Assembly (NCBI GenBank): GCA_022827095.1
Contig: JAJDTP010000021.1
Span: 194,771 to 258,770, forward strand
Direction of reading: 5' to 3'
DNA: 64,000 bases
Source of the DNA: Dehalococcoidia bacterium
GTDB taxonomy: Bacteria; Chloroflexota; Dehalococcoidia; Lucifugimonadales; UBA3495
The notes beneath the pieces are model-generated. The model had not been told where the DNA came from, did not search any database, and worked only from the letters and a program-made list of their open reading frames with translations. Shown piece after piece: positions 1-64,000 of this stretch. A program made the position numbers and the translations under genes. The number at the start of each line of letters is the position of its first letter. Within the stretch, counting starts at the first letter, position 1.

Positions 1-209
1 CCCGGCAACAACGTTCGCGTCTCCATTCGCCCGACACCAGGCACGTCGATAGGGTCCAGAAACGCCAAACTGGCCCAAGATAGCGAAAATTGCCCGGATT
101 CGGTTTCCGCCTTCCTAGCGTTCAGCGTCGTGGTATGCCAAAATAAGCACGTAACCAGGGGCGTTCTAAAATAATATAAAAAACTTTTAGGACTGTTCTT
201 TGGCTGCGC

Positions 210-238
210 TTGACAATCGTCCAATTCGTCAGTAGTGT
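210..238 (+). promoter_or_regulatory. candidate sigma70 promoter for the small HTH gene
   Basis: A perfect TTGACA lies at 210-215. With a 17-base spacer the -10 position (233-238) reads TAGTGT, which matches only three of six consensus bases. The stretch just upstream (about 160-190) is A/T-rich in an otherwise GC-rich sequence, as an UP element would be. The distance to the ATG at 331 leaves a leader of roughly 85 bases. No gene is seen in 1-209. Confidence 0.4.
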
Positions 239-330
239 AACGTCACGCTGACTTCGGTAACCGAAAAATGGGGTACCAGCCCTGTCGATTAGCGAATGTA
301 CAAAAATTGGTACACCGTCGGAGGTGGATC

Positions 331-555
331 ATGGCACGCAAAACCAAGCTGATGCTTCGCGTAGAAAAGGAATTCGACCAGCCCCTCGAGCGCCTGCTCC
401 CGGAACTGGTCAACGACCAGGGGCTGACCGCAACGGCCGACACCTTGGGCGTCAGCAAGGCGACGCTCGGCTACTGGATGCTGAAGATGGGCATCAACGT
501 CAAGCGCGTGGCGTTGGCACCCGGTGAAATCCTGGAAGTCAAGCGCGTCAACTAA
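331..555 (+). CDS. small helix-turn-helix-like protein, 74 aa
   Basis: I do not recognise a named family. The ATG at 331 is preceded by a strong GGAGGTGG site (320-327), so it is preferred over the upstream ATG at 268. The middle of the protein (about residues 28-50, LTATADTLGVSKATLGYWML) has the spacing of a homeodomain-like or Fis-like helix-turn-helix: a short helix, a turn around LGVS, and a recognition helix. The basic start (MARKTKLMLR) and the beta-rich C-terminus (GEILEVKRV) fit a small DNA-binding regulator. It probably acts as a dimer on DNA, but no target is visible. The gene stands alone, and the DNA behind it is unusually rich in inverted repeats. Confidence 0.7.
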   Translation: MARKTKLMLRVEKEFDQPLERLLPELVNDQGLTATADTLGVSKATLGYWMLKMGINVKRVALAPGEILEVKRVN

Positions 556-604
556 TCGCAGCCCACGTCGCGGAGCGCGCCTAGAGTTCGCCCGTGACGC
601 AGGT

Positions 605-760
605 GACACGCCACCGGCCCACAGGCGAGCGGGTCGAAGGCGCACGGTTCCTCACGTGAGTGAGGGACAGCGGAACCCCCCGGCCGGTGGCAGATGGTCG
701 GGGCGTTTTGCTGCCTGGTTCAGGCTGCGAACTGCTCGGATGGCCCCAGACCGATGACCT
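605..760 (+). ncRNA. candidate structured RNA, family unknown
   Basis: This gene-free stretch between the HTH gene and the acetamidase contains nested perfect inverted repeats. A 10-bp helix pairs 610-619 with 682-691. Inside it, 650-655 pairs with 660-665 around a GTGA (GNRA-type) tetraloop, extended by 646-649 with 674-677. A second domain pairs 696-704 with 743-752 through one bulged base and encloses a small hairpin (713-717 with 721-725). The GNRA loop favours the + strand. I compared it by eye with SRP RNA, tmRNA and RNase P signatures and saw none of them. It could be a 3' UTR element or an independent RNA. Confidence 0.3.
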
Positions 761-775
761 GTAGTGGATCGGGCA

Positions 776-800
776 CGAAAAAGACGCCCCGGTCGGGGCG
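776..800 (-). terminator. Rho-independent terminator after the acetamidase gene
   Basis: A stem CGCCCC/GGGGCG (785-790 with 795-800, loop 791-794) is followed on the minus strand by a run of five T (778-782 on the plus strand as A). It sits about 30 bases past the stop of the minus-strand acetamidase gene. Confidence 0.65.
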
Positions 801-830
801 CCCCAAGTAAGCCGCACGAGTGCGGACGGG

Positions 831-1943
831 TCATCCGCTAAAAATGTTCTCGGGTAGGAAAGCGGACACCGTGACGTTGGGCAGGTCCACAATGTTGCTG
901 ACACGGAGATCCACGACCACACTACAGATTATGTAGGCTTGTTCAGCGGTCCAGCCGCGCTCCTGCAACAATGCGATCATGTTGAGCAGAGCGTTCCGAG
1001 CAGCCAACGACAGGCTGTCTTCGCCCTCCTGGGTTCCATCCGCGCGGATGGGATAACCGATGGTGGCGGTGAAATTGCGGGGCGCGGCCCATTCAGGTGG
1101 GAGGAAGTAGCCGGGATGCGAGTAACGGGGGAAGGTTATGTTATGCCGGGCGGCCTCGCCCTTGTGGATGGCAAAACGCACGGCCGCGGTTGCGCCCATT
1201 TCGATGGCCGTGATGCAGACCTCTCCATCGCCCTGGGCGAAGTGGCCGTCGCCGGCGGAGTAGAGGCCGCCGGGCACGGCTACGGGGATGAACAGGCGCG
1301 AACCCGTGGTTAGCTGCTTGGCGTCGACGTTGCCGCAGTTTTCGCGGGGCGGGATGGTGCGCAGTCCCTCGTTGGCGATCCGGCCACCGGCGGGCACGGC
1401 ATCCTCAGGATCGGGCGGAGCCGCCGTACCGCCCCGGCGGACGTAATCGGCCTCACGGGCGGCCCAGGCGGCCATCTGCGCATGGGAGGGCGCCAAACCG
1501 GCGGTGCCCATGAAGGAGCCGTCGGGGATGCAGACTCCGGGGATCTGCGCTGAGGTTGCCCAACCGTCCGCGATGTCCCAATGGACGAGGTAGGGATCAG
1601 TGAACACGTCCCGGAGGAAGCCGGCACCGGGACGATTCCGGGTCCAGCCGCGAGGCTGAGCGGTTATGTCAAGGTACTCAATTTCCAGGAGGTCGCCCGG
1701 CTCCGTTCCCTTGACGTAGACCGGGCCGGTGAGGGGGTGTCCGACCTTGGCATCGAGGCCGGCGAGGTCGGCGCCGGTCATGTCGGGCTGGATCTGGGAG
1801 TCGGAGGCGTCGCGGGTTTCGAGGACGACCTCTTCGCCGGGATCGACTTCCACGATGGGCGGGATGTCCGGGTGCCAACGGTTGTGGCCGAATTGGGGTT
1901 CTTCCTTGAGGCGCTTGGCGCGGTCGATGGCGATGGATTGCAT
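831..1943 (-). CDS. acetamidase/formamidase family protein
   Basis: Member of the FmdA/AmdA family, cytoplasmic metal-dependent enzymes that hydrolyse short amides to ammonia and the acid. At 370 aa it is close to the usual size. Family signatures are clear: an N-terminal beta sandwich starting with HNRWHPDIPP, the motif PPRENCGNVDAKQL (about residues 199-212) and GDGHFAQGDGEVCITAIEMG (about 232-251), which carries the metal and catalytic His/Asp/Glu residues. GGAGGG precedes the ATG. The gene is single, with its own candidate promoter and terminator. The exact amide substrate cannot be read from the sequence. Confidence 0.88.
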   Translation of the reverse strand: MQSIAIDRAKRLKEEPQFGHNRWHPDIPPIVEVDPGEEVVLETRDASDSQIQPDMTGADLAGLDAKVGHPLTGPVYVKGTEPGDLLEIEYLDITAQPRGWTRNRPGAGFLRDVFTDPYLVHWDIADGWATSAQIPGVCIPDGSFMGTAGLAPSHAQMAAWAAREADYVRRGGTAAPPDPEDAVPAGGRIANEGLRTIPPRENCGNVDAKQLTTGSRLFIPVAVPGGLYSAGDGHFAQGDGEVCITAIEMGATAAVRFAIHKGEAARHNITFPRYSHPGYFLPPEWAAPRNFTATIGYPIRADGTQEGEDSLSLAARNALLNMIALLQERGWTAEQAYIICSVVVDLRVSNIVDLPNVTVSAFLPENIFSG

Positions 1944-1984
1944 TGGGTTCCCTCCGATTCGATGTCTGCCAATTGGGTTCAGAC

Positions 1985-2014
1985 ATTATGACCGGTGGAA
2001 GCACCCGCCGCCAA
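1985..2014 (-). promoter_or_regulatory. candidate promoter of the acetamidase gene
   Basis: Read on the minus strand, TTGGCG (2009-2014) and CATAAT (1985-1990) are separated by 18 bases. The -10 matches five of six consensus bases and the -35 four of six. Transcription would begin near 1978, about 35 bases before the ATG. Confidence 0.4.
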
Positions 2015-2020
2015 TTGGGA

Positions 2021-2380
2021 CTATGAGAAGCGTTTTTGCCGGCGACGGTTCCAAGTCAGGCAAATCCGCCAAGTGGCGGCTGATCCCGCTGCTCCGACTA
2101 TTGCGCTCACTATGACATTGGTGGCGATAAGAACCTCGTCACCGACGTTGAAGAAAATCACCGGTACGCTCAGTACCACGCACAGACCGTAGGCCGGGAT
2201 GGCCATACCAATCCCCAGCATGATCGCGGCGAACGAGTTGAGATAAGCCATGGCGCGGGCGCACAGGACTCCTGCAATGATGCTGGGCAGGGAGGCCAGC
2301 AAGCACACCGAGGAGAAGATCATCAAAACGGCGGCGATGAAACCGTCGAATTGAGGGCCGAACGCGGGCACGAAATTCAT
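2021..2380 (-). CDS. small membrane protein, 119 aa, unknown function
   Basis: I do not recognise the family. The ATG at 2380 is preferred because the open frame upstream of it reads as non-coding, but there is no convincing ribosome site. The product is hydrophobic, with about three to four membrane segments (near residues 12-38, 45-75 and 82-105) and a positively charged tail (WNRRRQKRFS), which predicts a cytoplasmic C-terminus. It is encoded on the same strand as its neighbours but separated from both by gaps. The coding character is fair, not certain. Confidence 0.5.
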   Translation of the reverse strand: MNFVPAFGPQFDGFIAAVLMIFSSVCLLASLPSIIAGVLCARAMAYLNSFAAIMLGIGMAIPAYGLCVVLSVPVIFFNVGDEVLIATNVIVSAIVGAAGSAATWRICLTWNRRRQKRFS

Positions 2381-2450
2381 CGCGGCTTCGGAGCGTATCG
2401 GGACGGCCGGGTTGGTAAAACCCCGCCATGGTCCCACGGTTGCGGTGGGC

Positions 2451-2503
2451 CAGGGCGAATGAATATTCGGCCCTTCACGTGTGAGGCGAGGGTGATCACC
2501 CTC
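2451..2503. repeat. dispersed hairpin plus 16-bp palindrome
   Basis: At 2451-2472 there is a degenerate copy of the GGGCGAAT...ATTCGCCC hairpin that also occurs intact at 9305-9330 and 61418-61442. It is followed at 2488-2503 by a perfect palindrome centred on GATC (GAGGGTGATCACCCTC). The segment 2381-2593 holds no gene that I can support. Confidence 0.5.
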
Positions 2504-2593
2504 CCCCTCCAAAGGCGGACTTGCCGCCCGTTCAGGGAGAGGGGAATGTCTAGAGGTTGATCCTTCGACTGGCTCGGGATGAGCGGCGGTTGA

Positions 2594-4276
2594 TCAGAGG
2601 GACCAGTCGTCGGGGAATTCGGGGGTGGGCAGGGGGCGGATCATGACCTCGACGAGGGCGGACTGGCCTTCTTCGGTGGCGCGGATGGCGCGCTGGAAGG
2701 CAGGGCGAATGTCCTCCGGATTGTCGACGCGCTCGGAGTAGCAGCCGAGGCCATTGGCGACGACGCTGAAGTTGCCGCCCAGCACGGCCATCTCCGGGGG
2801 CGTGCCATTGGGGTCTTCCATGCCCATCATGCCGCCGCCGGTGCCGCCGTTGTTGATGACGACGGTGAGGATGGGCAGGCCCATGCGGGAGGCGGTCTCC
2901 AGGTCCATGCCGGTCATGCCGAAGGAGGCGTCGCCGAGGACGTGGACGACCAGGTGGTCGGGGCGGCCGAGCTTGGTGCCGATGGCCGCACCGACGGACC
3001 AACCCATGGCGGCCATGCCACCCATGGCGACGAAGTTGCGAGGTCGGGTGGTCGTCCAGAAGGGGACCACGTAGCCGCGGCTACCGCCGGCGTCGTGGAG
3101 GGCGATGGTGCGGTCGGGGTCGATGAGCTGCTGCAGCTCGTGGACGACGCGATAGCCGTTGGTGGGGGTATCGGGGTCGGTGAAGCGGGGCATCCACTCG
3201 GCCTCAGCCTTATCGTGGCAGGCGCGGATTTCGTCGACGATTTCCTGCTTCATGCCCCCGCCGCTGGAGCCGATGCGTTGGCGCACGGCGTCGATGATGG
3301 CGCGGAGGGCGAGCTTGGCGTCGGCAAGCATGGGGAGGTCAACCTGGTAGGTCTTGTTGAGGTCAGCGGGGTCGGCATTGATATGGATGATGCTGACGCC
3401 CTCGGGGATGGAGCGGCCGTCGGTGCCGTTGGGCTGGCGGAAGGAGTTGCCGACCGCCAGGACAACGTCGGCCTTGCGGTTGATCTGGATGGCGGCGCCG
3501 GAAGCATACCGGCTGCGGGGATAGACGCCGCCGCCCAGAGAGAGGGGATGGTTTTCCGGGAAGACGCCCTTGCCCATGATGGTACTGGCGACGGGCATGG
3601 AGAGCATTTCCGCGATCTCGAGGACCTCATCGGCGGCGCCGGCGCTGAGGGCGCCGCCACCGACGTTAAGGATGGGGAAGCTGGCGTTGACCAGCATGTC
3701 GGCAGCGCGCTGGACCTCGGCATCGGAGGGGCCGGCCTTGCCGGGGGTGCCCACCGGGGTGTAGGCGAGGGCAGACTCGTCGGCCTCGGCGGTGAGGACA
3801 TCCTGGTGCATTTCGAGGACGACCGGACCGGGTGAGCCGGAGCGCAGGGCGGTGAAGGCCCGGCGCATGACCTGGGGGATGTCCTGGACCCGAGTGAAGG
3901 CGCCGCGCCACTTGCAGAGGCCGTCGAAAATATTGGCGGAAACCTCCTGCTGCCATTCCTGGCCGAGGTTCCGCATGGGGTGCTGTCCCATGAGGAGCAG
4001 CACGGGGACGTTGTCGGCGTAACAGCCGGCGATGCCGGTGAGGCAGTTGGTGGCGCCGGGCCCGGTACCGGTCATGGCGACGCCGACCTCACCAGTGGCG
4101 CGGGCAAAGCCGTCAGCGATCTCGACGCCGAGGCGCTCGTGGCGAGCGGCAAAGGGCCGGATTGAGGAGGCGCGCAAGGGGCCCCAGAGGGGGGCGAGGC
4201 CGCCGCCGGCAAATCCGGATATGTAACGTACTCCTTCCTGTTCGAGAGCCCTAACAACGGCTTCGGATCCACGCAT
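2594..4276 (-). CDS. ThDP-dependent acetolactate synthase-like enzyme
   Basis: Thiamine-diphosphate enzyme of the IlvB/oxalyl-CoA decarboxylase superfamily, 560 aa, with three domains: pyrimidine-binding (about 1-170), central Rossmann-like (about 190-330) and diphosphate-binding (about 370-530). The catalytic Glu is E47 in AARHERLG. The Mg/ThDP motif is GDASFGMTG followed about 27 residues later by INNGG. Such enzymes decarboxylate or carboligate 2-oxoacids, and the substrate is not readable here. The ATG at 4276 is chosen because it has GAGGTG in front. A longer frame to 4405 would run through a dispersed repeat. It is not next to ilvC or ilvN, so branched-chain synthesis is not implied. 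Confidence 0.8.
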   Translation of the reverse strand: MRGSEAVVRALEQEGVRYISGFAGGGLAPLWGPLRASSIRPFAARHERLGVEIADGFARATGEVGVAMTGTGPGATNCLTGIAGCYADNVPVLLLMGQHPMRNLGQEWQQEVSANIFDGLCKWRGAFTRVQDIPQVMRRAFTALRSGSPGPVVLEMHQDVLTAEADESALAYTPVGTPGKAGPSDAEVQRAADMLVNASFPILNVGGGALSAGAADEVLEIAEMLSMPVASTIMGKGVFPENHPLSLGGGVYPRSRYASGAAIQINRKADVVLAVGNSFRQPNGTDGRSIPEGVSIIHINADPADLNKTYQVDLPMLADAKLALRAIIDAVRQRIGSSGGGMKQEIVDEIRACHDKAEAEWMPRFTDPDTPTNGYRVVHELQQLIDPDRTIALHDAGGSRGYVVPFWTTTRPRNFVAMGGMAAMGWSVGAAIGTKLGRPDHLVVHVLGDASFGMTGMDLETASRMGLPILTVVINNGGTGGGMMGMEDPNGTPPEMAVLGGNFSVVANGLGCYSERVDNPEDIRPAFQRAIRATEEGQSALVEVMIRPLPTPEFPDDWSL

Positions 4277-4325
4277 GGCTGCACCTCTAGTGGTTGGGCG
4301 GGCAACCGACATTCCGCCAGGGAAC

Positions 4326-4355
4326 GAGATTGCCACGCTGCGCTCGCAATGACAG
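4326..4355. repeat. dispersed GAGATTGCC...CGCAATGACA repeat
   Basis: One copy of a short hyphenated repeat whose ends read GAGATTGCC and CGCAATGACA. Related copies lie at 7411-7440, 7454-7483 and, in both orientations, within 50167-50326. All are intergenic. This one lies just upstream of the start of the ThDP enzyme gene. Confidence 0.65.
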
Positions 4356-4478
4356 CCACGGATTGGCCGTCCAATTTGCCGGGATGATAGGGCAGCGCGG
4401 GACATGGGTCAACCGGCGGTCATGGCAGGGATGGACAGGCTACACAGGAGCCAGAGTAGGAACGGAGTTTCGACGAAC

Positions 4479-4850
4479 TCAGGTTGCAGCAGAGTCGAGG
4501 ATTATGTTTACCAGGGTTTCGACATCTGGGAGGTAGCCGTCCAGGTGTTTCTGCTCCATCCAGTCATTGTAGAAGTTGGAATGGCAAGACTCCGCGACGC
4601 CGAAAGTGGCCCGGACGAAGGGGTTGTCCAGCCTTTCGGCCAGCTCAAAGACGGCGTGACGGCGGTGAGCGTACTTGCCGTGGGGTAGTTCCCGGGTCTC
4701 GCAATAGGCTTTCAGGGCTTGGCTGGTGGCGCCCCAAAGCTTCTCTGAACCCTGCACGGTGTCGCCGGCTGCGATTTCCCGCCGGGCATCTTCGAGCAAC
4801 TGACGGGCCAGGCGGGCGTGTTTGTCTGCGGTGGATTCTGAGTTGGTCAT
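4479..4850 (-). CDS. PaREP1/HEPN-like protein
   Basis: A 123-aa all-helical protein resembling the PaREP1 branch of the HEPN superfamily. The recognisable part is SEKLWGATSQALKAYCETRE (about residues 35-54), followed by HRRHAVFELAERL, which looks like the arginine/histidine-bearing helix of HEPN proteins. HEPN proteins are commonly RNases or their nucleic-acid-binding relatives and often form toxin pairs, but no nucleotidyltransferase partner is adjacent. It is read as a single gene. Family placement is by pattern recognition only. Confidence 0.6.
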   Translation of the reverse strand: MTNSESTADKHARLARQLLEDARREIAAGDTVQGSEKLWGATSQALKAYCETRELPHGKYAHRRHAVFELAERLDNPFVRATFGVAESCHSNFYNDWMEQKHLDGYLPDVETLVNIILDSAAT

Positions 4851-5633
4851 GGCTGTTCACATGGCTCCAGTCGGTCGCCCTGATGTTAAAGCGGGCCATC
4901 GACGGGGTCAACCAACAGGTTGTCGCCTGGACGAACGGGATGGCTGGGATTGCCGCAGCCGGGGTGGTGGATGCCTGCTTTCGCACGCATGACGGTCAAT
5001 TGGTCCCTGAGACACGCCGTCTGACGAAGGCGGTACTCAGAGGACGATGGAGCGCCGGCAAGGGACAGGCGATGACCACTGCCGACGCGGGAACTCAGAC
5101 TGATTTTGCGATGGGATGCCTCCGGGATTTTGATGATGCAGGCGATGGATTTGCGGGTGGTGACCAGGTCTCGAAGCGGTTATCAGCCCCACGGCCGGGG
5201 GTGTTGCGCTGTGCTTTTTGCTCTCATTGTCCGTGCCCACGGCACGGCGGGCTGTGGCGGGCCCGGTGGCCGGACGACTGCCCTGGGTAAATTGATCAGA
5301 GACAGTCTCCCTTGACGCCGTTTAGCGACTTGGATGCTGATCTGGGTGGCCGTATTCGCTTGAGACCTGGTCGGGATATGGATCTCTCGCCTGCACGGTT
5401 ATGATAGCACAGGCGTTCGCAGGTTCGCAGTGCGGGGGTGTCAGATGATCAGCGATGCGGATTTGGAGCGAGCCTTGCCGCCGTGCATGGAGGGCTCACG
5501 GACGCGATTCACAGAGAGGGAGAGCGATGTGAACGATTGGACAATCAAGGCCACCGAGGTTTTGCCGCCCATTGTTGCCAGCACCGTGCGGGTCCAACGA
5601 ACCTGTTGCTGAGGCGGAAACGATTCGGTCGGC
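4851..5633. other. 783-base region without a supportable gene
   Basis: Open frames here are short and do not look like protein. Around 4967-4997 there is a decayed copy of the repeat seen at 43135 (GCCTGCTTTCGC...CATGACGG). The rest shows no clear promoter, terminator or RNA. It may be degraded sequence between the HEPN-like gene and the restriction-modification pair. Confidence 0.5.
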
Positions 5634-6245
5634 CTATGGCGCGACGCCGACCAGGACCAGCGGGACGGATGGGACACCCCGGCCCTGACGAACGACGTTC
5701 ATCAGGTCACGCTCGAAGTACGGTACGCCTGAGGACATTTCCCGTTCCAACTCCTTCATAGGCAGGATCTCGATTCCCACGTCGATGATTTCCGCGACGT
5801 AAAAACTCAGATGCTTGACAAAAAGATCGTGGGCTACAAAAGCATATTTGCCGAATTGGATTTCGATGGCCACCCGATCCTTCAGATAATCGGTTTGGTT
5901 GTACGAGAGGATGGGTTCGTAGCCAGAGGACTCAATCCGGTCCTTTTGTTCCGCTTCGGTGAGATCGTAGATGCCACGCAGCAATTTCTCGTCGGGAGCA
6001 ACGTAGAACGAATTCCGGCGTTCGCCCCAATCCGTGGCTTTGAACTCCGCTTTGAAGGCGTCATTCATGTCCCTAGGTGAATACAAAAGCCGGCCGCGCA
6101 TCGTGCGTTCGCGGGAAACTTTGGTCCGGCACGCTTCGGCGTCCACCGAAGCTATTACCTGCTTGACCTCTTCCCAAAGCCGAGGGCGGTGAACCAGCAG
6201 AAATTCTTCGCCGTTCAAGTGGGAATAGAGGGATTTGATCTGCAT
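5634..6245 (-). CDS. BglII/BstYI-family type II restriction endonuclease
   Basis: A 203-aa protein whose C-terminal half carries the BglII-family catalytic block: an Asp (in QTDYLKD), eight residues, then EIQFGKYAF. This gives the D-x8-E-x-Q arrangement that in BglII coordinates metal and cleaves DNA. BglII-family enzymes cut sequences with a GATC core (AGATCT, RGATCY), so a related target is expected, though this is inferred. The ATG overlaps the stop of the upstream methyltransferase as TGATG, so the two are translationally coupled. Methyltransferase-first order protects the host. The last residues may differ from BglII, but the length is close to the usual 200-220 aa. Confidence 0.8.
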   Translation of the reverse strand: MQIKSLYSHLNGEEFLLVHRPRLWEEVKQVIASVDAEACRTKVSRERTMRGRLLYSPRDMNDAFKAEFKATDWGERRNSFYVAPDEKLLRGIYDLTEAEQKDRIESSGYEPILSYNQTDYLKDRVAIEIQFGKYAFVAHDLFVKHLSFYVAEIIDVGIEILPMKELEREMSSGVPYFERDLMNVVRQGRGVPSVPLVLVGVAP

Positions 6246-7243
6246 CAATTCCCGCCGTTGGGCAGGCTTGGGTCGTAAATCGGCTTTCCCATGGGACGTG
6301 TTTTCAACCGGCCGACACGCAGGTCGTGAATTCGGTCGGCCGCAATGTTCACGTATTCGTCCACATTGTCGCAGCCCAATCCGATGCGGCCGTGCATCAA
6401 CGCCGCGATAACGGAAGACCCCACGCCCATAAACGGGTCGAAAACCCGATCGCCGGGCTCGGTCAACGCCAACACCAGCCGCTCGACCAGTTCCACCGGG
6501 AATTGACACGGGTGGACAGTTTTTTCCGGGTGGTTGTGTTTCACGTTGGGAAATTCCCACACATCGCTGGGGTTTTTACCCTTGGGGTTTCCAGACAGCC
6601 GGCCGATATTGGGACCTTTGAAATGCCGCTTGTTGGGGTACTTGGACGGCACCCTAATGGGGTCCAAGTTCCAGGTGTAATCGTCCGACTTGGTCCACCA
6701 ATTGACTGTCTCGTACCTGCCGGAGAGACGTTTTGAACTGTGCAGCCCATGCCCGAAATGCCAAACTATCCGGTTGCGGAGTTTGAGTCCCAGTCGTTTG
6801 AACATCGGATAGAAGATCGTGTCCAGTGGGATTATTTCTCCCCGGTCCACGTAATTTCCGACCTGCCAGCATATCGACCCCTGGCTATGCAGTACGCGGA
6901 CGCACTCGCTCACCACCAGTTCCTGGTTGCCCAGGTACTCCTCAATCGAGGTCCTGGACTCGTACGACTTGCCAAGATTGTAAGGCGGGGACGACACCAC
7001 CAGATTGATGCTGCCGTCGGGCAGACTCCGGGCGAACGAGAGTGCATCGTCGCAGGCGATCAGCGACTCATCGTCGACAAAGGAACGGCCTGGAGTATCC
7101 GGCAAATCTACAAGCGCCGGCTGGTACTCTCCGTCCGCGCCTGGCATAGATTGGGGCATAACGCCGGAATGGTAGCGGGTCTGATGGTTCATAGGATGTG
7201 ACGTCAAGCCGGCGTGTCCAATTATGGAAACTGCCAGCAGCAT
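6245..7243 (-). CDS. beta-class DNA methyltransferase, probably N4-cytosine
   Basis: The motif order is that of beta-class enzymes: the catalytic motif first (VVSSPPYNLGKSYE, about residues 83-96) and the S-adenosylmethionine motif last (DPFMGVGSSVIAAL, about 268-281). SPPY rather than DPPY favours N4-cytosine methylation, as in the BglII and BamHI modification enzymes. It overlaps by one base with the endonuclease gene and forms the protective half of that type II system. The start is uncertain: ATGs at 7243, 7192 and 7159 all lack a good ribosome site, and the conserved part begins after about residue 50. A weak -10 (TAGTAT, 7272-7277 on the opposite strand) would suit the 7243 start. Confidence 0.85.
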   Translation of the reverse strand: MLLAVSIIGHAGLTSHPMNHQTRYHSGVMPQSMPGADGEYQPALVDLPDTPGRSFVDDESLIACDDALSFARSLPDGSINLVVSSPPYNLGKSYESRTSIEEYLGNQELVVSECVRVLHSQGSICWQVGNYVDRGEIIPLDTIFYPMFKRLGLKLRNRIVWHFGHGLHSSKRLSGRYETVNWWTKSDDYTWNLDPIRVPSKYPNKRHFKGPNIGRLSGNPKGKNPSDVWEFPNVKHNHPEKTVHPCQFPVELVERLVLALTEPGDRVFDPFMGVGSSVIAALMHGRIGLGCDNVDEYVNIAADRIHDLRVGRLKTRPMGKPIYDPSLPNGGN

Positions 7244-7410
7244 CGAACCGGAAATCAGCTTCTATGGAGCGATACTATCATTCCATGTCCGGCTCAACAA
7301 CACGCTGCTGTCAGATGATACACGGAGACGGGGTTTGTTGACCGGCCGGCGGGCGGTGGGTATTATCGCGGCAATTGGCCCTGATCTGCCGGGGTGTGCG
7401 CGGAACCCAC

Positions 7411-7483
7411 GAGATTGCCGCACTTCGCTCGCGATGACAGGTGGCGAGGCTGGCGAGATCGCTGCGCTTCGCTCGCAATGACA
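7411..7483. repeat. two direct copies of the GAGATTGCC...CGCAATGACA repeat
   Basis: Copies at 7411-7440 and 7454-7483 lie head to tail, with interiors rich in GCTTCGCTCGC. They fill part of the 282-base gap between the methyltransferase start and the next ThDP gene. No other feature is seen in that gap. Confidence 0.7.
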
Positions 7484-7525
7484 ACGACCTCACCCTTTTA
7501 GTGACGATTTCACTGGAGAAGTACC

Positions 7526-9244
7526 ATGCCGCAGGCCCATGAGTTGATTGTGCAGTTTCTGGAGGAGGCGGGGATTGACGCCGTGTTCGGGATACCGGGC
7601 GGCGGGACGGGGCAGATTTTCACCAACCTGGTGGGGAAGGAGCCGGCGATCAACACGTACCTGACGCGGCACGAGCAGACGGCGGCGATCATGGCCGACG
7701 CTTACGCGCGTGCGACCGGAAAGCCGGCGGTGATCATGGGGCAGGGGCTGTTCATGGGGTCGAACGCGTCGTTCGGGATCATGGAGGCGATGCTGAGCAG
7801 CAGCCCGATGCTGGTGCTGACGGACACGTCGGACGGCGGCGTGGGGCAGCATCCGGCGAACCAGTCGGGGGCCGGCGAGTACGGCAGCATCGACCTGCAC
7901 AACATCTTCCGGTCGATGACGAAGTACACGACGCTGGCGACGTCACCCAAGGAGGCAGCGCTGGGAGCGCAGTTGGCGATCAAGCACTCGATGAGCGGGC
8001 GGCCGGGTCCGACGTGCCTGCTGATGCGGACGGCGTCCATTGCGGGCGAGGTTGACCTGGAGTCGCCGCCGTTCATCCACGACACGGCGGGGTACCTGAA
8101 CACGGCCAAGCCACAGGCGGCGCCGGCGGACATCGAAAAGGCGGTCGAAATTCTGTCGCAATCGCGGCGGCCGGTGATCGTGGCGGGGAACGGGGTACAC
8201 ATGGCCGGGGCGCACGATCTGCTGGAGCAGCTGGCCGAGCAGTGGAACGCGCCGGTGGCGACGAGCTACAAGGGGAAGTCGGCCATCGCGGAGACGCATC
8301 CGTTGTCGGTGGGCATGGTCGGGGTGTACGGGCAGGAGGCGGCGAACCGGGCGGTGGGCGACGCCGACACGGTGGTGATCGTGGGGGCGAAGCTGAGCCC
8401 GCAGGACACCGTGCGGGAGCGGCCCAACACGTTCAACCCACGGGGGCAGCGGATCATCCAGATTGACATCGACGACCGGAACGCCGGATGGACCTTCCCG
8501 GTGGAGCTGGGGCTGATCGGCGACGCGGGGAGCATTCTGGGTCAGCTGGTGGAGGCATCAGCAGAGGCGTCGGGATCGACGGCGGGCAGCCGGAGCGAGT
8601 GGGCCGGCGCGCTGCCGGGGCGCAAGACGGACGCAGGGTTCTACGAGGACGCGGGTCTGCACACCGACTCTTCGCCGGTGCTGCCGCAGCGGCTGGTGCG
8701 GGTCCTGCAGGAAACGATGCCGGCGGACACGGTGTACGCGCTGGACGCGGGGAACAACCGGACGTGGATGGCGCACCTGTTCCAGTCGCAGCAGGCGCAC
8801 ACGTTCTTCTGCCCGGGCGGCACAGCCGGCATGGGCTGGGGACTGCCGGCGTCGGTGGGGCTGCAAATCGCGTACCCCGGGCGGCCGGTGGTGTCGGTGA
8901 CAGGAGACGGCGGGTACATGATGACGGTGAACGCGCTGTCGACGGCGATGCAGTACAACCTGCCGATCATCTGCGTAGTGTTCAACGACGGCGCGCTGGG
9001 CATGGTGCGGCACCACCAGGCTCCGGGTCAGTACATCGCATCGGAGTTCGCGGAGACGGACAATGCGGCGGTGGCGCGGGGGTTCGGGTGCTTCGGCGTA
9101 CAGGTGGCGGACTCCCGGAACCTGGCCGACGCGCTGCGGGACGCGCGGGCGTCGGGTCTGCCGGCGGTGGTGGACGTGCTGATCGACCGGGGGCCGAGCC
9201 CGGACGACTGGCGGGCGGACGCGCGGCGGTCCGGGGAGACTTAG
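7526..9244 (+). CDS. ThDP-dependent acetolactate synthase-like enzyme
   Basis: 572 aa in the full three-domain ThDP decarboxylase/synthase arrangement. The catalytic Glu is E50 (LTRHEQTAAIMADAYARATG). The diphosphate motif is GDGGYMMT followed by VVFNDGALGMVRHHQ. GGAG at 7514-7517 precedes the ATG. The gene is followed after about 100 bases by an ADP-forming acyl-CoA synthetase on the same strand, which suggests joint work on a 2-oxoacid or acyl-CoA, but this is inference. It is clearly a distinct paralogue of the ThDP genes at 2594, 32248 and 61520. Confidence 0.82.
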   Translation: MPQAHELIVQFLEEAGIDAVFGIPGGGTGQIFTNLVGKEPAINTYLTRHEQTAAIMADAYARATGKPAVIMGQGLFMGSNASFGIMEAMLSSSPMLVLTDTSDGGVGQHPANQSGAGEYGSIDLHNIFRSMTKYTTLATSPKEAALGAQLAIKHSMSGRPGPTCLLMRTASIAGEVDLESPPFIHDTAGYLNTAKPQAAPADIEKAVEILSQSRRPVIVAGNGVHMAGAHDLLEQLAEQWNAPVATSYKGKSAIAETHPLSVGMVGVYGQEAANRAVGDADTVVIVGAKLSPQDTVRERPNTFNPRGQRIIQIDIDDRNAGWTFPVELGLIGDAGSILGQLVEASAEASGSTAGSRSEWAGALPGRKTDAGFYEDAGLHTDSSPVLPQRLVRVLQETMPADTVYALDAGNNRTWMAHLFQSQQAHTFFCPGGTAGMGWGLPASVGLQIAYPGRPVVSVTGDGGYMMTVNALSTAMQYNLPIICVVFNDGALGMVRHHQAPGQYIASEFAETDNAAVARGFGCFGVQVADSRNLADALRDARASGLPAVVDVLIDRGPSPDDWRADARRSGET

Positions 9245-9255
9245 GGGTCGGTTTT

Positions 9256-9285
9256 GCATGGATGGACAGGATAGACGGGATTTTT
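9256..9285. repeat. short dispersed repeat GCATGGATGGAC
   Basis: The stretch starting GCATGGATGGACAGGA resembles 20681-20700 behind the CHAT gene, which starts GCATGGATGGACGGGA. Both follow a stop codon. A shorter relative (CAGGGATGGACAGG) is near 4427. Confidence 0.4.
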
Positions 9286-9304
9286 GGATCCTGATATTGA
9301 GCAA

Positions 9305-9330
9305 CAGGGGCGAATCGTTATTCGCCCCTG
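9305..9330. repeat. intact GGGGCGAAT hairpin
   Basis: Perfect 11-bp inverted repeat, CAGGGGCGAAT (9305-9315) and ATTCGCCCCTG (9320-9330), with a 4-base loop, between two + strand genes. The same arms recur at 61418-61442. No T-run follows, so it is treated as a repeat and not a terminator. Confidence 0.7.
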
Positions 9331-9348
9331 AATTTAGGGGGAACACCG

Positions 9349-11472
9349 ATGGAATTCTGGAGTGAAGCACAGCTGGCCTCGATTGACCGGATGCTGAACC
9401 CGCGATCGATTGCGGTGGTGGGAGCGACGCCGCGGATGCAGTACGGCGGGCGGTTCGTGGCGGCGGCGATGGGGTCGATGGAGCGCGGGGTGAACGTGTA
9501 TCCGGTGAACCCACGATACGAAGAGGTGCAGGGGTTGCAGTGCTATCCATCGGTGTCGGCGCTGCCGGAGGCGCCGGACGTTGTGGGAATCGTGGTGCCG
9601 TACCACGCGGTGCTTGACACGCTGCGCGAGAGCCATGAGAAGGGAGCCAAGTCGGCCATCGTGATCTCGGCGGGATTTTCCGAACGGGCCGTGGACGACC
9701 GGCGGGACTTGCAGGCGGAATTAGGCCGGTTCGCGCGGGAGTCGGGGATGCGGGTGAGCGGGCCAAACTGCCTGGGTCTGGCGAACCTGAAGGACAATAT
9801 CTGGGCCAGCGCGTCGTCGCTGGGAGCGTCGGCTTTGAGTGGGCCGATCGGGTTGGTGTGCCAGAGCGGCGCGTCGGCGTTCGGGCCGTTCCTGACGCGG
9901 GCGGTGGACGAGGGCATCGGGTTCACGTACATCGTGTCCACCGGGAACGAGGCGGACCTGGACTTTTGCGACTTCGCGCGGTACCTGCTGGACGACGACG
10001 ACACGCGAGTGATCGCCGGGTTCGTTGAGGGGTTCAAAGACGGGCGCAAGTTCCTGGAGGTGGCGCGGCTGGCGGCAGAACGGGGCAAGCCGATTGTGCT
10101 GATCAAGATCGGGCGGTCGGATCTGGGGTCACGAGCAGCCGGTTCGCACACGGCAGCGCTAACGGGCGAAGACTCGGCTTACGAGGCGGCGTTCGCGCAA
10201 TACGGTGTGATACGGGTGCAGGACTATGACGACCTGCTGCAGGTGTCGAACATGATGGCGCAGTGCCCGAGGCCGCAAAAGCGGGGGGTCGCCGTGGTGT
10301 CGCACTCGGGAGGGATCAGCAGCCTGACGGCGGACATGTTCGGGCAGGCGGGGCTGGACCTGCCGCCGCTATCAGACCGGGCGCGGGACGGGATCAACGA
10401 CATCCTGAAGGGGTTCGGCTGGGCGGCCAACCCATCGGACGTAACGGGGTTCGCCAACAGCGACGACTTCCCGGCGATCATGTCGTTCATGGCGGAGGAC
10501 GAGGGAGTGGGGACACTGGTGGTAGCGTCAGCGGGCGCCGATCCGCAAGCCACGCAGGTGATCGCGCAGCGTGACGCCAGCGGGATGCCGGTGGCGTTCC
10601 TGTGGACGGGCACGCGGGGCGCGACGTCGGGTCTGCCGATGCTGAGGCAGGCGCGGGTGCCGGTGTTCTACGTGCCAGACAAGCTGGCGGCGGGCGTGCG
10701 GTTCCTGAATGACTACCACGACTGGCGTGAGCAACGGTTGGCAAGGGGTTTCGCAGCCGCGGCCGAGCTTACGGCGGAGCAAACTGCCGCTGCGGGGGCG
10801 CTGAATGGCGGTGGATCGTTGTCGGAGTACGACAGCAAAGGGTTGATCAGGGCTTTCAGTGTGCCGACGACGCGGGAAGAAATTGCGAGCGACGCTGACG
10901 CTGCGGTGGCCGCGGCGGAGCGGATCGGGTATCCGGTGGCGCTGAAGGTGAACTCGGCGGACATCCTGCATAAGACGGAGGCGGGCGCCATACGGCTGGG
11001 CTTGGCTGACGCCGATGCGGTGCGGGCCGCTTTTGCGGAGGTGACTGCCAACGCGCGCGGGTATGACGCAAACGCGCGGGTTGATGGGGCGCTGGTGCAA
11101 GAGATGGTGGCCGGTGGCGTCGAGACGATTGTGGGCGTGTCCTACGACGCGCAGTTGGGTCCGATCCTGCTATTCGGGACGGGCGGCGTGATGGTGGAGG
11201 TGTACAACGACGTTGCGCTGCGGCTATGTCCGATTACCCGCGAGGACGCGCTGGAGATGATTGACGAGGTGAAGGGAGCACGGCTGCTGCGTGGGTTCCG
11301 GGGTGCGCCGGCGGCGGATGTGGACGCGCTGGCGGATGTGCTGGTCAGTGTCTCGCAGATGGCGGCGCAGCTGGAAGGATCGCTGGGCGAGCTGGACATC
11401 AACCCGCTGATGGTCTTGCCGTCCGGGCAGGGGGTGAAGGCGGCGGATGCGCTGGTGGTCGGGGCAGGGTGA
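9349..11472 (+). CDS. ADP-forming acyl/acetyl-CoA synthetase, fused alpha-beta type
   Basis: 707-aa protein of the NDP-forming acyl-CoA synthetase family, which interconverts acyl-CoA + ADP + Pi with acid + CoA + ATP. Domain order is a CoA-binding domain (about 10-140, with NPRSIAVVGATP), succinyl-CoA-ligase-like domains (about 150-460) and a C-terminal ATP-grasp domain (about 480-700). SHTAALTGEDSAYEAAF contains the histidine that carries phosphate in the family. The start is the ATG at 9349 behind a weak GGGGGA. The gene follows a ThDP enzyme, consistent with a pathway that decarboxylates or cleaves an acyl intermediate and recovers ATP. The acyl group is unknown. Confidence 0.87.
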   Translation: MEFWSEAQLASIDRMLNPRSIAVVGATPRMQYGGRFVAAAMGSMERGVNVYPVNPRYEEVQGLQCYPSVSALPEAPDVVGIVVPYHAVLDTLRESHEKGAKSAIVISAGFSERAVDDRRDLQAELGRFARESGMRVSGPNCLGLANLKDNIWASASSLGASALSGPIGLVCQSGASAFGPFLTRAVDEGIGFTYIVSTGNEADLDFCDFARYLLDDDDTRVIAGFVEGFKDGRKFLEVARLAAERGKPIVLIKIGRSDLGSRAAGSHTAALTGEDSAYEAAFAQYGVIRVQDYDDLLQVSNMMAQCPRPQKRGVAVVSHSGGISSLTADMFGQAGLDLPPLSDRARDGINDILKGFGWAANPSDVTGFANSDDFPAIMSFMAEDEGVGTLVVASAGADPQATQVIAQRDASGMPVAFLWTGTRGATSGLPMLRQARVPVFYVPDKLAAGVRFLNDYHDWREQRLARGFAAAAELTAEQTAAAGALNGGGSLSEYDSKGLIRAFSVPTTREEIASDADAAVAAAERIGYPVALKVNSADILHKTEAGAIRLGLADADAVRAAFAEVTANARGYDANARVDGALVQEMVAGGVETIVGVSYDAQLGPILLFGTGGVMVEVYNDVALRLCPITREDALEMIDEVKGARLLRGFRGAPAADVDALADVLVSVSQMAAQLEGSLGELDINPLMVLPSGQGVKAADALVVGAG

Positions 11473-11479
11473 CGTACCG

Positions 11480-12592
11480 GTGACTAACGAGGGGTGGGAG
11501 ATCGAACATCTTTCGCCACTAGAGCGGTCGGATGCAGCGCTGGCCGAGCGGTTCCGGCGTTTCGCTATCGAGGAGTGTTCGGCCGCGTCGGATGAGGGAG
11601 CCGGCTCCCAGACCTACGAGATGCTGTCCGAGACGGTGGCCGGCAATCGGGAGTTGCTGGGCTTGGCGCGCATGTGCCGGGTGGGTCAGCCGATCCCCAA
11701 TCTGTTCTTTGCGGCGGTGAAGCGGACACTGGCCTCGATCCCCGACGCTGCGTTGGCGGAACATTACCGCCGCGCAGAATCAGGAGACCCGCCCGCGTCC
11801 GGTTTGGGTCAGGCTTTCACGGAATTTGCCCTGGCACATCGTGATCGTATCGTCCAATACGTGGCAACACGCTTGGTGCAGACGAATGAAGTTGGCCGGT
11901 GCGCTTACCTGATGACGGGCTTTTTGACCATTGCGGCGGACAACCCGGGCCGACCTCTGGCTTTGCTGGACGTGGGAGCCAGCGCCGGCCTGAACCTGAA
12001 CTGGGACCAGTACCGGTATGTCTATTCGAGCGGCGATGTATTCGGCCCCACCGAGTCCGGTGTTGTCATCGAGTGTGACGCCAGAGGCGGCTTGCCAAGT
12101 TTGCCATCCGCATTTCCAGACGTGAATTTCAGGGTTGGCATAGACCTGACGCCGGTGGACCTGGGCGACGATGAAGAATACCTGTGGATGCAGGCGTTGG
12201 TTTGGCCGGAACACGCGGGCCGGGCAGCCCTGTTGTCTGCGGCCAGGGACGTGTGGCTACAGTCGCGGCCCACGGTATTGCAAGGCGACGCCGTGGAAGT
12301 ACTGCCAAATGCACTGGAGGATGTGCCGGAAGATGAGGCGTTGTGCGTGTTTCACTGCCACACGCTGAACCAGTTTTCTGCAAAGGCACGGGCGAGGTTC
12401 GGGGACATCTTGCGGGCGACGTCAATGGAACGTGCGGTGTACCACATGCCGTCGGAGGGGGACCGAGTTGCGTTGCGCAGGATTGTTAATGGATACACGA
12501 CGACCCTTTTCACAGCGCGGAGACAGGTACACGGCAGATGGGTCGCATTTGATACCCATGCAAGGGTATCCCGTGAGCAGGATCCACTATAG
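11480..12592 (+). CDS. DUF2332 family protein
   Basis: About 370 aa. Family marks are DVGASAGLNLNWDQYRYVY (near residue 155) and VFHCHTLNQFS (near 300), both typical of DUF2332. The fold resembles S-adenosylmethionine-dependent methyltransferases, but no activity is established. The GTG at 11480 is preferred over an ATG at 11447, because the sequence between them is only an alternative frame of the preceding gene. The gene begins eight bases after the acyl-CoA synthetase stop and is probably co-transcribed with it. Confidence 0.75.
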   Translation: MTNEGWEIEHLSPLERSDAALAERFRRFAIEECSAASDEGAGSQTYEMLSETVAGNRELLGLARMCRVGQPIPNLFFAAVKRTLASIPDAALAEHYRRAESGDPPASGLGQAFTEFALAHRDRIVQYVATRLVQTNEVGRCAYLMTGFLTIAADNPGRPLALLDVGASAGLNLNWDQYRYVYSSGDVFGPTESGVVIECDARGGLPSLPSAFPDVNFRVGIDLTPVDLGDDEEYLWMQALVWPEHAGRAALLSAARDVWLQSRPTVLQGDAVEVLPNALEDVPEDEALCVFHCHTLNQFSAKARARFGDILRATSMERAVYHMPSEGDRVALRRIVNGYTTTLFTARRQVHGRWVAFDTHARVSREQDPL

Positions 12593-12695
12593 GAACGGCA
12601 ATCCTAGCGAATACAATGCGAAGCCCGACGCTGTGGTAGTTCGACGTCGACAGTGGCGGAGATCAGCGCGGAAATGGTCCCAGCCGGCCTAGCGG

Positions 12696-12956
12696 TCAAC
12701 GGGACCAGGACTTGACGGCTATCACCGTGGCGCACAAGAGAGAAGCGATGCAGAAGGTCGGCGTGGTCGCCAGTGAAACCGCACCCCATCCGGGTATGAG
12801 CGACATGATCGCGACCGCGAGCGCGGCGGAGCCGCCGACGATCACGCCGGCGGCTATTGAATTGAGCAGGAGGTTAGAGTGCCAGGGCTTACCCGCTTCG
12901 ATGCGCAGAGCCTGGGCGGTGAGGTGCGAAATGGAAATCGACATTCTGCGGCTCAT
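12696..12956 (-). CDS. small membrane protein, 86 aa
   Basis: Function not recognised. Two hydrophobic segments (about 30-52 and 58-80) follow a short amphipathic N-terminus, with a charged end (KSWSR). Its ATG overlaps the stop of the upstream flavin-reductase-like gene by four bases (ATGA), which argues that it is really translated and belongs to that operon. Confidence 0.6.
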   Translation of the reverse strand: MSRRMSISISHLTAQALRIEAGKPWHSNLLLNSIAAGVIVGGSAALAVAIMSLIPGWGAVSLATTPTFCIASLLCATVIAVKSWSR

Positions 12957-13369
12957 CGTTCCTGTAGGACTTCTCCGGATAGCTGGTTGATGCGGTAGAG
13001 GCGAACCAGGACGGCGGCGCCGGTGCGGTCCGGGTCGCGGTCGAGCTCGCCTTGAACGGTACGGGACATGACATTGTCCCTGATTGCGCCTTCTCGGTAC
13101 ATGGATGCCGTGCCGTAGAAGCGCAAATTCACGCGCTCAGTGGGGTGGCGATAGAAGAGCACGACCCTGGAACCGTGCTGGATGTTGGCGGCCGAGTTGC
13201 GCCAGCCGCGTTCCCAGAAGGCGAGAGTCTCCCGGTCGAACACCAGAACGCTACCGCGCATACTGATCTGCGGCTCGCCCTCCGGGGATACGGTAGCGAT
13301 GAACATGGGGCAGCGGTCGGCCAGTGCGTTGTCGATGCGGCGGCGCAGTTCGTCGTCGATGTAGATCAT
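12953..13369 (-). CDS. pyridoxamine 5'-phosphate oxidase-like flavoprotein
   Basis: 138 aa, the size of small split-barrel flavin-binding proteins. The family pattern is present: CPMFIATVSPEGEPQISMRGSVL (about residues 19-41), a central LAFWERGWRNSAANI and RVVLFYRHPTERVNLRFYG. Such proteins bind FMN or F420 and act as oxidases or reductases, or serve as flavin carriers. The true PdxH function is unlikely given the short length. The ATG at 13369 with GGAG in front is chosen over a start at 13423. It is co-transcribed with the overlapping membrane gene. The 170 bases upstream hold nothing clear. Confidence 0.75.
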   Translation of the reverse strand: MIYIDDELRRRIDNALADRCPMFIATVSPEGEPQISMRGSVLVFDRETLAFWERGWRNSAANIQHGSRVVLFYRHPTERVNLRFYGTASMYREGAIRDNVMSRTVQGELDRDPDRTGAAVLVRLYRINQLSGEVLQER

Positions 13370-13539
13370 GGGAGTCTCCTGAATCATGCTGCCGAGTGCA
13401 GGGGCGTTTCGAGGATACCGCACCCGAGTCAGTGGATGGCTCCTATAGGATACCCGACGGAATACAGGGTGAGCGGGAAAAGGATTGACGGGCTATCGCT
13501 AGCCCGTCCGGCGCGCGCTGAGTGCATCAGGTGGGAAAG

Positions 13540-14493
13540 CTAGCCAATCACCGGCACCGAGGGGTCGAAATAAGCCGCCGCTGCGGCCAAGGCGGCCTGC
13601 TTTTCGGCGTCGCGGGCAGCGCAGGCAGCACTCATGGCGAGCACGTCCTTGGCCCACTCATCCACGGGCACGTCGATCATTCGACCGGCGAACGGCGCCG
13701 CAGCAGTGCCGGCGGCAAGCGCCTGGGCGAAGACCTCCCGAACCTGGGTATAGTACTCGACGAGGGATTCCGTGGGCGTGTAGGCCTCGTTGACAGGGGC
13801 GATCCAGCTGGGATGCCCGCAGACAATGCCCTTGAAGCCCAGGTTCCGTAAATCGGTGGCGACGTTGACCATACCCTCGCGCGAAAGATCCCCGGTTTGT
13901 ACACCCATGGGATCGGCGACGGCGACGGGTTGGACGCCAGCAGCGGTGGCCTCGATGCACAGGCGACCGCGGGCGTATACGAATGGGTCGTGGTCCGCCG
14001 ACTGGGTGATGCCCAAGGAGGCGGCAAGGGCGGCCTCATCGATACCCACTTGCCTGATGCGTGGCGAGGCGTTGACGATGTCGCGTATGTGCCAGACGCC
14101 GGCCGCGGTTTCGATAGAGGGAGCTATTTCGAGGGAGCGGTGGGCGACACCATGCTTGCGTTCCAGCTCGGATAAGATGGAATCGGCTTCTGCGACCGTT
14201 TCGGACGACTCGACCCCGGGGAGAAGGATGCCGGTGAGATCCGGTCCGACGGCGGCGTCGCTGTCGGCGTAGACAAACTGGGCGTTGACCCGGACGAAGA
14301 CCTCGGCGCCGGCCTTGCTCGCCAGGGAGATTGACTGACGCAGGGTTTCCCTGACCTGTGGGAGTTCGGAATCCGGAGTCCCAGCCTGAAGGTCGAGGGT
14401 CACGGAGTCGGCGTCGTGCATCCAACTGCGGCGCACGGCCCGCTGCTCGACCGCGGGCACGATCAGGTTAGAGCGTCGTACGAGGATGGGCAT
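13540..14493 (-). CDS. CitE/HpcH-like aldolase-lyase, third gene of operon
   Basis: 317 aa, TIM-barrel of the HpcH/HpaI-CitE family, enzymes that cleave or form C-C bonds of acyl-CoA thioesters. It keeps FVRVN, with the substrate-binding Arg, and SIETAAG, with the metal-binding Glu, plus an Asp in QVGIDEAAL. The usual DLED after the first strand is LDLQAG. The ATG at 14493 lies 16 bases after the previous stop behind GGGGA. It is the last of three related genes, presumably one complex or pathway. The substrate is unknown. Confidence 0.75.
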   Translation of the reverse strand: MPILVRRSNLIVPAVEQRAVRRSWMHDADSVTLDLQAGTPDSELPQVRETLRQSISLASKAGAEVFVRVNAQFVYADSDAAVGPDLTGILLPGVESSETVAEADSILSELERKHGVAHRSLEIAPSIETAAGVWHIRDIVNASPRIRQVGIDEAALAASLGITQSADHDPFVYARGRLCIEATAAGVQPVAVADPMGVQTGDLSREGMVNVATDLRNLGFKGIVCGHPSWIAPVNEAYTPTESLVEYYTQVREVFAQALAAGTAAAPFAGRMIDVPVDEWAKDVLAMSAACAARDAEKQAALAAAAAYFDPSVPVIG

Positions 14494-14509
14494 GTTGGAC
14501 AGTCCCCAA

Positions 14510-15532
14510 TCAAGTAGCGGATTCCGCAGACTCGGCCGCACGCACGCGGTCGATCGCTTCGGCTTTCTCCTGGTCACGTTCCTGACAAAGGTCCTGCCAT
14601 TGCAACAACTCTTCCGCTCGTGCGGCTTCATAACGATCGATTACGCGGTGGCGACCCAGGTAGGATTCGGAGGCCATCGGACGGGGAGAGGCTTCCCGAT
14701 CCACAGAGGAAACGTCGACCTGGACCCAAGTTTGGCCGGTACGGGAGAGCTTGCGGTATTCCCGCAGGACCCACCGGGCGTCCGAAACCTCGTCGTCGGA
14801 AGGGGCGAACCCGCGGATCTGAGGTTCCACGACGGCGGGGTGCAAACCGCCTCCGATGCGGAACCCGCACTTTCGAGCCGCGTCCGCTTCGGCGAAAGCC
14901 CGGTCGGGGTCGCTGACGCTGCCGGTTATGTTAGGCGTGAAGGGAGCGGCACGGGGTTCGCGACCGGCAGCCCGGGCTGCGAGTTCAACCTCGCCCTTGC
15001 CATACACGAACTGGTCAAAGGCGACGAACATCTCGACGCCGAGGTCGCGGGACATGTCGTATCCAGAAGCGCCGCCGAAGTCGCGAACGCGGCTACTTGC
15101 GGTGACGATCTCAAAAGCGTTGGCGACGCCCACGGCGGTCTCGATGTTGGCGCCGATCTCGACCGTGCCGGGCCTGATGCCTCGTTCAGCTTCCAAGCGA
15201 GTGATGATCGCGTCCATGCGCTCGATTTCGTGGCCGTACTCTGTTTTGGGATAGTTGACCATCATGATGCCGGGCCAGATCGCGGCGTCGAGGTCTGCTT
15301 CCATCAGGTCATGGTTGATGCGGCATACCGCGTCGGCGCCGCCCTTGTTGACCACCGGGATGGATTCACGAACCAGGCTGCGCGCGTAGCCCTTGAGATT
15401 GGGCGGGACCGAGTCCTCGAGGTCCATGTTGATGTAGTCGCAGCCGCGATGCCAAGCGTTGTTGATGAAGCGCGGAGTGACGATGGGCATCGTCAGACCG
15501 GACCGCTTCAGTCGCCGGGTTGAGCTGGGCAT
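14510..15532 (-). CDS. CitE/HpcH-like lyase, second gene of operon
   Basis: 340 aa. This paralogue has the most complete family signature: MDLEDSVPP after the first strand, VCRIN with the conserved Arg, GANIETAVG with the metal-binding Glu, and an Asp in ASGYDMSRDLG. It is therefore the best candidate for the catalytic subunit. AGGAG overlaps the stop of the upstream gene, nine bases before this ATG, so the genes are tightly linked. It ends in a charged helical tail (about residues 300-340). It is probably a malyl-, citramalyl- or beta-methylmalyl-CoA lyase relative. The acyl-CoA is not determined. Confidence 0.8.
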   Translation of the reverse strand: MPSSTRRLKRSGLTMPIVTPRFINNAWHRGCDYINMDLEDSVPPNLKGYARSLVRESIPVVNKGGADAVCRINHDLMEADLDAAIWPGIMMVNYPKTEYGHEIERMDAIITRLEAERGIRPGTVEIGANIETAVGVANAFEIVTASSRVRDFGGASGYDMSRDLGVEMFVAFDQFVYGKGEVELAARAAGREPRAAPFTPNITGSVSDPDRAFAEADAARKCGFRIGGGLHPAVVEPQIRGFAPSDDEVSDARWVLREYRKLSRTGQTWVQVDVSSVDREASPRPMASESYLGRHRVIDRYEAARAEELLQWQDLCQERDQEKAEAIDRVRAAESAESAT

Positions 15533-15541
15533 GGGTAACTC

Positions 15542-16483
15542 CTAGGGGACAGGAACCGGAATGCCTTTCACCGCGGCGGCTTTGAATCGGTCCCGGGTCG
15601 AGCAGGCATCAGCAAGGGCGACGGTATTCGCGGCCTGCCCGACGATGTCCGGCGTAAGGACGCGCTCGTCCACCGACACCATGGTGTACGTGCCCGATGC
15701 GGTGGCCGACTCGTACGCCTCGCACAACGCATGAGCCGCCGCAACTTCGGACTCGGAAGGGGTGAAGCCCGCGTTCAAGGGAAGAACCTGGTTATCCACA
15801 ACGCAGAAAGAACCCTTGAACCCGATAGCGCGCCCGCGTTGTGCGGCCACGAGGGTGTTTTCGGGCGTTGCCAGCAGCCCGCGGTCGGGGAAGCGCCACC
15901 AAGCGCCTATGGGGACGGTTCCCGTTGCCGACGCCAAGGTCACCAACCGCTGCATGAGGTACTGCATGAGGTGCGTTTCGCCCGAAGGCTCGGGCCGCAG
16001 GTCCATGACCAAGTCGGCGCGCCCCAGGGAAAGGCCCCAGGTACGTGAACTGGCGGTGGCGACCTCGAAACCGTTTTGGTTGCCCTGGGCAGTTTCCAGG
16101 GAGAGGACCAGTTCGACGCTGCTTGGCGACATGCCGCGGCGGCTTTCCAGTTCGGAGATGATGGCGTCGATGGAGACAACCTGCCCCGGAGTTTCGGCGC
16201 GGGTCACAACGACGCCGTCGAGACCGGGCCACACGGCGGCGCTAAGATCCGCCAGCATCAGCTCGGGGTCGATTTGAACGAACACCTCCGCGCCTGTGGA
16301 GTTGGCGGGGAGCAAGCAATCGCGCAGGGACTCGCGAGCCGCCGGCTTATCCGGTTCGGCCACGAATTCAGCCAAGTCCAGCACGATCACGTCGGCGCCG
16401 GCCGAGGGGGCGTCCGATACGCGATCCGGATGCGAAACCGGAGCCAACAACCAGGAACGCCGGACTGTGGAGAGCGCGGTCAT
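15542..16483 (-). CDS. degenerate CitE-like protein, first gene of operon
   Basis: 313 aa from the ATG at 16483. An upstream TTG at 16495 is also possible. The overall fold is that of its two neighbours, but key positions are altered: LDLAEFV replaces DLED, FVQID replaces the R-x-N that carries the substrate-binding Arg, and only the LETAQG Glu and an Asp in GRADLVMDL remain. It may be a non-catalytic partner or bind another ligand. It leads the operon, and the region upstream is A/T-rich and divergent from the CHAT gene. Confidence 0.65.
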   Translation of the reverse strand: MTALSTVRRSWLLAPVSHPDRVSDAPSAGADVIVLDLAEFVAEPDKPAARESLRDCLLPANSTGAEVFVQIDPELMLADLSAAVWPGLDGVVVTRAETPGQVVSIDAIISELESRRGMSPSSVELVLSLETAQGNQNGFEVATASSRTWGLSLGRADLVMDLRPEPSGETHLMQYLMQRLVTLASATGTVPIGAWWRFPDRGLLATPENTLVAAQRGRAIGFKGSFCVVDNQVLPLNAGFTPSESEVAAAHALCEAYESATASGTYTMVSVDERVLTPDIVGQAANTVALADACSTRDRFKAAAVKGIPVPVP

Positions 16484-16915
16484 GGTGGTTATCAATGCCT
16501 AATTTGGGAATAAATGACAGCATTATGTTGTATAATACCGCCGATTCGATTGAGGTAGGTAGGTTTGTCCGTAGAGTACGACGAATTATAAGTTAGTCCG
16601 GACGGTGTGGCAACATGGCCGAACCGGGTAATGACGTGTCTGCACCGGTCAGCAACACTAGTACCTTGACCTCACTATGCTCGTCCGGCGCGGACAGGGA
16701 TAGCGTTGAATGGCGGCCAAAAGTCTCCCAAAACGCAGTCCGGGTATTGCGAGAAAGGGAATGTTGCTGAACACGAATTACCACCTGCGACGTTATGTTA
16801 TCTCGCACGTATCTCGAAGTTTCCCGACGAGGCAACCTGATGCTTGACCGGCGCGTCCGGCCCACTCGAAACAAACGATGAACCGTTGCAAAACTTACAG
16901 GAGCAATTCTCCAAC
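16484..16915. other. divergent intergenic region
   Basis: Between the CitE operon and the CHAT gene. 16500-16540 is A/T-rich, with a TATAAT at 16531-16536 (+ strand) and CATAAT on the other strand (16522-16527), so promoters for both directions probably lie here, but no good -35 is visible. A 51-codon + strand frame at 16615-16770 and a 93-codon minus-strand frame at 16593-16874 are present. Neither has enough support to be called a gene. Confidence 0.4.
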
Positions 16916-19900
16916 ATGGCCGCTAGTTTGGAAATCCATGATCTGTTCGACTCCGCACAGGTGCGGGTGCGCTTGGTTGAACCGTCGGGTGATGCGCGGG
17001 AAGCAGCGTCGGTAGCTTTCGGCATAGACCTTTCCGAGGAGGAACGCGGGGCTCTGGACCGTTATCACACGGAGTTCCGGCGCGGGTCCCCTGCGGGAAT
17101 TGCCCAAATTGAAGCGGTGGAACTCGCCATGCGGAACCTGGGCCGGCTCCTGTTCGAGTCGGCGTTCGGCGCGGACAGCGAATCCCGGGAGTTGCTGGAT
17201 GAGGTGATGACGCGGGACGAGCGCGGGGTGCTGGCGATCGTGTCCTCGCGCGCCGGGTTCATGTCGCTGCCGTGGGAGTTGATGAACGATCCGTCGCTGG
17301 GATACTTCATCAACGGGTTGGTGGGGGTGGTGCGACAATCCGCCAGCCACACGCCGGCGGACGATGCGGAAAGCGCAGAGGAAGACACACTGAACGTGCT
17401 GATGCTCTCGACCAGCCCGCTGGCGTTGGCGATCCCTAGTGAGGGTTCGTTGCTGCCGCAGCCCGTGGCAGCCGGCGCGAGCCTGGCCGAGGCGACGGTG
17501 GCCGCGCTGGAGGGGCTGAACGTCCAGGTGTCTTTGGACAATCCGAGGCCGGCCACGCTGTCCGCGTTGCAAGATATCCTGGCGCGGAACCCGAACCACT
17601 ACCACGTGGCCCACATTGACGGGGCCACCCTGGGTGATGGCGGGGCAATCGTACTGGAGCAGGATGATGGCGGTCCCAACGCCGTTGCCGCCGCGGAACT
17701 GGGCGGCGCGTTGGCGGCGGGCGGGGTCAACGTGGCGTTGATCACTGCGGGGGTGCAGGAGGAGTTCCCGCCCCTGACATCGTGGTCCGAGGCGGCAATG
17801 GCGGTGGCCGAGGCCGGCGTCGCGCAGGTGGCAGTCCTGCCGGTTCCGGTGCATCCAGACGCTGCGGACGGCGCGGTAGCTGCGTTCTACCGTCGCATCA
17901 CGCAAGGCTATACCGTATCGGAGGCAGTGTCGTCCGTGCGGCGCGGGCTGATGGACACGCCGGAGCGGGTCACGATGTACGGCCGGCGGGTGTTCTGGGA
18001 CTGGCACCTGCCCTGCGTCTACCAGTCGCGCGTCCACCAACCGCCGGTGATAGCCCAAGTTCAGCCGGACCCGCTGGCTGCGCCGGTGATCCATCCGGAG
18101 GAAGCGCCGACCGACGACCTGCAGATTCCAGTGGCCGGGCAATACGGATTGGTGGGACGGCAAGCGGAACTCCGGCAGCTTGAGCGGGCCCTGAAAGAGC
18201 ACTCGGTGGTGCACCTGTCGGGCGACACCGGCGTGGGCAAGACGGAACTGGCGCTGGCGCTGTGCCGGTGGTTCCTGAAGCCGGCCCGCGTTGCCTATCC
18301 GGGCGGCGTGTTCTACACGGCATTTGAGACCTCGCAGCCGGCGGGCCTGGAGCGTGTGGTGCACGAGATCGGGACGGCGGTGGCGGGGCTGGATTTCGCC
18401 GACATGCCGGCGGAGCAACAACGGAGGTGGGTGACGGCTTACCTGCACGAGAACGCATCGCTGCTGGTCTGGGACAACCTGGAAAGCGTCGCCGGCTTTC
18501 CTGACGGCGCTCCGGGCCTGTTGAGCGACGAGGAGCTGCCGGCGCTTGCGGCATTCCTGGGCGAAGTGACCACCGGGTCCGTGGGGACCAGCGCGTTGCT
18601 GCTGGGCAGAAGGGCCGAGGAGGAATGGGTCTCGGCGCCACACGCCTCCCTGACGCTGGAGGGTCTGGCCGGGGCGGATCGGCTGGCACTGACCGCCCAG
18701 ATCATGCAGCAGGCCGAGGTGCCCGCCACGCGAGTCGACACGGACTTTTTTGAACTGTTGGGCATGCTGGACGGGCATCCGCTGGCAATGCAGATTGCGA
18801 TACCCCCGGTGAAGGAGGTTCCGGCGGCGGCGGCGATCAGCGAGATGGCGAGGCTGGTCGACAGCGAGCCGGAAGGCGGCGAGGAGGGGCGCGGAGCGAC
18901 GCTTACGGCGGCGATGGAGTATGCATTCTCGCGGATGTCGCGGCGGAACCGGACGCATCTGCCGTTCCTGTCGCTGTTCCAGCGCAGGGTAATGCTGGAC
19001 GTGCTGTCGCACATTACGGAGGAACGGGCGTACAGTCAGATCGTGGGGGACGACCTGACCGCCGGGGCGTCGCGGAGCCTGCTCTCGCCCGAAGGCGGGA
19101 TGCAGTCGTCGGGGCGCTCGTATGCATCTTGCCGCACGATGCTGCGGTCGGCGCACGCCGCCGGCTTCCTGGAGTCGGTTTCGCCCAGCGTTTACCAGAT
19201 CAACCCGTCGCTGCCGTGGTTCCTGGGCAGGAAGTTGGGTCGGCAAGTTGCCGGCAACGGAATCCAGCAGCTTGAAGTGGAGTTCGTCCGGGTGTACGCC
19301 GATACTGCGGACTACTTTATGGAAAGCCTCTATGAGAATCAGGACACCGGCGTCACCGCCGTGCTGGCGGAGGAGGGGAACCTGACGCAGGCGCTGGGGT
19401 TGGCCCTGGAGTACAGGCAGTGGGACAACGCGCAGGTGTTGTTCCAGCCGCTGGCGCAGGTTTACCGGATGCAGAAACGCTTTCCCGAACTGCGGCGGCT
19501 GCGCGGCCAATTGCTGGATACCATCGGGCACACCGCCGGCGAAGCCGAAGGCAACGGAGCCATCGAGTTCTGGCAATACCTGCTGGGAACGGACGCGATG
19601 GAATCGGTCGAGCGCATGGACCTGGAACGGGCGGACCTGTTCAACCGGCAATTGCTGGACTACCTGCTGGAGCAACCGGACGGAGAGACCGACGCGCGCA
19701 CTGCGGCCGTTTACCACCAGAACGGTCTGATCGCCACGCGGCGGGGTCAGTACGACACCGCATCCGAGTGGCTGGAGCGAGGGCTGGAGATCATCGACGG
19801 TGGCGAGGACCAGGAATCGATTGCCGACGCCTGCTTCGCCATCGGGCAAGTGCGACAGCACCAGCGCCAATACGGGGCGGCCAAGGAGTGGTACTCCCGG

Positions 19901-20671
19901 GCGTTGGACATCCACCAGCGGCTGCCCGACTACGAGGAAATGGTCAACGACTTTCGGGCCCTGGGGTCGGCGTGCCACCTGCGGTTTGAATACGACGAGG
20001 CGCGGAGCTGGTACCACCGGGCAAGGGAGATCGTGGAAGACAACCGGGACGAAGAAACGGCGATCTACATCTTCCACTCGCTGGGAACGGTGGACCACTC
20101 GGAGTACCTGTTCGAGGACGCACAATCCTGGTACCAGCAGGCTTTGGGTCTGAGCGATCGCCTGGGCATGACCGAGCAGATGATCGTCGAGTTTCACCAT
20201 CTGGGCACCCTGGCGCAGGCGCGGGGCATCACGGATGAGGCGGACGAATGGCTGCGGGTCGCGATGGAGTACCGGGAAGAAATGGGCGACCTGCGTGGTG
20301 TGGGCGTGGAGGCGCGACAGTTGGGAGTGGTCCACCACGAACAGGGGAATCTGGACCAGGCCTATCACTGGTACGATCAGGCCCGCATCGCATTTGAAAA
20401 TGTGCGCGACGTGCTCCGTGCGGCGCGAACCTACGGCCAGCTGGGTATGGTTGAGGAACAACGCGGGAATCTGCCCGACGCGCTGGAATGGGTGGCGCGG
20501 ACGTACCAACTGGCTGCGGACCACCAACTGCCCATGATGGTGCAGGTGAAGGCGCACCTGGCGCGGCTGAAGGAGCAGATGGGGGACGAACCCTTCGCTC
20601 AATGGTGGCGGGATAACACCGGCGCGGAACCGCCGGCAGACCTCGACGTGGACGCCAGTGAAATCCTGTGA
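16916..20671 (+). CDS. CHAT-NTPase-TPR (STAND-type) protein with inactive CHAT domain
   Basis: 1251 aa. N-terminal CHAT (caspase-like) region about 1-380, a STAND/NB-ARC-type NTPase about 395-760, and a long series of tetratricopeptide repeats about 850-1225 (many with the A/G-x3-AxxWYxxAL pattern). The P-loop is GDTGVGKT (436-443) and Walker B is LLVWDNLE (516-523). In CHAT proteases the catalytic His sits in HFxGHG and the Cys in LNACxS. Here these read HIDGAT (233-238) and ITAGVQ (276-281), so both catalytic residues are gone. The ATG at 16916 has AGGAG 12 bases upstream. A TTG at 16844 would add 24 residues. The protein likely acts as an ATP-dependent sensor or scaffold. Its partner is unknown. 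Confidence 0.82.
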   Translation: MAASLEIHDLFDSAQVRVRLVEPSGDAREAASVAFGIDLSEEERGALDRYHTEFRRGSPAGIAQIEAVELAMRNLGRLLFESAFGADSESRELLDEVMTRDERGVLAIVSSRAGFMSLPWELMNDPSLGYFINGLVGVVRQSASHTPADDAESAEEDTLNVLMLSTSPLALAIPSEGSLLPQPVAAGASLAEATVAALEGLNVQVSLDNPRPATLSALQDILARNPNHYHVAHIDGATLGDGGAIVLEQDDGGPNAVAAAELGGALAAGGVNVALITAGVQEEFPPLTSWSEAAMAVAEAGVAQVAVLPVPVHPDAADGAVAAFYRRITQGYTVSEAVSSVRRGLMDTPERVTMYGRRVFWDWHLPCVYQSRVHQPPVIAQVQPDPLAAPVIHPEEAPTDDLQIPVAGQYGLVGRQAELRQLERALKEHSVVHLSGDTGVGKTELALALCRWFLKPARVAYPGGVFYTAFETSQPAGLERVVHEIGTAVAGLDFADMPAEQQRRWVTAYLHENASLLVWDNLESVAGFPDGAPGLLSDEELPALAAFLGEVTTGSVGTSALLLGRRAEEEWVSAPHASLTLEGLAGADRLALTAQIMQQAEVPATRVDTDFFELLGMLDGHPLAMQIAIPPVKEVPAAAAISEMARLVDSEPEGGEEGRGATLTAAMEYAFSRMSRRNRTHLPFLSLFQRRVMLDVLSHITEERAYSQIVGDDLTAGASRSLLSPEGGMQSSGRSYASCRTMLRSAHAAGFLESVSPSVYQINPSLPWFLGRKLGRQVAGNGIQQLEVEFVRVYADTADYFMESLYENQDTGVTAVLAEEGNLTQALGLALEYRQWDNAQVLFQPLAQVYRMQKRFPELRRLRGQLLDTIGHTAGEAEGNGAIEFWQYLLGTDAMESVERMDLERADLFNRQLLDYLLEQPDGETDARTAAVYHQNGLIATRRGQYDTASEWLERGLEIIDGGEDQESIADACFAIGQVRQHQRQYGAAKEWYSRALDIHQRLPDYEEMVNDFRALGSACHLRFEYDEARSWYHRAREIVEDNRDEETAIYIFHSLGTVDHSEYLFEDAQSWYQQALGLSDRLGMTEQMIVEFHHLGTLAQARGITDEADEWLRVAMEYREEMGDLRGVGVEARQLGVVHHEQGNLDQAYHWYDQARIAFENVRDVLRAARTYGQLGMVEEQRGNLPDALEWVARTYQLAADHQLPMMVQVKAHLARLKEQMGDEPFAQWWRDNTGAEPPADLDVDASEIL

Positions 20672-20680
20672 CCGGGAATG

Positions 20681-20750
20681 GCATGGATGGACGGGACTGT
20701 CAGAAGCAGGATTTGTCGGATTTGAAGGATTTTCGGGATCAGGATGATTG
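20681..20750. repeat. GCATGGATGGAC repeat with degenerate AT-richer tail
   Basis: Begins 10 bases after the CHAT gene stop and resembles 9256-9285. The tail (around 20705-20750) is built of short repeats such as GGATTT and GGAT. The gap to the next start at 20833 holds nothing else. Confidence 0.4.
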
Positions 20751-20832
20751 CGCCGAGACGAATTTCTATCCTGCAAATTCTTTAATTGAGCGAACAGATC
20801 AGAGACGTTGCGGACTTTTGAGGTGGACTGAA

Positions 20833-22824
20833 ATGGCGCTTACCAAGTTGGACATCAGGACGCGACAGCCGTTCGCCGGCGGGAAAGTGTTTGGGGATGC
20901 AGGGCGGTATGAACAGATTGACGGGATAGCGCATTTCGCGGTGGATCCGTCGCACCCGGACAACACGGTGATCGCGGACATTGGGTTGGCGCCGCGCAAC
21001 GGTGACGGCTTGGTGGAGTTCTCGTCCGATTTTCGAATCATCAAGCCGGTGGACAATGACCACGGGAACGGTCGGCTGCTGCTGGACGTGCTGAACCGCG
21101 GCAAGGAACTGGCGCTGAAAAACCTGAACAGCTCACCGGACGGGCCGCCGGATGCCGACCCGCACCCGGGCAACGGGTTCCTGATGAGGCAAGGCTACAG
21201 CCTGGTCTGGTGCGGGTGGCAGCACGACGTGCCGGACCCGCCGGGGCTGTTCCGGTGCAACGTGCCCAACGCGTATAAAGCCGACGGTTCGCCGGTTTCC
21301 GGCAAGATCGTGGTGTCGTTCCAACCGCTGGCGCACAGCGACACGCAGTTCCTGTCTGACCGGGATCACAGGCCATACCCCACCAATCACCTGGAGAGTT
21401 GGGATTCGGTGCTGACCGTGCAGGAACACGAGGATGCTCCCGAGGCGGTCATCAAGCGCGAAAGGTGGGCATTCGCCCGATTGGTGGATGGGAGGCGGGT
21501 GCCGGATGCGGCGCACGTCACGCTGGACGGCGGGTTCGAAGCCGGCAAGGTGTATCGGGTGGTGTACGAGACGTCCCATGCTCCCGTCATCGGTCTGGGT
21601 CTGCTGGCGACACGGGATATCGTTGCGTGGCTACGGCATGGAAAGACCGACGCCGCGGCGACGGCCAATCCGCTGGCCGGCGCCCTGGGTCGGGCCTACG
21701 CCTACGGACGCAGCCAGAGCGGCCGTTTCCTGCGGCAAATGCTGCACCTGGGGTTGAACCGCGACGAGGACGGCCGGATTGTTTTCGAGGGGATGCTGCC
21801 CAACGTGGCCGGCGGCAAGATGGGTGAGTTCAACGTGCGGTTCGGCCAGCCGTCGAGCCTGTCCAACCGGAGCGTGAATAACCTGCCGCCGTTCCTGGAT
21901 CTGGAACCGGGTGGAGAACAAGGCGTGCTGGCGGAGGTGAACCGTCGGGACGTGGCTCCCAAGGTGATTTACACCAACACCTCGTCCGAGTATTGGGGCA
22001 GCCACGGCGCGCTGGCCCACGTCACGGCCGACGGCAAAGAGGACGCCGCGCTGCCCGACAACGTGCGATCCTGGCTGTTCTGCGGCACCCAGCACGCTCC
22101 GGCCAACCTCCCAATCTCAGATACCAATCCCGATTCTGGGGCCCGCGGCACACAGGCGCTGAATTACGTGGACTATCGCCCGCTGATGCGCGCGGCGCTG
22201 GTGCATCTGGATCATTGGGTTACCCATAACGAGCAGCCGCCAGCGCATGGGTATCCCCGATATGCGGACAATACCATCGTTGAGGCCGGGGAGTTAGCGG
22301 AATTCTTCCGCGCGCTGCCGGGCGTGGAGTTCCCCGAGCATCATAAGGTCATGCGCCGCCTGGACTTCGGGCCGGACCGGGCAGTCCCCACGGTGATTCC
22401 GCCAGGAGTTGGCGATGCCTATCCGTCGCTGGTGTCAGCCGTGGATGCCGACGGGAACGAAGTAGGCGGCATCCTGCTGCCGGCCATTGCGGTGCCCCTG
22501 GCCACGTACACCGGGTGGAACGTGCGTCATGCCGACATCGGCGGACCCGGACAGGTGCTGTCGCCGGGCGGGACCGTGGTTGGCGGCGCAATTCCCTTCG
22601 CAGTCACGCGGGCAGAACGGGTGGCGTCGGGCGACCCGAGGCCGTCAATTGAAGAGCGGTACGCGTCGCGGGACGAATACCTGGCTCGGGTGCGGGAATA
22701 CGCCGAAACGCTGGTGCAGCAGGGGTGTCTGCTGGACGAGGACGTCGAAGTGGTCGCGGGGCAGGGTGGCGAGGTTTATGATGCGATTGTGGGGGTGCGG
22801 GAGGCGGTGGCGGCGGACGACTGA
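20833..22824 (+). CDS. alpha/beta-hydrolase-domain protein (large esterase-like)
   Basis: 663 aa, matching the large alpha/beta hydrolase family found in many environmental bacteria. The nucleophile elbow is GRSQSG in AYAYGRSQSGRFLRQML (about residues 292-308). Family-type segments such as FCGTQHAPANLP and HLDHWVTHNEQPP follow. The ATG at 20833 has GAGGTGG seven bases before it, which decides it over a start at 20668. No signal peptide is seen. It probably hydrolyses esters or lactones; substrate unknown. Confidence 0.72.
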   Translation: MALTKLDIRTRQPFAGGKVFGDAGRYEQIDGIAHFAVDPSHPDNTVIADIGLAPRNGDGLVEFSSDFRIIKPVDNDHGNGRLLLDVLNRGKELALKNLNSSPDGPPDADPHPGNGFLMRQGYSLVWCGWQHDVPDPPGLFRCNVPNAYKADGSPVSGKIVVSFQPLAHSDTQFLSDRDHRPYPTNHLESWDSVLTVQEHEDAPEAVIKRERWAFARLVDGRRVPDAAHVTLDGGFEAGKVYRVVYETSHAPVIGLGLLATRDIVAWLRHGKTDAAATANPLAGALGRAYAYGRSQSGRFLRQMLHLGLNRDEDGRIVFEGMLPNVAGGKMGEFNVRFGQPSSLSNRSVNNLPPFLDLEPGGEQGVLAEVNRRDVAPKVIYTNTSSEYWGSHGALAHVTADGKEDAALPDNVRSWLFCGTQHAPANLPISDTNPDSGARGTQALNYVDYRPLMRAALVHLDHWVTHNEQPPAHGYPRYADNTIVEAGELAEFFRALPGVEFPEHHKVMRRLDFGPDRAVPTVIPPGVGDAYPSLVSAVDADGNEVGGILLPAIAVPLATYTGWNVRHADIGGPGQVLSPGGTVVGGAIPFAVTRAERVASGDPRPSIEERYASRDEYLARVREYAETLVQQGCLLDEDVEVVAGQGGEVYDAIVGVREAVAADD

Positions 22825-22862
22825 CGCTACTGATGGCGTGAACTTCCACTGAAGGACGCTAT

Positions 22863-23399
22863 ATGACCATCGCGAAATTGGAAAACGCGATCCGGCAAGT
22901 GCGCAGACAGTTGTGCGACTACCCTCCCACCGGAACAAAATACGGCCACATGTACAGTGAAATCGTTACGCGCTATCTGCTGATTGATCCGGTTGTGCAA
23001 GCCCTAGACTGGGACCTGCATGACTTTGATCAGGCGGCGGTCGAGTGGCCTATGCCGGAGGGACAATATACTCAAAAGGCCGACTACGTCCTATTCAACA
23101 GACGAGACCAGCCGCGGATCGTGATCGAAGCGAAATACCGTGGGCGGAATTTAGCCGATCACGAATCGCAGCTGGAGAGATACACCACGAGAATGCTGTC
23201 GGGAATAGGTGTGCTAACTGACGGGGTCAGCTGGCGTATCTACAACCTCAGGAAGCGAGGTAACTTCTCCGAAAGGCATGTGGCGACATTGGACGTCGTA
23301 GGTGGCAGAATTGCGGATGTCGCCGGTGAGCGCAGCGCCAATATGCGGGAAATGGCTCAATGCCTTAACTCGTGGCTGGATAAAGACAGGTGGTGGTAG
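22863..23399 (+). CDS. stand-alone HsdR-N-type PD-(D/E)xK nuclease
   Basis: 178 aa, equivalent to the N-terminal nuclease domain of type I restriction R subunits but without helicase or S/M partners. The catalytic core is an Asp in KADYVLFN, about a dozen residues, then VIEAKYRG (the E-x-K pair), about residues 71-99. AAGGA precedes the ATG at a short distance. It abuts the Phd-like antitoxin gene by two bases and forms the left edge of a small defence/toxin-antitoxin island. Related stand-alone proteins are often annotated as type I restriction subunits. Actual DNA cleavage is not shown. Confidence 0.72.
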   Translation: MTIAKLENAIRQVRRQLCDYPPTGTKYGHMYSEIVTRYLLIDPVVQALDWDLHDFDQAAVEWPMPEGQYTQKADYVLFNRRDQPRIVIEAKYRGRNLADHESQLERYTTRMLSGIGVLTDGVSWRIYNLRKRGNFSERHVATLDVVGGRIADVAGERSANMREMAQCLNSWLDKDRWW

Positions 23400-23401
23400 T
23401 A

Positions 23402-23977
23402 ATGAACGAACAACGCAAGAAACAGCCTTTTTATCGCGCGCTTGACGTTGCCGCGTTCAAGGACCAGTGTCGGGAGCTGATTGCCTACGTTGCAGAGCAT
23501 GGCGGCAGAGTCATCGTCTTGTGCGAGGATGAGCCGGTGGTCGAGTTGGTTCGCTACGTGCAGCCGCCGCTGCGTGGATACGGCAGTCTCAAGGGCAAGG
23601 TTGAAATACTCGGCGACATAGAAGGCCCGATGCCCGTGGAGTGGTACACCGATCCGTCCGTTCAGACGGATGACGATTGGGACATCTCCGGGCCAATGCC
23701 GGCGTCCTGGTTCACTGCGCCTGATGATGTCAGGCTGCTAGAGCACCAAGCACCGGAGCTGATCGACGTATCGATTTTGCATCGCCATAAACTGCTCACG
23801 CTCGACACTGACGAGTTCGTAGCGCAGTTGGAGGAAATCATTACCGTGGTCTCCGAGAGCACGGACGGCAAAGTCATAATTTTTGACGACGAAATGCCTC
23901 TGGTTCAGATAACGCCCCACGAGTCACCATCTAACGCAGGCGACATCGTTCATGTCGGGGAGGAGAGTAGCCGTTGA
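23402..23977 (+). CDS. double Phd/YefM-like antitoxin
   Basis: 191 aa, about twice a usual Phd/YefM antitoxin. Residues 9-57 form one Phd fold (ALDVAAFKDQCRELIAYV...RVIVLCEDEPVVELVRYV). They are followed by two copies of the toxin-binding type tail, GDIEGPMPVEWYT and WDISGPMPASWFT. A second Phd-like fold (LLTLDTDEFVAQLEEIITVV...KVIIFDDEMPLVQI) makes up about residues 130-178. AGGTGG precedes the ATG. It overlaps the following PIN toxin gene by four bases. Its expected role is to bind the toxin and its own operator. Confidence 0.75.
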   Translation: MNEQRKKQPFYRALDVAAFKDQCRELIAYVAEHGGRVIVLCEDEPVVELVRYVQPPLRGYGSLKGKVEILGDIEGPMPVEWYTDPSVQTDDDWDISGPMPASWFTAPDDVRLLEHQAPELIDVSILHRHKLLTLDTDEFVAQLEEIITVVSESTDGKVIIFDDEMPLVQITPHESPSNAGDIVHVGEESSR

Positions 23978-24372
23978 CGCTAGTAGACACACAACCTCTC
24001 ATCTGGTACTTCACGGCGAACCGCCGGCTAGGTCCGCGGGCACACAACAGGATGGACGAAGCCAGCTTCCGGGATGATGCTGCGTTTTCCGTCATCTCAC
24101 TCTGGGAAATCGGTATGCTACAGCAGAAGGGCCGACTCGAAACTAATATGACTGCGGCGCAGTGGCGCGAACATCTGATCACCAGAGGGTTCAACGAAAT
24201 TCCTGTTGACGGCACCATTGCAGTACGCGCGAGCGAATTGCCTGACATGCACGGCGATCCGGCAGATCGCATCATCGTAGCGACAGCTTTGGAGGGGCAC
24301 TTGCTAATTACCAGCGACGGGCCGATCCTGAATTGGCCTCACCAACTTGACCGTTTTCCCGCTCGGCGCTGA
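23974..24372 (+). CDS. PIN-domain (VapC-type) toxin
   Basis: 132 aa. PIN-domain acidic residues are in place: LVDTQPLIW at the N-terminus, SLWEIG in the middle, DPADRIIVATA and TSD near the end. It would act as a Mg-dependent RNase restrained by the upstream antitoxin. The start is a TTG overlapping the antitoxin stop (TTGA) behind GGGGAGGAG, which suggests coupled translation. The match is to the type II toxin family paired with Phd/YefM antitoxins. Confidence 0.85.
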   Translation: MTLVDTQPLIWYFTANRRLGPRAHNRMDEASFRDDAAFSVISLWEIGMLQQKGRLETNMTAAQWREHLITRGFNEIPVDGTIAVRASELPDMHGDPADRIIVATALEGHLLITSDGPILNWPHQLDRFPARR

Positions 24373-24457
24373 GCCGGCCACACAAGGAGCAACGAGATGA
24401 TGGTGAGGATGTATGCTGGCAGTTCACGAGGGCCGGCTCACAGGAGGGCAGCTACAA

Positions 24458-24664
24458 ATGAACGAACTCGTTTTTGAGGTTACCGAGGCTGTTGAGGGTG
24501 GTTACGATGCGCGGGCCGTTGGGCACAGCATCTTCACGCAAGGGAGCGATTGGACAGACCTGAAAGCGATGGTGAAGGATGCGGTGCTTTGTCATTTTGA
24601 TGATGACGAGTTGCCCGCCGCAATTCGGCTTCACTTGGTGAAGGATGAAGTCATGGTCGTATGA
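24458..24664 (+). CDS. HicB-like antitoxin
   Basis: 68 aa. The pattern VTEAVEGGYDARAVGHSIFTQGSDWTDLKAMVKDAVLCHF is that of the partial-RNase-H-fold antitoxins that accompany HicA. It lacks an obvious C-terminal DNA-binding domain. GGAGG at 24443-24447 precedes the ATG. Its stop overlaps the start of the hicA remnant by four bases (ATGA). It would neutralise HicA, which here is broken. Confidence 0.72.
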   Translation: MNELVFEVTEAVEGGYDARAVGHSIFTQGSDWTDLKAMVKDAVLCHFDDDELPAAIRLHLVKDEVMVV

Positions 24665-24914
24665 CGCTGCCACGTGATCTTTCGGGCGACGAGTTGGTCA
24701 GGTTGTTGCGCCGCAACTACGGATATCGCGTGATTCGGCAGCGGGGCAGCCACTTGCGACTGGCAAGCATTTTCGTGGCACGGAGCATCGCGTGTCAGTT
24801 CCCCGTCATCGGCAATTGAATGTGGGAACATTGAGCGGCATCATATCCGACGTTGCAGAATACTTGGGTTTGACCTCCACGGAAGTACGCCAAGCTCTGT
24901 TCGACAACACCTAA
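24661..24914 (+). pseudogene. hicA-type toxin gene with one-base frameshift
   Basis: The first frame reads MTLPRDLSGDELVRLLRRNY and continues through RQRGSHLRLAS, the conserved HicA segment with the catalytic His, but it stops at 24819. From about 24780 the next frame carries the rest of HicA (GTEHRVSVPRHRQLNVGTLS and an end in EVRQALFDNT, stop at 24912-24914). Deletion of one base around 24768-24779 explains the break. The whole would be about 84 aa. Either the toxin is dead or the assembly has an error here. It overlaps the hicB stop as ATGA. Confidence 0.8.
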
Positions 24915-24940
24915 TCGGTTCAGACAAAGGAGCACACGTT

Positions 24941-25783
24941 ATGTCAGTCGGAACTTCCATACCGCTGCCGGCCTACACGCTGGACCCGGCCTTCATGGCC
25001 CGCACCGCCGAGGCGCTGGGGTTTGAGTCGATCTGGTACGCGGAGCACCCGATCCTGCCGGTGCAGAGCGCCAGCCAGTTTCCGTCGGGGGGCGAGATAC
25101 CGTGGACCTACGCGCACTTCGCTGATCCGTACATCGCGCTGGCGCGGGCTTCCGGGGCCACCAGCACAATCAAGCTGGGGACGGGCATCACCCTGGTGCC
25201 GGAACGGAACCCGTTGATGCTGGCAAAGGAGATTGCCACGCTGGACCGGGTCAGCGGCGGGAGGTTCCTCTTTGGCATCGGCGCCGGGTGGAACCGGGAG
25301 GAAACCGAGATCTTCGGCGGCGATTTTGACCACCGCTGGACGCAAACACGGGAAGCGGTGGAGGTGATGAAAGAACTGTGGACCAAGGACGAGGCGGAAT
25401 TTCACGGGACGTATTACGATTTCCCGCCGGTCAAGTCCAACCCCAAGCCCATTCAGGAGCCGCACCCGCCGGTGATACTGGGCGGACTGGCGCGACGGGT
25501 GCTGCAACGAGTAGCCACATGGGGCGACGGGTGGCTACCTAACCGGATCACGCCGTCGGAAGTCGAGGAAAGCCGCAAGCGGTTGGACGAGCTGGCGGAA
25601 GCGAGAGGGCGCGATCCCAAATCGCTGACCATCTCAGTCTACGGCCAGGCTCCCGACGGGCAGTTGGTGCAGGACTTCCTGAACGCGGGAGCCAACCGCG
25701 TGGTGGTGCGTCCGGAGCACTGCGAAACCGAGGAGGAGATGTCTGCGCAGATGGAACGGATCGCGGAAGCAGTGATTCGCTGA
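24941..25783 (+). CDS. LLM-class flavin-dependent oxidoreductase
   Basis: 280 aa, luciferase-like monooxygenase/F420-dependent reductase fold (TIM barrel). Typical segments are AEALGFESIWYAEH (about 23-36), IKLGTGITLVPERNPLMLAKEIATLD (about 75-100), GIGAGWNREE and PPVILGG. It transfers hydride or oxygen using F420 or FMN; substrate unknown. AGGAG lies 11 bases before the ATG. It is followed by an MmgE/PrpD gene on the same strand after 91 bases. Confidence 0.85.
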   Translation: MSVGTSIPLPAYTLDPAFMARTAEALGFESIWYAEHPILPVQSASQFPSGGEIPWTYAHFADPYIALARASGATSTIKLGTGITLVPERNPLMLAKEIATLDRVSGGRFLFGIGAGWNREETEIFGGDFDHRWTQTREAVEVMKELWTKDEAEFHGTYYDFPPVKSNPKPIQEPHPPVILGGLARRVLQRVATWGDGWLPNRITPSEVEESRKRLDELAEARGRDPKSLTISVYGQAPDGQLVQDFLNAGANRVVVRPEHCETEEEMSAQMERIAEAVIR

Positions 25784-25874
25784 ACTGCGGTCAAGGGCGA
25801 TCACAGGTCGGCGGGCTGTAGAATGGTTCGCGTCGGTTCGGCCGGCACACGCGAAGAAGAGAGGTATGGAGCAT

Positions 25875-27227
25875 ATGGACCGCACCACCGAGCTGTTAAG
25901 CTCCTACGCTTGCAATCTCACCTATGAGGACCTGCCGCCCGAGGTGGTGCATCAAGTCAAGCGCACCGTTGCCGATACGCTGGGCTGCGCCGTCGGTGGC
26001 TACCTGAGCGAGCCGGCCAAGGTGGCCCGCAAGCTGGCCGGAGACGTGACGAGCAAAACCTCGGCCCGGATACTGGGCACATACGACCGGTCGTCGCTGG
26101 ACATGGCCGGGTTCGCTAACGGGGTCATGGTGCGGTATCTGGACTGCAACGACTCGTACTTCTCGCCTGGCGGCGGCCATCCCAGCGACATGATCCCGGC
26201 GGCGCTAGCCGTGGGAGACAGCGTCGAAGCCGACGGACGGACGATCATAACGGCGATCGCATTAGCCTACGAGGCATTCTGCCGTATCGCCGACCACGTG
26301 CCGGACAACCAATGGGATCAGGGCGTCCTCAGCGTGATCGGAGCGGCCTGCGCGGCCGGGAAGATCCTGGGCCTGGACGAAGAGCAGATGGGCCACGCGA
26401 TTTCGCTGGCCGTCGTGCCCAACGTGCCCTTACGCGTGACCCGCATGGGCGAGCTGTCGATGTGGAAAGGCTGCGCCGCCGCCGCGGCGACGCGGGCCGG
26501 CATCTTCGCGGCGCAACTGGCGGCCGAAGGCATGACCGGACCCTTTGAGCCGTTCGAGGGTCGCAAGGGGTTGTGGGAACAGGCGATCGGGTATCCAATC
26601 GAGCTTGACGCCATGGGCGGCGACGATGCTCCGTTTCGGATCAAGGACACGATCTTCAAGTTCTACCCCTCACAGATACACACGCAAGCGCCTATCGACC
26701 TGGCGATCCAACTCCACGACCGGGTGGACGTGGGAGACATCGCGTCGATCAAGATCCAGTCGTATCGTTCTGCGGTGAGCAGCGCGTCGACCGAGCCGGA
26801 AAAGTGGGACCCCAAGACCCGCGAAACGGCCGACCACAGCATCCCGTTCCTGGCGGCTGTCGGCCTCCGGGACGGAGAGGTCACTCCGGCCACGTTTGAG
26901 CCGGATCGCATAGCTGACTCCGGACTGCGCGCGGTCATCAACAAGATGCGGATCGACGAAAACGCGGAGTTCACGGAGCGATACCCTGCCGAGTACAACT
27001 GCCGCATCGAGGTGATCAAGAACAACGGGCAAACCGAGGTGGCGGAAACCAGCTTCCCCAAGGGGCATGGCAAGAATCCTCTGAGCGATGCCGACGTGGA
27101 CGCCAAGTTCCGACGGCTGGCCTGTCCCACTATCACCGAGCAGCAATGCGAACAAGCGCTGGAGCTGATCTGGTCGCTGGAGAACCTTCCCAACATCCAG
27201 GACATATTCGACAGCTTAGTGGTGTAA
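25875..27227 (+). CDS. MmgE/PrpD family protein
   Basis: 450 aa, close to the family's usual length. The two-domain pattern is typical: an all-helical first domain (TLGCAVGGYLSEPAKVARK, then RYLDCNDSYFSPGGGHPSDM and MIPAALAVGD) and a second domain with KFYPSQIHTQAPIDLAIQL. Known members include 2-methylcitrate dehydratase and related iminodisuccinate-type enzymes, but many members are of unknown substrate. GAGG lies 10 bases before the ATG at 25875. An ATG at 25866 is possible but too close to that site. It has no prpB or prpC neighbours. Confidence 0.82.
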   Translation: MDRTTELLSSYACNLTYEDLPPEVVHQVKRTVADTLGCAVGGYLSEPAKVARKLAGDVTSKTSARILGTYDRSSLDMAGFANGVMVRYLDCNDSYFSPGGGHPSDMIPAALAVGDSVEADGRTIITAIALAYEAFCRIADHVPDNQWDQGVLSVIGAACAAGKILGLDEEQMGHAISLAVVPNVPLRVTRMGELSMWKGCAAAAATRAGIFAAQLAAEGMTGPFEPFEGRKGLWEQAIGYPIELDAMGGDDAPFRIKDTIFKFYPSQIHTQAPIDLAIQLHDRVDVGDIASIKIQSYRSAVSSASTEPEKWDPKTRETADHSIPFLAAVGLRDGEVTPATFEPDRIADSGLRAVINKMRIDENAEFTERYPAEYNCRIEVIKNNGQTEVAETSFPKGHGKNPLSDADVDAKFRRLACPTITEQQCEQALELIWSLENLPNIQDIFDSLVV

Positions 27228-27351
27228 CTAGGAGGATCCGGTTTCCGCGGGTCTCGCCAACTATCTATGACCTGAGCAATCCGGGCAGACGGGCCGGACG
27301 TATATACGGATAACCGAGCGTTATTGAACCCCTGATAACTTTGGAGGGGTG

Positions 27352-27924
27352 GTGTCAGATAACCCACATCGCGAAGACGCCCAGCGCATAGCATCAGTCG
27401 GCGCCGGCGACGAAAGAGCCCTGGAAGAGATCTATGATCGTTACGCTCAACGGGTTTTTTCGCTGGCAGTATCGGTCCTGAAGGACGAAGCCTTGGCCGA
27501 GGATGCGGTTCAGGAGGTATTCACCAATATTTGGTTGAAGGCCGATAGCTACCGGCCTGAAATGGCGGCACCCAGTACTTGGATCATGTCCGTAGCGCAC
27601 CACAAGGTCGTGGACATGTACCGATCCCGCAAGCGCACCACGGATCACACGGTGTATCCGGAGATGGACGCGCTGCACCGGATACCCGACGCTAAAATAA
27701 GCGTGGAACGCGAGGTGGAGCGCGGTTTTGACGCCAGGCTGGTGCGCGAGGCGCTGCTGACCCTGCCTGAGGAGCAGAGCCGACCGTTGTACCTCTCAGC
27801 TTGGCACGGTTACAGCCAATCAGAGATCTCTAACATGTTGGGGATACCGCTGGGAACCGTCAAGACCCGAATGCGTCTCGGCATGCAAAAGCTAAAGGCA
27901 GCGTTGGAATCTCATGTGGTCTGA
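27352..27924 (+). CDS. ECF-type RNA polymerase sigma factor
   Basis: 190 aa. Region 2 is seen in AEDAVQEVFTNIWLKADSY and PSTWIMSVAHHKVVDMYR, and region 4 in LTLPEEQSRPLYLSAWHGYSQSEISNMLGIPLGTVKTRMRLGMQKL. It directs core RNA polymerase to stress-type promoters. Start codons GTG 27349 or 27352 lie behind GGAGG (27343-27347); the second is preferred. It overlaps the anti-sigma gene by 11 bases, the usual arrangement for a sigma factor held by its own membrane anti-sigma factor. Confidence 0.92.
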   Translation: MSDNPHREDAQRIASVGAGDERALEEIYDRYAQRVFSLAVSVLKDEALAEDAVQEVFTNIWLKADSYRPEMAAPSTWIMSVAHHKVVDMYRSRKRTTDHTVYPEMDALHRIPDAKISVEREVERGFDARLVREALLTLPEEQSRPLYLSAWHGYSQSEISNMLGIPLGTVKTRMRLGMQKLKAALESHVV

Positions 27925-29014
27925 CAATCCAGGCGAAATATACGGCGCATCGGAGCATCCCGAAGGGGAGCTGGCCGCCTTTGCGCTCAACGCGCTGGAC
28001 GACGCCGAGTTCCAGGCGGTGTTCCACCATGTGATCCGGTGCCCGCACTGCCAAGAAGTTTTGCTGGGTTTTCAGGAGACGGCGGCGAAGCTTACAGCCG
28101 CGGTCCCGGAGACTCCGCTGCCGGCTGGCCTGAAGCAGAAGGTCCTGTCCGCGACGGTTGGAGGGCCGGACACGGCCCCGAGGGTGACCCGACCGATGCC
28201 GTCTGATCCGCGCTGGTCAATTCGCCGGCTGCGGCGATGGATCGCGCCGGCAGCGATCGGCGCGGTGAGCATGGTGCTGGTGGCGTCGCTTGCATTCATC
28301 GTTTCGCAGCACCAGGAGATTCGGAGCCTGGAAGCGGAGCGGGACCAGATGGCCGTGCATCAGGAAACGGTTGCGCTGGCGTCGGCGACGGCGGCAATCG
28401 CAGCACTGGCGCCCGCAGAGGACCCGTCACCCGAGGGGGCGCAGGCGAGCGCCGGATCGTCCCCGGTCGCGGCGGAGAACGAAGCCCGAGTCAGCAATCC
28501 AGTGGGTTCAGCGAACCTGGCCAGGAACATCAACCAGGTGGGGGGTTCGTCTAGCGTTACGGCGCAAGCCGAGGACGGGACCGAGTCCGTGGACCAGGTC
28601 AAGAAGGAAATGGCGGACATGGTCCAGGCCACCGTGCTTTCGGCGCAACCAGAAACAGAAAAACTTCCGATGACGTCACCTTTGGGAACGGAACCGACGG
28701 CCCACGGCCTGCTGATGCTGCATCCTTCCGGCAAACGTGGCGTCCTGATGGTTTCCGGGATGCCGGCGGATACCTACCAGATCTGGTTGGTTCGCAATGA
28801 CCAGCGGATGTTGATCGACCGTATCGTGGTGAACGAGGATGACGGAAGCGGCGTCAAGGATCTGGAACTGGACGAATCCGTGTTCGGGTTCAACGAGGTG
28901 GCGTTGCTGCCGGACGAGCGGCACGGTCCGACGGCACCCACGGGCGAGAAGTTCCTGAGCGCCCGCATAATCGGTGGACCGCCGGTGCCGCCGTCGATCT
29001 GGAGAGGGAGGTGA
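27914..29014 (+). CDS. membrane anti-sigma factor with RskA-like C-terminus
   Basis: 366 aa. The N-terminal cytoplasmic part has the zinc anti-sigma motif HHVIRCPHC (H-x3-C-x2-C, about residues 36-44). One membrane helix follows at about 97-118 (APAAIGAVSMVLVASLAF). Next come a coiled, Ala/Ser-rich linker and an extracytoplasmic RskA-type domain near the C-terminus (GVLMVSGMPADTYQIWLVRNDQ). It would sequester the co-encoded ECF factor and release it after a signal, probably oxidative, reaches the zinc site or outer domain. Confidence 0.88.
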   Translation: MWSDNPGEIYGASEHPEGELAAFALNALDDAEFQAVFHHVIRCPHCQEVLLGFQETAAKLTAAVPETPLPAGLKQKVLSATVGGPDTAPRVTRPMPSDPRWSIRRLRRWIAPAAIGAVSMVLVASLAFIVSQHQEIRSLEAERDQMAVHQETVALASATAAIAALAPAEDPSPEGAQASAGSSPVAAENEARVSNPVGSANLARNINQVGGSSSVTAQAEDGTESVDQVKKEMADMVQATVLSAQPETEKLPMTSPLGTEPTAHGLLMLHPSGKRGVLMVSGMPADTYQIWLVRNDQRMLIDRIVVNEDDGSGVKDLELDESVFGFNEVALLPDERHGPTAPTGEKFLSARIIGGPPVPPSIWRGR

Positions 29015-29020
29015 TGCAAC

Positions 29021-29173
29021 ATGACCAGCCAGAGAACTGTGCCTCAAGCTCCCCGTCCCCCGAGGCGTGACGACGGGCTGGACTGCGAGATCTGCGGCAA
29101 CCGTATGTACGAACGCAGTTGCAAGATCATCTGCCGCAACTGTGGGTTCACCAGGGACTGCTCGGATCCGTAG
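29021..29173 (+). CDS. 50-aa zinc-ribbon protein
   Basis: Short gene directly after the anti-sigma factor. The product starts MTSQRTVPQAPRPPRRDD and carries CEIC about 13 residues before a C-x5-C-x2-C cluster (CKIICRNC, then DC near the end), a plausible zinc ribbon. GGAGAGGGAGG lies in the 20 bases before the ATG. Its position between the anti-sigma and a lipoprotein gene suggests the same transcript. The function is unknown. It may be a DNA- or protein-binding accessory factor. Confidence 0.65.
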   Translation: MTSQRTVPQAPRPPRRDDGLDCEICGNRMYERSCKIICRNCGFTRDCSDP

Positions 29174-29210
29174 TGGCCGGCGGGATCAATCAGGGAAGGC
29201 CGCGCTGCGC

Positions 29211-29888
29211 ATGACGTTGGGCGGCCCGATTTGGGTTCCGGCGGCGTTGGCGTTGGCGCTGTTGGTGTTGGCGGGTTGCCGATCGGACACCGGGATTCAA
29301 CCCGACGCAACGATGCCATTTCCGGAGTCTCCGGCGCTTGCCCCAACTGTTCCCGCGGTTGAGTGGACACCGTTTCCGACGTCCCAACCGGGAGTAGAAT
29401 ACCGGCGCATACCCCCGCTGCTGGATTTCAACGTATTTTTGTAACGTGCAGCGAACGCTCTCTATCCGACCCTGTTGCTATCCTATCGTCCGTACAATGC
29501 ATGCAGCGCTCCGGAGCTGGAGAATCGAGTTGAATGGTGGCCGGGTAAAATACTGGTGGATGCGTATCAGTTGGTTGGTTTCCCCGAAAAGGGCTGCCCC
29601 AGTGGCAACCTCCCGCATGTCTATCAATCCGTTCCGCTGGACAAATTTACCGACGGCGATGAGATTTACGTGAACGGCGAGTTCATGTTCAAGGCGGTGG
29701 ATTTCGCCATTTGCTACGATTTCACGTATGGGCGATGCCCAACAGGTTGCGTACGACAATGCCGTTCGAGTCACTGTAGTGAAGACGGCATCTGTACCGC
29801 AGACTGTAACGGGCCGGGCAGTTGCCGTCCCCCGAACTGGGACCGGCGGGATTATGAGCCTCCGGTGCGGATCGGGTACGATCCGTGA
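29211..29888 (+). pseudogene. cysteine-rich lipoprotein gene interrupted by in-frame TAA
   Basis: The first segment (29211-29444) has a lipoprotein signal peptide, about MTLGGPIWVPAALALALLVL, with lipobox LAGC and a Pro/Thr linker. It ends at TAA 29442-29444. Directly after it, in the same frame and with no start codon before TTG 29475, the reading continues to 29888 with a secreted-looking domain containing ten cysteines, eight of them between about 29709 and 29830. A single ancestral gene of about 225 aa is the simplest reading. Alternatives are a split gene with a TTG start at 29475, or a sequencing error. No homologue is recognised. Confidence 0.6.
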
Positions 29889-29921
29889 CAAGTGACGCCG
29901 TAGTAAGTAATCAAAGGGCCG

Positions 29922-31349
29922 TCAGGAGCTGATGGGGAACGGCCACCATTCCGGGGCGTTGCGCAGAGGCAAGCGCTGGAATAGTTCCGGTTGCGTCGCG
30001 ACGGCAAGGCGCATGGCCTCCAGAATCGGCTCACGGATGGAACGGTGGGCCTGGCGGGAACTGCGCAGCTTGAACAGGTGGTAGCATTCGCGGAGGTTCA
30101 TCCGGGACAGGACCCGCTGGCGGTGGGCGTGGGTTACGGCGTATTGGGCCACTGCGGGGCGCTCACCCGCTAACGCCGCATACAGCCGCTCTGACTGCGA
30201 GACGGCCGACTCGAATACATCGGTCAGGCCGGACTGTTCAACCAAAGGCGGCGTATCGCAGCCGTTGGCGACGGTGAGCGGCTGTCCGAGGTAGGTCTGC
30301 ATCCGGTGGCGACGGAATTCCCGCATGGCACCATAGTCGAAGACGAACTCGAAGGTGTAGCCGGCCAGCTCGAACTCGCGGGGTGTGGCATCGTGCGGGC
30401 CGATGTCCCGGACAGCGCCGTCGATCAGCTCGATGCGCTGCACTTCGGTCATGGCTTCGGACACGGCGAGAGCGTGGCCGTAGTCACCGCCCCGGCGGAA
30501 AAGTAGGGCGGCCGCGAGCTTGCGCGTGGCGTCGCGGTCGTAATCGAGCAGCCTGACGGATATTGGCGAGGCCTCGGGCGCCGCTTCGTCCGTCGGGGCA
30601 GGCACTTGCCGGTGTCCGGCGAGGTAGGCGCTGTGATCGGCATACTTGACGAGGGTGGGGGTGATCGAACGGCCCTGTTCGCGCAACTCTGAGCCCACAT
30701 CGCGCTCCTCGGCCAAGTCCGAGGACATCAACTTGCTGATGGCATGTTCAAGGGTGCGCGCGTTGGCGGTGACGCCCACGTTGGTGAGGGTGGACGCGGG
30801 CAGGACGGCGCGGCAGGCATCGGTGGCCTGGCGGCGCAGCCGCAGGTCGTAAGCAGAATCGCGCTCGCCATCGCGCTGGGGCTGCCGGGTCCGCAGATGG
30901 GACATGAGGCCGTCGATGAGCTGGGCGTAGGCCACGAACAGGGCGCGACATACGGAAACGTACTCGGCCCGGAGAGCAGGAAGATTGTCCAGCTCGGACG
31001 GGATATGGAAACTCTCGGGGTCGATGACCTGGTAGCGGGAGGACTTCTCGGTGTACGACGCCAGGCGGTTATCTTCCAGGGTGTCGCAGGCCAGGCGGGA
31101 AATGTTCTCCACGGCCAGGTGAAGTACCGCGTGCTCGGCCACCGAGGCATGGCCATATCCGACTACCCATCGTTCGTTGAAATCGGCGGCGCGCTCAGCA
31201 GAGACCTGGGTGGCGATTTCGTCGAAGGGCTCGGGCCGTCGGGAGGTCATCGCGAAGGTGACCGCGATTTGCTCCTCAGTGAGATCGCGCGGCGAAAGGG
31301 GGTAGATGCGGCGTTGACTATCCGACTGCTGGTCGGGTGGTTGCTGCAT
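29922..31349 (-). CDS. thyX: double-length FAD-dependent thymidylate synthase (ThyX)
   Basis: 475 aa, twice the usual 220-250. The N-terminal half (about 1-245) has WVVGYGHASVAEHAV and, at 94-106, NRLASYTEKSSRY, a variant of the ThyX signature RHRxxSxNxxSxRY in which the first R-H pair and the Asn are changed. The C-terminal half (about 262-475) is a second ThyX-like fold with EFRRHRMQTYLGQ (345-356), keeping the R-H-R. ThyX makes dTMP from dUMP using FAD, NADPH and methylene-tetrahydrofolate. The two halves may supply complementary active-site residues that are normally shared between subunits of the homotetramer. Confidence 0.8.
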   Translation of the reverse strand: MQQPPDQQSDSQRRIYPLSPRDLTEEQIAVTFAMTSRRPEPFDEIATQVSAERAADFNERWVVGYGHASVAEHAVLHLAVENISRLACDTLEDNRLASYTEKSSRYQVIDPESFHIPSELDNLPALRAEYVSVCRALFVAYAQLIDGLMSHLRTRQPQRDGERDSAYDLRLRRQATDACRAVLPASTLTNVGVTANARTLEHAISKLMSSDLAEERDVGSELREQGRSITPTLVKYADHSAYLAGHRQVPAPTDEAAPEASPISVRLLDYDRDATRKLAAALLFRRGGDYGHALAVSEAMTEVQRIELIDGAVRDIGPHDATPREFELAGYTFEFVFDYGAMREFRRHRMQTYLGQPLTVANGCDTPPLVEQSGLTDVFESAVSQSERLYAALAGERPAVAQYAVTHAHRQRVLSRMNLRECYHLFKLRSSRQAHRSIREPILEAMRLAVATQPELFQRLPLRNAPEWWPFPISS

Positions 31350-31394
31350 ACGATCGAAGAATCTCCTATCTGGAGCGCATTGTAACTACTATCG

Positions 31395-31421
31395 AAAAGG
31401 CCGCCCAATTAGCGGGCGGCC
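31395..31421 (-). terminator. Rho-independent terminator after the methyltransferase
   Basis: A perfect 8-bp GC stem (399-406 with 414-421 after 31000) has a 7-base loop and is followed on the minus strand by TTTTC. It lies between the methyltransferase stop (31450) and the ThyX start (31349), and so ends the dehydrogenase operon transcript. Confidence 0.75.
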
Positions 31422-31449
31422 GTTCAGTAAGGGTTTTCGGAAGCTGGGA

Positions 31450-32244
31450 TCAGTTGGGGCTCAGCTCACAGACAAGGACAGCCCAATGATGGACGAACTT
31501 AAGGCGACCCTCTTCGCGGTGGGCCAGCATCCCGGTGGGCGTGCCCCCGGCGATTTCTTCCTCAAACGCCTGATGAATGGTGGCCCGGACGTCCTCGCCG
31601 GTGGCGGTCACGTCCATCCACTCATCGAGGTCACGCACAGCTTTGTTTTCGCTGGTGGTGACGACTCTGAGCCCGGAGCGCTGCGCCAGGGCGGTCAGAT
31701 CAGTCAGGCAGAAAGCGGTGGTATGCGACGGATCCCGCAAACGCTCCAGCCGGTTGTGAGTGTCGGCAATGGCAGGGTCGTCGGAGATGGTAATGTCAAC
31801 TATGGTGACCCTGCCGTTTGGTTTGCAGACGCGGCGCATTTCGCCCAGTTCGACTTCGGGGTCTTCAAAGTGGTGTACGGCGATACGGCTGATGATCAGA
31901 TCGAAGGAATCGTCGGGATAAGGCAGTGAAGTGGCGTCGCCCTCATCGAAGGTAAGGTTGGCAAAACCGGAGTCGGCGGCGATCTGACGGGCTTGTGCGA
32001 GCATCTCGGGCGTCACGTCGATGCCGGTGACGTGAGAAACGCAAGGGGACAGATCCCGTGCCAGAAGACCCGTGCCGGTGGCGACATCCAAAACGGTCTC
32101 AGATCCGATGAGGCCGAGCGTATCGATGATCCACGGTCCAATCGCGCGGTTGCCTTGACCGCCGATTGACTGCTCGAACCGGGAGGACTGGATGCGAAAT
32201 TGTTCGCGAACCGTTTCGGTGTGACGGCTGTGGTCGGTGGACAT
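31450..32244 (-). CDS. class I SAM-dependent methyltransferase
   Basis: 264 aa. Motif I is VLDVATGTGLLARDL (about residues 56-70). Further motifs are TGIDVTPEMLAQA, FDEGDATSLPYPDDSFDLIISR and EMRRVCKPNGRVTIVD, typical of the UbiE/Methyltransf_11 group. AGGAG precedes the ATG. It starts three bases after the ThDP gene stop and is the last gene of the operon before a terminator. It could methylate a quinone, lipid or small molecule; the target is unknown. Confidence 0.85.
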   Translation of the reverse strand: MSTDHSRHTETVREQFRIQSSRFEQSIGGQGNRAIGPWIIDTLGLIGSETVLDVATGTGLLARDLSPCVSHVTGIDVTPEMLAQARQIAADSGFANLTFDEGDATSLPYPDDSFDLIISRIAVHHFEDPEVELGEMRRVCKPNGRVTIVDITISDDPAIADTHNRLERLRDPSHTTAFCLTDLTALAQRSGLRVVTTSENKAVRDLDEWMDVTATGEDVRATIHQAFEEEIAGGTPTGMLAHREEGRLKFVHHWAVLVCELSPN

Positions 32245-32247
32245 TGG

Positions 32248-33885
32248 CTAACTCCTGCAGAAGGCGGGGAAACCGTCGGGCATCACGACCTCGATGAGAT
32301 GGATGCGGTCGGCGGTTATGGCGTCCTGTACGGCGCGGGTCATCTCGGAAACGTTGCGGACCTGGGTGCCGCCGATGCCGTAAGCGTCCGCGAGTTTCAT
32401 GAAGTCGGGGTTGACCAAGTCCGTCGCCATCTGTCGACTTCCGCGATCACGTTGATAGCCTTTGAGGACGCCCCACGCGTTGTCGTTGAACACCATTACG
32501 ATGGGGTTGATGCCGTACTGGACGGCGGTGCCGAGTTCCTGGGCGTTGTACTGGAAGCCACCGTCTCCGGACACGCAGATTACGGGGCTACCGGGTCGGC
32601 CGACCTTGGCTCCTATGGAGGCGGGGAAAGCGAAGCCCAGTCCTGCCCAGCCGTGGGGGTACATGTAGCTGCGGGGCTGGTCCATCTGGAGGCAGCGCAC
32701 GGCGCGGTTGGCCGGGACGGTGGCATCCAGAGAGAAGATGGTGTCGTCAGGAATAACCGAGCGGATGGCTTCCCACGCGCGCAGTTCGGGGCCCCACTGT
32801 TCCTGCAGCCCGGAGTAAATGCTGGCCTTCAGGTCGGCGATTTCCCGTCGATAGTCGTCGCTGGTGCCGAGATCGTCACCGGCGGCGCTGAGGAACTGGC
32901 GGACCACCGCCCCACTGTTGGCGGCGATACCGACCTCGGTGTCGTAGTTCTTACCGATATAGTCCTCGTCCAGCAAGACGTGGACGATCTTTTCGGGGAG
33001 CTTGACGCCTACCCCGGAAGTTGAGCGGTAGGGCAGGTTGCTGCCCAGCACCAACGCGACGTCGCAATCGGCCATCCATTCCAGGACCGGGTTCTGACCC
33101 CAGATGCGATTGCCGAGGGCCATGCCCAGAGACAGCGGGTGGCTCTCCGGGAAAGTGCCCTTGGCGCCGTCGCCGGTGACCACGGGAGCGCCGATCTTTT
33201 CGGCCAGGCGGATTATGTCATCCGCTCCGCCAGTGGTATGTATCTCTTCGCCGAGGAAGATCACAGGACGCTTGGCGGCGCGGAGCAAGTTCCAGGCGCG
33301 TTCCACCTGTACCGGGTCACCCTGGGGGACGTCCGGGTCTCGGGGCCGCAGCACCTCGACCTCCGCCTGTTGACCGAGGAGGTCGGTGGGCACCTCAAGC
33401 TCGATGGGGCGGGGACGGCGTTCACCGAAGCGAACGAACGCCTCGACAAAATGGTCCGGGATGGACTCGATCTGATCGATGCGAGCGTTCCAGTCGGTGA
33501 CGGCGGCGAACATGCCCAACTGGTCCTTGGTCTCATGGGTCGCCATCTTGCCGCTGCCCACGAACTCGGCTTCGACGTTGGTGGTCACCTGAAGGATGGA
33601 TGAAGCGGAGAAATAAGCCTCGCCCATCGCGCCGACCGAATCGGCAGCGCCCGGGCCGGTGCTGGTCAAGATAACCCCGGGGCGTCCGGTGGCGCGCGAG
33701 TAGCCGTCGGCCATGTAGCCGCAACCCAACTCGAGGCGACCGCCGATGAAACGCACGTCGTCCTGCTTGTCAAACAGGGCATCGAAAAGGTCGAGGGTGT
33801 GGACGGAGATGATGCCGAACACAGTGTCGACACCCTGGGCCTGGAGAGACGCGACCACAGCCTGGCCGCCGGTCATCTGGGGCAT
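32248..33885 (-). CDS. ThDP-dependent acetolactate synthase-like enzyme
   Basis: 545 aa, three-domain ThDP enzyme. The catalytic Glu is E52 (GGRLELGCGYMADGYSRATG, where Leu replaces the usual His before Glu). The diphosphate motif is GDGGFQYNAQELGTAVQYG with VMVFNDNAWG. It is the fifth gene of the 2-oxoacid dehydrogenase operon, 30 bases after the E2 gene, so it may act on the same 2-oxoacid or supply it. The small downstream gap ties it to the methyltransferase. Confidence 0.8.
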   Translation of the reverse strand: MPQMTGGQAVVASLQAQGVDTVFGIISVHTLDLFDALFDKQDDVRFIGGRLELGCGYMADGYSRATGRPGVILTSTGPGAADSVGAMGEAYFSASSILQVTTNVEAEFVGSGKMATHETKDQLGMFAAVTDWNARIDQIESIPDHFVEAFVRFGERRPRPIELEVPTDLLGQQAEVEVLRPRDPDVPQGDPVQVERAWNLLRAAKRPVIFLGEEIHTTGGADDIIRLAEKIGAPVVTGDGAKGTFPESHPLSLGMALGNRIWGQNPVLEWMADCDVALVLGSNLPYRSTSGVGVKLPEKIVHVLLDEDYIGKNYDTEVGIAANSGAVVRQFLSAAGDDLGTSDDYRREIADLKASIYSGLQEQWGPELRAWEAIRSVIPDDTIFSLDATVPANRAVRCLQMDQPRSYMYPHGWAGLGFAFPASIGAKVGRPGSPVICVSGDGGFQYNAQELGTAVQYGINPIVMVFNDNAWGVLKGYQRDRGSRQMATDLVNPDFMKLADAYGIGGTQVRNVSEMTRAVQDAITADRIHLIEVVMPDGFPAFCRS

Positions 33886-33914
33886 GGTTGGAGCTCCGTG
33901 GGTTCGCAGGGGGA

Positions 33915-35150
33915 TTAGAGCAGAAGGCTGACCGGGTTTTCGAGGACCCGCTTGATTTCCATCAGGAACTGGGCCGCCTCGGCGCCGTCGGCAACGCGGT
34001 GGTCGGTGGAAAGGGTGGCCTTCATCATGGTTCCGACCGCGATTTCGCCACCGCGAACGACGGGCTGCTGCTTGACGCTGCCGACCGCGAGGATTGCGGC
34101 GTGGGGCGGGTAGATGATGGCGGTGAAGCTCTCGACGTCGAACATGCCCATATTGCTGATGCTGAACGTCGTGCTGCTGTATTCCTCGTTGCGCAGGGTG
34201 CCGCTGTTGGCGCGGGCAATGAGATCCTTGGTGGCAGCGGCGATCTGGAGTAGGCTCTTGCCCTCGCAGTTGCTGACGCCGGGCAGGATCAGGCCCGATT
34301 CCAGGGCGATAGCGATGCCGATGTTCATGGCGCCGTGGACTTCCAGATGGTCGCCACGGTAGAAGGAGTTGAACTTGGGATGCTTGACCAGCGCCAGGGC
34401 ACAGGCCTTGACCATGAGGTCATTGACGCTGACCCGGTTTTCCGGGTCGGCGGCATCGTTCACGTCGCGACGCATGGACATGGCCTTTTCCATGTCGATC
34501 TCGGCAGTGACGTAGAAATGGGGAGCGGTGGATTTGCTGTCCGAGGTGACGCGCGCAATGGTCTGACGCATCCTGCTGAGTTCGATGCGCGAATCGGCGG
34601 GAGCGGCGACCGGCTCCGCGGTAACTGCGGGCGCAGGAGCAGGGGCGGGTGCGGCGGCCGGGGCCTGGAAGCTTTCCACGTCCCGTTCGGTGATGCGACC
34701 GTTGGGGCCGGTGCCAGTGACCAGAGACAGGTCGATGCCTCGCTCGCCGGCCAGGCGGCGGGCGATGGGGGAGGCGCGCACTTCACCATTCGGTGAGGGC
34801 GCGGGCGCCGCCGCCGGTTGCGGGTCGGCAGGCGCCGAGGCTGGCGCAGGAGTCGGAGCCGGGGCCGCTGCCGGGCTGGCGGCGGGGGCTGCCGCTTCCG
34901 GTACGGCCTCGCCGGGTTCAGTGATTATGGCGATCAATTCTCCGACGGGGACCGCGACGCCGGCTTCCGCCACGATGCGACCCAGAACTCCGCCGGTGTA
35001 GGCCTCGAATTCTACCGTGGCCTTGTCGGTTTCGATGTCGGCGATGACCTCGCCGCGGTCAACGGTCTCGCCCTCCTGCTTGTACCAGCGGACGACGGTG
35101 CCTTCGCGCATATCGTATCCCATCTGGGGCATGACGACGTTGGTAGCCAC
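33915..35150 (-). CDS. pdhC: dihydrolipoamide acyltransferase (E2) of 2-oxoacid dehydrogenase
   Basis: 411 aa with the standard E2 order: one lipoyl domain (lipoyl-Lys in ADIETDKATVEFEAY, about residues 36-50), an Ala/Pro-rich linker, a peripheral-subunit-binding domain (ASPIARRLAGERGIDLSLV, about 125-143), a second linker, and the catalytic domain ending in DHRVADGAEAAQF with the active-site His and Asp. It passes acyl groups from E1 to CoA. The GTG start follows AGGAG. The operon gives the full complex. The acyl type (pyruvate or branched-chain) is not certain. Confidence 0.9.
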   Translation of the reverse strand: MATNVVMPQMGYDMREGTVVRWYKQEGETVDRGEVIADIETDKATVEFEAYTGGVLGRIVAEAGVAVPVGELIAIITEPGEAVPEAAAPAASPAAAPAPTPAPASAPADPQPAAAPAPSPNGEVRASPIARRLAGERGIDLSLVTGTGPNGRITERDVESFQAPAAAPAPAPAPAVTAEPVAAPADSRIELSRMRQTIARVTSDSKSTAPHFYVTAEIDMEKAMSMRRDVNDAADPENRVSVNDLMVKACALALVKHPKFNSFYRGDHLEVHGAMNIGIAIALESGLILPGVSNCEGKSLLQIAAATKDLIARANSGTLRNEEYSSTTFSISNMGMFDVESFTAIIYPPHAAILAVGSVKQQPVVRGGEIAVGTMMKATLSTDHRVADGAEAAQFLMEIKRVLENPVSLLL

Positions 35151-35212
35151 GATGTTCTCCTGTGGATTGCTAGTGTCGAGTGGTATCGGCGGCGTGGAAC
35201 GACCGACGAGGT

Positions 35213-36196
35213 TCAGGCGCCGTTGACCAGTTTGCGGGCGGCCGCAGCGACCGACTCGGCGCTGGGGATGGCCATCTGCTCAAGGGGGAAAGAGTAAGGT
35301 ATCGGGACTTCCGCGCCGGCGACGCGGCCCACCGGAGCGTCCAAGTACTCGAAGGCCTCTTCCTGCACCTGGGACACCAATTCGCCGGCAAAACCGCCCA
35401 GGCGGGTGGTTTCCTCGACCATCAGTGCACGGTGGGTCTTCTTGACCGAGGCGACGACGGTTTCCATATCCAGCGGGCGGAGGCAACGCAGGTCGATAAC
35501 ATCGGCCTCAATGCCTTCCTGGGCGAGGATGGCGGCCGCCTGCTCGGCGACGAGCGCCATGCGGGAATAACCGCAAAGCGTGATGTCGCCACCGGTGCGC
35601 CGCAGGTCGGCCTGGCCGATGGGGATGCGGAAATCGCCGCTGTCCGGGGCCTCACCGCGCGTGCCGTAGAGGAGGATATGCTCGACGAACATGACCGGGT
35701 CGTTGAGTTCGCGGCAGGAGCGGAAAAGTCCGATGACGTCGCGGGGAGTGGACGGGGTGACGACGGTGAGCCCGGGAACGGAGGCATACCACCCTTCGAA
35801 AGACTGGGAGTGGGTCGCGCCCACCGAAGCGCCGGCTCCGGTCACGGTGCGGATGATCAACGGGATCGAGAACTGGCCACCCGACATGTACCTGATCTTG
35901 GCCGCGTGGTTCACGATCTGGTCCATGGCCAGGAGGCTGAAGTTGATGGTCATCAACTCAACCACGGGACGCAGGCCGGCCATGGCGGCGCCCACGCCGG
36001 CGCCGACGATGACCGATTCGGCGAGGGGAGAGTCCTTTATCCGCTTGTTGCCGTACTGCTCCCAGAAGCCCTTGGTGACGGCAAACGCGCCACCGTAGGG
36101 TCCGATGTCCTCGCCCATGAGGAAGACGCGGTCGTCTTGGTCCAGGGCTTCCCTCAGGACCGACGAAACGGCGTCGCGATAAGTGATGACCGACAT
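35213..36196 (-). CDS. pdhB: 2-oxoacid dehydrogenase E1 beta subunit
   Basis: 327 aa, transketolase-like pyrimidine and C-terminal domains. Recognisable parts are REALDQDDRVFLMGEDIGPYGGAF at the start, ESVIVGAGVGAAMAGLRPVVE, and DLRCLRPLDMETVVASVKKT. With E1 alpha it forms the alpha2beta2 ThDP enzyme that decarboxylates the 2-oxoacid and acylates the lipoyl group of E2. AGAGGAA precedes the ATG. It lies 29 bases after the E1 alpha gene. Confidence 0.92.
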   Translation of the reverse strand: MSVITYRDAVSSVLREALDQDDRVFLMGEDIGPYGGAFAVTKGFWEQYGNKRIKDSPLAESVIVGAGVGAAMAGLRPVVELMTINFSLLAMDQIVNHAAKIRYMSGGQFSIPLIIRTVTGAGASVGATHSQSFEGWYASVPGLTVVTPSTPRDVIGLFRSCRELNDPVMFVEHILLYGTRGEAPDSGDFRIPIGQADLRRTGGDITLCGYSRMALVAEQAAAILAQEGIEADVIDLRCLRPLDMETVVASVKKTHRALMVEETTRLGGFAGELVSQVQEEAFEYLDAPVGRVAGAEVPIPYSFPLEQMAIPSAESVAAAARKLVNGA

Positions 36197-36225
36197 GATG
36201 GTTCCTCTCGCCTGCGGCTGTGGTG

Positions 36226-37233
36226 TTACGCGGGGATACCTTCAGTCGGTCGGTCGGTGTAGACGTGATCGTAGAGGTCGGCGGGTTCTGGCCAAGGGGA
36301 TGACTCGCCGAACTCGGCGGCGACGACGATCTCTTCGTCGACGCTGGCGTCGATCTCCTCGAAGTCTTCGACGGTAGCGACTCCCTCGTCAGTCAACCAC
36401 TCGCGGAAGCGCGGGATCGGGTCCTGGCCGGCCCAGTACGACACCTCGTCTTCGGGGCGGTAGTTTGCCGGGTCGGCGACGGAATGGCCGCGCAGGCGGT
36501 AGGTGCGAGCGACCACGAATGCCGGACCACTGCCGGCCCGGACTTCGGCGTTGATCTTTTGCATCAATGTCCGAACCTCGAGGACGTCGTTGCCGTCCAC
36601 CTCGTAGCGGGACATGCCGTAGGCAGCGGCCATCTCGTGCAAGGAGTCCCACATGACGAGGGTCTCCTTGGAGGAGGCGCCCATGCCGTAGAGGTTATGT
36701 TCACAGAAAAAGATGACGGGAAGTTTCCAGATGGCGGCGAGGTTCATGGCCTCGTGGAACTCGCCTTCGTTGACGGCGCCGTCACCGAAGAAGCACAGGA
36801 CCACCTGGTCATCGCCGCGATATTGAATGGCGAGGGCGATGCCGGACGCTATGCAGAGCTGGCCACCGACGATGGCGTATCCGCCCATGAAGTTCAGGTC
36901 GGAGCTGAACAGGTGCATGGAGCCGCCCTTGCCCTTGCTGCAGCCGGTGACCTTGCCCATCAACTCCGCCATAACTTCGTTGCTGGTCATGCCACGGGCG
37001 AGAGCCTGGCCATGGTCGCGGTAGTGGGTGACTATGTAATCGTCGGGGCGCAGGGTGTTGATGGCTCCGACGGCGATGGCTTCCTCGCCGTTGTAGACGT
37101 GAAGGAAACCCTTGATGTTGCCTCGGGTGTACTGCCGTTCCGACTCTCGCTCAAACTCTCGAATGAGCTTCATCTGCCGGTAAAAACCGAGCAGGTCGGA
37201 TTTGTCAAGTTCGGGGACGTCCGCTCTCAGCAT
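36226..37233 (-). CDS. pdhA: 2-oxoacid dehydrogenase E1 alpha subunit
   Basis: 335 aa. The ThDP/Mg motif is GDGAVNEGEFHEAMNLAAIW followed by FFCEHNLYGMG. RYEVDGNDVLEV and ARTYRLRGHSVADPANYR contain the phosphorylation-loop region of the family. It pairs with the downstream beta subunit. AGGAAGGG lies just before the ATG. The acetyl versus branched-chain specificity cannot be settled by eye. The sequence is nearest to bacterial alpha2beta2 pyruvate/acetoin dehydrogenases. Confidence 0.92.
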   Translation of the reverse strand: MLRADVPELDKSDLLGFYRQMKLIREFERESERQYTRGNIKGFLHVYNGEEAIAVGAINTLRPDDYIVTHYRDHGQALARGMTSNEVMAELMGKVTGCSKGKGGSMHLFSSDLNFMGGYAIVGGQLCIASGIALAIQYRGDDQVVLCFFGDGAVNEGEFHEAMNLAAIWKLPVIFFCEHNLYGMGASSKETLVMWDSLHEMAAAYGMSRYEVDGNDVLEVRTLMQKINAEVRAGSGPAFVVARTYRLRGHSVADPANYRPEDEVSYWAGQDPIPRFREWLTDEGVATVEDFEEIDASVDEEIVVAAEFGESSPWPEPADLYDHVYTDRPTEGIPA

Positions 37234-37294
37234 ATCCCTTCCTCAGTGGCAGATTTGCGGCGCCGCCCGGCGCGGGCGGCGTCTGCGCGCCGGT

Positions 37295-38698
37295 TTACAT
37301 GTGCAGGGCGCGGCCCTCGGCGTCGAGGGCGGCTTCGTGCACCATCTCGGCGACGCTGGGGTGCGCGTGGACGGCCCAGCCCAGCTCCAGCGTGGTGCCT
37401 TCCAGCAGGTGGGTCATCTGCAACTCCGCCAGGAGTTCGGTGACCTCCGGACCACACATGTGGCCTCCCAGCACCTCGCCGTAGTTGGCGTCGATGACCA
37501 GTTTGACCATGCCGTCATTTTCGCCCATGGCGACGGCCTTGCCGCTGGCCTGGACGTTGAAGCGGCCAATCTTGACGTCGTAGCCCTGCTCTTTGGCCTG
37601 GGCCTCGGTGAGACCGAACGAGGCGACCTGGGGGTGGCAGTAGGTGGCACGGGGCATGAAGGTGTAGTCCAGCGGCTGGGTCTCTTCGCCGGCTATGGAC
37701 TCCACGGCGGTTACGCCCTGAGCTGATGCCACGTGCGCGAGAGCCAGCTTGCCGGTGACATCACCCACGGCGTAGATGCCCGGCACGTTGGTGGACATCT
37801 TGTCGTCGATAACGACGTATCCGCGTTCGGTTGCCACTCCGACGGCTTCCAGACCGATATTCTCGGTGTTGGGGAGAACGCCGATGGCTACGAGAACTTT
37901 GTCGAACCGCGCGGTCTCGGATACACCGTCCTTGTCAATGGTCAGGGTCACCCCATTCGCGTCGGCCTGGGCATTGGTTACGCCGGCGCCGGTGACCGCC
38001 TTGATGCCGTGGCGGTTGAAGGCGCGCTCCAGCTGCTGGCAAATTTCCTCGTCCTCGTTGGGCACGAGATGTGGGAGCAACTCGATGACGGTGACCTGGG
38101 CGCCGTACATGCGGTAGATGTACGCGAATTCTACGCCGATGGCGCCTCCGCCGACGATGGCAATGGAATCGGGCACATCCTCGGCGACGATGCTTTCGCG
38201 GCTGGTGATGATGCGCTCGCCGTCGACAGGGAGGGGCGGAATGCTGCGGGGACGCGCCCCGGTGGCGATGATGATGTTGCGGGCCGCAATCCGGGTGGTC
38301 TGGCCGTCGGCGCCGGTGACCTCGACCGCGTTGGGGGCGGTGATGCGGGCGGTACCGGAGACGCTGTCGACGTTGTTCTTACGGAGGAGGAAGTCGACGC
38401 CGCGGGTCATGCGGTCGACGACCTGCCGGCTGCGCTTCATCGCGACGCTGTAGTCGGCGCGAAAGTTGTCGAATTGCAAGCCGAACTGATCAGCGCGGTG
38501 GACGTAGGAGACGATCTCGGCGTTTTTGAGGAGAGCTTTGGAGGGAATGCAGCCCCAATTGAGGCATACACCGCCCAACGCTTCTTTTTCGATGACGCAG
38601 GACTTGAGACCCAATTGACCGGCTCGTATGCCGGCCACATAGCCGCCGGGCCCGCCGCCAATCACTGCTACGTCATACTCCGAAACGGTCGTCATCAA
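37295..38698 (-). CDS. lpd: dihydrolipoamide dehydrogenase (E3)
   Basis: 467 aa flavoprotein disulfide reductase: FAD motif GGGPGGYVAG, redox pair in GGVCLNWGCIPSKALL (about residues 42-57), NAD motif GGGAIGVEFAYIY, and the C-terminal His-Glu pair in HAHPSVAEMVHEAAL. It reoxidises the lipoyl groups of E2 with NAD+. It is the first gene of the dehydrogenase operon and lies 208 bases downstream of the selenocysteine FTR-like gene on the same strand. The ribosome site is weak. Confidence 0.93.
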   Translation of the reverse strand: MMTTVSEYDVAVIGGGPGGYVAGIRAGQLGLKSCVIEKEALGGVCLNWGCIPSKALLKNAEIVSYVHRADQFGLQFDNFRADYSVAMKRSRQVVDRMTRGVDFLLRKNNVDSVSGTARITAPNAVEVTGADGQTTRIAARNIIIATGARPRSIPPLPVDGERIITSRESIVAEDVPDSIAIVGGGAIGVEFAYIYRMYGAQVTVIELLPHLVPNEDEEICQQLERAFNRHGIKAVTGAGVTNAQADANGVTLTIDKDGVSETARFDKVLVAIGVLPNTENIGLEAVGVATERGYVVIDDKMSTNVPGIYAVGDVTGKLALAHVASAQGVTAVESIAGEETQPLDYTFMPRATYCHPQVASFGLTEAQAKEQGYDVKIGRFNVQASGKAVAMGENDGMVKLVIDANYGEVLGGHMCGPEVTELLAELQMTHLLEGTTLELGWAVHAHPSVAEMVHEAALDAEGRALHM

Positions 38699-38827
38699 TC
38701 TGTCCGGATAGGTGGATTGTTCGAGCGTAACGCGCCCCGCATCTGGCTTGCGCCGCTATGGCGGGGGCTGCGCGCGGACTGTGGCATTATAGCGGCGGCA
38801 CCGGACAGCGGCAAGTTGGGGCGAACC

Positions 38828-38869
38828 GAGATCGGCCGCCCCCTCCAGGATGAGAGAGCGGCCGATCTC
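38828..38869. repeat. 12-bp inverted repeat between FTR and lpd genes
   Basis: GAGATCGGCCGC (38828-38839) and its exact complement (38858-38869) enclose an 18-base loop. No T-run follows on the minus strand, so it may be an attenuating or mRNA-stabilising hairpin between the two genes, not a full terminator. Confidence 0.5.
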
Positions 38870-38906
38870 CACGGGCAGAGCCCGTTTGAGACGTATTTCC
38901 GGCGGG

Positions 38907-39332
38907 TCAGGACGGGCGGTTGCGACGCTCTTCCTCGCGTTCCTCGGCCTTGTGGCGCAACGGACGACCCTTGTCCGGTGTGGGGTCTTTCACCTCGCCA
39001 TATATGGCGCGGCCTTCGTGGTCCTCGGGTAGATATTCGGTGATGGGCAGACCTGCCTCATTCACGAAAAGCAGTCAATGACAGTACTTGTAGATCTGCA
39101 TATCGTCGCAGGCGCAAATCCACGTGCGGTGCTTGACCTCCTCCTGCTTGCACGGGTAGAAGCGACAGGGACAGAGTGGGCGGCCGATTTCGTCGACATT
39201 CTGGGCCAAACCCAAAATTACGGCTTCGGCGACGCCTTCTTCCGGATGTGTGAATGTGCCGGATTTTTCGCAATATCGCTCCACAAAAAGGCGCATCCGG
39301 GCTATTGATTTTTCGCTGGGCTGGTCAGCCAC
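38907..39332 (-). CDS. selenocysteine-containing ferredoxin-thioredoxin reductase-type catalytic subunit
   Basis: 141 aa if UGA (39075-39077) is read as selenocysteine at residue 86. The product matches the FTR catalytic chain: C54-P-C56 (RPLCPCRFYPC), C73-A-C75 (TWICACDDMQ) and C84-H-U86 (YKYCH, then UGA). FTR-C normally has CPC, CPC and CHC. Its last Cys and the second Cys of the first pair form the redox disulfide beside a 4Fe-4S cluster bound by the other four, so U replaces a redox-active Cys. After the UGA the frame continues without a break as LLFVNEAGLPITEYLPEDHE, family-like sequence, to the stop at 38907. The start is GTG 39332 behind GAGGAGG. No variable FTR subunit is visible nearby. 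It would reduce thioredoxin-like partners. Confidence 0.88.
39043..39061 (-). promoter_or_regulatory. SECIS element of the FTR-like selenoprotein
   Basis: On the minus strand, 21 bases after the UGA, there is a hairpin AUG-(A bulge)-GGCA-GGUC-UGCC-CAU. The apical loop GGUC (39050-39053), the four-pair upper stem, a single bulged base and a three-pair lower stem have the same build as the SelB-binding core of E. coli fdhF, which carries GCAGGUCUGC. Spacing falls within the range known for bacterial SECIS elements (about 16-37 bases to the loop). Confidence 0.82.
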
Positions 39333-39453
39333 TTGGGTCCTCCTCAATCTCACTAATTGGTCAGTCTGCCGGCCATCTTCAGATTGGCGGCAAGGTGGTA
39401 GGTCAATGTTATTCGCATCTACGAATTTCTGCAATGCAGGACACGAGCGTTCG

Positions 39454-39616
39454 CAGGGCTATCGCATATGAACGGTTTAGTATCGTCATACCGGCGAAAG
39501 CCGGTATCCAGTGACCGAAGTCGGCTGATGCCATGGGAATATCAAGCCATTCACGGGCTCTGGACTCCGGCTTTCGCCGGAGTGACGGGTGAGTGATTTC
39601 ATATGCGATAGCCCTG
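39454..39616. repeat. 163-bp MITE-like element with 19-bp terminal inverted repeats
   Basis: Ends are exact complements: CAGGGCTATCGCATATGAA (39454-39472) and TTCATATGCGATAGCCCTG (39598-39616). Inside is a second pair, GTCATACCGGCGAAAGCCGG near 39487 and its relative near 39570-39588 (CCGGCTTTCGCCGGAGTGAC). No protein is encoded. The region 39333-39700 otherwise holds nothing that I can support. Confidence 0.7.
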
Positions 39617-39700
39617 AGGGCGTTCGGAGGGCTGACAGTTGCGGGTTCGTCCGGGTGGGACGCAGTCAGTGGGCCACGCTCGATACGCCTGTTTGAGGAA

Positions 39701-39730
39701 TTGGTGGGGTGTTTAACGTTCTGATAGAAT
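39701..39730 (+). promoter_or_regulatory. candidate promoter of tatA
   Basis: TTGGTG (39701-39706) and TAGAAT (39725-39730) are separated by 18 bases. The -10 matches five of six bases. Transcription from about 39737 excludes the ATG at 39729 and supports the one at 39759. Confidence 0.45.
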
Positions 39731-39758
39731 GGACGCACCTCCGTGGAGACAGAAGGAC

Positions 39759-39953
39759 ATGCGCATTGCGGGACTCGGCCTGACCGAACTACTGATCATC
39801 CTACTGGTGGTGCTGCTGATATTCGGCGCCTCACGGTTGCCGGGCGTAGGCTCCGCGCTGGGCAAGGGAATACGCTCGTTCAAAACCTCGGTGACGGGGG
39901 AGGAAGAAAAACCGACGACGGAGCGGAACACCTCTGAAGAGCAGCGCTCGTAA
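39759..39953 (+). CDS. tatA: TatA-type Sec-independent translocase subunit
   Basis: 64 aa: a short N-terminal transmembrane helix ([22 protein letters not shown]), a hinge with the conserved F-G, and an amphipathic helix ([17 protein letters not shown]), then a charged tail. It forms the pore-like part of the Tat system, which exports folded, often cofactor-bearing proteins. The ATG at 39759 has AGAAGGA before it. It is transcribed toward the tatC gene on the opposite strand; the stops face each other. Confidence 0.88.
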
Positions 39954-40015
39954 GCGCCGCAGGATATCTTAGCGAATTCGCGAGCTCGCCGATGGCGGGC
40001 CCGTTTCGTTATGCG

Positions 40016-40855
40016 CTACTCGCTGGCCGGTTCCGCGTTCAACGCCGAATGGGCGCGGTTGCGACGGCCGGCCAGGCGGGCCAGGAGGACGCCAACCTCG
40101 TAAAGGATGATCAGCGGACCGGCCACGATGGCCTGGTTCAGCGGATCGATGGTGGGCGTAATCGCGGCCGCGATCACAAAGGCGATGACCAGCCAAAACC
40201 GCCGGAAGCGCGCGAAGGTGCGGGCGTTGACCACGCCCAGGACCGCCAGCACGTACATGACCAGGGGCGTTTCGAAAGACAAACCGAGCCAGAACAACAG
40301 GCGGATCATGATGTTGACGAGGTTGCTGATGCGGATGAGCGGGTCCGCTACCTCGCTGCCGAACCCGATGAGAAAACTCAGGGCCGGTGGGATCATCACG
40401 AAATAGCCGAACGCCATGCCGGCCACAAATGCCAAGAGCGCAGCCGGAAGGAACGAAAAGAGGATCTTGCGCTCCCGGGGCGTCAATCCAGGCGCTACGA
40501 AGCGGATCGCGTTGTAGAGGATTATGGGCAGTGCCAAAACCAGACCGCCCAGGAGCGAGACTCGAACGGTGATGCTCAAAAACTCGGTGATCTCGGTACG
40601 AACGGGTTTGAACTCTGGCACGGCCTCAGTCGGCTCGGCGGGCCGGAACACCCCAAGGTTGAAATCCTGGTAAAAGCGGAGGGGGTTGACGGTATCCGTG
40701 GTTGCGGCGTGCCGGGCTGGCCACAGAAGGACGGCGTAGATTTCCTCGTAGAAGTAGAAACAGACCGCCGTGCCGATGAGCAGGGCGACCACGCAGACCA
40801 GTGCGCGCGAACGCAGTTCGCGGAAATGCTCCCGCAACGGCATCGACTGGCTCAT
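40016..40855 (-). CDS. tatC: Sec-independent protein translocase TatC
   Basis: 279 aa, six membrane helices. Family signatures are PLREHFRELRSRALV at the N-terminus, the periplasmic loop with a conserved Phe-Pro-x-Glu-like region, FGYFVMIPPALSFLIGFG and AAITPTIDPLNQAIVAGPLIILYEVGV. It recognises twin-arginine signal peptides. It follows the TatB-like gene by 11 bases on the same strand, so the two form an operon. Confidence 0.94.
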   Translation of the reverse strand: MSQSMPLREHFRELRSRALVCVVALLIGTAVCFYFYEEIYAVLLWPARHAATTDTVNPLRFYQDFNLGVFRPAEPTEAVPEFKPVRTEITEFLSITVRVSLLGGLVLALPIILYNAIRFVAPGLTPRERKILFSFLPAALLAFVAGMAFGYFVMIPPALSFLIGFGSEVADPLIRISNLVNIMIRLLFWLGLSFETPLVMYVLAVLGVVNARTFARFRRFWLVIAFVIAAAITPTIDPLNQAIVAGPLIILYEVGVLLARLAGRRNRAHSALNAEPASE

Positions 40856-40866
40856 GGGGCGTGGCC

Positions 40867-41178
40867 TTACCGCTGATCTGAAGATTGGGATGCCGGGGGG
40901 TCGTCCCGGGCGTCGTTCTGCGCTGCCAGGTGTGACGGGGTGGGCACCGGGTCCGAGGGTGGCGACGGCGGAGGTGTCGGTGCAGGGTTTTCTCTGGCGC
41001 GTCCGCCGCGCTCCTCGACCGAGGCGGCATCCATGATGTCGGTGAAAGTGCGGCGTGCCTCGCGAGTCATCTTGCCGATGGTGCGGGCGACTTCAACCGT
41101 CTTGCCCGGCCCCAGCGCGATAAAAGCAACGACCAGAATGACCAGCAACTCCAGGGTGCCGATACCGAAAACGTTCAC
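40867..41178 (-). CDS. tatB: TatA/TatB-type translocase subunit
   Basis: 103 aa: an N-terminal membrane helix (FGIGTLELLVILVVAFIALGPGK) and an amphipathic helix (VEVARTIGKMTREARRTFTDIM), then a Pro/Ser-rich tail of about 45 residues. The Gly-Pro after the helix and the acidic residue in the helix (TLE) favour TatB. It is located upstream of tatC, as in most tat operons. It starts 19 bases after the RlmD-Maf gene stop. Confidence 0.82.
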   Translation of the reverse strand: MNVFGIGTLELLVILVVAFIALGPGKTVEVARTIGKMTREARRTFTDIMDAASVEERGGRARENPAPTPPPSPPSDPVPTPSHLAAQNDARDDPPASQSSDQR

Positions 41179-41197
41179 GGGGCAATATCCGGCGGGA

Positions 41198-43060
41198 TCA
41201 GGAGGAGGTCGGGCGCAAGCTACAGGAATCCGTGCATCCGGGCGGCACTCTCATAGATTCCGGGTCCGGGAGCGCACATCCCATCTCAGTCAGGGTGTCG
41301 ACGATCCTGCAGGCGGGCAGACCCATAACGTTAGAATAGCAGCCTGATAGCAACGAGGCCGGCCTGAAGTCCGGGTCCTGGATCGCGTAGGCGCCGGCTT
41401 TGTCCATAGGGGTGCCGCTGGCGATGGACTCTTCCAACTCGGCGTCGGTGAAGTCGCGCATCTGGACATCGGCGGCGTTGGCGTCGGTGATGCAGCGACC
41501 GGTTACAGCGTCGTAAACGGTGAAGCCGGTGATCACCTGGTGAGTGGTAGCGCGCAGGCGGCGGAGCATGGAGCGCGCTTCCTCGGCATCCGCGGGCTTG
41601 GCGATGGACTCGCCGTCCAGGACCACGGTGCTGTCGGCGGCAACGTAATAGCCGGATGATGGCGACTCCGCCCCGGCAACGGCCAGGGCTTTCTCCCGCG
41701 ACAGGCGGCGGACCATCTGCTCAGGGCTCTCGTCGGGCTCCTGCTCTTCCGGTATGGCCGAGGGAGCCACACGGAAATCGATACCCAAACCGGAGAGCAA
41801 TTCCCGGCGGCGAGGAGAGGCGGACGCCAGCACGATCTCGGCGGTCACCGGCTTGGTGACCAGCGTCGCCACGCATTCCACGTGGTGCGTTTGGGGGAAC
41901 ATGTCGACCGGCTGAACCGACTGGATACGGTAGCCCCGGCTCAGTGTACGCAAATCGCGCGCCAACGACTCAGGGTTGCAGGACACATAGGCAATGCGGC
42001 TCGGCCGCTGGGCCAACAACGCCTCAAGCACTGGAGGCTGACACCCGGACCGGGACGGGTCCAGGATCACGGCGTCGGGTGTCACCTTCAGGGTTGGAAG
42101 TATCTCCTCCACCTTGCCGGTGACCAACCGGACGTTGGAGTGTCCGGCGGCGTTCTCCGTGGCGTCGGCGATGGCTGCGGTGGATTCTTCCACCGCGATG
42201 ATCTCTCGGGCGAAAGGCGCCAGCAGCACGGCGAAAGTCCCGACGCCGGCGTAGGCATCGACCACGATCTCGTTGCCGGTGAGTGCCAACGCGTCCTTGA
42301 CCAACTCCCCCAGCCGGGCCGCCTGCCACACGTTGACCTGGAAGAAGGACGGAGACGCGACCCGGAATTCCTGGTCCGCTACGGATTCGCGGTAGGTCTT
42401 CTGGCCAGTGGGGATTGCGATCTCAGGGTTCTTGAGGGTTGGCTGGACGAGGTAGTCGCCGGTTTGCGGAGAGGAACGGATAGCCAACTGCGAGGTCTCG
42501 GCGGCGCGTCCCTGCAACTGGGACAGAATGTCGTTGACGCCATCGTGCATCAGCATGCAACGGTCGATGCGGACGAACCGCCGGCGTTCCCGGTGGGTGA
42601 ATCCCAAAGCGCCACTCTCACGCCAAACGTTGAAACGTGCATGGTTGCGGTAGTGATATTGGCGGGGTGACGCCAGGGTGGGTTGGACGTTGGGCGCGTG
42701 GAAGTTGCCAATTCGCTCCAGCGCGTCCCGCACGATCTCGGTTTTGACGGTCAGTTGCTCCTCGTATTCAACGTGTTGCCATTGGCAACCGGTGCATTGG
42801 CCGAAGTATTCGCACGGCGGTTCCACCCGCGCCGGGGACGGGGTAATCACGCGAGTGACCTGGGCGGCGACGTATTTCCGGCGTACGGCCACGACTTCGG
42901 CTTCGACCCGCTCCCCGGGTATGCCGCCGAAGACGAAAACGTCTGATCCGCCGTGCTTGGCCATCGCCTCGCCGAGGCGGCCCCACGCATGGAGGTCCAA
43001 TTGGACGATATCGCCGCGTTCAACTGTGGCGGCGGCGTTAGAGACTGAGATCTGGGTCAT
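41198..43060 (-). CDS. fusion of RlmD/RumA-type rRNA methyltransferase and Maf nucleotide pyrophosphatase
   Basis: 620 aa. Residues 1-405 are a 23S rRNA uracil-5 methyltransferase-type enzyme: an N-terminal TRAM-like domain, the Fe-S cysteine cluster CEYFGQCTGCQW (about 83-94), the SAM motif VVDAYAGVGTFAVLLAPFA and the catalytic end DPSRSGCQPP, YVSCNPESLARDL and MFPQTHHVE. Residue 407 onward is a complete Maf domain: LASASPRRRELL, YVAADSTVVLDGESIAKP and GAYAIQDP. Maf proteins hydrolyse noncanonical nucleoside triphosphates (dTTP/UTP or m7GTP type). No stop or ribosome site lies between them, so they are one chain. Confidence 0.85.
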   Translation of the reverse strand: MTQISVSNAAATVERGDIVQLDLHAWGRLGEAMAKHGGSDVFVFGGIPGERVEAEVVAVRRKYVAAQVTRVITPSPARVEPPCEYFGQCTGCQWQHVEYEEQLTVKTEIVRDALERIGNFHAPNVQPTLASPRQYHYRNHARFNVWRESGALGFTHRERRRFVRIDRCMLMHDGVNDILSQLQGRAAETSQLAIRSSPQTGDYLVQPTLKNPEIAIPTGQKTYRESVADQEFRVASPSFFQVNVWQAARLGELVKDALALTGNEIVVDAYAGVGTFAVLLAPFAREIIAVEESTAAIADATENAAGHSNVRLVTGKVEEILPTLKVTPDAVILDPSRSGCQPPVLEALLAQRPSRIAYVSCNPESLARDLRTLSRGYRIQSVQPVDMFPQTHHVECVATLVTKPVTAEIVLASASPRRRELLSGLGIDFRVAPSAIPEEQEPDESPEQMVRRLSREKALAVAGAESPSSGYYVAADSTVVLDGESIAKPADAEEARSMLRRLRATTHQVITGFTVYDAVTGRCITDANAADVQMRDFTDAELEESIASGTPMDKAGAYAIQDPDFRPASLLSGCYSNVMGLPACRIVDTLTEMGCALPDPESMRVPPGCTDSCSLRPTSS

Positions 43061-43134
43061 GGGAAATATACTAACACCTCATGGTGCCGACAGACTTGGA
43101 GCGTCCATGGGCCGCAGGGCAATCGCGCCATCGC

Positions 43135-43239
43135 TGTCATTCTTGCGAAAGCAGGAATCCAGCGATGGTATGGTGACGGAAACATAACAGTGTTTAATGA
43201 TTTCGGTCATTGGATTCCGGCTTTCGCCGGAATGACGAT
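43135..43239. repeat. GTCATTC...GAATGAC inverted-repeat element
   Basis: TGTCATTCTTGCGAAAGCAG with GAATCCA, ending near 43162, and the reverse-complementary arm TGGATTCCGGCTTTCGCC with GGAATGACG (about 43212-43239) flank about 50 bases. A related pair is inside 39454-39616. A decayed arm is near 4967. No gene is seen in 43061-43410. Confidence 0.7.
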
Positions 43240-43298
43240 TCGGGGTAGAAAGCGGCTGACCGGGACTATATAAAGGCTGGTCAGCCAGTGGGGTTCGG

Positions 43299-43325
43299 TT
43301 GACCGCCCCACAGGCGGGGTATAAT
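43299..43325 (+). promoter_or_regulatory. candidate promoter of trxA-selC
   Basis: TTGACC (43299-43304) and a perfect TATAAT (43320-43325) are 15 bases apart, shorter than the usual 17. The spacer contains CCCC and GGGG facing each other. The trxA ATG is about 80 bases downstream. The perfect -10 gives some weight. Confidence 0.45.
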
Positions 43326-43410
43326 ATTGGCAACATCCCGGCCGGCTAACGTGGCGGCGGTTGCCGTCTGCCGCTATGGCCGCAGAGCGATCCAATCTGG
43401 AGGAATTAGA

Positions 43411-43740
43411 ATGCCCGAACCTATCGAAGTGAACGGAGAGAACTGGCAAAGCAACGTGATGGACTCGGATCTGCCGGTGATGGTGGACTTCTGGGCGGAA
43501 TGGTGCGGGCCCTGCAAGATGATCGCTCCGGCCGTGCATGACCTGGCGCTGGAGTACGAAGGGAAGCTGAACGTGGCCAAGCTGGACGTGGACAACGCGC
43601 CGGAAATCGCGGCGCAATACGGCATCCGCAGCATCCCGGCGTTGATTTTCTTCAAGAACGGACAGCCGATCGACCAGGTCGTGGGCGCGCAGCCCAAGCC
43701 GGCCCTGAAGCGGAAGATCGACGCGGTGCTGGAGAGCTAA
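43411..43740 (+). CDS. trxA: thioredoxin
   Basis: 109 aa, full thioredoxin fold with the active site WCGPC (about residues 32-36) in MVDFWAEWCGPCKMIAP, the cis-Pro segment GIRSIPALIFFKNG and the final helix. It reduces protein disulfides in the cytoplasm. GGAGG precedes the ATG at 43411. The tRNA-Sec gene begins 12 bases after its stop, so the two may share a transcript. The FTR-like selenoprotein 4.1 kb away is a plausible electron donor for this thioredoxin. Confidence 0.95.
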   Translation: MPEPIEVNGENWQSNVMDSDLPVMVDFWAEWCGPCKMIAPAVHDLALEYEGKLNVAKLDVDNAPEIAAQYGIRSIPALIFFKNGQPIDQVVGAQPKPALKRKIDAVLES

Positions 43741-43752
43741 GCGCCGATTCGC

Positions 43753-43849
43753 GGGAGTGGATGGGGCCCGGTGGCTCTTGCGGACTTCAAATCCGTTATG
43801 CCTCGTGACGAGCGGGGTAGGTGGGTTCGACTCCCTCGCACTCCCGCCA
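43753..43849 (+). tRNA. selC: tRNA-Sec (anticodon UCA)
   Basis: 97 bases, as expected for the longest bacterial tRNA. Acceptor GGGAGTG pairs with CACTCCC, followed by encoded GCCA (discriminator G). The D arm has the diagnostic six-pair stem GGGGCC/GGCTCT with a four-base loop. The anticodon stem is GCGGA/TCCGT with loop CTTCAAA (TCA at 43787-43789), and there is a long variable arm. The T loop TTCGACT is preceded by GTGGG. Eighth acceptor pair G-G and one T-T in the T stem look imperfect, so the exact arm boundaries are uncertain, but length, D arm and anticodon identify it. It inserts selenocysteine at UGA. Confidence 0.9.
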
Positions 43850-43899
43850 GTGCGGATTTGCGGTCCTGATTTCCACCAGGCTGCTACGAACTGAAAGCA

Positions 43900-43935
43900 A
43901 ACGGCTTCGAGGTGAGTACCCCGGAGCCGTTTTTT
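43900..43935 (+). terminator. Rho-independent terminator after selC
   Basis: AACGGCT (43900-43906) pairs with AGCCGTT (43925-43931), with an inner GGT/ACC, and is followed by TTTT. It ends the trxA-selC transcript 51 bases after the tRNA. Confidence 0.75.
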
Positions 43936-43937
43936 CG

Positions 43938-44624
43938 TCAGACGGTCTGTTCGGGCGGATCTGGGTCATCGGGCTCGGCGGGCGGTTCGGCCATTTCCCG
44001 CTGGAGTTGTTCGCTCCAATTTTGCATCCAGTGTCGGAATTCATCGAGGGCGGGTGGCGCGATATAGATCACCTCGATGTCGGTCGGGAACTGGACCTGG
44101 TGCCTTTCGTTGATGAGCAGCAGGCCGGTTTCGTCTTCGCTCAGCGTGTTGTCGATGGCGTCGGCGACGAAATCGTAGCGGCGGCGATTGGCGTCACCGA
44201 ACCATTCCTGGAGCCGACCCGCTACGGCAGGGCTCATCAGGGGCTGCATCAAGCAACGCTGGAGGTCCAGATTTTCGGCCAGAATCTCCATGGATTCGGT
44301 GGCTTCCAGGACGGCCCCAGATTCGATGAGATCGGCGGTTAGTTTGTGGCTGCTCTGGGCAGTGGCTTCCAGATAGCCGAGGCCGGCATCTCCGCCCTCC
44401 GGCAGGTTCTCGTGGTAGACATGCGTGACGCTACCCAATGCGTTCTGAACGGCCCGGACCTGAACATCCACCTGGTCCCAATAGCGGGCAAGGATTTCGG
44501 CGCCTTCGGGCGGCATGGACTCCGCGGGAACGGCCAAGTTGACCAGCGGGGCCAACAGCAGCTTGCGTTTGCCCTGGTAATTTGCGGTCGCGGGACGGGT
44601 AATTCTGCCGAGTTCTTCCGCCAT
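43938..44624 (-). CDS. conserved-looking protein of unknown function, 228 aa
   Basis: Family not recognised. The ATG at 44624 has CGGAG eight bases upstream and is preferred over 44810. No membrane segment or signal peptide. The composition is that of a soluble helical protein, with a middle part about YWDQVDVQVRAVQNALG and GYLEATAQSSHKLTADLIESGAV, and an acidic, Pro-rich C-terminus (AEPPAEPDDPDPPEQTV). It is divergent from the lut operon and convergent with the selC transcript. Confidence 0.7.
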   Translation of the reverse strand: MAEELGRITRPATANYQGKRKLLLAPLVNLAVPAESMPPEGAEILARYWDQVDVQVRAVQNALGSVTHVYHENLPEGGDAGLGYLEATAQSSHKLTADLIESGAVLEATESMEILAENLDLQRCLMQPLMSPAVAGRLQEWFGDANRRRYDFVADAIDNTLSEDETGLLLINERHQVQFPTDIEVIYIAPPALDEFRHWMQNWSEQLQREMAEPPAEPDDPDPPEQTV

Positions 44625-44763
44625 AATTGCGCTCCGGTCCAAGAAGATGATGGCCCCACTATGATACCCAGCGACCGGGCTCAGACCAAGACCGCGCTCA
44701 TGCTCGCCTTGTCCGATGGGTGGCACTCTGCTAACCTTGCGGCGCCGCGAACGAGGATTTGAT

Positions 44764-45516
44764 TTGAGCCAGCCGCAGCCCATTCGGGCGTCCCTTTTCG
44801 TCACATGCATCGTTGACCAGCTTTATCCTGAAGTTGGGGTCAGCGTGGTGCGGGTGCTGAGGAAGGCCGGCGTCGATGTCGACTTCCCGGAAGGCCAGAC
44901 CTGCTGCGGTCAGCCGCTGTACAACTCCGGTTTCACGGTAGAGGCGCGGAGACTGGCGGAGCGCACGCTAGATATCCTGGACGACCGGGGGTACGTGGTC
45001 GTGCCGTCGGGCTCCTGCGGCGCGATGATGCGAGTGTTTTACTTGGACCTGTTCGCGGACGACCCGGAAATGCTGGCTCGTGCGAATGATCTGAGCCATC
45101 GTATCTACGAATTCACGGAGTTTCTATCGGACGTGGTCGGCTATGAGCCCCGGACGGTGGGGGCAGCCAATGGCGGTACGACAGTGGCGTATCACCCGTC
45201 GTGCCACCTGTTGCGCGAGATGGAGGTCAAAGAGGCTCCGCAGGGGTTGCTGGACGCCGCGCCGGGCGTCGAGCGCGTTGAATTGCCGGATGCGGAGCAG
45301 TGCTGCGGGTTCGGCGGGACGTTTGCCGTGAAATATCCGCACATCTCGGAGGAGATGCTGGCCGACAAGGTGGCCGCGGCCACGGCCAGCGGGGCGGACA
45401 CGCTTACGGCATGTGACATGGGCTGCCTGATGCACATCGGCGGGGCCGTGAGCCGACAGGGATTGCCGCTCCGCGTGCGGCATATCGCGCAGGTCCTGGA
45501 CAGCGGGGCTGGTTAG
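44764..45516 (+). CDS. lutA: lactate utilisation protein A (CCG-domain)
   Basis: 250 aa with two CCG domains: CIVDQLYPEVGVSVVRVL and TCCGQPLYNSG, then HPSCHLLREMEV and QCCGFGGTFAVKYP. These bind 4Fe-4S clusters or related centres. LutABC together oxidise L-lactate to pyruvate, passing electrons to a quinone or other carrier. The start is uncertain: TTG 44764 with GAGG in front fits the conserved N-terminus better than ATG 44716. Two bases separate it from lutB. Confidence 0.88.
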   Translation: MSQPQPIRASLFVTCIVDQLYPEVGVSVVRVLRKAGVDVDFPEGQTCCGQPLYNSGFTVEARRLAERTLDILDDRGYVVVPSGSCGAMMRVFYLDLFADDPEMLARANDLSHRIYEFTEFLSDVVGYEPRTVGAANGGTTVAYHPSCHLLREMEVKEAPQGLLDAAPGVERVELPDAEQCCGFGGTFAVKYPHISEEMLADKVAAATASGADTLTACDMGCLMHIGGAVSRQGLPLRVRHIAQVLDSGAG

Positions 45517-45518
45517 TC

Positions 45519-46979
45519 ATGGCGGAAGTGGTTACGCGCCAGTTTGTGCCCGCCTCTCAGGCGGCGGTGAAGGATGCCCAACTGCGCCAAGCGTTGCGCC
45601 GGGCGGGCACGGGTTTTGACGGGACGCGGCGGGAGGCTATCGAAGAGGTCACCCCCGGGGTGTGGGAGCAGTGGCGAGTGCAGGCGCGTCGGATCAAGGA
45701 ACACACCATCGGGCACCTGGACTACTACCTGGAGATGCTGGAGCGGAACGTGACCGCGGCCGGCGGGCGAGTGCATTTTGCCGTTGACGCCGAGCAGGCC
45801 AATGCCATCGTGTCCGAGATCGCGCGCGCGAACGGCGTGTGGACGGTCACGAAGAGCAAGTCGATGGTGTCCGAGGAACTTGGCCTCAACCACGTGCTGG
45901 AGGCGCAGGGAATCGACGTGTTCGAAACCGACCTGGGTGAGTACATCATCCAGTTGGCCGACGAGACGCCTTCCCACCTGGTGGCGCCGGCGCTGCACAA
46001 GACCCGGGGGCAGGTGGCCCAACTGTTTGCGGATCAACTGGGCGTGCCGTATTCGGATGACATCGAGGAGATGGCGCGGATAGCCCGGGTGGTGCTGCGC
46101 CAGAAATTCCTGGACGCCGACATGGGCATCAGCGGGGCAAATTTCCTGGTGGCCGAAACCGGCTCGCTGGTGATCATCACCAACGAGGGCAACGGCCGGT
46201 TGTGCACCTCCGCGCCGCGGGTCCACGTGGGCCTGGCCGGCATGGAGAAAGTGATCCCGTCGTTGCAGGACCTGGCGGTGTTCCTGAGGCTGCTGCCCCG
46301 TTCGGCGACGGGACAGCGCATCACGTCTTACATGAGCATGGTCACCGGGCCGCGTCGTTCCGAGGACGAGGATGGGCCGGAGGAATTTCACCTGGTGATC
46401 GTGGACAACGGACGCAGCCGCCTGTTGGCCGATCCCGCGCTGCGGGAGTCGCTTTACTGCATCCGATGTGGAGCGTGCTTGAACGTCTGCCCGGTTTACC
46501 AGCGGGTGGGCGGCCACGCCTATGGGTGGGTGTATCCCGGGCCGATCGGGTCGATAGTGACGCCGGGGCTGGTGGGAGTGGGACAGGCCAAGGACCTGCC
46601 AAACGCTTCGACGCTATGCGGGGCGTGCCGGGACGCCTGCCCGGTTCAAATCAACATTCCCAGAATGCTGCTGCACCTGCGACACAACATCGCGGAGGGG
46701 CCGGAACAATACGAGGGAACAGGCTCCGATACGGAGAGCCTCCTGGCGCGAGGATTCGCCTCCGTTATGTCCAGTCCCCGGCTGTTGAACATTGGACGCA
46801 GGATTGGCCGACGATTGCTTGCGCCCATAGCGAAAGGCGGCGTGCTGGGCCCCACGCGCATCCCGTTGGTGTCCCGTTGGACGCGGGCGCGGGATCTGCC
46901 CATTCCCGCACCTCGATCATTCTCCGAAGTCTGGCGGGATGAGCTGGCGGGCCAGCAGTCGAACCGCTCCGGGGACTAA
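45519..46979 (+). CDS. lutB: lactate utilisation protein B
   Basis: 486 aa: an N-terminal LUD domain (about 60-300, with VTKSKSMVSEELGLN and GANFLVAETGSLVIITNEGNGR), then two 4Fe-4S motifs (CIRCGACLNVCPVYQ, about 312-326, and CGACRDACPVQIN, about 367-379) and a LutB-type C-terminus. It is the iron-sulfur core of the lactate-oxidising complex. It is tightly spaced between lutA and lutC. Confidence 0.93.
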   Translation: MAEVVTRQFVPASQAAVKDAQLRQALRRAGTGFDGTRREAIEEVTPGVWEQWRVQARRIKEHTIGHLDYYLEMLERNVTAAGGRVHFAVDAEQANAIVSEIARANGVWTVTKSKSMVSEELGLNHVLEAQGIDVFETDLGEYIIQLADETPSHLVAPALHKTRGQVAQLFADQLGVPYSDDIEEMARIARVVLRQKFLDADMGISGANFLVAETGSLVIITNEGNGRLCTSAPRVHVGLAGMEKVIPSLQDLAVFLRLLPRSATGQRITSYMSMVTGPRRSEDEDGPEEFHLVIVDNGRSRLLADPALRESLYCIRCGACLNVCPVYQRVGGHAYGWVYPGPIGSIVTPGLVGVGQAKDLPNASTLCGACRDACPVQINIPRMLLHLRHNIAEGPEQYEGTGSDTESLLARGFASVMSSPRLLNIGRRIGRRLLAPIAKGGVLGPTRIPLVSRWTRARDLPIPAPRSFSEVWRDELAGQQSNRSGD

Positions 46980-46982
46980 TGC

Positions 46983-47765
46983 ATGGGTATCCCGTTCAAT
47001 CGTGTCAGCGGGTCGCAGAGCGGCTCATTGGGTATCCCATCACAACAATTCCGGGAAACGGTGCGCGCGGCACTGGGCAGGGAAAGCGGTGCGCCCGCCG
47101 AGCCATATGAGGTGCTGACACAGGAGTTGCCTGAGATCGAGGCTCAGGCACAGGCGGCGCGAGATCGTATCGCCCGGGAAAGACCCGAGTTACTGGATCA
47201 ATTGGCGGCGACCGCAGGGCTCCGGGGATGGAACGTGCAGCGATGCGAAGGGGCGGAGGAAGGGTTGGATTATGTCGCATGGCTCGTGCGGAGTCTGGGG
47301 GCGACGTCGGTGGCAAGATCGGAGCAGCCGGTGTTCGACACCGCGCCGGTGGACGCTGCCGTCGCGGGCGCCGGCGGACTTTGCTGGCCCGCCGTGTACG
47401 ATGGCCCCGCCAGCCGGACCGAAGTGCGGCAACGGCTGGCGGAATCGGGCATGGGGATCACCGGAGCCGACTACGCCATCGCCGAAACTGGCTCGGTAGT
47501 CGTGCTGCCCAGGCGGGGCCTGAGCCGCCTGGTGTCGGTGGTTCCGCCGGTGCACGTGGCCATCGTCAGGCCTTCGGACGTGGTTGGCACGCTGGACGAT
47601 CTGTTCGCGCTGCGGCGGCTGGAGTACGCAAGGGACGGCGGTGAGATGGGCAGCTACCTGAACTTCATCACCGGCCCCAGCCGGACCGCGGACATTGAAC
47701 AGACGATAGTGGTGGGCGTGCACGGGCCGCGTGAGGTCCACATGGTGCTGCTGAACAAGGAGTAG
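46983..47765 (+). CDS. lutC: lactate utilisation protein C
   Basis: 260 aa LUD-domain protein: GITGADYAIAETGSVVVL and PPVHVAIVRPSDVVGTLDDL, ending HGPREVHMVLLNKE. Third subunit of the LutABC lactate dehydrogenase system. It starts three bases after the lutB stop, with a weak ribosome site, which suggests coupled translation. The operon continues after four bases with an MNT-like gene. Confidence 0.9.
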   Translation: MGIPFNRVSGSQSGSLGIPSQQFRETVRAALGRESGAPAEPYEVLTQELPEIEAQAQAARDRIARERPELLDQLAATAGLRGWNVQRCEGAEEGLDYVAWLVRSLGATSVARSEQPVFDTAPVDAAVAGAGGLCWPAVYDGPASRTEVRQRLAESGMGITGADYAIAETGSVVVLPRRGLSRLVSVVPPVHVAIVRPSDVVGTLDDLFALRRLEYARDGGEMGSYLNFITGPSRTADIEQTIVVGVHGPREVHMVLLNKE

Positions 47766-47769
47766 GCCA

Positions 47770-48111
47770 ATGCCGATGCGAGTAGGATTCATCCAGTTCC
47801 GGCGCCAAATGATGGAACAGCAGCTTTCCGAGATCATGGACGTGCTGCCCACGCTGGGGATCGAGAAGGCGATTTTGACCGGCGATATGGTCAGCGGCGA
47901 CTACTCGCCGGCGAGCACCATCGACCTGGTGTTTGTCCATGACACCGACCGACCGTTCGGGCGGCGCGCGGATTTCTTCTCCTACCACATCGGTTCGCAG
48001 GTCGGCATGACGGCTCAGGTCTACACGCCGGCGGAATTCGCAGAGCTGCAAGACAGGTTGCCGGCGCTGTACCAGGCCTGCAAGCAAGGAAGGGTGATTT
48101 TTGATGCCTGA
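47770..48111 (+). CDS. MNT-type nucleotidyltransferase, degenerate
   Basis: 113 aa, minimal nucleotidyltransferase pattern [20 protein letters not shown] (about residues 38-57). In active members this reads GS-x-ARG-x(n)-SDIDL. Here the Ser is Asp and the first catalytic Asp is Thr, so activity is doubtful. Such proteins pair with HEPN proteins as antitoxin (MNT) and toxin (HEPN). AGGAG precedes the ATG. It overlaps the HEPN gene by eight bases. Confidence 0.7.
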
Positions 48112-48505
48112 TTTCGTGGCGGAAGGCGCTCGCTGGTTTCGACAGGCGGAGCAGGACCTTGAGGACGCGGGTTTCAACCGGGGAGGCGGGCGTTACAACG
48201 TTGCCTGCTTCCTGAGCCAGCAGGCCGCAGAGAAAGCGGTGAAGGCTTACCTGTACCGGCGGGGCGCGGAGGACGTGTGGGGAAATTCTCTGATCGACCT
48301 GTGCGAAGACGCCAAGATCTTCGAGATGTTCTTCGACACGATCAAGGCGGACGCCCGGCAGCTGGACAAGTATTACGACATCACCAGGTACCCGGAATAC
48401 CTTCCCAGCGGGATACCGTCAGAGGCGTTCGATGACGTGGACGCCGAACGGGCGATGGAGCTGGCCGGTATCGTGCTGCAATTCGTGTCCTCGCGCGTTA
48501 ACTGA
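48104..48505 (+). CDS. HEPN-domain protein, partner of MNT
   Basis: 133 aa. N-terminal HEPN pattern: [15 protein letters not shown], then [20 protein letters not shown]. The position where most HEPN proteins have GHSL, with a catalytic or conserved His, reads GNSL here. This suggests a changed or lost RNase site. The ATG at 48104 has AGGAAGGG upstream. Together with the MNT gene it forms a toxin-antitoxin-type pair placed directly behind lutABC. Confidence 0.75.
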
Positions 48506-48547
48506 TCCGACCGCTGATAATCGGGCGGCGCGCTGTAGCGGCGCATC

Positions 48548-48994
48548 CTAGCGTCCGAAGATCTCCGCGAGGCGCTGCTGCCGGAAGGCGAAAATTCGCC
48601 TGAGGTCGCGGCGAACCAACAGGCGGTCGGCCAACCACCCGCCGAGCATCGCGTATTGCACGTGATCGCCAACAAGAGTGCCGCCTTCTTGGGACGTGAA
48701 GGTGTGCTCGTGGATCCAGGTTCGATACGGCCCGCGGACTTGCTCGTCGACGAAACGGTGGGGCGGGTCCCACACCGTGATGCGGCTGCGCCATTTCAAG
48801 CTCAGGCCGTGCAGACGCAGGCGGTAGTCGATTTCCGCGCCCGAGCGCATGGTGATCGGAGCCGGAGTGACGACCTCAAAGCGCAGCCAGGGCGGGGTCA
48901 ATCGTTCCAGGTTAAAGGCGTCGGCGTAGAAATCGAACACGTCCTCGGGTTGTCGAGGCAGCCAATGCTCCATAGCCAAGATAAACGCCGACAT
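48548..48994 (-). CDS. SRPBCC-family ligand-binding protein
   Basis: 148 aa, START/Bet v1-like fold. Features include the opening strand FILAMEHWLPRQPEDVFDFYADAFNLERLTPP and the end segment GGTLVGDHVQYAMLGGWLADRLLV. Members bind or cyclise hydrophobic ligands; the ligand is unknown. Its ATG overlaps the glycerate kinase stop by one base (TGATG), so the two are probably translated together. Confidence 0.8.
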   Translation of the reverse strand: MSAFILAMEHWLPRQPEDVFDFYADAFNLERLTPPWLRFEVVTPAPITMRSGAEIDYRLRLHGLSLKWRSRITVWDPPHRFVDEQVRGPYRTWIHEHTFTSQEGGTLVGDHVQYAMLGGWLADRLLVRRDLRRIFAFRQQRLAEIFGR

Positions 48995-50139
48995 CAGCGA
49001 CCGCGCCCCAGCCCGTAGAGCCGGATTGCGCGCTCGGCGGCCCGTTCCAGTAGCTCCGCGCCGCGCTGAAGGCTGGATTCGAGGTCGGCGGGTTCTTCCG
49101 CGATGGGCAGGATGGCGTCGATTCCGTGGTCGTACAGGGTCTCGTAACCCGGTCCCAGGCTGCCGGCCATGAGCAAGGCGGGGACGCCAAACCGACGGGC
49201 GCGACGGGCAATACCCACCGGGGCCTTGTCGAACGCTGTGGAGCGATCAGCCCGCCCCTCGCCGGTGATAACGAAGTCGGCTCCCGGGGCGTGGCGGTCG
49301 AAGTCGAGAACGTCGCAGACCATGTCGATGCCCGAGCGCAATTCGGCGCCGGCGAAGGCGATCAGGCCCGCGCCCAAGCCGCCGGCCGCGCCGGAACCGG
49401 GGGTGTGCAGCACGTCGATGCCGAGGTCAGATTGGACCACGCGCGCATAATTCGCCAAACAGCCGTCCAAATCGGACACCATTTCGGGGGTGGCTCCCTT
49501 CTGCGGCCCGAAGATCGCGGACGCGCCGGTTTCGCCGCACAACGGGTTGGTCACGTCGGTGGCGCCGATGATGTTGGTTTCGGACAACGCGGGGTGCAAC
49601 GCGGTAGCATCTACATGAACCAGGTTCGCTAACCTGGCCCCGCCGGGTAGTAACTGATCGCCGTTGGCGTCCAGGAACCGAGCGCCCAGTGCGGACGCCA
49701 TGCCCGTCCCGCCGTCGTTGGTTGCGCTGCCCCCCAAGCCGACGATGATGCGCCGGTAGCCGTCGTCCAGCGCGGCGCGGATCAGTTCTCCCGTACCGTA
49801 GGTGGTAGCGTGGCGCGGGTCGCGCCGGTCGTCGGGGATCAGGGCCAGTCCTGAAGCGAGGGCCATCTCGATGACAGCGGTTACGCCGTCGCCCATCACG
49901 CCCCAACGGGCGGGCAGCGGCTCGCCGAGGGGGCCGGTCACCGTGGCCTCACGATAGCTGCCGCCGGTGGTATCTATGAGCGCGGCCAGGGTCCCATCCC
50001 CGCCGTCGGCAACGGGGATCAGGATGGTCTCGGCATCCGGCGAGGCACTCAGGATGCCGCGCTGGATGGCCAACGCGGCTTCGCGGGCGCCGATGCTGTG
50101 CTTGAATGCCTGGGGAGAGATGACTATTCGTAGCGCCAT
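48994..50139 (-). CDS. glycerate kinase (GlxK/GarK type)
   Basis: 381 aa. Conserved parts: PVADGGDGTLAAL (about 42-54), GLGGSATNDGGTGMASALG (about 133-151), TNPLCGETGASAIFGPQKGA and VITGEGRADRSTAFDKAPVGIARR. It phosphorylates D-glycerate to 2- or 3-phosphoglycerate with ATP, joining glyoxylate or serine breakdown to glycolysis. The usual GEGRxDxQT reads GEGRADRST here. No clear ribosome site; the start matches the family N-terminus (RIVISPQAFKHS). Confidence 0.92.
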   Translation of the reverse strand: MALRIVISPQAFKHSIGAREAALAIQRGILSASPDAETILIPVADGGDGTLAALIDTTGGSYREATVTGPLGEPLPARWGVMGDGVTAVIEMALASGLALIPDDRRDPRHATTYGTGELIRAALDDGYRRIIVGLGGSATNDGGTGMASALGARFLDANGDQLLPGGARLANLVHVDATALHPALSETNIIGATDVTNPLCGETGASAIFGPQKGATPEMVSDLDGCLANYARVVQSDLGIDVLHTPGSGAAGGLGAGLIAFAGAELRSGIDMVCDVLDFDRHAPGADFVITGEGRADRSTAFDKAPVGIARRARRFGVPALLMAGSLGPGYETLYDHGIDAILPIAEEPADLESSLQRGAELLERAAERAIRLYGLGRGR

Positions 50140-50166
50140 TCTTGGATTATCTCACGGGTACGCAAT

Positions 50167-50326
50167 TTGTCATCGCGAGGAGCGTAGCGGTAAGTGTTCG
50201 GAATCCAGGAGGTTGTCATTGCGAGGCGCTTGTGCCGTGGCAATCTCGACGCCGTAGCAGCATTGTGTGCCCCGAAAGACTCCTCTACTACACCAACGAG
50301 ATTGCCGCGCTCCACGCGCAATGACG
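50167..50326. repeat. cluster of GTCATTGCGAG-type repeats
   Basis: Three arms of the family are found here: TTGTCATCGCGAGGAGCGTA (from about 50167), GTTGTCATTGCGAGGCGC (from 50214, ending GGCAATCTCG) and, in the other orientation, GAGATTGCCGCGCTCCACGC with GCAATGACG (50298-50326). The 306-base gap 50140-50445 has no gene. Apart from these it shows no clear promoter. Confidence 0.65.
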
Positions 50327-50445
50327 CTTTGCTAGCAACTCTGAACACTTGATCTCCTGGGCCCGAATAGGCAGGGATGGCAGGTTATGTTACCATTCGC
50401 GCGCGGTCGCCGAGGGTGGCCTGAGATTGCCCCGGAGGGCGTGGG

Positions 50446-51777
50446 ATGCCGACGAAACAAGAGCTGAAGGACCGGGCATTCGCCGAGATTGATTCCCGCG
50501 CCGAGGAATTGATCAATCTGTCCAAGCAGATCCTGGCCAACCCCGAGCCGGGGTTCCGGGAATTCAAGACCGCCGCGCTGGTTGGCGAGCAGTTCGCGTC
50601 CATGGGCGTGCCCTTCCGGTCCGGCCTGGGCATGACGGGCTTGCGAGGGGAGATCATCGGAGGCAGCGAGGGGCCGAGCATGGCGATCATGGGCGAGCTG
50701 GACAGCCTGATCGTCAACGAGCACCCGCACGCGGACGGGGACACGGGCGCGGCCCATGCCTGCGGGCACCACTGCCAGATCGCCATGATGCTGGGCGTCA
50801 CCAGGGCCCTGATGCGGGATGACGTTCTGCCCCACCTGAGCGGGCGCATACTGTCCATGGCGGTGCCGGCCGAGGAATACATCGAGATCGAATACCGGGA
50901 CCAGTTGCGCCGGGACGGCAAGATCGAATTCCTGGGCGGCAAACCGGAGTTCATCAAGCTGGGTGAGTTCGACGACGTGCACCTGGCCATGATGATGCAC
51001 ACTACCAGCGCGCCCAGCGAGAAGCAGTTGTGCCTCACGGGCACCAACAACGGCACCGTTGCCAAGAGGATACAGTTCGTGGGCAAGGGAGCCCACGCCG
51101 GCGGTTCGCCGCACCTGGGGATCAACGCGCTGAACGCGGCGACGCTGGCGATGTCAGCGATCCACTTCAACCGCGAGACCTTCCTGGACACGGACACGGT
51201 TCGCGTGCACCCCATCATCACCAAGGGGGGCGAGGCAGTAAGCGCGGTGCCGGCGGACGTGCGGATGGAGACCTTCGTCAGGGGGAAGACCCTGGACGCC
51301 ATCATGGACGCCAATCGCAAGGTCGACCGGGCCCTGCGGGCGGGGGCCATGGCGATGGGGGCGACGGTGAACATCCAGACCATCCCCGGGTATTTCCCGA
51401 TGCTCCAGGACGACCGTATGCAGGTGATATTCCGCGCCAACGCCGAAAAGCTGGTGGGCGCCGAGAATATTGGCCGAACGGAACACCGGACCGGCAGCAC
51501 CGACATGGGCGACGTGAGCGCCATTATGCCCGTGCTGCATCCCTACGTGGGCGGCGCCACTGGGATCGGCCACGGCGCGGACTACGTGATCCAGGACTAC
51601 CAAATGGCCGTGGTGACCGGAGCGAAAGCCATGGCGTCTACGGTCATTGACCTGATGGCCGACGGGGCGAAGGAAGCCAACCGGGTGGTCGCAAACCACC
51701 GGCCCGACATGACATCACGGGAGTACCTGAAATTCATGCGGGGACTGGCGGCCGAGGAAACCTACACGGAGAAATAA
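50446..51777 (+). CDS. M20-family amidohydrolase, first of a tandem pair
   Basis: 443 aa. Family marks: HACGHHCQIAMMLG (metal-binding His, about 101-114), PAEEYIEIEYRDQL with the metal-binding Glu, GKGAHAGGSPHLGINALNA, and TGSTDMGDVSAIMPVLHPYVGG. This branch (M20D-like) includes N-acyl amino acid and aminobenzoyl-glutamate hydrolases; substrate unknown. GGAGGGCGTGGG stands before the ATG. A close paralogue follows after 87 bases. Confidence 0.88.
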   Translation: MPTKQELKDRAFAEIDSRAEELINLSKQILANPEPGFREFKTAALVGEQFASMGVPFRSGLGMTGLRGEIIGGSEGPSMAIMGELDSLIVNEHPHADGDTGAAHACGHHCQIAMMLGVTRALMRDDVLPHLSGRILSMAVPAEEYIEIEYRDQLRRDGKIEFLGGKPEFIKLGEFDDVHLAMMMHTTSAPSEKQLCLTGTNNGTVAKRIQFVGKGAHAGGSPHLGINALNAATLAMSAIHFNRETFLDTDTVRVHPIITKGGEAVSAVPADVRMETFVRGKTLDAIMDANRKVDRALRAGAMAMGATVNIQTIPGYFPMLQDDRMQVIFRANAEKLVGAENIGRTEHRTGSTDMGDVSAIMPVLHPYVGGATGIGHGADYVIQDYQMAVVTGAKAMASTVIDLMADGAKEANRVVANHRPDMTSREYLKFMRGLAAEETYTEK

Positions 51778-51864
51778 CCGCCGCGGCCCGTTCAGCGGGA
51801 CCCGCCTCCGGTACAACCTGAACCCAATACCCGAACCTCCCCTCCCGCATACGGAACGGACTGC

Positions 51865-53214
51865 ATGGCCACGCGCGAAGAACTGAAGCAAGCGGCATGC
51901 GCCGCAATCGACCGACACAGCGATGACCTGATCGCGGTGTCCAAAGACATCCTAGAACACCCAGAGCCGGGATACAGCGAATACCGGACGGCCCGGGTCA
52001 TCGCCGAGCAGTTCGCCAAGCTCGGCGTGCAATTCCGCGCCAACCTGGCGTTGACCGGGCTCAAGGGAAACCTGAAAGGCGGCGCCGGCGCCGGTCCGCG
52101 CGTGGCAATCATCGGAGAACTGGACAGCCTGATCGTGGACGGCCATCCCCACGCCGCCGACACCACCAAGGCAGCCCACGCCTGTGGGCACAACTGCCAG
52201 ATCGGAATGATGCTGGGAGCGGTGATCGGGCTGTCGACACCGGAGGTGTTGCCCGAACTGAACGGGGAGATTGTGCCCTTTGCGGTGCCGGCCGAAGAGT
52301 TCATCGAGGTAGCGAGGCGGTTGGACCTGAGGGAGCAAGGGAAGATCGAGTTCATGGGCGGCAAGCAGGAGTTGATCCGGCTGGGGGAATTCGATGACAT
52401 TGACATCGCGATGATGTGCCACACCGCCAGCGACATGGGTTCGCACGCCTTCGCCATGGGCGGCACGAGCAACGGGCACGTAGTGAAGTACGTGCAGTTC
52501 ATGGGCCGCGCCGCCCACGCGGGGTCATCGCCGCACCTGGGCATCAACGCGCTGAACGCGGCCAACTTCGCGCTACAGGCAGTGAACGCCAATAGGGAGC
52601 TCTACAGGGACCCGGATACGGTCCGGATCCACGGCATCATGACGCACGGCGGGCAGGCCGTAAACTCGGTGCCATCGGACGTGCGGCTGGAATGGCGGGT
52701 GCGGGCGGGCACTCCCGAAGCGGTGGTGCGTTACTCGGACATCGTGGACCGCTGCTTCCGGTCGGGCGCGTTGGCGGTGGGAGCATCGGTGTCGATCACC
52801 AACATACCGGGTTATTTGCCCATGCGGCACGACCAGAACCTGATGGACGTGTTCAGCTCGAACGCGAAAGGACTGCTGCAGGAGAACCGCGTTCTCATTA
52901 TGCCGCCCTCGCGTAACCGGGGAGGGTCCACGGACATGGGTGATCTGAGCCACATAATTCCGGCGATCCACCCGTATACCGCCGGCGCACAAGGAGCGGG
53001 TCACAGCTCCGAATATCTGATCCAGGATTACCACCAAGCGGTGGTGAATCCGGCAAAGATCATGGCGATGTCGGTGATCGACCTGCTGACGGATAACGCC
53101 GAAGGGGCGAAGCGGGTTACAGCCTCCTTCCGCCCGGCGATGTCCAAGGGGTCGTACCTCAACTTCCAGCGCCAGCGAGCGGAAGTGGTCGAGTACGACG
53201 GGGCCGCTAGCTGA
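51865..53214 (+). CDS. M20-family amidohydrolase, second of a tandem pair
   Basis: 449 aa, close relative of the preceding protein through its whole length. Shared marks are HACGHNCQIGMMLG, PAEEFIEVARR, GRAAHAGSSPHLGINALNA and RGGSTDMGDLSHIIPAIHPYTAG. The N after CGH replaces the second His seen in the first copy (HACGHH to HACGHN). The pair probably arose by local duplication and may form hetero-oligomers or split substrates. Confidence 0.88.
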   Translation: MATREELKQAACAAIDRHSDDLIAVSKDILEHPEPGYSEYRTARVIAEQFAKLGVQFRANLALTGLKGNLKGGAGAGPRVAIIGELDSLIVDGHPHAADTTKAAHACGHNCQIGMMLGAVIGLSTPEVLPELNGEIVPFAVPAEEFIEVARRLDLREQGKIEFMGGKQELIRLGEFDDIDIAMMCHTASDMGSHAFAMGGTSNGHVVKYVQFMGRAAHAGSSPHLGINALNAANFALQAVNANRELYRDPDTVRIHGIMTHGGQAVNSVPSDVRLEWRVRAGTPEAVVRYSDIVDRCFRSGALAVGASVSITNIPGYLPMRHDQNLMDVFSSNAKGLLQENRVLIMPPSRNRGGSTDMGDLSHIIPAIHPYTAGAQGAGHSSEYLIQDYHQAVVNPAKIMAMSVIDLLTDNAEGAKRVTASFRPAMSKGSYLNFQRQRAEVVEYDGAAS

Positions 53215-53226
53215 TCCAGCGCACGG

Positions 53227-53835
53227 CTACAGCCCGGCGGCGCGGGCCGCGACCATGAAGCCGCCGGCGATCAATGGCACGGTCAGGTTGTCATCCAGCG
53301 GGAGCGGCGCGAATTCCACGGCAGCCGCTACGATGGCGGTAATCGCCACGGCCCACGACCAGACCCCGAATCCGGCGGCTACCAGGATTGTCCAGACGGC
53401 CATCGAAGCAGCGATGAAAGCGAGGCTGCCCAAGGGCGACTTGCCCCAGGCCCGCGGCCCGGGACAGCGTGGGCCAACCAACGCGGCCACCGGGTCCCCC
53501 ACGGCAACGAACATCAATACCGGCAAGGCCACGTCCATGCCGAAGAAGTAGAACGCGAAGAAAATCGCGATCAACAGATAGGTGGCGCCGGTTATGTCCG
53601 TAGCTTCGGCTGGTTTCAGGATTGACCTGAAAATGCCCAGGTAGACCCGGTTGAACAATCCCGCACGCTGCCGGCCGACGTCCACCGCCAGCGAGAGCAA
53701 TGCCCCGCCGCCGACCAGGGTCATGTAGGCCGGCTCCGGTATGACGAGGGCCAAAAGCGCGGTGCAGCTGGCGGCGACCAGATGGAAAACGCGCCGGCCT
53801 ACCGGAATGGCGTCTCTGCCGCCGGATTGGCTCAT
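53227..53835 (-). CDS. membrane CTP-transferase/dolichol-kinase-like protein
   Basis: 202 aa with about six membrane helices. Signature of the phosphatidate cytidylyltransferase / dolichol (diacylglycerol) kinase group: VAVGDPVAALVG (about 112-123), KSPLGSLAFIAASMAVW, and VEFAPLPLDDNLTVPLIAGG near the C-terminus, where the conserved acidic pair lies. Such enzymes act on polyprenol or diacylglycerol in the membrane. The ATG at 53835 is preferred because the longer frame to 54126 reads as non-coding. Substrate not assigned. Confidence 0.75.
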   Translation of the reverse strand: MSQSGGRDAIPVGRRVFHLVAASCTALLALVIPEPAYMTLVGGGALLSLAVDVGRQRAGLFNRVYLGIFRSILKPAEATDITGATYLLIAIFFAFYFFGMDVALPVLMFVAVGDPVAALVGPRCPGPRAWGKSPLGSLAFIAASMAVWTILVAAGFGVWSWAVAITAIVAAAVEFAPLPLDDNLTVPLIAGGFMVAARAAGL

Positions 53836-53935
53836 GCGATGCCCGACGATAGGACTGGCGGCACTGCGGGTCGCGCGGGTCGGCTCATGCGAAAAATACG
53901 GCCAGAGCCCGGTTGGCGGCAAACGCCAACGGCGA

Positions 53936-54595
53936 TCAAAAGTCGATGATGACGGTGTCGCCGGCGCCCCAACGGAAAGAACGGAACTCGGTGCCCTTGG
54001 GAGCTTCGAACACCAGCCACCCGTCCAGGCCGGTTCCCCGGGGGAGTTGCTGGGCACGCTGGACCAACTTGACCTGGCCGTCAGGTTGCTGCTCCTCGTA
54101 TACGGCGTTCCAGAGGAACCTGACACATTCCGTGGGGGTCTCAGGATTCACCGGGACGGTGCAGCGGTCGGACGGTTTTTCAGGGACTTCCGCATCCTGC
54201 GCCAGAGCGCCCACGTTGACTGGAGCGTACTTGCCCTGGAAGAAGTCGCGCAACTGCGCCGAATCGCGGTCGATGTTGACAATGGCACTGGTGGCGGTGT
54301 GGTTTTCAACCCTGACCCGCAGGAGGATAAGTTCGTTTTCGTCGGACTGCGGTGACAGTTTGTAAAGGGGCTCGGCGACGGCGCCCTGGGCGGGGAAGCG
54401 GGTCGATGTTGTCCAGCGCAGCTCATCGGTGCGCTGCAAATCGGCGACGCTGACATGGAGGATCCGGCCTTTGTAATACCGGCCGATGTTTGGCGACTGC
54501 GATGAGCATGCCAAGCTGGCCGCCAACACCAGCAACGCCAAGAGGAAAACCGGCGCAGCCCGCCGGACCAAATCGAAACTGCGGAGCCTAGTCAT
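53936..54595 (-). CDS. secreted lipoprotein of unknown function, 219 aa
   Basis: Lipoprotein signal peptide with a charged start and hydrophobic core ([14 protein letters not shown]), then Cys at about residue 30 (LACSS). The mature part is beta-strand-rich, with [33 protein letters not shown] resembling DUF4352-like or immunoglobulin-like extracellular domains. Its start overlaps the cysteine desulfurase stop by eight bases. No function can be assigned. Confidence 0.75.
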
Positions 54596-55784
54596 CGCCG
54601 GTTCCGGACAGAGTAGGCAGTTGGCGCAGGTCACCGATGAGTTCGGTGAGCACGGACAACAGGCGGTCAACCTCAGCGTCGGTGTTGTGCTTGCCGAGGG
54701 TAACGCGGAGGGAGCCGCGGGCGGTATCAGCGGTCTGGCCCAGCGCCAGAAGGACGTGCGAGGGCTCCAGCGAGCCGCTGCTGCAGGCGCTGCCGCTGCT
54801 GGCGGCAATGCCCTGGAGATCGAGACCCAGCAGGATGGATTCGCCCTCAACCCCATCGAAGGAAAAGTTGACGTTATTGGGCAGCCGGTCGGTGGGATGC
54901 CCGTTGAGGATGGCATCGGGAATGAGTTGCCGGACCTCGGAGATGATGCGGTCGCGCAAGGCGGCGCACTGGGCGCCAACCGCGTCCCGCTGGTTGTCGG
55001 CCATTTCCAGGGCTACGGACAGGCCGATGATGCCGGCCACATTTTCGGTACCGGAGCGGCGTTCACGCTCCTGGCCTCCGCCGGTGATCAGAGGAAGATA
55101 GGGGACACCCCGGCGCAGAAAGAGCACGCCTACCCCTTTGGGCCCGTAGAACTTGTGGCCGGACAGGCTCATCATGTCCACGCCGAGGCGACGCACGTCG
55201 AGGTCCAGGAAGCCGGCCGCTTGCACGGCGTCCGTGTGCATGACGATGGTACGGCTGAGAGCCTGGGCGCGGTCCTTGACGGCGGCCGATATTTCGGGGA
55301 TGGGGTTGATGGTGCCGATCTCGTTGTTCGCATACATTATGGAAACGAGAGCGGTCTCCGGGGTGATCGCGTTGGCGACCTGCTGAGGATCGACGCGGCC
55401 GTAGTCGTCGACGGGCAGGTAGGTCACCTCCCAGCCGCGGTTTTCCAGCATCTGGCAGGCGTGGAGGATGGCGTGGTGCTCGGCGGCCGCGGTGATGACG
55501 TGGCGGCCGGTCTCTTCCAGGGCGTAGGCGGCGCCGCGGATGGCCGCGTTGTCGGATTCGGTGCCGCCGCTGGTGAAAACCACCTCGCGGTTGCGGCAAT
55601 TGAGCACCCTGGCTACGCGCTCGCGGGCGGCGTCCAGGGCGTAGCGGGCTTCCTGCCCGACGGTGTGGACGCTGGAGGCGTTGCCGTAAAGCTGCGTGAA
55701 GTAGGGCAGCATCGCCTCCAGGACGCGTTCGTCCATGGGCGTGGTGCCGGCGTGGTCGAAGTAGATGTGGTTTTGGGTCGTCAT
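54588..55784 (-). CDS. cysteine desulfurase (IscS/NifS family)
   Basis: 398 aa, PLP enzyme. Markers: [11 protein letters not shown] at the start, [27 protein letters not shown]-Lys in [12 protein letters not shown], and the mobile Cys loop [19 protein letters not shown]. It takes sulfur from cysteine for Fe-S clusters or thio-modification. Some members also release selenium from selenocysteine, which could matter in a Sec-using cell (inference). The ATG at 55784 fits the family N-terminus. No iscU neighbour is seen. Confidence 0.92.
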
Positions 55785-55868
55785 GACATGTGGTGCCGAG
55801 TCAAATTTTAGCATAGGGGTCGCCGGCATCCGTCCGCGACCCGTCAGCGGCGAACCATCACAGCGCCG

Positions 55869-57761
55869 TCAGGGTAGCCACTTGTACCACAACAAAGCGC
55901 CGTAAGCGATAGTCACCAGCAATCCGATTACGATTGATGTGGTCTGCTCCAACCGTCGGCTGACCGCGTCGCGGAACACCACGCCATATCCCTCGTAGAA
56001 GACTGCGCCATCGTGGTCTTGATATTGCTGCTCTTCCAAGATGTCGCCGGCCCGGTCGCGGTGCAGATCCCATACGTTGATGATCAGGAATACGATTACT
56101 GCGGAAAACAGCACCACCAACATTTCGACCAGGAAGCCGATCCAGCCCGTTACGCCGGGACGCGAGGCCATACCGATGAACACGGTAATGCCGCCGAATA
56201 TGATCAGCGCAAACAACTCACCGAACTCGATGCCCTGTTGTCGGGAATGGGCGATGACGTTGAGCTGGGTTTCGGCCTCGGCGAGCTGGACCTGGTCATC
56301 GGGGTCGGGGTTGGCGGCCTCAGCCCGGTCCAAACAATCCTTGGCACTCTCGTAAGCGTCTTTCAGTTGTTCCGGCGTCACCGCTTTGTCGATGTCGATG
56401 ACGTGCTCCCGAGCGGCTTGGTCGATTACGTCGCGGCGGGCCAGCAAGTCAACGTTCTGGAACAGGGTGTAGAGGCGGTTATCCTCTTCCTGGGTCTGTG
56501 TGGATAGCCGGGCTACCCGGAAGGAACGCAATAGAGTGAACACAGTTGCGGACAGGCCCAGTGCGCCGAAGTAGGTTTCTCCGGGCCACTGCCATTCACC
56601 GAAGGGCAGGTACTGCAGCAAATCGTCCCGCAGATACACGAAGGCGCCGCAGGTCCACAGGGCCAGTAACAGAGCCTTGAAGCCGAACCTGACCTCCGCC
56701 TCAGAGTTAATCAGCAGGTTGACGATGACTATTCCGATGATGCCAATGATGAGATAGTCCAAGTTCTCCGGCTGAGTCTGGGTGAGTAAGAAGAGCCAAG
56801 CCAGGCTGAATACGGGAGCCGCAAAGGCCAGGGCATTGACGCCCGCGTGGTGGGCGTTCAGGTTGGCTTTACGCCACGCCGCGTTGGCGATGCCGCTGGC
56901 CGCGCCACCCACAATAATCGCGATGAAGAGCGACCGGGATTCCATCACTTCGCCGCTGCTGACTCCGACAACGGTGTTCAAAAGGCCGGAGACGGCGCTG
57001 GCGATAAGGAGGGCAACCAGGAGGCCCAGGAAGTCCAGGTCGCCTTGAGTCGGGGCCTCGTCCTGGTCTGACTCATCGCCTGAGGTGACTGGCCTGTCTG
57101 CATCTGAAATTTCTTGCGCCAGGTCAGTTCCCCACCGGAATCCGAAGGCGTTGCAGGCGGTGGCGATTGCGCCCAGCGCCGCGAGGACGACACCAATGAT
57201 GAGCTCGGCGAGACGACCGGTTTCGACGCTCTGGAAGCCGCCGGCCTGCCCGACAATGATGAAGGCGAAACCGAGCAGGCCAAACGCGATCAACAACAAT
57301 ATTTCAGGGGAGAGCCGGTGGTATCGCTCTTCGTGTTTGTACAATCGGTCGTGAATGATGACGATGAAAATCGGCCAGGTACCAAACATGATGGCGCTAA
57401 TAGATACGTCCACAAAGCGCGTCGACCAGGCCAAAAAGGCGAAGTTGAAGTTGGCGGCGATGGAGAGGACAATCCTGTGGTCGATGGCGCGACGGGCGAC
57501 GAGGCGGAGGATATTGGCGTTGAACAGTAGGGAAGGATACCGGTAGGCGATAAAGACCAGACAGCCAAGGATGACACCGGCGCTCATCGCGGCGTTGAAC
57601 AGGAAGGGCGTTTTTCCACCCCCGCCCCAGGCGATGATCAGCGGCAGGGCCGAAAAGAGGGCAACGGCCAACAGCATGTAGGCGTTGGCGAGACGGTTCC
57701 CAATCAGGCGGTCCCTGGCGATATTGGGTATCTGTATCAACGTCCGGGGCGCGTTTCTCAT
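55869..57761 (-). CDS. EamA-like multi-helix membrane protein with C-terminal module, copy 1
   Basis: 630 aa. The first about 390 residues have roughly ten membrane helices in the style of EamA/DMT carriers, with WSTRFVDVSISAIMFGTWPIFIV and FGFRWGTDLAQEI. Then follow a helical cytoplasmic stretch (about 410-505, TQEEDNRLYTLFQNVDLLARRD), two more membrane helices and the end segment NVWDLHRDRAG with GYGVVFRDAVSRR, closing with a last helix and WYKWLP. GGGAGG precedes the ATG. Tandem paralogue upstream. The substrate, if it is a transporter, is unknown. Confidence 0.75.
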   Translation of the reverse strand: MRNAPRTLIQIPNIARDRLIGNRLANAYMLLAVALFSALPLIIAWGGGGKTPFLFNAAMSAGVILGCLVFIAYRYPSLLFNANILRLVARRAIDHRIVLSIAANFNFAFLAWSTRFVDVSISAIMFGTWPIFIVIIHDRLYKHEERYHRLSPEILLLIAFGLLGFAFIIVGQAGGFQSVETGRLAELIIGVVLAALGAIATACNAFGFRWGTDLAQEISDADRPVTSGDESDQDEAPTQGDLDFLGLLVALLIASAVSGLLNTVVGVSSGEVMESRSLFIAIIVGGAASGIANAAWRKANLNAHHAGVNALAFAAPVFSLAWLFLLTQTQPENLDYLIIGIIGIVIVNLLINSEAEVRFGFKALLLALWTCGAFVYLRDDLLQYLPFGEWQWPGETYFGALGLSATVFTLLRSFRVARLSTQTQEEDNRLYTLFQNVDLLARRDVIDQAAREHVIDIDKAVTPEQLKDAYESAKDCLDRAEAANPDPDDQVQLAEAETQLNVIAHSRQQGIEFGELFALIIFGGITVFIGMASRPGVTGWIGFLVEMLVVLFSAVIVFLIINVWDLHRDRAGDILEEQQYQDHDGAVFYEGYGVVFRDAVSRRLEQTTSIVIGLLVTIAYGALLWYKWLP

Positions 57762-57777
57762 CTGCCGGCCTCCCGGT

Positions 57778-59583
57778 TCAGCCGATCCATTTGTACCAGA
57801 GCAGCACGGCGTAGGCTACTATTATCAGCAAGCCGATTACGACGGAGACGCCCTGCTCGAAGCGGCGGCTTCTGGGGTCGCGAAAGATTACGCCGTAGCC
57901 CTCCGGCCCCTCCTGGGTGGCCAGGACCAAGTTGGCGCGGTCCCGGTGCAAGTCCCACACGTTGACGATGAGGAAGATTATCACCGCCGGGAACAGCGCG
58001 CTGAATACTTCATACAGGAATGCCGTCCATCCCGAGACCTCAGGCCGGGACAGCAGGGATAGCAGCACGGTACTGCCGCCGAAGATGATGAGGGAAAATA
58101 GTTCGCCAAAGTCCACGCCCTGCTGCCGGGAGTGGACCATCATGTTGAGCTGGGTCTCGGCGTTGGCCAGCAGCCGGCGGTCGGCGACGGGCAGGTCCGC
58201 GGCGGCGGCCTGAACGAAGCACAGTTTGACCCGTGTGTAGGCACGTCGTAGTTCCTCGGCATTCCGGGAGCCGTCGATAGCGCGAAGATGTCCGCTGGCC
58301 TCGGGCGCGATCAGGCCGCGACGGGCCAGCAGCTCCAGGTTACGGTGCAAGGCGAAGATGCGGTTGTCCTCATCCTGGGTGCGCGGAGCGACCCTAGCCA
58401 CACGGAAGGTGAGCAGCAGGATGAAGACAGTGGCTGAGAACCCCAGGGCGCCCAGGTAGGTCTCCCGAGGCCAGAGCCAGCCGCCGAAAGGCAGAAGCAC
58501 CAGCAGTTCATCACGTAAATAAACGAAGGTGCCACAGGCCCAGAGGGCGAGGATCAGCGCTTTGAAGCCGAAACGCACTTCGGCCTCAAAGTTGATGAGG
58601 AGGTTCGCGGTGATGATGGCGGCAGCGCCGATGATGAGAAAATCGATCCTTGCCACGTCCACGCGCCAAAACAGGAAAAGCCATAACAGAGCAAATATAG
58701 GTGTAGCATACGACAAAGCATTGATACCTAGATTGCTAGTCAACATATTCGCTGCTCGCCAGGATATGCTAGCCGGCGCCATAACCAGCGCGCCGCTAGC
58801 CACTGCAATTGCGAGTGATTTCATCGAAATTGTCTCCGTGACGATAAAACCGACCCCTGCATTCAGTCCTATTCCGACAAAGCTGGCAATACAGAAGGCT
58901 ATCAAAGAGCAACAAACTTCCACCAAAGGCCGATCCCTATCGCCAACTACCTCGTCAGGCAATGATTCACTCAGATCGGTTCCCCACTTGAACCCAAATG
59001 CAGGGAGGGCTGCGACCAGCACAGCACTGATTACGAGCGCGAGGCCAATGACAGTGTCCGACAACTGGGAATCATCCCAATTGCCAAAACCCCCGGACTG
59101 GCTGGTAGTTACGAACGCAAAACCGACAAAACCGGTTACCAGCAGCCACACCATACTGGGGGTAATTTTATAATAACGCGCTTGCGCTCGATACAATATA
59201 GCGGTTAGCACTATTAAAAATATCGGCCAAGTCTCGAATAACGTGGTGACTACTGAAAAGTCAAGATAGCGAGTTGACCAGGCGAACAGACTGTAAACGA
59301 ACTGGTTGATAATTACGAGGAACAGCGACCAAGACAGCAGGCGCTGCGATATGAGCGACAATACTGAACGGCTACGCAAAGCGCGCCCAAAGACTACCGT
59401 GAGGAAAAAAGCGCTGCCCAACCCGGTCCCTAAACTCACTCCAGCGGTAAACAGGAACGGGCTTTCCGTGCCGCCACCGACCGCAACCAGTAAGGGAACA
59501 AACGAAAATCCCACGACCGTTAGCAGCATGAATGCCGTTCCGGCAGCGTTGCGATCTCTTCTGTGAGTTGGTTCAGCTACCAT
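57778..59583 (-). CDS. EamA-like multi-helix membrane protein with C-terminal module, copy 2
   Basis: 601 aa, same architecture as copy 1: an EamA-like N-terminal part, a helical linker (TQDEDNRIFALHRNLELLARRG), then the shared C-terminal module with NVWDLHRDRAN, GYGVIFRDPRSRR and WYKWIG. The DNA for the first about 300 residues (58690-59583) is visibly A/T-richer than the rest of the gene and its surroundings. A TATAAT lies only eight bases before the ATG, so the message may be leaderless. It is followed after 16 bases by copy 1. Confidence 0.75.
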   Translation of the reverse strand: MVAEPTHRRDRNAAGTAFMLLTVVGFSFVPLLVAVGGGTESPFLFTAGVSLGTGLGSAFFLTVVFGRALRSRSVLSLISQRLLSWSLFLVIINQFVYSLFAWSTRYLDFSVVTTLFETWPIFLIVLTAILYRAQARYYKITPSMVWLLVTGFVGFAFVTTSQSGGFGNWDDSQLSDTVIGLALVISAVLVAALPAFGFKWGTDLSESLPDEVVGDRDRPLVEVCCSLIAFCIASFVGIGLNAGVGFIVTETISMKSLAIAVASGALVMAPASISWRAANMLTSNLGINALSYATPIFALLWLFLFWRVDVARIDFLIIGAAAIITANLLINFEAEVRFGFKALILALWACGTFVYLRDELLVLLPFGGWLWPRETYLGALGFSATVFILLLTFRVARVAPRTQDEDNRIFALHRNLELLARRGLIAPEASGHLRAIDGSRNAEELRRAYTRVKLCFVQAAAADLPVADRRLLANAETQLNMMVHSRQQGVDFGELFSLIIFGGSTVLLSLLSRPEVSGWTAFLYEVFSALFPAVIIFLIVNVWDLHRDRANLVLATQEGPEGYGVIFRDPRSRRFEQGVSVVIGLLIIVAYAVLLWYKWIG

Positions 59584-59591
59584 GATGGGCG

Positions 59592-59597
59592 ATTATA
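59592..59597 (-). promoter_or_regulatory. TATAAT just before the membrane-protein operon
   Basis: Perfect -10 on the minus strand, eight bases from the ATG at 59583. With the usual 6-8 bases to the start site the RNA would begin at or next to the ATG, giving a leaderless message. No good -35 is visible. Confidence 0.4.
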
Positions 59598-59618
59598 GCA
59601 TCGGGTTTTGAGACTACC

Positions 59619-59647
59619 TTGATAAGAGCAGAACCGGCGGCTATATT
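59619..59647 (+). promoter_or_regulatory. sigma70-type promoter of the hydrolase gene
   Basis: TTGATA (59619-59624) and TATATT (59642-59647) are separated by exactly 17 bases; each matches five of six consensus positions. Start of transcription near 59654, about 28 bases before the ATG at 59682. Confidence 0.65.
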
Positions 59648-59681
59648 GAGCCGGAATCGAGAGCGAATCCGAGGGATGAAG

Positions 59682-60578
59682 ATGGCTTTTGCAGAGATCA
59701 ACGGATACCGGATGCACTACGAGGTGTTCGGGGACGCCACGACGCCGGCGCTGGCGCTCATACACGGAGGATTGGGAGGTGGGGATGGGGCCAAAGATAC
59801 GATCGACCGGCAGGCGGGCGCGCTGTCCGAGGGGTATCGTTGCGTGTTCTACGACCGGCGGGCGTGCGGCGAGTCCGATACGCCGGCGGACGGGTACGAG
59901 ATGGTCAACTGCGCCCGAGACCTGCGGGAGCTGTTGGGGCACCTTGGCATCAGCAAAGCCCACATCCTCGGATCGTCGGCCGGAGGACCGATTGCGACGC
60001 AGTTTGCGCTGGACTATCCGGAACTGACCGACACGCTGATCCTCATCAACACCATGAGTTACTCACAGGAAGACCAGAGGGAGATCCGGCGGCAAGAATT
60101 GCGCCGGTTGAAGGAGCGCATCGCGTCGGTGGGTCGTTCTGCGGCCGTGGAGCAGGCGATAGCGGAGCGGTTCCCGCAGATGATGAACGATGATCCGGAG
60201 CGGTTCGCGCGGATCGCGGCGGAGAACCTGGCCCGCATCGACGGCATTGCCGCCACACAGCAAGCGTACCTGGACATTGGCGATTCGCTGGAGTCGCGGT
60301 TGTCGGAGCTGAAGATGCCGACGCTGGTGGTGCACGGAGACGCGGACAGCCGAATACCCGTGGAATGCGGCCGCAGCCTGGTATCGGGGATCCCCGGCGC
60401 CGAGTTGCACGAAATACCGGGGGCGGAACACGGCCTGATGACCAACGAGGCGGCCGGCGAAACGCAGCGGATCATCCTGGACTTCCTACGGCGCGCTGCG
60501 GCAGAGGTGGAGGAGACGGTGAAGGCGCGTGAACGATTACGAGTGGGACGAGCGGAAGCGGCAGGAGAACCTCGATAA
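59682..60578 (+). CDS. alpha/beta hydrolase, proline-iminopeptidase-like
   Basis: 298 aa. Oxyanion region ALIHGGLGGGDG, then FYDRRACGESDTP, nucleophile elbow LGSSAGGPIA (Ser near residue 99), acid HGDADSRIPVE and His in GAEHGLM. This is the classical hydrolase order. GAGGG lies seven bases before the ATG at 59682. It has its own promoter and overlaps the BrnT gene by 50 bases. Substrate unknown. Confidence 0.85.
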   Translation: MAFAEINGYRMHYEVFGDATTPALALIHGGLGGGDGAKDTIDRQAGALSEGYRCVFYDRRACGESDTPADGYEMVNCARDLRELLGHLGISKAHILGSSAGGPIATQFALDYPELTDTLILINTMSYSQEDQREIRRQELRRLKERIASVGRSAAVEQAIAERFPQMMNDDPERFARIAAENLARIDGIAATQQAYLDIGDSLESRLSELKMPTLVVHGDADSRIPVECGRSLVSGIPGAELHEIPGAEHGLMTNEAAGETQRIILDFLRRAAAEVEETVKARERLRVGRAEAAGEPR

Positions 60579-60792
60579 ACACGACATCGACTTTACCGCG
60601 ATCTACAACTTTGAATGGGATACCGCCGTGTATAATTCAAACGATACGCACGGCGAAGAACGTTTGGTGGCCACCAGCTACATCGGAACGCGCCTGCACA
60701 CTGTTGTATATGCCCTGCGTGATGGTAGGAAACGCATCATCAGCCTGCGGATAGCCAGCAACAGAGAAAGGAGGGAGTATGCCGAAGCTTAA
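60529..60792 (+). CDS. brnT: BrnT-type toxin
   Basis: 87 aa. Signature EWDERKRQENLDKHDIDF at the start and ALRDGRKRIISLRIASNRERREY at the end, typical of BrnT RNase toxins (RelE-like fold). The GTG start lies inside the hydrolase gene behind GAAGG. It overlaps the next gene, whose N-terminus is BrnA-like, by 14 bases: the usual brnT-brnA order. Confidence 0.85.
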   Translation: MNDYEWDERKRQENLDKHDIDFTAIYNFEWDTAVYNSNDTHGEERLVATSYIGTRLHTVVYALRDGRKRIISLRIASNRERREYAEA

Positions 60793-61396
60793 GCCCGGGG
60801 ACGTTCCTCTGACTGACGAAGAAGAAGCGGCTGTCCAAGCCGGCATCGCCGCAGACCCGGACAACCCGGAGTTAGGCCCGGAGTTCTGGGCTACTGCCAA
60901 ACGCATCTGGGAACTCCCCCGAGAGATGGCTTGGCTGCGCCGAAAGCAAGAGCGGGAGCAGCAAGCTAGAGCCAAGGAGGCATACGGAATGAGCACCGTT
61001 GGGATTGACCATATCGCCATGCCCACCGCCGACGCTGAACAGTTGATGGCGTTCTACAAGAAACTGGGCTTCGCCATCAATGACGAGGAAGAATGGCGAG
61101 CCGGGACGGCCAACATCTTCTCCATCCAAGTGGGCGACTCTAAGATTAACGTGCATCCCGAAGGGCACATTGCCGACTACCGCGGGCCGACCGCGGTGCC
61201 CGGCTGCACCGACATCTGCTTCGTGTGGGATGGTTCTGTCGAAGACTGCCAGCAAATGCTGGCGGATGCAGGCGTAGAAGTGATACGCGGGCCGGGCCCG
61301 CGGAAGGGCGCGCGCCAGCGGGGCGTTCTGCCGGCGGTGAGCCTGTACGCCCGGGACCCGGACAACAACCTGCTAGAGTGGATGATCTATCAGTAG
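60779..61396 (+). CDS. BrnA-like antitoxin segment fused in frame to a VOC (glyoxalase-fold) protein
   Basis: 205 aa as one frame. Residues 1-60 look like the antitoxin partner of BrnT: MPKLKPGDVPLTDEEEAAVQ and GIAADPDNPELGPEFW, with a helical end. After a charged linker (RKQEREQQARAKEAYG), residue 71 starts a VOC-fold domain, VGIDHIAMPTADAEQLMAFYKKLGF to NNLLEWMIYQ. AGGAGGG precedes the first ATG. A second excellent site (AAGGAGG, 60974-60980) lies eight bases before Met71 (60989), so the VOC part can also be made alone. VOC enzymes bind a divalent metal; activity unknown. Confidence 0.75.
   Translation: MPKLKPGDVPLTDEEEAAVQAGIAADPDNPELGPEFWATAKRIWELPREMAWLRRKQEREQQARAKEAYGMSTVGIDHIAMPTADAEQLMAFYKKLGFAINDEEEWRAGTANIFSIQVGDSKINVHPEGHIADYRGPTAVPGCTDICFVWDGSVEDCQQMLADAGVEVIRGPGPRKGARQRGVLPAVSLYARDPDNNLLEWMIYQ
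60974..60980 (+). promoter_or_regulatory. internal ribosome binding site for the VOC part
   Basis: AAGGAGG eight bases before the ATG at 60989, in the middle of the longer open frame. Its quality suggests that the VOC protein was, or still is, translated independently. Confidence 0.6.
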
Positions 61397-61417
61397 ATTC
61401 CCAATTGCCGCAAGAAC

Positions 61418-61442
61418 AGGGGCGAATGAAACATTCGCCCCT
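61418..61442. repeat. intact GGGGCGAAT hairpin
   Basis: AGGGGCGAAT (61418-61427) and ATTCGCCCCT (61433-61442), 10 perfect pairs with a 5-base loop. Sister of 9305-9330. Both sit upstream of a + strand gene for a large enzyme. No T-run. Confidence 0.7.
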
Positions 61443-61519
61443 ATGTACGGCCAGACACGAAGGCGACAAAGCGACGACCACTACCAGGTTGCCGCAGGCG
61501 CAAACCAAGGAGAAGGACA

Positions 61520-63193
61520 ATGACGCGGATGCTCGGCAAGCACGCTCTGGCGCAGATGCTGGTGGCTGAGGGAGTTGAGTACATATTCGGCAACCCGGGC
61601 ACCAGCGAGACGCCGTTCCTGGACGGCCTGCAGGATTTTCCGCAGCTGCAATACATACAAGCGCTGCAGGAGGGGACGGCGGTAGGGATGGCGGACGGCT
61701 ACGCCCGGGCCACCGGCAAGCCGGCGTTCGCGAACATCCACATTGCCGGGGGCTTGGCCAACGGTATCAGCGGCTTATACAACGCGTTCCGGGGCGGCAC
61801 GCCGCTGGTTTTGACGGCGGGAAACTCGGACACGCGGATGCTGATCAGCGAACCGGTGCTTTCGGGCGACCTGGTGGAAATGACCGAGCAGTACACCAAG
61901 TGGAGCGTCGAAATCCGGCACGCCTCGGACATACCGGTGGCGATCCGGCGGGCGTTCAAGGAGGCGAAGACGCCGCCCACCGGGCCGGTGTTCGTGTCCT
62001 TTCCGTGGGACACCCTGGACGAAGAGGTCGATTTCGAGCCGGTGGCTTCATCGGAAGGATACTTCCGGATACGGCCCGACGCAGCGGCGGTTGACCGGGC
62101 CACGGGATTGCTGGCCGGAGCGGAAAACCCGGTGATAGTCGTCGGTGACCGGGTGGCGCAGTCGAACGCCGTGGAACAGGTGGTTCGGGTCGCCGAGCAG
62201 ACCGGAGCACGGGTCGTCGCAACGTCGTACTCGGAGGTGAACTTCCCGACGTCGCACCCACAGTGGAGCGGGATGCTGAACCTGAACAGTCCGGCCACGG
62301 CGCGCCAATTCCAGAACGCCGACGTGGTGATGGCGGTGGGCACGGACGTGTTCGCGTCGTTCCTGTACGTGGACACGCCGTTCCTGAACCCGGACACCAA
62401 GCTGATCCACCTGGACAGCAACTACTGGGAGATCGAAAAGAGCTACCCTACCGAAGTGGGAATCATGGCGGACCCGGCGGCGGGCATGACCGACCTGGCG
62501 GTATCGCTGGAATCGAACATGAGCGGCGGGCAGCGCGAGGCGGCAGCGACGCGGGCGGCCACCCTGGCGGCAGCGCGGGAGCGTGACGCGGAGCGATACA
62601 AGGAACGGATCGCGGCGACCTGGGACAACTCGCCGATGCCGGTGGAGCGCATGATGCACGAACTGGCGGACGCGGTTCCACCCAACACCATCATCGCCGA
62701 CGAGGCGGTCACCTCACGGCCGGCAGTGAACCGGGCGTTTGACTTCGAGAAGCCCGGCGACATCTACGGGATCCGCGGAGGAGCGCTGGGCTGGGCGATG
62801 CCGGGAGCGCTGGGGGTAAAACTGGCGCATCCGGACCGTCCGGTGCTGGCGGTGGTAGGCGACGGCGCGTCGATGTACACGGTGCAAGCGCTTTGGACCG
62901 CCAGCCGGTACAACATCCCGGTGGTTTACGCCATCTGCAACAACCAGGCGTATCGCATCCTCAAGGTGAACATGGAGGTCTACTTGCGGGACATGCTGGA
63001 CAACCGGGAGCGGGACAGCGACTACGTGGGCATGGACTTCGCCAACCGGTTGGACCTGGCGATGATGGCGCAAGCGATGGGCGTGCACGGGGAGCGGGTC
63101 GACGATCCGACGGGAATCGGGCCAGCGATCAAGCGGGCGTTTGAAAGCGGGAAGCCGGCGTTGCTGGATATTACGATCAGCGGAGCGCTGTAA
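61520..63193 (+). CDS. benzoylformate decarboxylase-like ThDP enzyme
   Basis: 557 aa, three-domain ThDP enzyme. The catalytic Glu is E51 in ALQEGTAVGMADGYARATG, a form nearer to benzoylformate/phenylpyruvate-type decarboxylases than to acetolactate synthase. The diphosphate motif is GDGASMYTVQALWTASRYN with YAICNNQAYRIL. It would decarboxylate an aromatic or branched 2-oxoacid to an aldehyde. GGAGAAGGA precedes the ATG. It is a single gene. Confidence 0.82.
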   Translation: MTRMLGKHALAQMLVAEGVEYIFGNPGTSETPFLDGLQDFPQLQYIQALQEGTAVGMADGYARATGKPAFANIHIAGGLANGISGLYNAFRGGTPLVLTAGNSDTRMLISEPVLSGDLVEMTEQYTKWSVEIRHASDIPVAIRRAFKEAKTPPTGPVFVSFPWDTLDEEVDFEPVASSEGYFRIRPDAAAVDRATGLLAGAENPVIVVGDRVAQSNAVEQVVRVAEQTGARVVATSYSEVNFPTSHPQWSGMLNLNSPATARQFQNADVVMAVGTDVFASFLYVDTPFLNPDTKLIHLDSNYWEIEKSYPTEVGIMADPAAGMTDLAVSLESNMSGGQREAAATRAATLAAARERDAERYKERIAATWDNSPMPVERMMHELADAVPPNTIIADEAVTSRPAVNRAFDFEKPGDIYGIRGGALGWAMPGALGVKLAHPDRPVLAVVGDGASMYTVQALWTASRYNIPVVYAICNNQAYRILKVNMEVYLRDMLDNRERDSDYVGMDFANRLDLAMMAQAMGVHGERVDDPTGIGPAIKRAFESGKPALLDITISGAL

Positions 63194-63247
63194 GCACGAG
63201 CTTCGAACTGTACCTTCCGCTGCGGGAATGCCACCTATTGACTGTGG

Positions 63248-63628
63248 GTGAACGACGTGAAGTTTGAACCCGACATCGCACGGGACATCCTGTTGGCGAT
63301 GGAATCGCACCCCGGGAGCGTTCTGCTAGGTGAAGCGCCGACCATTCCGGGCGACCACGACTATGAGGTCTTATGCCATCATTACCATCTTTTGCACGAG
63401 GACGGCTTCATAGAGGCACTGGACTACACTGGCGGGGACTTTTTGGAGTGTATCCCACTACGGATGACAAGGGATGGCTACCGCTATTTGGAATCCGTTC
63501 GTAACGATCGATGGTACAGGATGGCCCTACACCATATCCATAAGCATGGGACCCCTATGTCCTTGAGAGCCATCTGGGAGGTTACCAAGAGCCATATGGG
63601 TTTGTGTCTCGCTTTTCAGATGCGTTAG
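63248..63628 (+). CDS. DUF2513 family protein
   Basis: 126 aa. The pattern DIARDILLAMESHPG, HHYHLLHEDGFIEA, LRMTRDGYRYLESVRNDRWYRM is that of DUF2513, a small winged-helix-like family often found in accessory and mobile regions. Start GTG 63248. Its stop overlaps by four bases with that of the convergent gene on the other strand. Function unknown. Confidence 0.7.
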   Translation: MNDVKFEPDIARDILLAMESHPGSVLLGEAPTIPGDHDYEVLCHHYHLLHEDGFIEALDYTGGDFLECIPLRMTRDGYRYLESVRNDRWYRMALHHIHKHGTPMSLRAIWEVTKSHMGLCLAFQMR

Positions 63629-64000
63629 ACGGCCGCAATGTCCGGATTGCGGTCGCGGTAGCCTCGGCACAATTCGCTAACGGTGTAAAGTTCGACCTCG
63701 GTATGTTTGGCGAGCCGCGCAACGTTCTCATCGTAGTCAGTTCCCACCAAGACGGATGACACCCACAAGCCGGGGTACGCGACCCGCTCTAATACTCCTT
63801 GCAAGATTCCCGGCTCCATACCAGGGATACCTGTATCGTCTTTCGAACTGCGGATAAGGTGCCATGCAAGATCTTCTGCGCTCATTGCACCGAGGGCTAA
63901 GGCGTAGTCCATAACTTGGCCAGCATCCCCAGGTCTAAGTTTGCGAGCCTTGAGTTCATAAACCGTCGGAAATCTGTCTCCCAAAACGACGTCAGGGTCA
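63625..64000 (-). CDS. C-terminal part of a nuclease-like protein, cut by the window edge
   Basis: The frame is open to the window end (TTG at 63984 is unlikely to be the true start; the codons before it read DPDVVL). At the visible N-terminal end, DPDVVLGDRFPTVYELKARK has the Asp-x(n)-Glu-x-Lys spacing of PD-(D/E)xK nucleases, so this may be the end of a nuclease or restriction-type protein. The stop is at 63625. No closer family is recognised. Confidence 0.5.
   Translation of the reverse strand, partial: DPDVVLGDRFPTVYELKARKLRPGDAGQVMDYALALGAMSAEDLAWHLIRSSKDDTGIPGMEPGILQGVLERVAYPGLWVSSVLVGTDYDENVARLAKHTEVELYTVSELCRGYRDRNPDIAAV

Follow-up and report, generated by a model that had tools for sequence, protein, structure and literature searches.

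Within the 64-kb stretch of DNA analysed here (the window), a gene for a thioredoxin (Trx), trxA, is followed on the same strand by a tRNA gene, selC, and a gene for the catalytic subunit of ferredoxin-thioredoxin reductase (FTR) lies about 4.3 kb from selC on the opposite strand. The features discussed below are as follows:

43299-43328, plus strand: promoter-like site ahead of trxA (identified by consensus matching only)
43411-43740, plus strand: trxA, thioredoxin of 109 aa with a WCGPC motif (PF00085, 114.7 bits)
43741-43752, plus strand: trxA-selC spacer of 12 nt (from the sequence and from the spacers in relatives)
43753-43849, plus strand: selC, tRNA-Sec of 97 nt with anticodon UCA and an encoded GCCA end (ARAGORN, Rfam RF01852 and comparison with relatives)
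43899-43935, plus strand: intrinsic terminator behind selC, an 11-pair hairpin followed by U6 (hairpin -19.8 kcal/mol)
38907-39434, minus strand: FTR catalytic subunit, with a UGA at 39075-39077 (CxU, second Cys of CHC; PF02943, 70.5 bits)

The thioredoxin gene ends at 43740 and selC starts at 43753, 12 bases behind it as an earlier note on this DNA had stated, with no terminator between the two genes and one after selC. A genome-wide search found trxA to be the only canonical thioredoxin (113.9 bits, against 40.9 for the next best match). Elsewhere in the window, a 620-aa ORF on the minus strand (41198-43060) fuses an RNA uracil-5 methyltransferase domain (PF05958) with a Maf domain (PF02545), in a joined order that recurs in many members of the window's family; downstream of selC (44716-47765, plus strand) lie genes for a cysteine-rich CCG protein and two LUD-domain proteins of the lactate utilisation type, which are found near selC in several family members; and repeat copies with arms of TCATTCCGGCGAAAGCCGGAATCC seem to occupy intergenic stretches upstream of trxA (43140-43240) and near tatA (39480-39680).

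The tRNA gene is a genuine selenocysteine tRNA gene. The single tRNA call made by ARAGORN across the window is a tRNA-SeC at 43753-43849 (plus strand, anticodon TCA), and the Rfam tRNA-Sec model (RF01852) scores 66.4 bits at 43753-43845 (E 2.4e-11), above its gathering cut-off of 47; no other RNA family reaches its threshold in the window. The two methods agree with the earlier reading of this 97-base tRNA, with its UCA anticodon, six-pair D stem and long variable arm, as selC; the Rfam alignment and the sequence add the discriminator G73 and the encoded CCA. The next best RF01852 match in the whole genome scores 50 bits, and at seven weaker loci that we read, ARAGORN identifies the tRNA genes as Ser, Leu, Ala, Arg or Gly, so that the genome has one strong selC (contig C11).

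The remaining selenocysteine machinery is encoded elsewhere in the genome (3.79 Mb in 35 contigs, 97.7% complete), where the search proposed in the earlier note recovered selA (540.9 bits, contig C5), selB (355.5 bits, contig C26) and selD (376 bits, contig C20). The selD gene has one in-frame TGA near its N-terminus, at the site that Sec occupies in SelD selenoproteins. Seven of the 13 AhpC/TSA-family matches in the genome also contain one in-frame UGA each, always at the active-site Cys (WUPHC, WUPYC, CUVNC, WUPVC, WUPEC, GUT and TUPP):

C17:17310, C5:506552, C5:581456, C8:73739, C5:767811, C5:768787 and C15:217442 of genome G000: the UGA-bearing AhpC/TSA genes (L275-L281)

These seven make up a Sec-rich set of Trx-fold proteins for one genome. 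Together with SelD and FTR, this gives at least nine genes (a lower bound) in which an in-frame UGA takes the place of a redox-active Cys codon; no in-frame stop interrupts the formate dehydrogenase alpha matches in the genome. Judged by its gene content, with selA, selB, selC, selD and the UGA genes all present, this genome decodes Sec, as the earlier note had proposed from selC itself.

Conservation of the pair was followed in the selC loci of 80 genomes of the order, picked by the tRNA alone, in 77 of which the upstream side could be judged. In 71 of the 77 genomes, and in 30 of 34 families, selC is immediately preceded by a trxA gene of the same orientation; outside the window's family, the pair is present in 34 of 38 genomes, which represent 29 of 33 families. 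The 71 pairs include genome G059, with a 350-nt spacer, and genome G022, in which trxA appears frameshifted (L102), possibly through an assembly error. Six genomes of the order have a selC without an adjoining trxA. As a control, we compared the outer neighbours in cross-family genome pairs: the gene upstream of trxA was common to 86 of 375 (23%), and the gene downstream of selC to 3 of 375 (1%). The adjacency of trxA and selC is thus conserved far beyond background synteny across this order of SAR202-type Chloroflexota, which answers the question of relatives that the earlier note had raised. An exact pattern search of the order returned 32 of 250 genomes, a lower bound given that a tight spacer and an exact motif were required and that some of the genomes have no selC.

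In the wider phylum, selC is present in 226 of 301 genomes, but outside the order trxA lies beside it in only 4 of about 70 loci read, two in the same class (L148 and L170) and two outside it (L150 and L213); Sec decoding therefore does not need the pairing. In 84,980 species, we also looked for stretches in which a WCGPC motif precedes, at the distance expected for the pair, the anticodon arm of a tRNA-Sec. The scan yielded 38 stretches, 36 of which are real trxA-selC pairs, all in records with Chloroflexota titles except 'Bacterium HR23', whose contig agrees in number and coordinates with G422, a genome of the order. The other two, with Bacteroidetes and Alphaproteobacteria titles, were rejected as pairs, being without a tRNA-Sec. 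Confirmed trxA-selC pairs are thus found essentially only in Chloroflexota across the species scanned.

The tRNA itself bears a second mark of the lineage. All 13 layers (8+5) of its acceptor/T stack are present: the acceptor consists of GGGAGTG paired with CACTCCC and a G-G as the eighth layer, and the T stem has a T-T (U-U) at its second layer, which is layer 10 of the stack (50:64). The mismatches at layers 8 and 10 are lineage-wide. The earlier note had seen both and called them unusual; they are there, but they recur in the selC genes of relatives. Within the order, 56 of 80 selC genes have the G-G at layer 8 and the others mostly G:C or A:U; outside it, the G-G is found in 15 of 69. The U50-U64 mismatch is present in 72 of 80 selC genes of the order versus 0 of 69 outside, and in 1 of 33 other (non-Sec) tRNAs in the fetched loci. 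At the preceding layer, the order has G49:C65 (76 of 80), and the selC genes outside it have a G49-U65 wobble (60 of 69), mostly together with U50:A64. A few families of the order have paired T-stem layers, so that the U50-U64 mismatch is not absolutely required. The G-G and U-U pairs are a lineage character of tRNA-Sec rather than oddities of one sequence; sequencing errors or a decaying gene were rejected as explanations, the mismatches being identical in dozens of genomes and families.

A reading with a 7-bp acceptor, and hence a 12-bp AT stem, was likewise rejected. The weak or missing eighth acceptor pair does recall the tRNA-Sec species with a 12-bp AT stem (Secmarker, PMC5330540), but here eight residues (GCACTCCC) rather than seven separate the T stem from G73, and relatives retain the layer-8 position and restore G:C or A:U there, keeping the 8+5 length. 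In E. coli, pairs 7-66, 49-65 and 50-64 of tRNA-Sec (C7-G66, G49-U65 and C50-G64) reject EF-Tu (PMC9976931, PMC11231383), and it is in these three layers, 8-10 of the acceptor/T stack, that the order has its irregular pairs. Unlike E. coli and most other Chloroflexota, which have the G49-U65 wobble, the order combines G49:C65 with the U50-U64 mismatch. From this pattern we infer that the irregular layer may have shifted from 49:65 to 50:64 in the order, with its function in EF-Tu rejection retained. The conserved U-U in the segment that discriminates between EF-Tu and SelB is a natural variant, with which the rules that exclude Sec-tRNA from EF-Tu become testable.

We next turn to the arrangement of transcription signals. 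The 12-nt spacer is too short for a terminator or a promoter and contains neither, and a promoter scan near selC (consensus matching only) returned no promoter-like site; in most of the 71 pairs of the order, the spacer measures 5-37 nt. The earlier note held that trxA and selC share a terminator, and indeed one lies after selC (at 43899-43935) and none in the gap, from which we infer a shared transcript. A simple terminator scan omitted the selC terminator, probably owing to the interior loop of its hairpin, and a first scan across genomes was too strict and gave no contrast; the counts given here come from a revised scan. A terminator within 130 nt behind selC is present in 27 of 33 members of the window's family, where shuffles give 3.7 and a coding control gives 5; outside the family the count is 6 of 31 genomes, hardly above background. 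The short spacers and the terminator behind selC fit a two-gene transcript in this genome. However, a strong terminator stands between trxA and selC in 7 of the 9 window-family members with a spacer of at least 45 nt, all seven belonging to genus g4 (GC-rich, GGCGCCGCC...GGCGGCGCCTTTTATTT; L098, L103, L108, L110, L111, L113 and L114), and in 5 of 18 long-spacer genomes of other families; co-transcription is therefore not a universal rule. In genus g4, selC probably needs a promoter of its own, and its adjacency to trxA is still kept.

Known arrangements of selC offer partial parallels. In selABC and selCAB operons (PMC5330540, PMC8124441), selC likewise forms part of a transcription unit that also contains protein-coding genes for selenium metabolism, but here the putative partner is a thioredoxin, and selA (C5), selB (C26) and selD (C20) all lie on contigs other than that of selC (C11). 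The selC genes nested in or overlapping selB (Mukai 2021, PMC8124441; PMC13188914) are, like the present pair, lineage-specific and tie tRNA-Sec expression to a protein gene; here, in contrast, the genes do not overlap and the partner is a different one. Mukai 2021 (PMC8124441) mentions neither thioredoxin nor Chloroflexi, and we found no published description of a trxA-selC pair in the open-access literature, which is weak evidence of novelty.

We consider it fairly probable that trxA and selC form a two-gene unit, with selC in second place, that is typical of one Chloroflexota order and is kept because Trx and tRNA-Sec serve the same process. In this genome, transcription would start at a single promoter ahead of trxA and yield an mRNA with tRNA-Sec in its 3' part, ending at the terminator behind selC, and RNase P and 3' nucleases would release the tRNA from it. 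Trx would support selenite reduction for SelD and serve many Trx-fold selenoenzymes, and tRNA-Sec would be needed to make those same enzymes; joint expression of the two would then be favoured and the pairing retained. TrxA does reduce selenite, and E. coli that lacks it shows less activity of a selenoprotein, formate dehydrogenase (PMC8538045). The conservation of the pair across the order, the status of the linked trxA as the sole canonical Trx and the many Trx-fold UGA genes of the genome all speak in support of the link. In view of the terminators that separate the two genes in g4 and in a few others, a looser form of co-regulation may also account for the adjacency.

An account in which the function of thioredoxin is irrelevant seems to us rather doubtful, and we give it about half the weight of the functional link: in the ancestor of the order, selC would have come to lie downstream of a strong housekeeping promoter, and it would have stayed there since relocation would cost expression. 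The tight spacers, with no room for a promoter, agree with such promoter sharing, as does the sharp phylogenetic limit of the pair, which is consistent with one event, and no FTR or other partner is required. Against this, the adjacency persists where a terminator separates the two genes, and the pairs outside the class (L150 and L213) occur in families whose other sampled members are without the pair. Frozen synteny, with no selection on the pair, is very unlikely: the whole stretch lpdA-tatC-rlmD/maf-trxA-selC is indeed conserved in the window's family, but across families the outer neighbours have changed, as the control counts show, while the pair stays.

The earlier note had gone further and suggested a local selenium/thioredoxin module in which FTR reduces Trx and selC supplies the Sec for FTR. 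Sec-containing FTR is a known selenoprotein family (GOS 2008, PMC2398784; PMC13188914), and the FTR of the window, with its UGA at the second Cys of CHC, resembles its members (PMC2398784; NF041072 CxU); what is added here is that the gene does not travel with selC. The FTR is a genuine UGA gene, relatives of other genera having TGC or TGT at the aligned position, and it is physically close to selC both here and in four congeners; a hairpin behind the UGA, sought as a SECIS element, was not clearly more stable than shuffles. FTR was found in 48 of 99 genomes searched, and twelve with FTR and selC on one contig were compared: the two are 4.1-6.6 kb apart in five, all of the window's genus, and 0.5-2.8 Mb apart in the other seven. 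Other members of that genus have lpdA and tatC at the usual distance from selC and no FTR between, and two of its genomes that consist of one contig, G003 and G007, retain the trxA-selC pair but are devoid of FTR; elsewhere, FTR and selC are 0.5-2.8 Mb apart or on different contigs, or FTR is missing. NADPH thioredoxin reductase (TrxB) is present in the genome above the curated cut-off, so that Trx has another candidate reductant besides FTR. Distant or missing in nearly all genomes that retain trxA-selC, and one of at least nine UGA genes, FTR is rejected as part of the trxA-selC unit and judged a recent neighbour; of the proposed module the conserved trxA-selC pair stands, the local supply of Sec to FTR does not, and the whole, already contradicted as a conserved module, is highly improbable. 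Among the FTRs of other genera, those of G019, G032, G038, G041, G043, G015, G052, G071, G083-G085, G089, G093, G095 and G058 have two in-frame TGA codons, possibly with Sec in place of both redox-active Cys, or with one Sec and a stop codon close to where the profile match ends.

To return to the trxA-selC unit, a fuller version of the functional link can be put forward tentatively: the unit would be under selection for coupling the supply of tRNA-Sec to the level of thioredoxin, and the tRNA-Sec of this lineage would also have exchanged the G49-U65 wobble for the U50-U64 mismatch as its signal for EF-Tu rejection. If the two are so coupled, the capacity to make Sec proteins would rise and fall with the reductant that feeds both selenium assimilation and the Trx-fold selenoenzymes. 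The lineage is mostly uncultivated and marine, and the genome studied encodes a rich set of Trx-fold selenoproteins. What connects selenium metabolism with the thioredoxin system is so far mostly biochemical evidence; the order-wide conserved pairing of the sole canonical thioredoxin with tRNA-Sec would support such a connection at the genome level.
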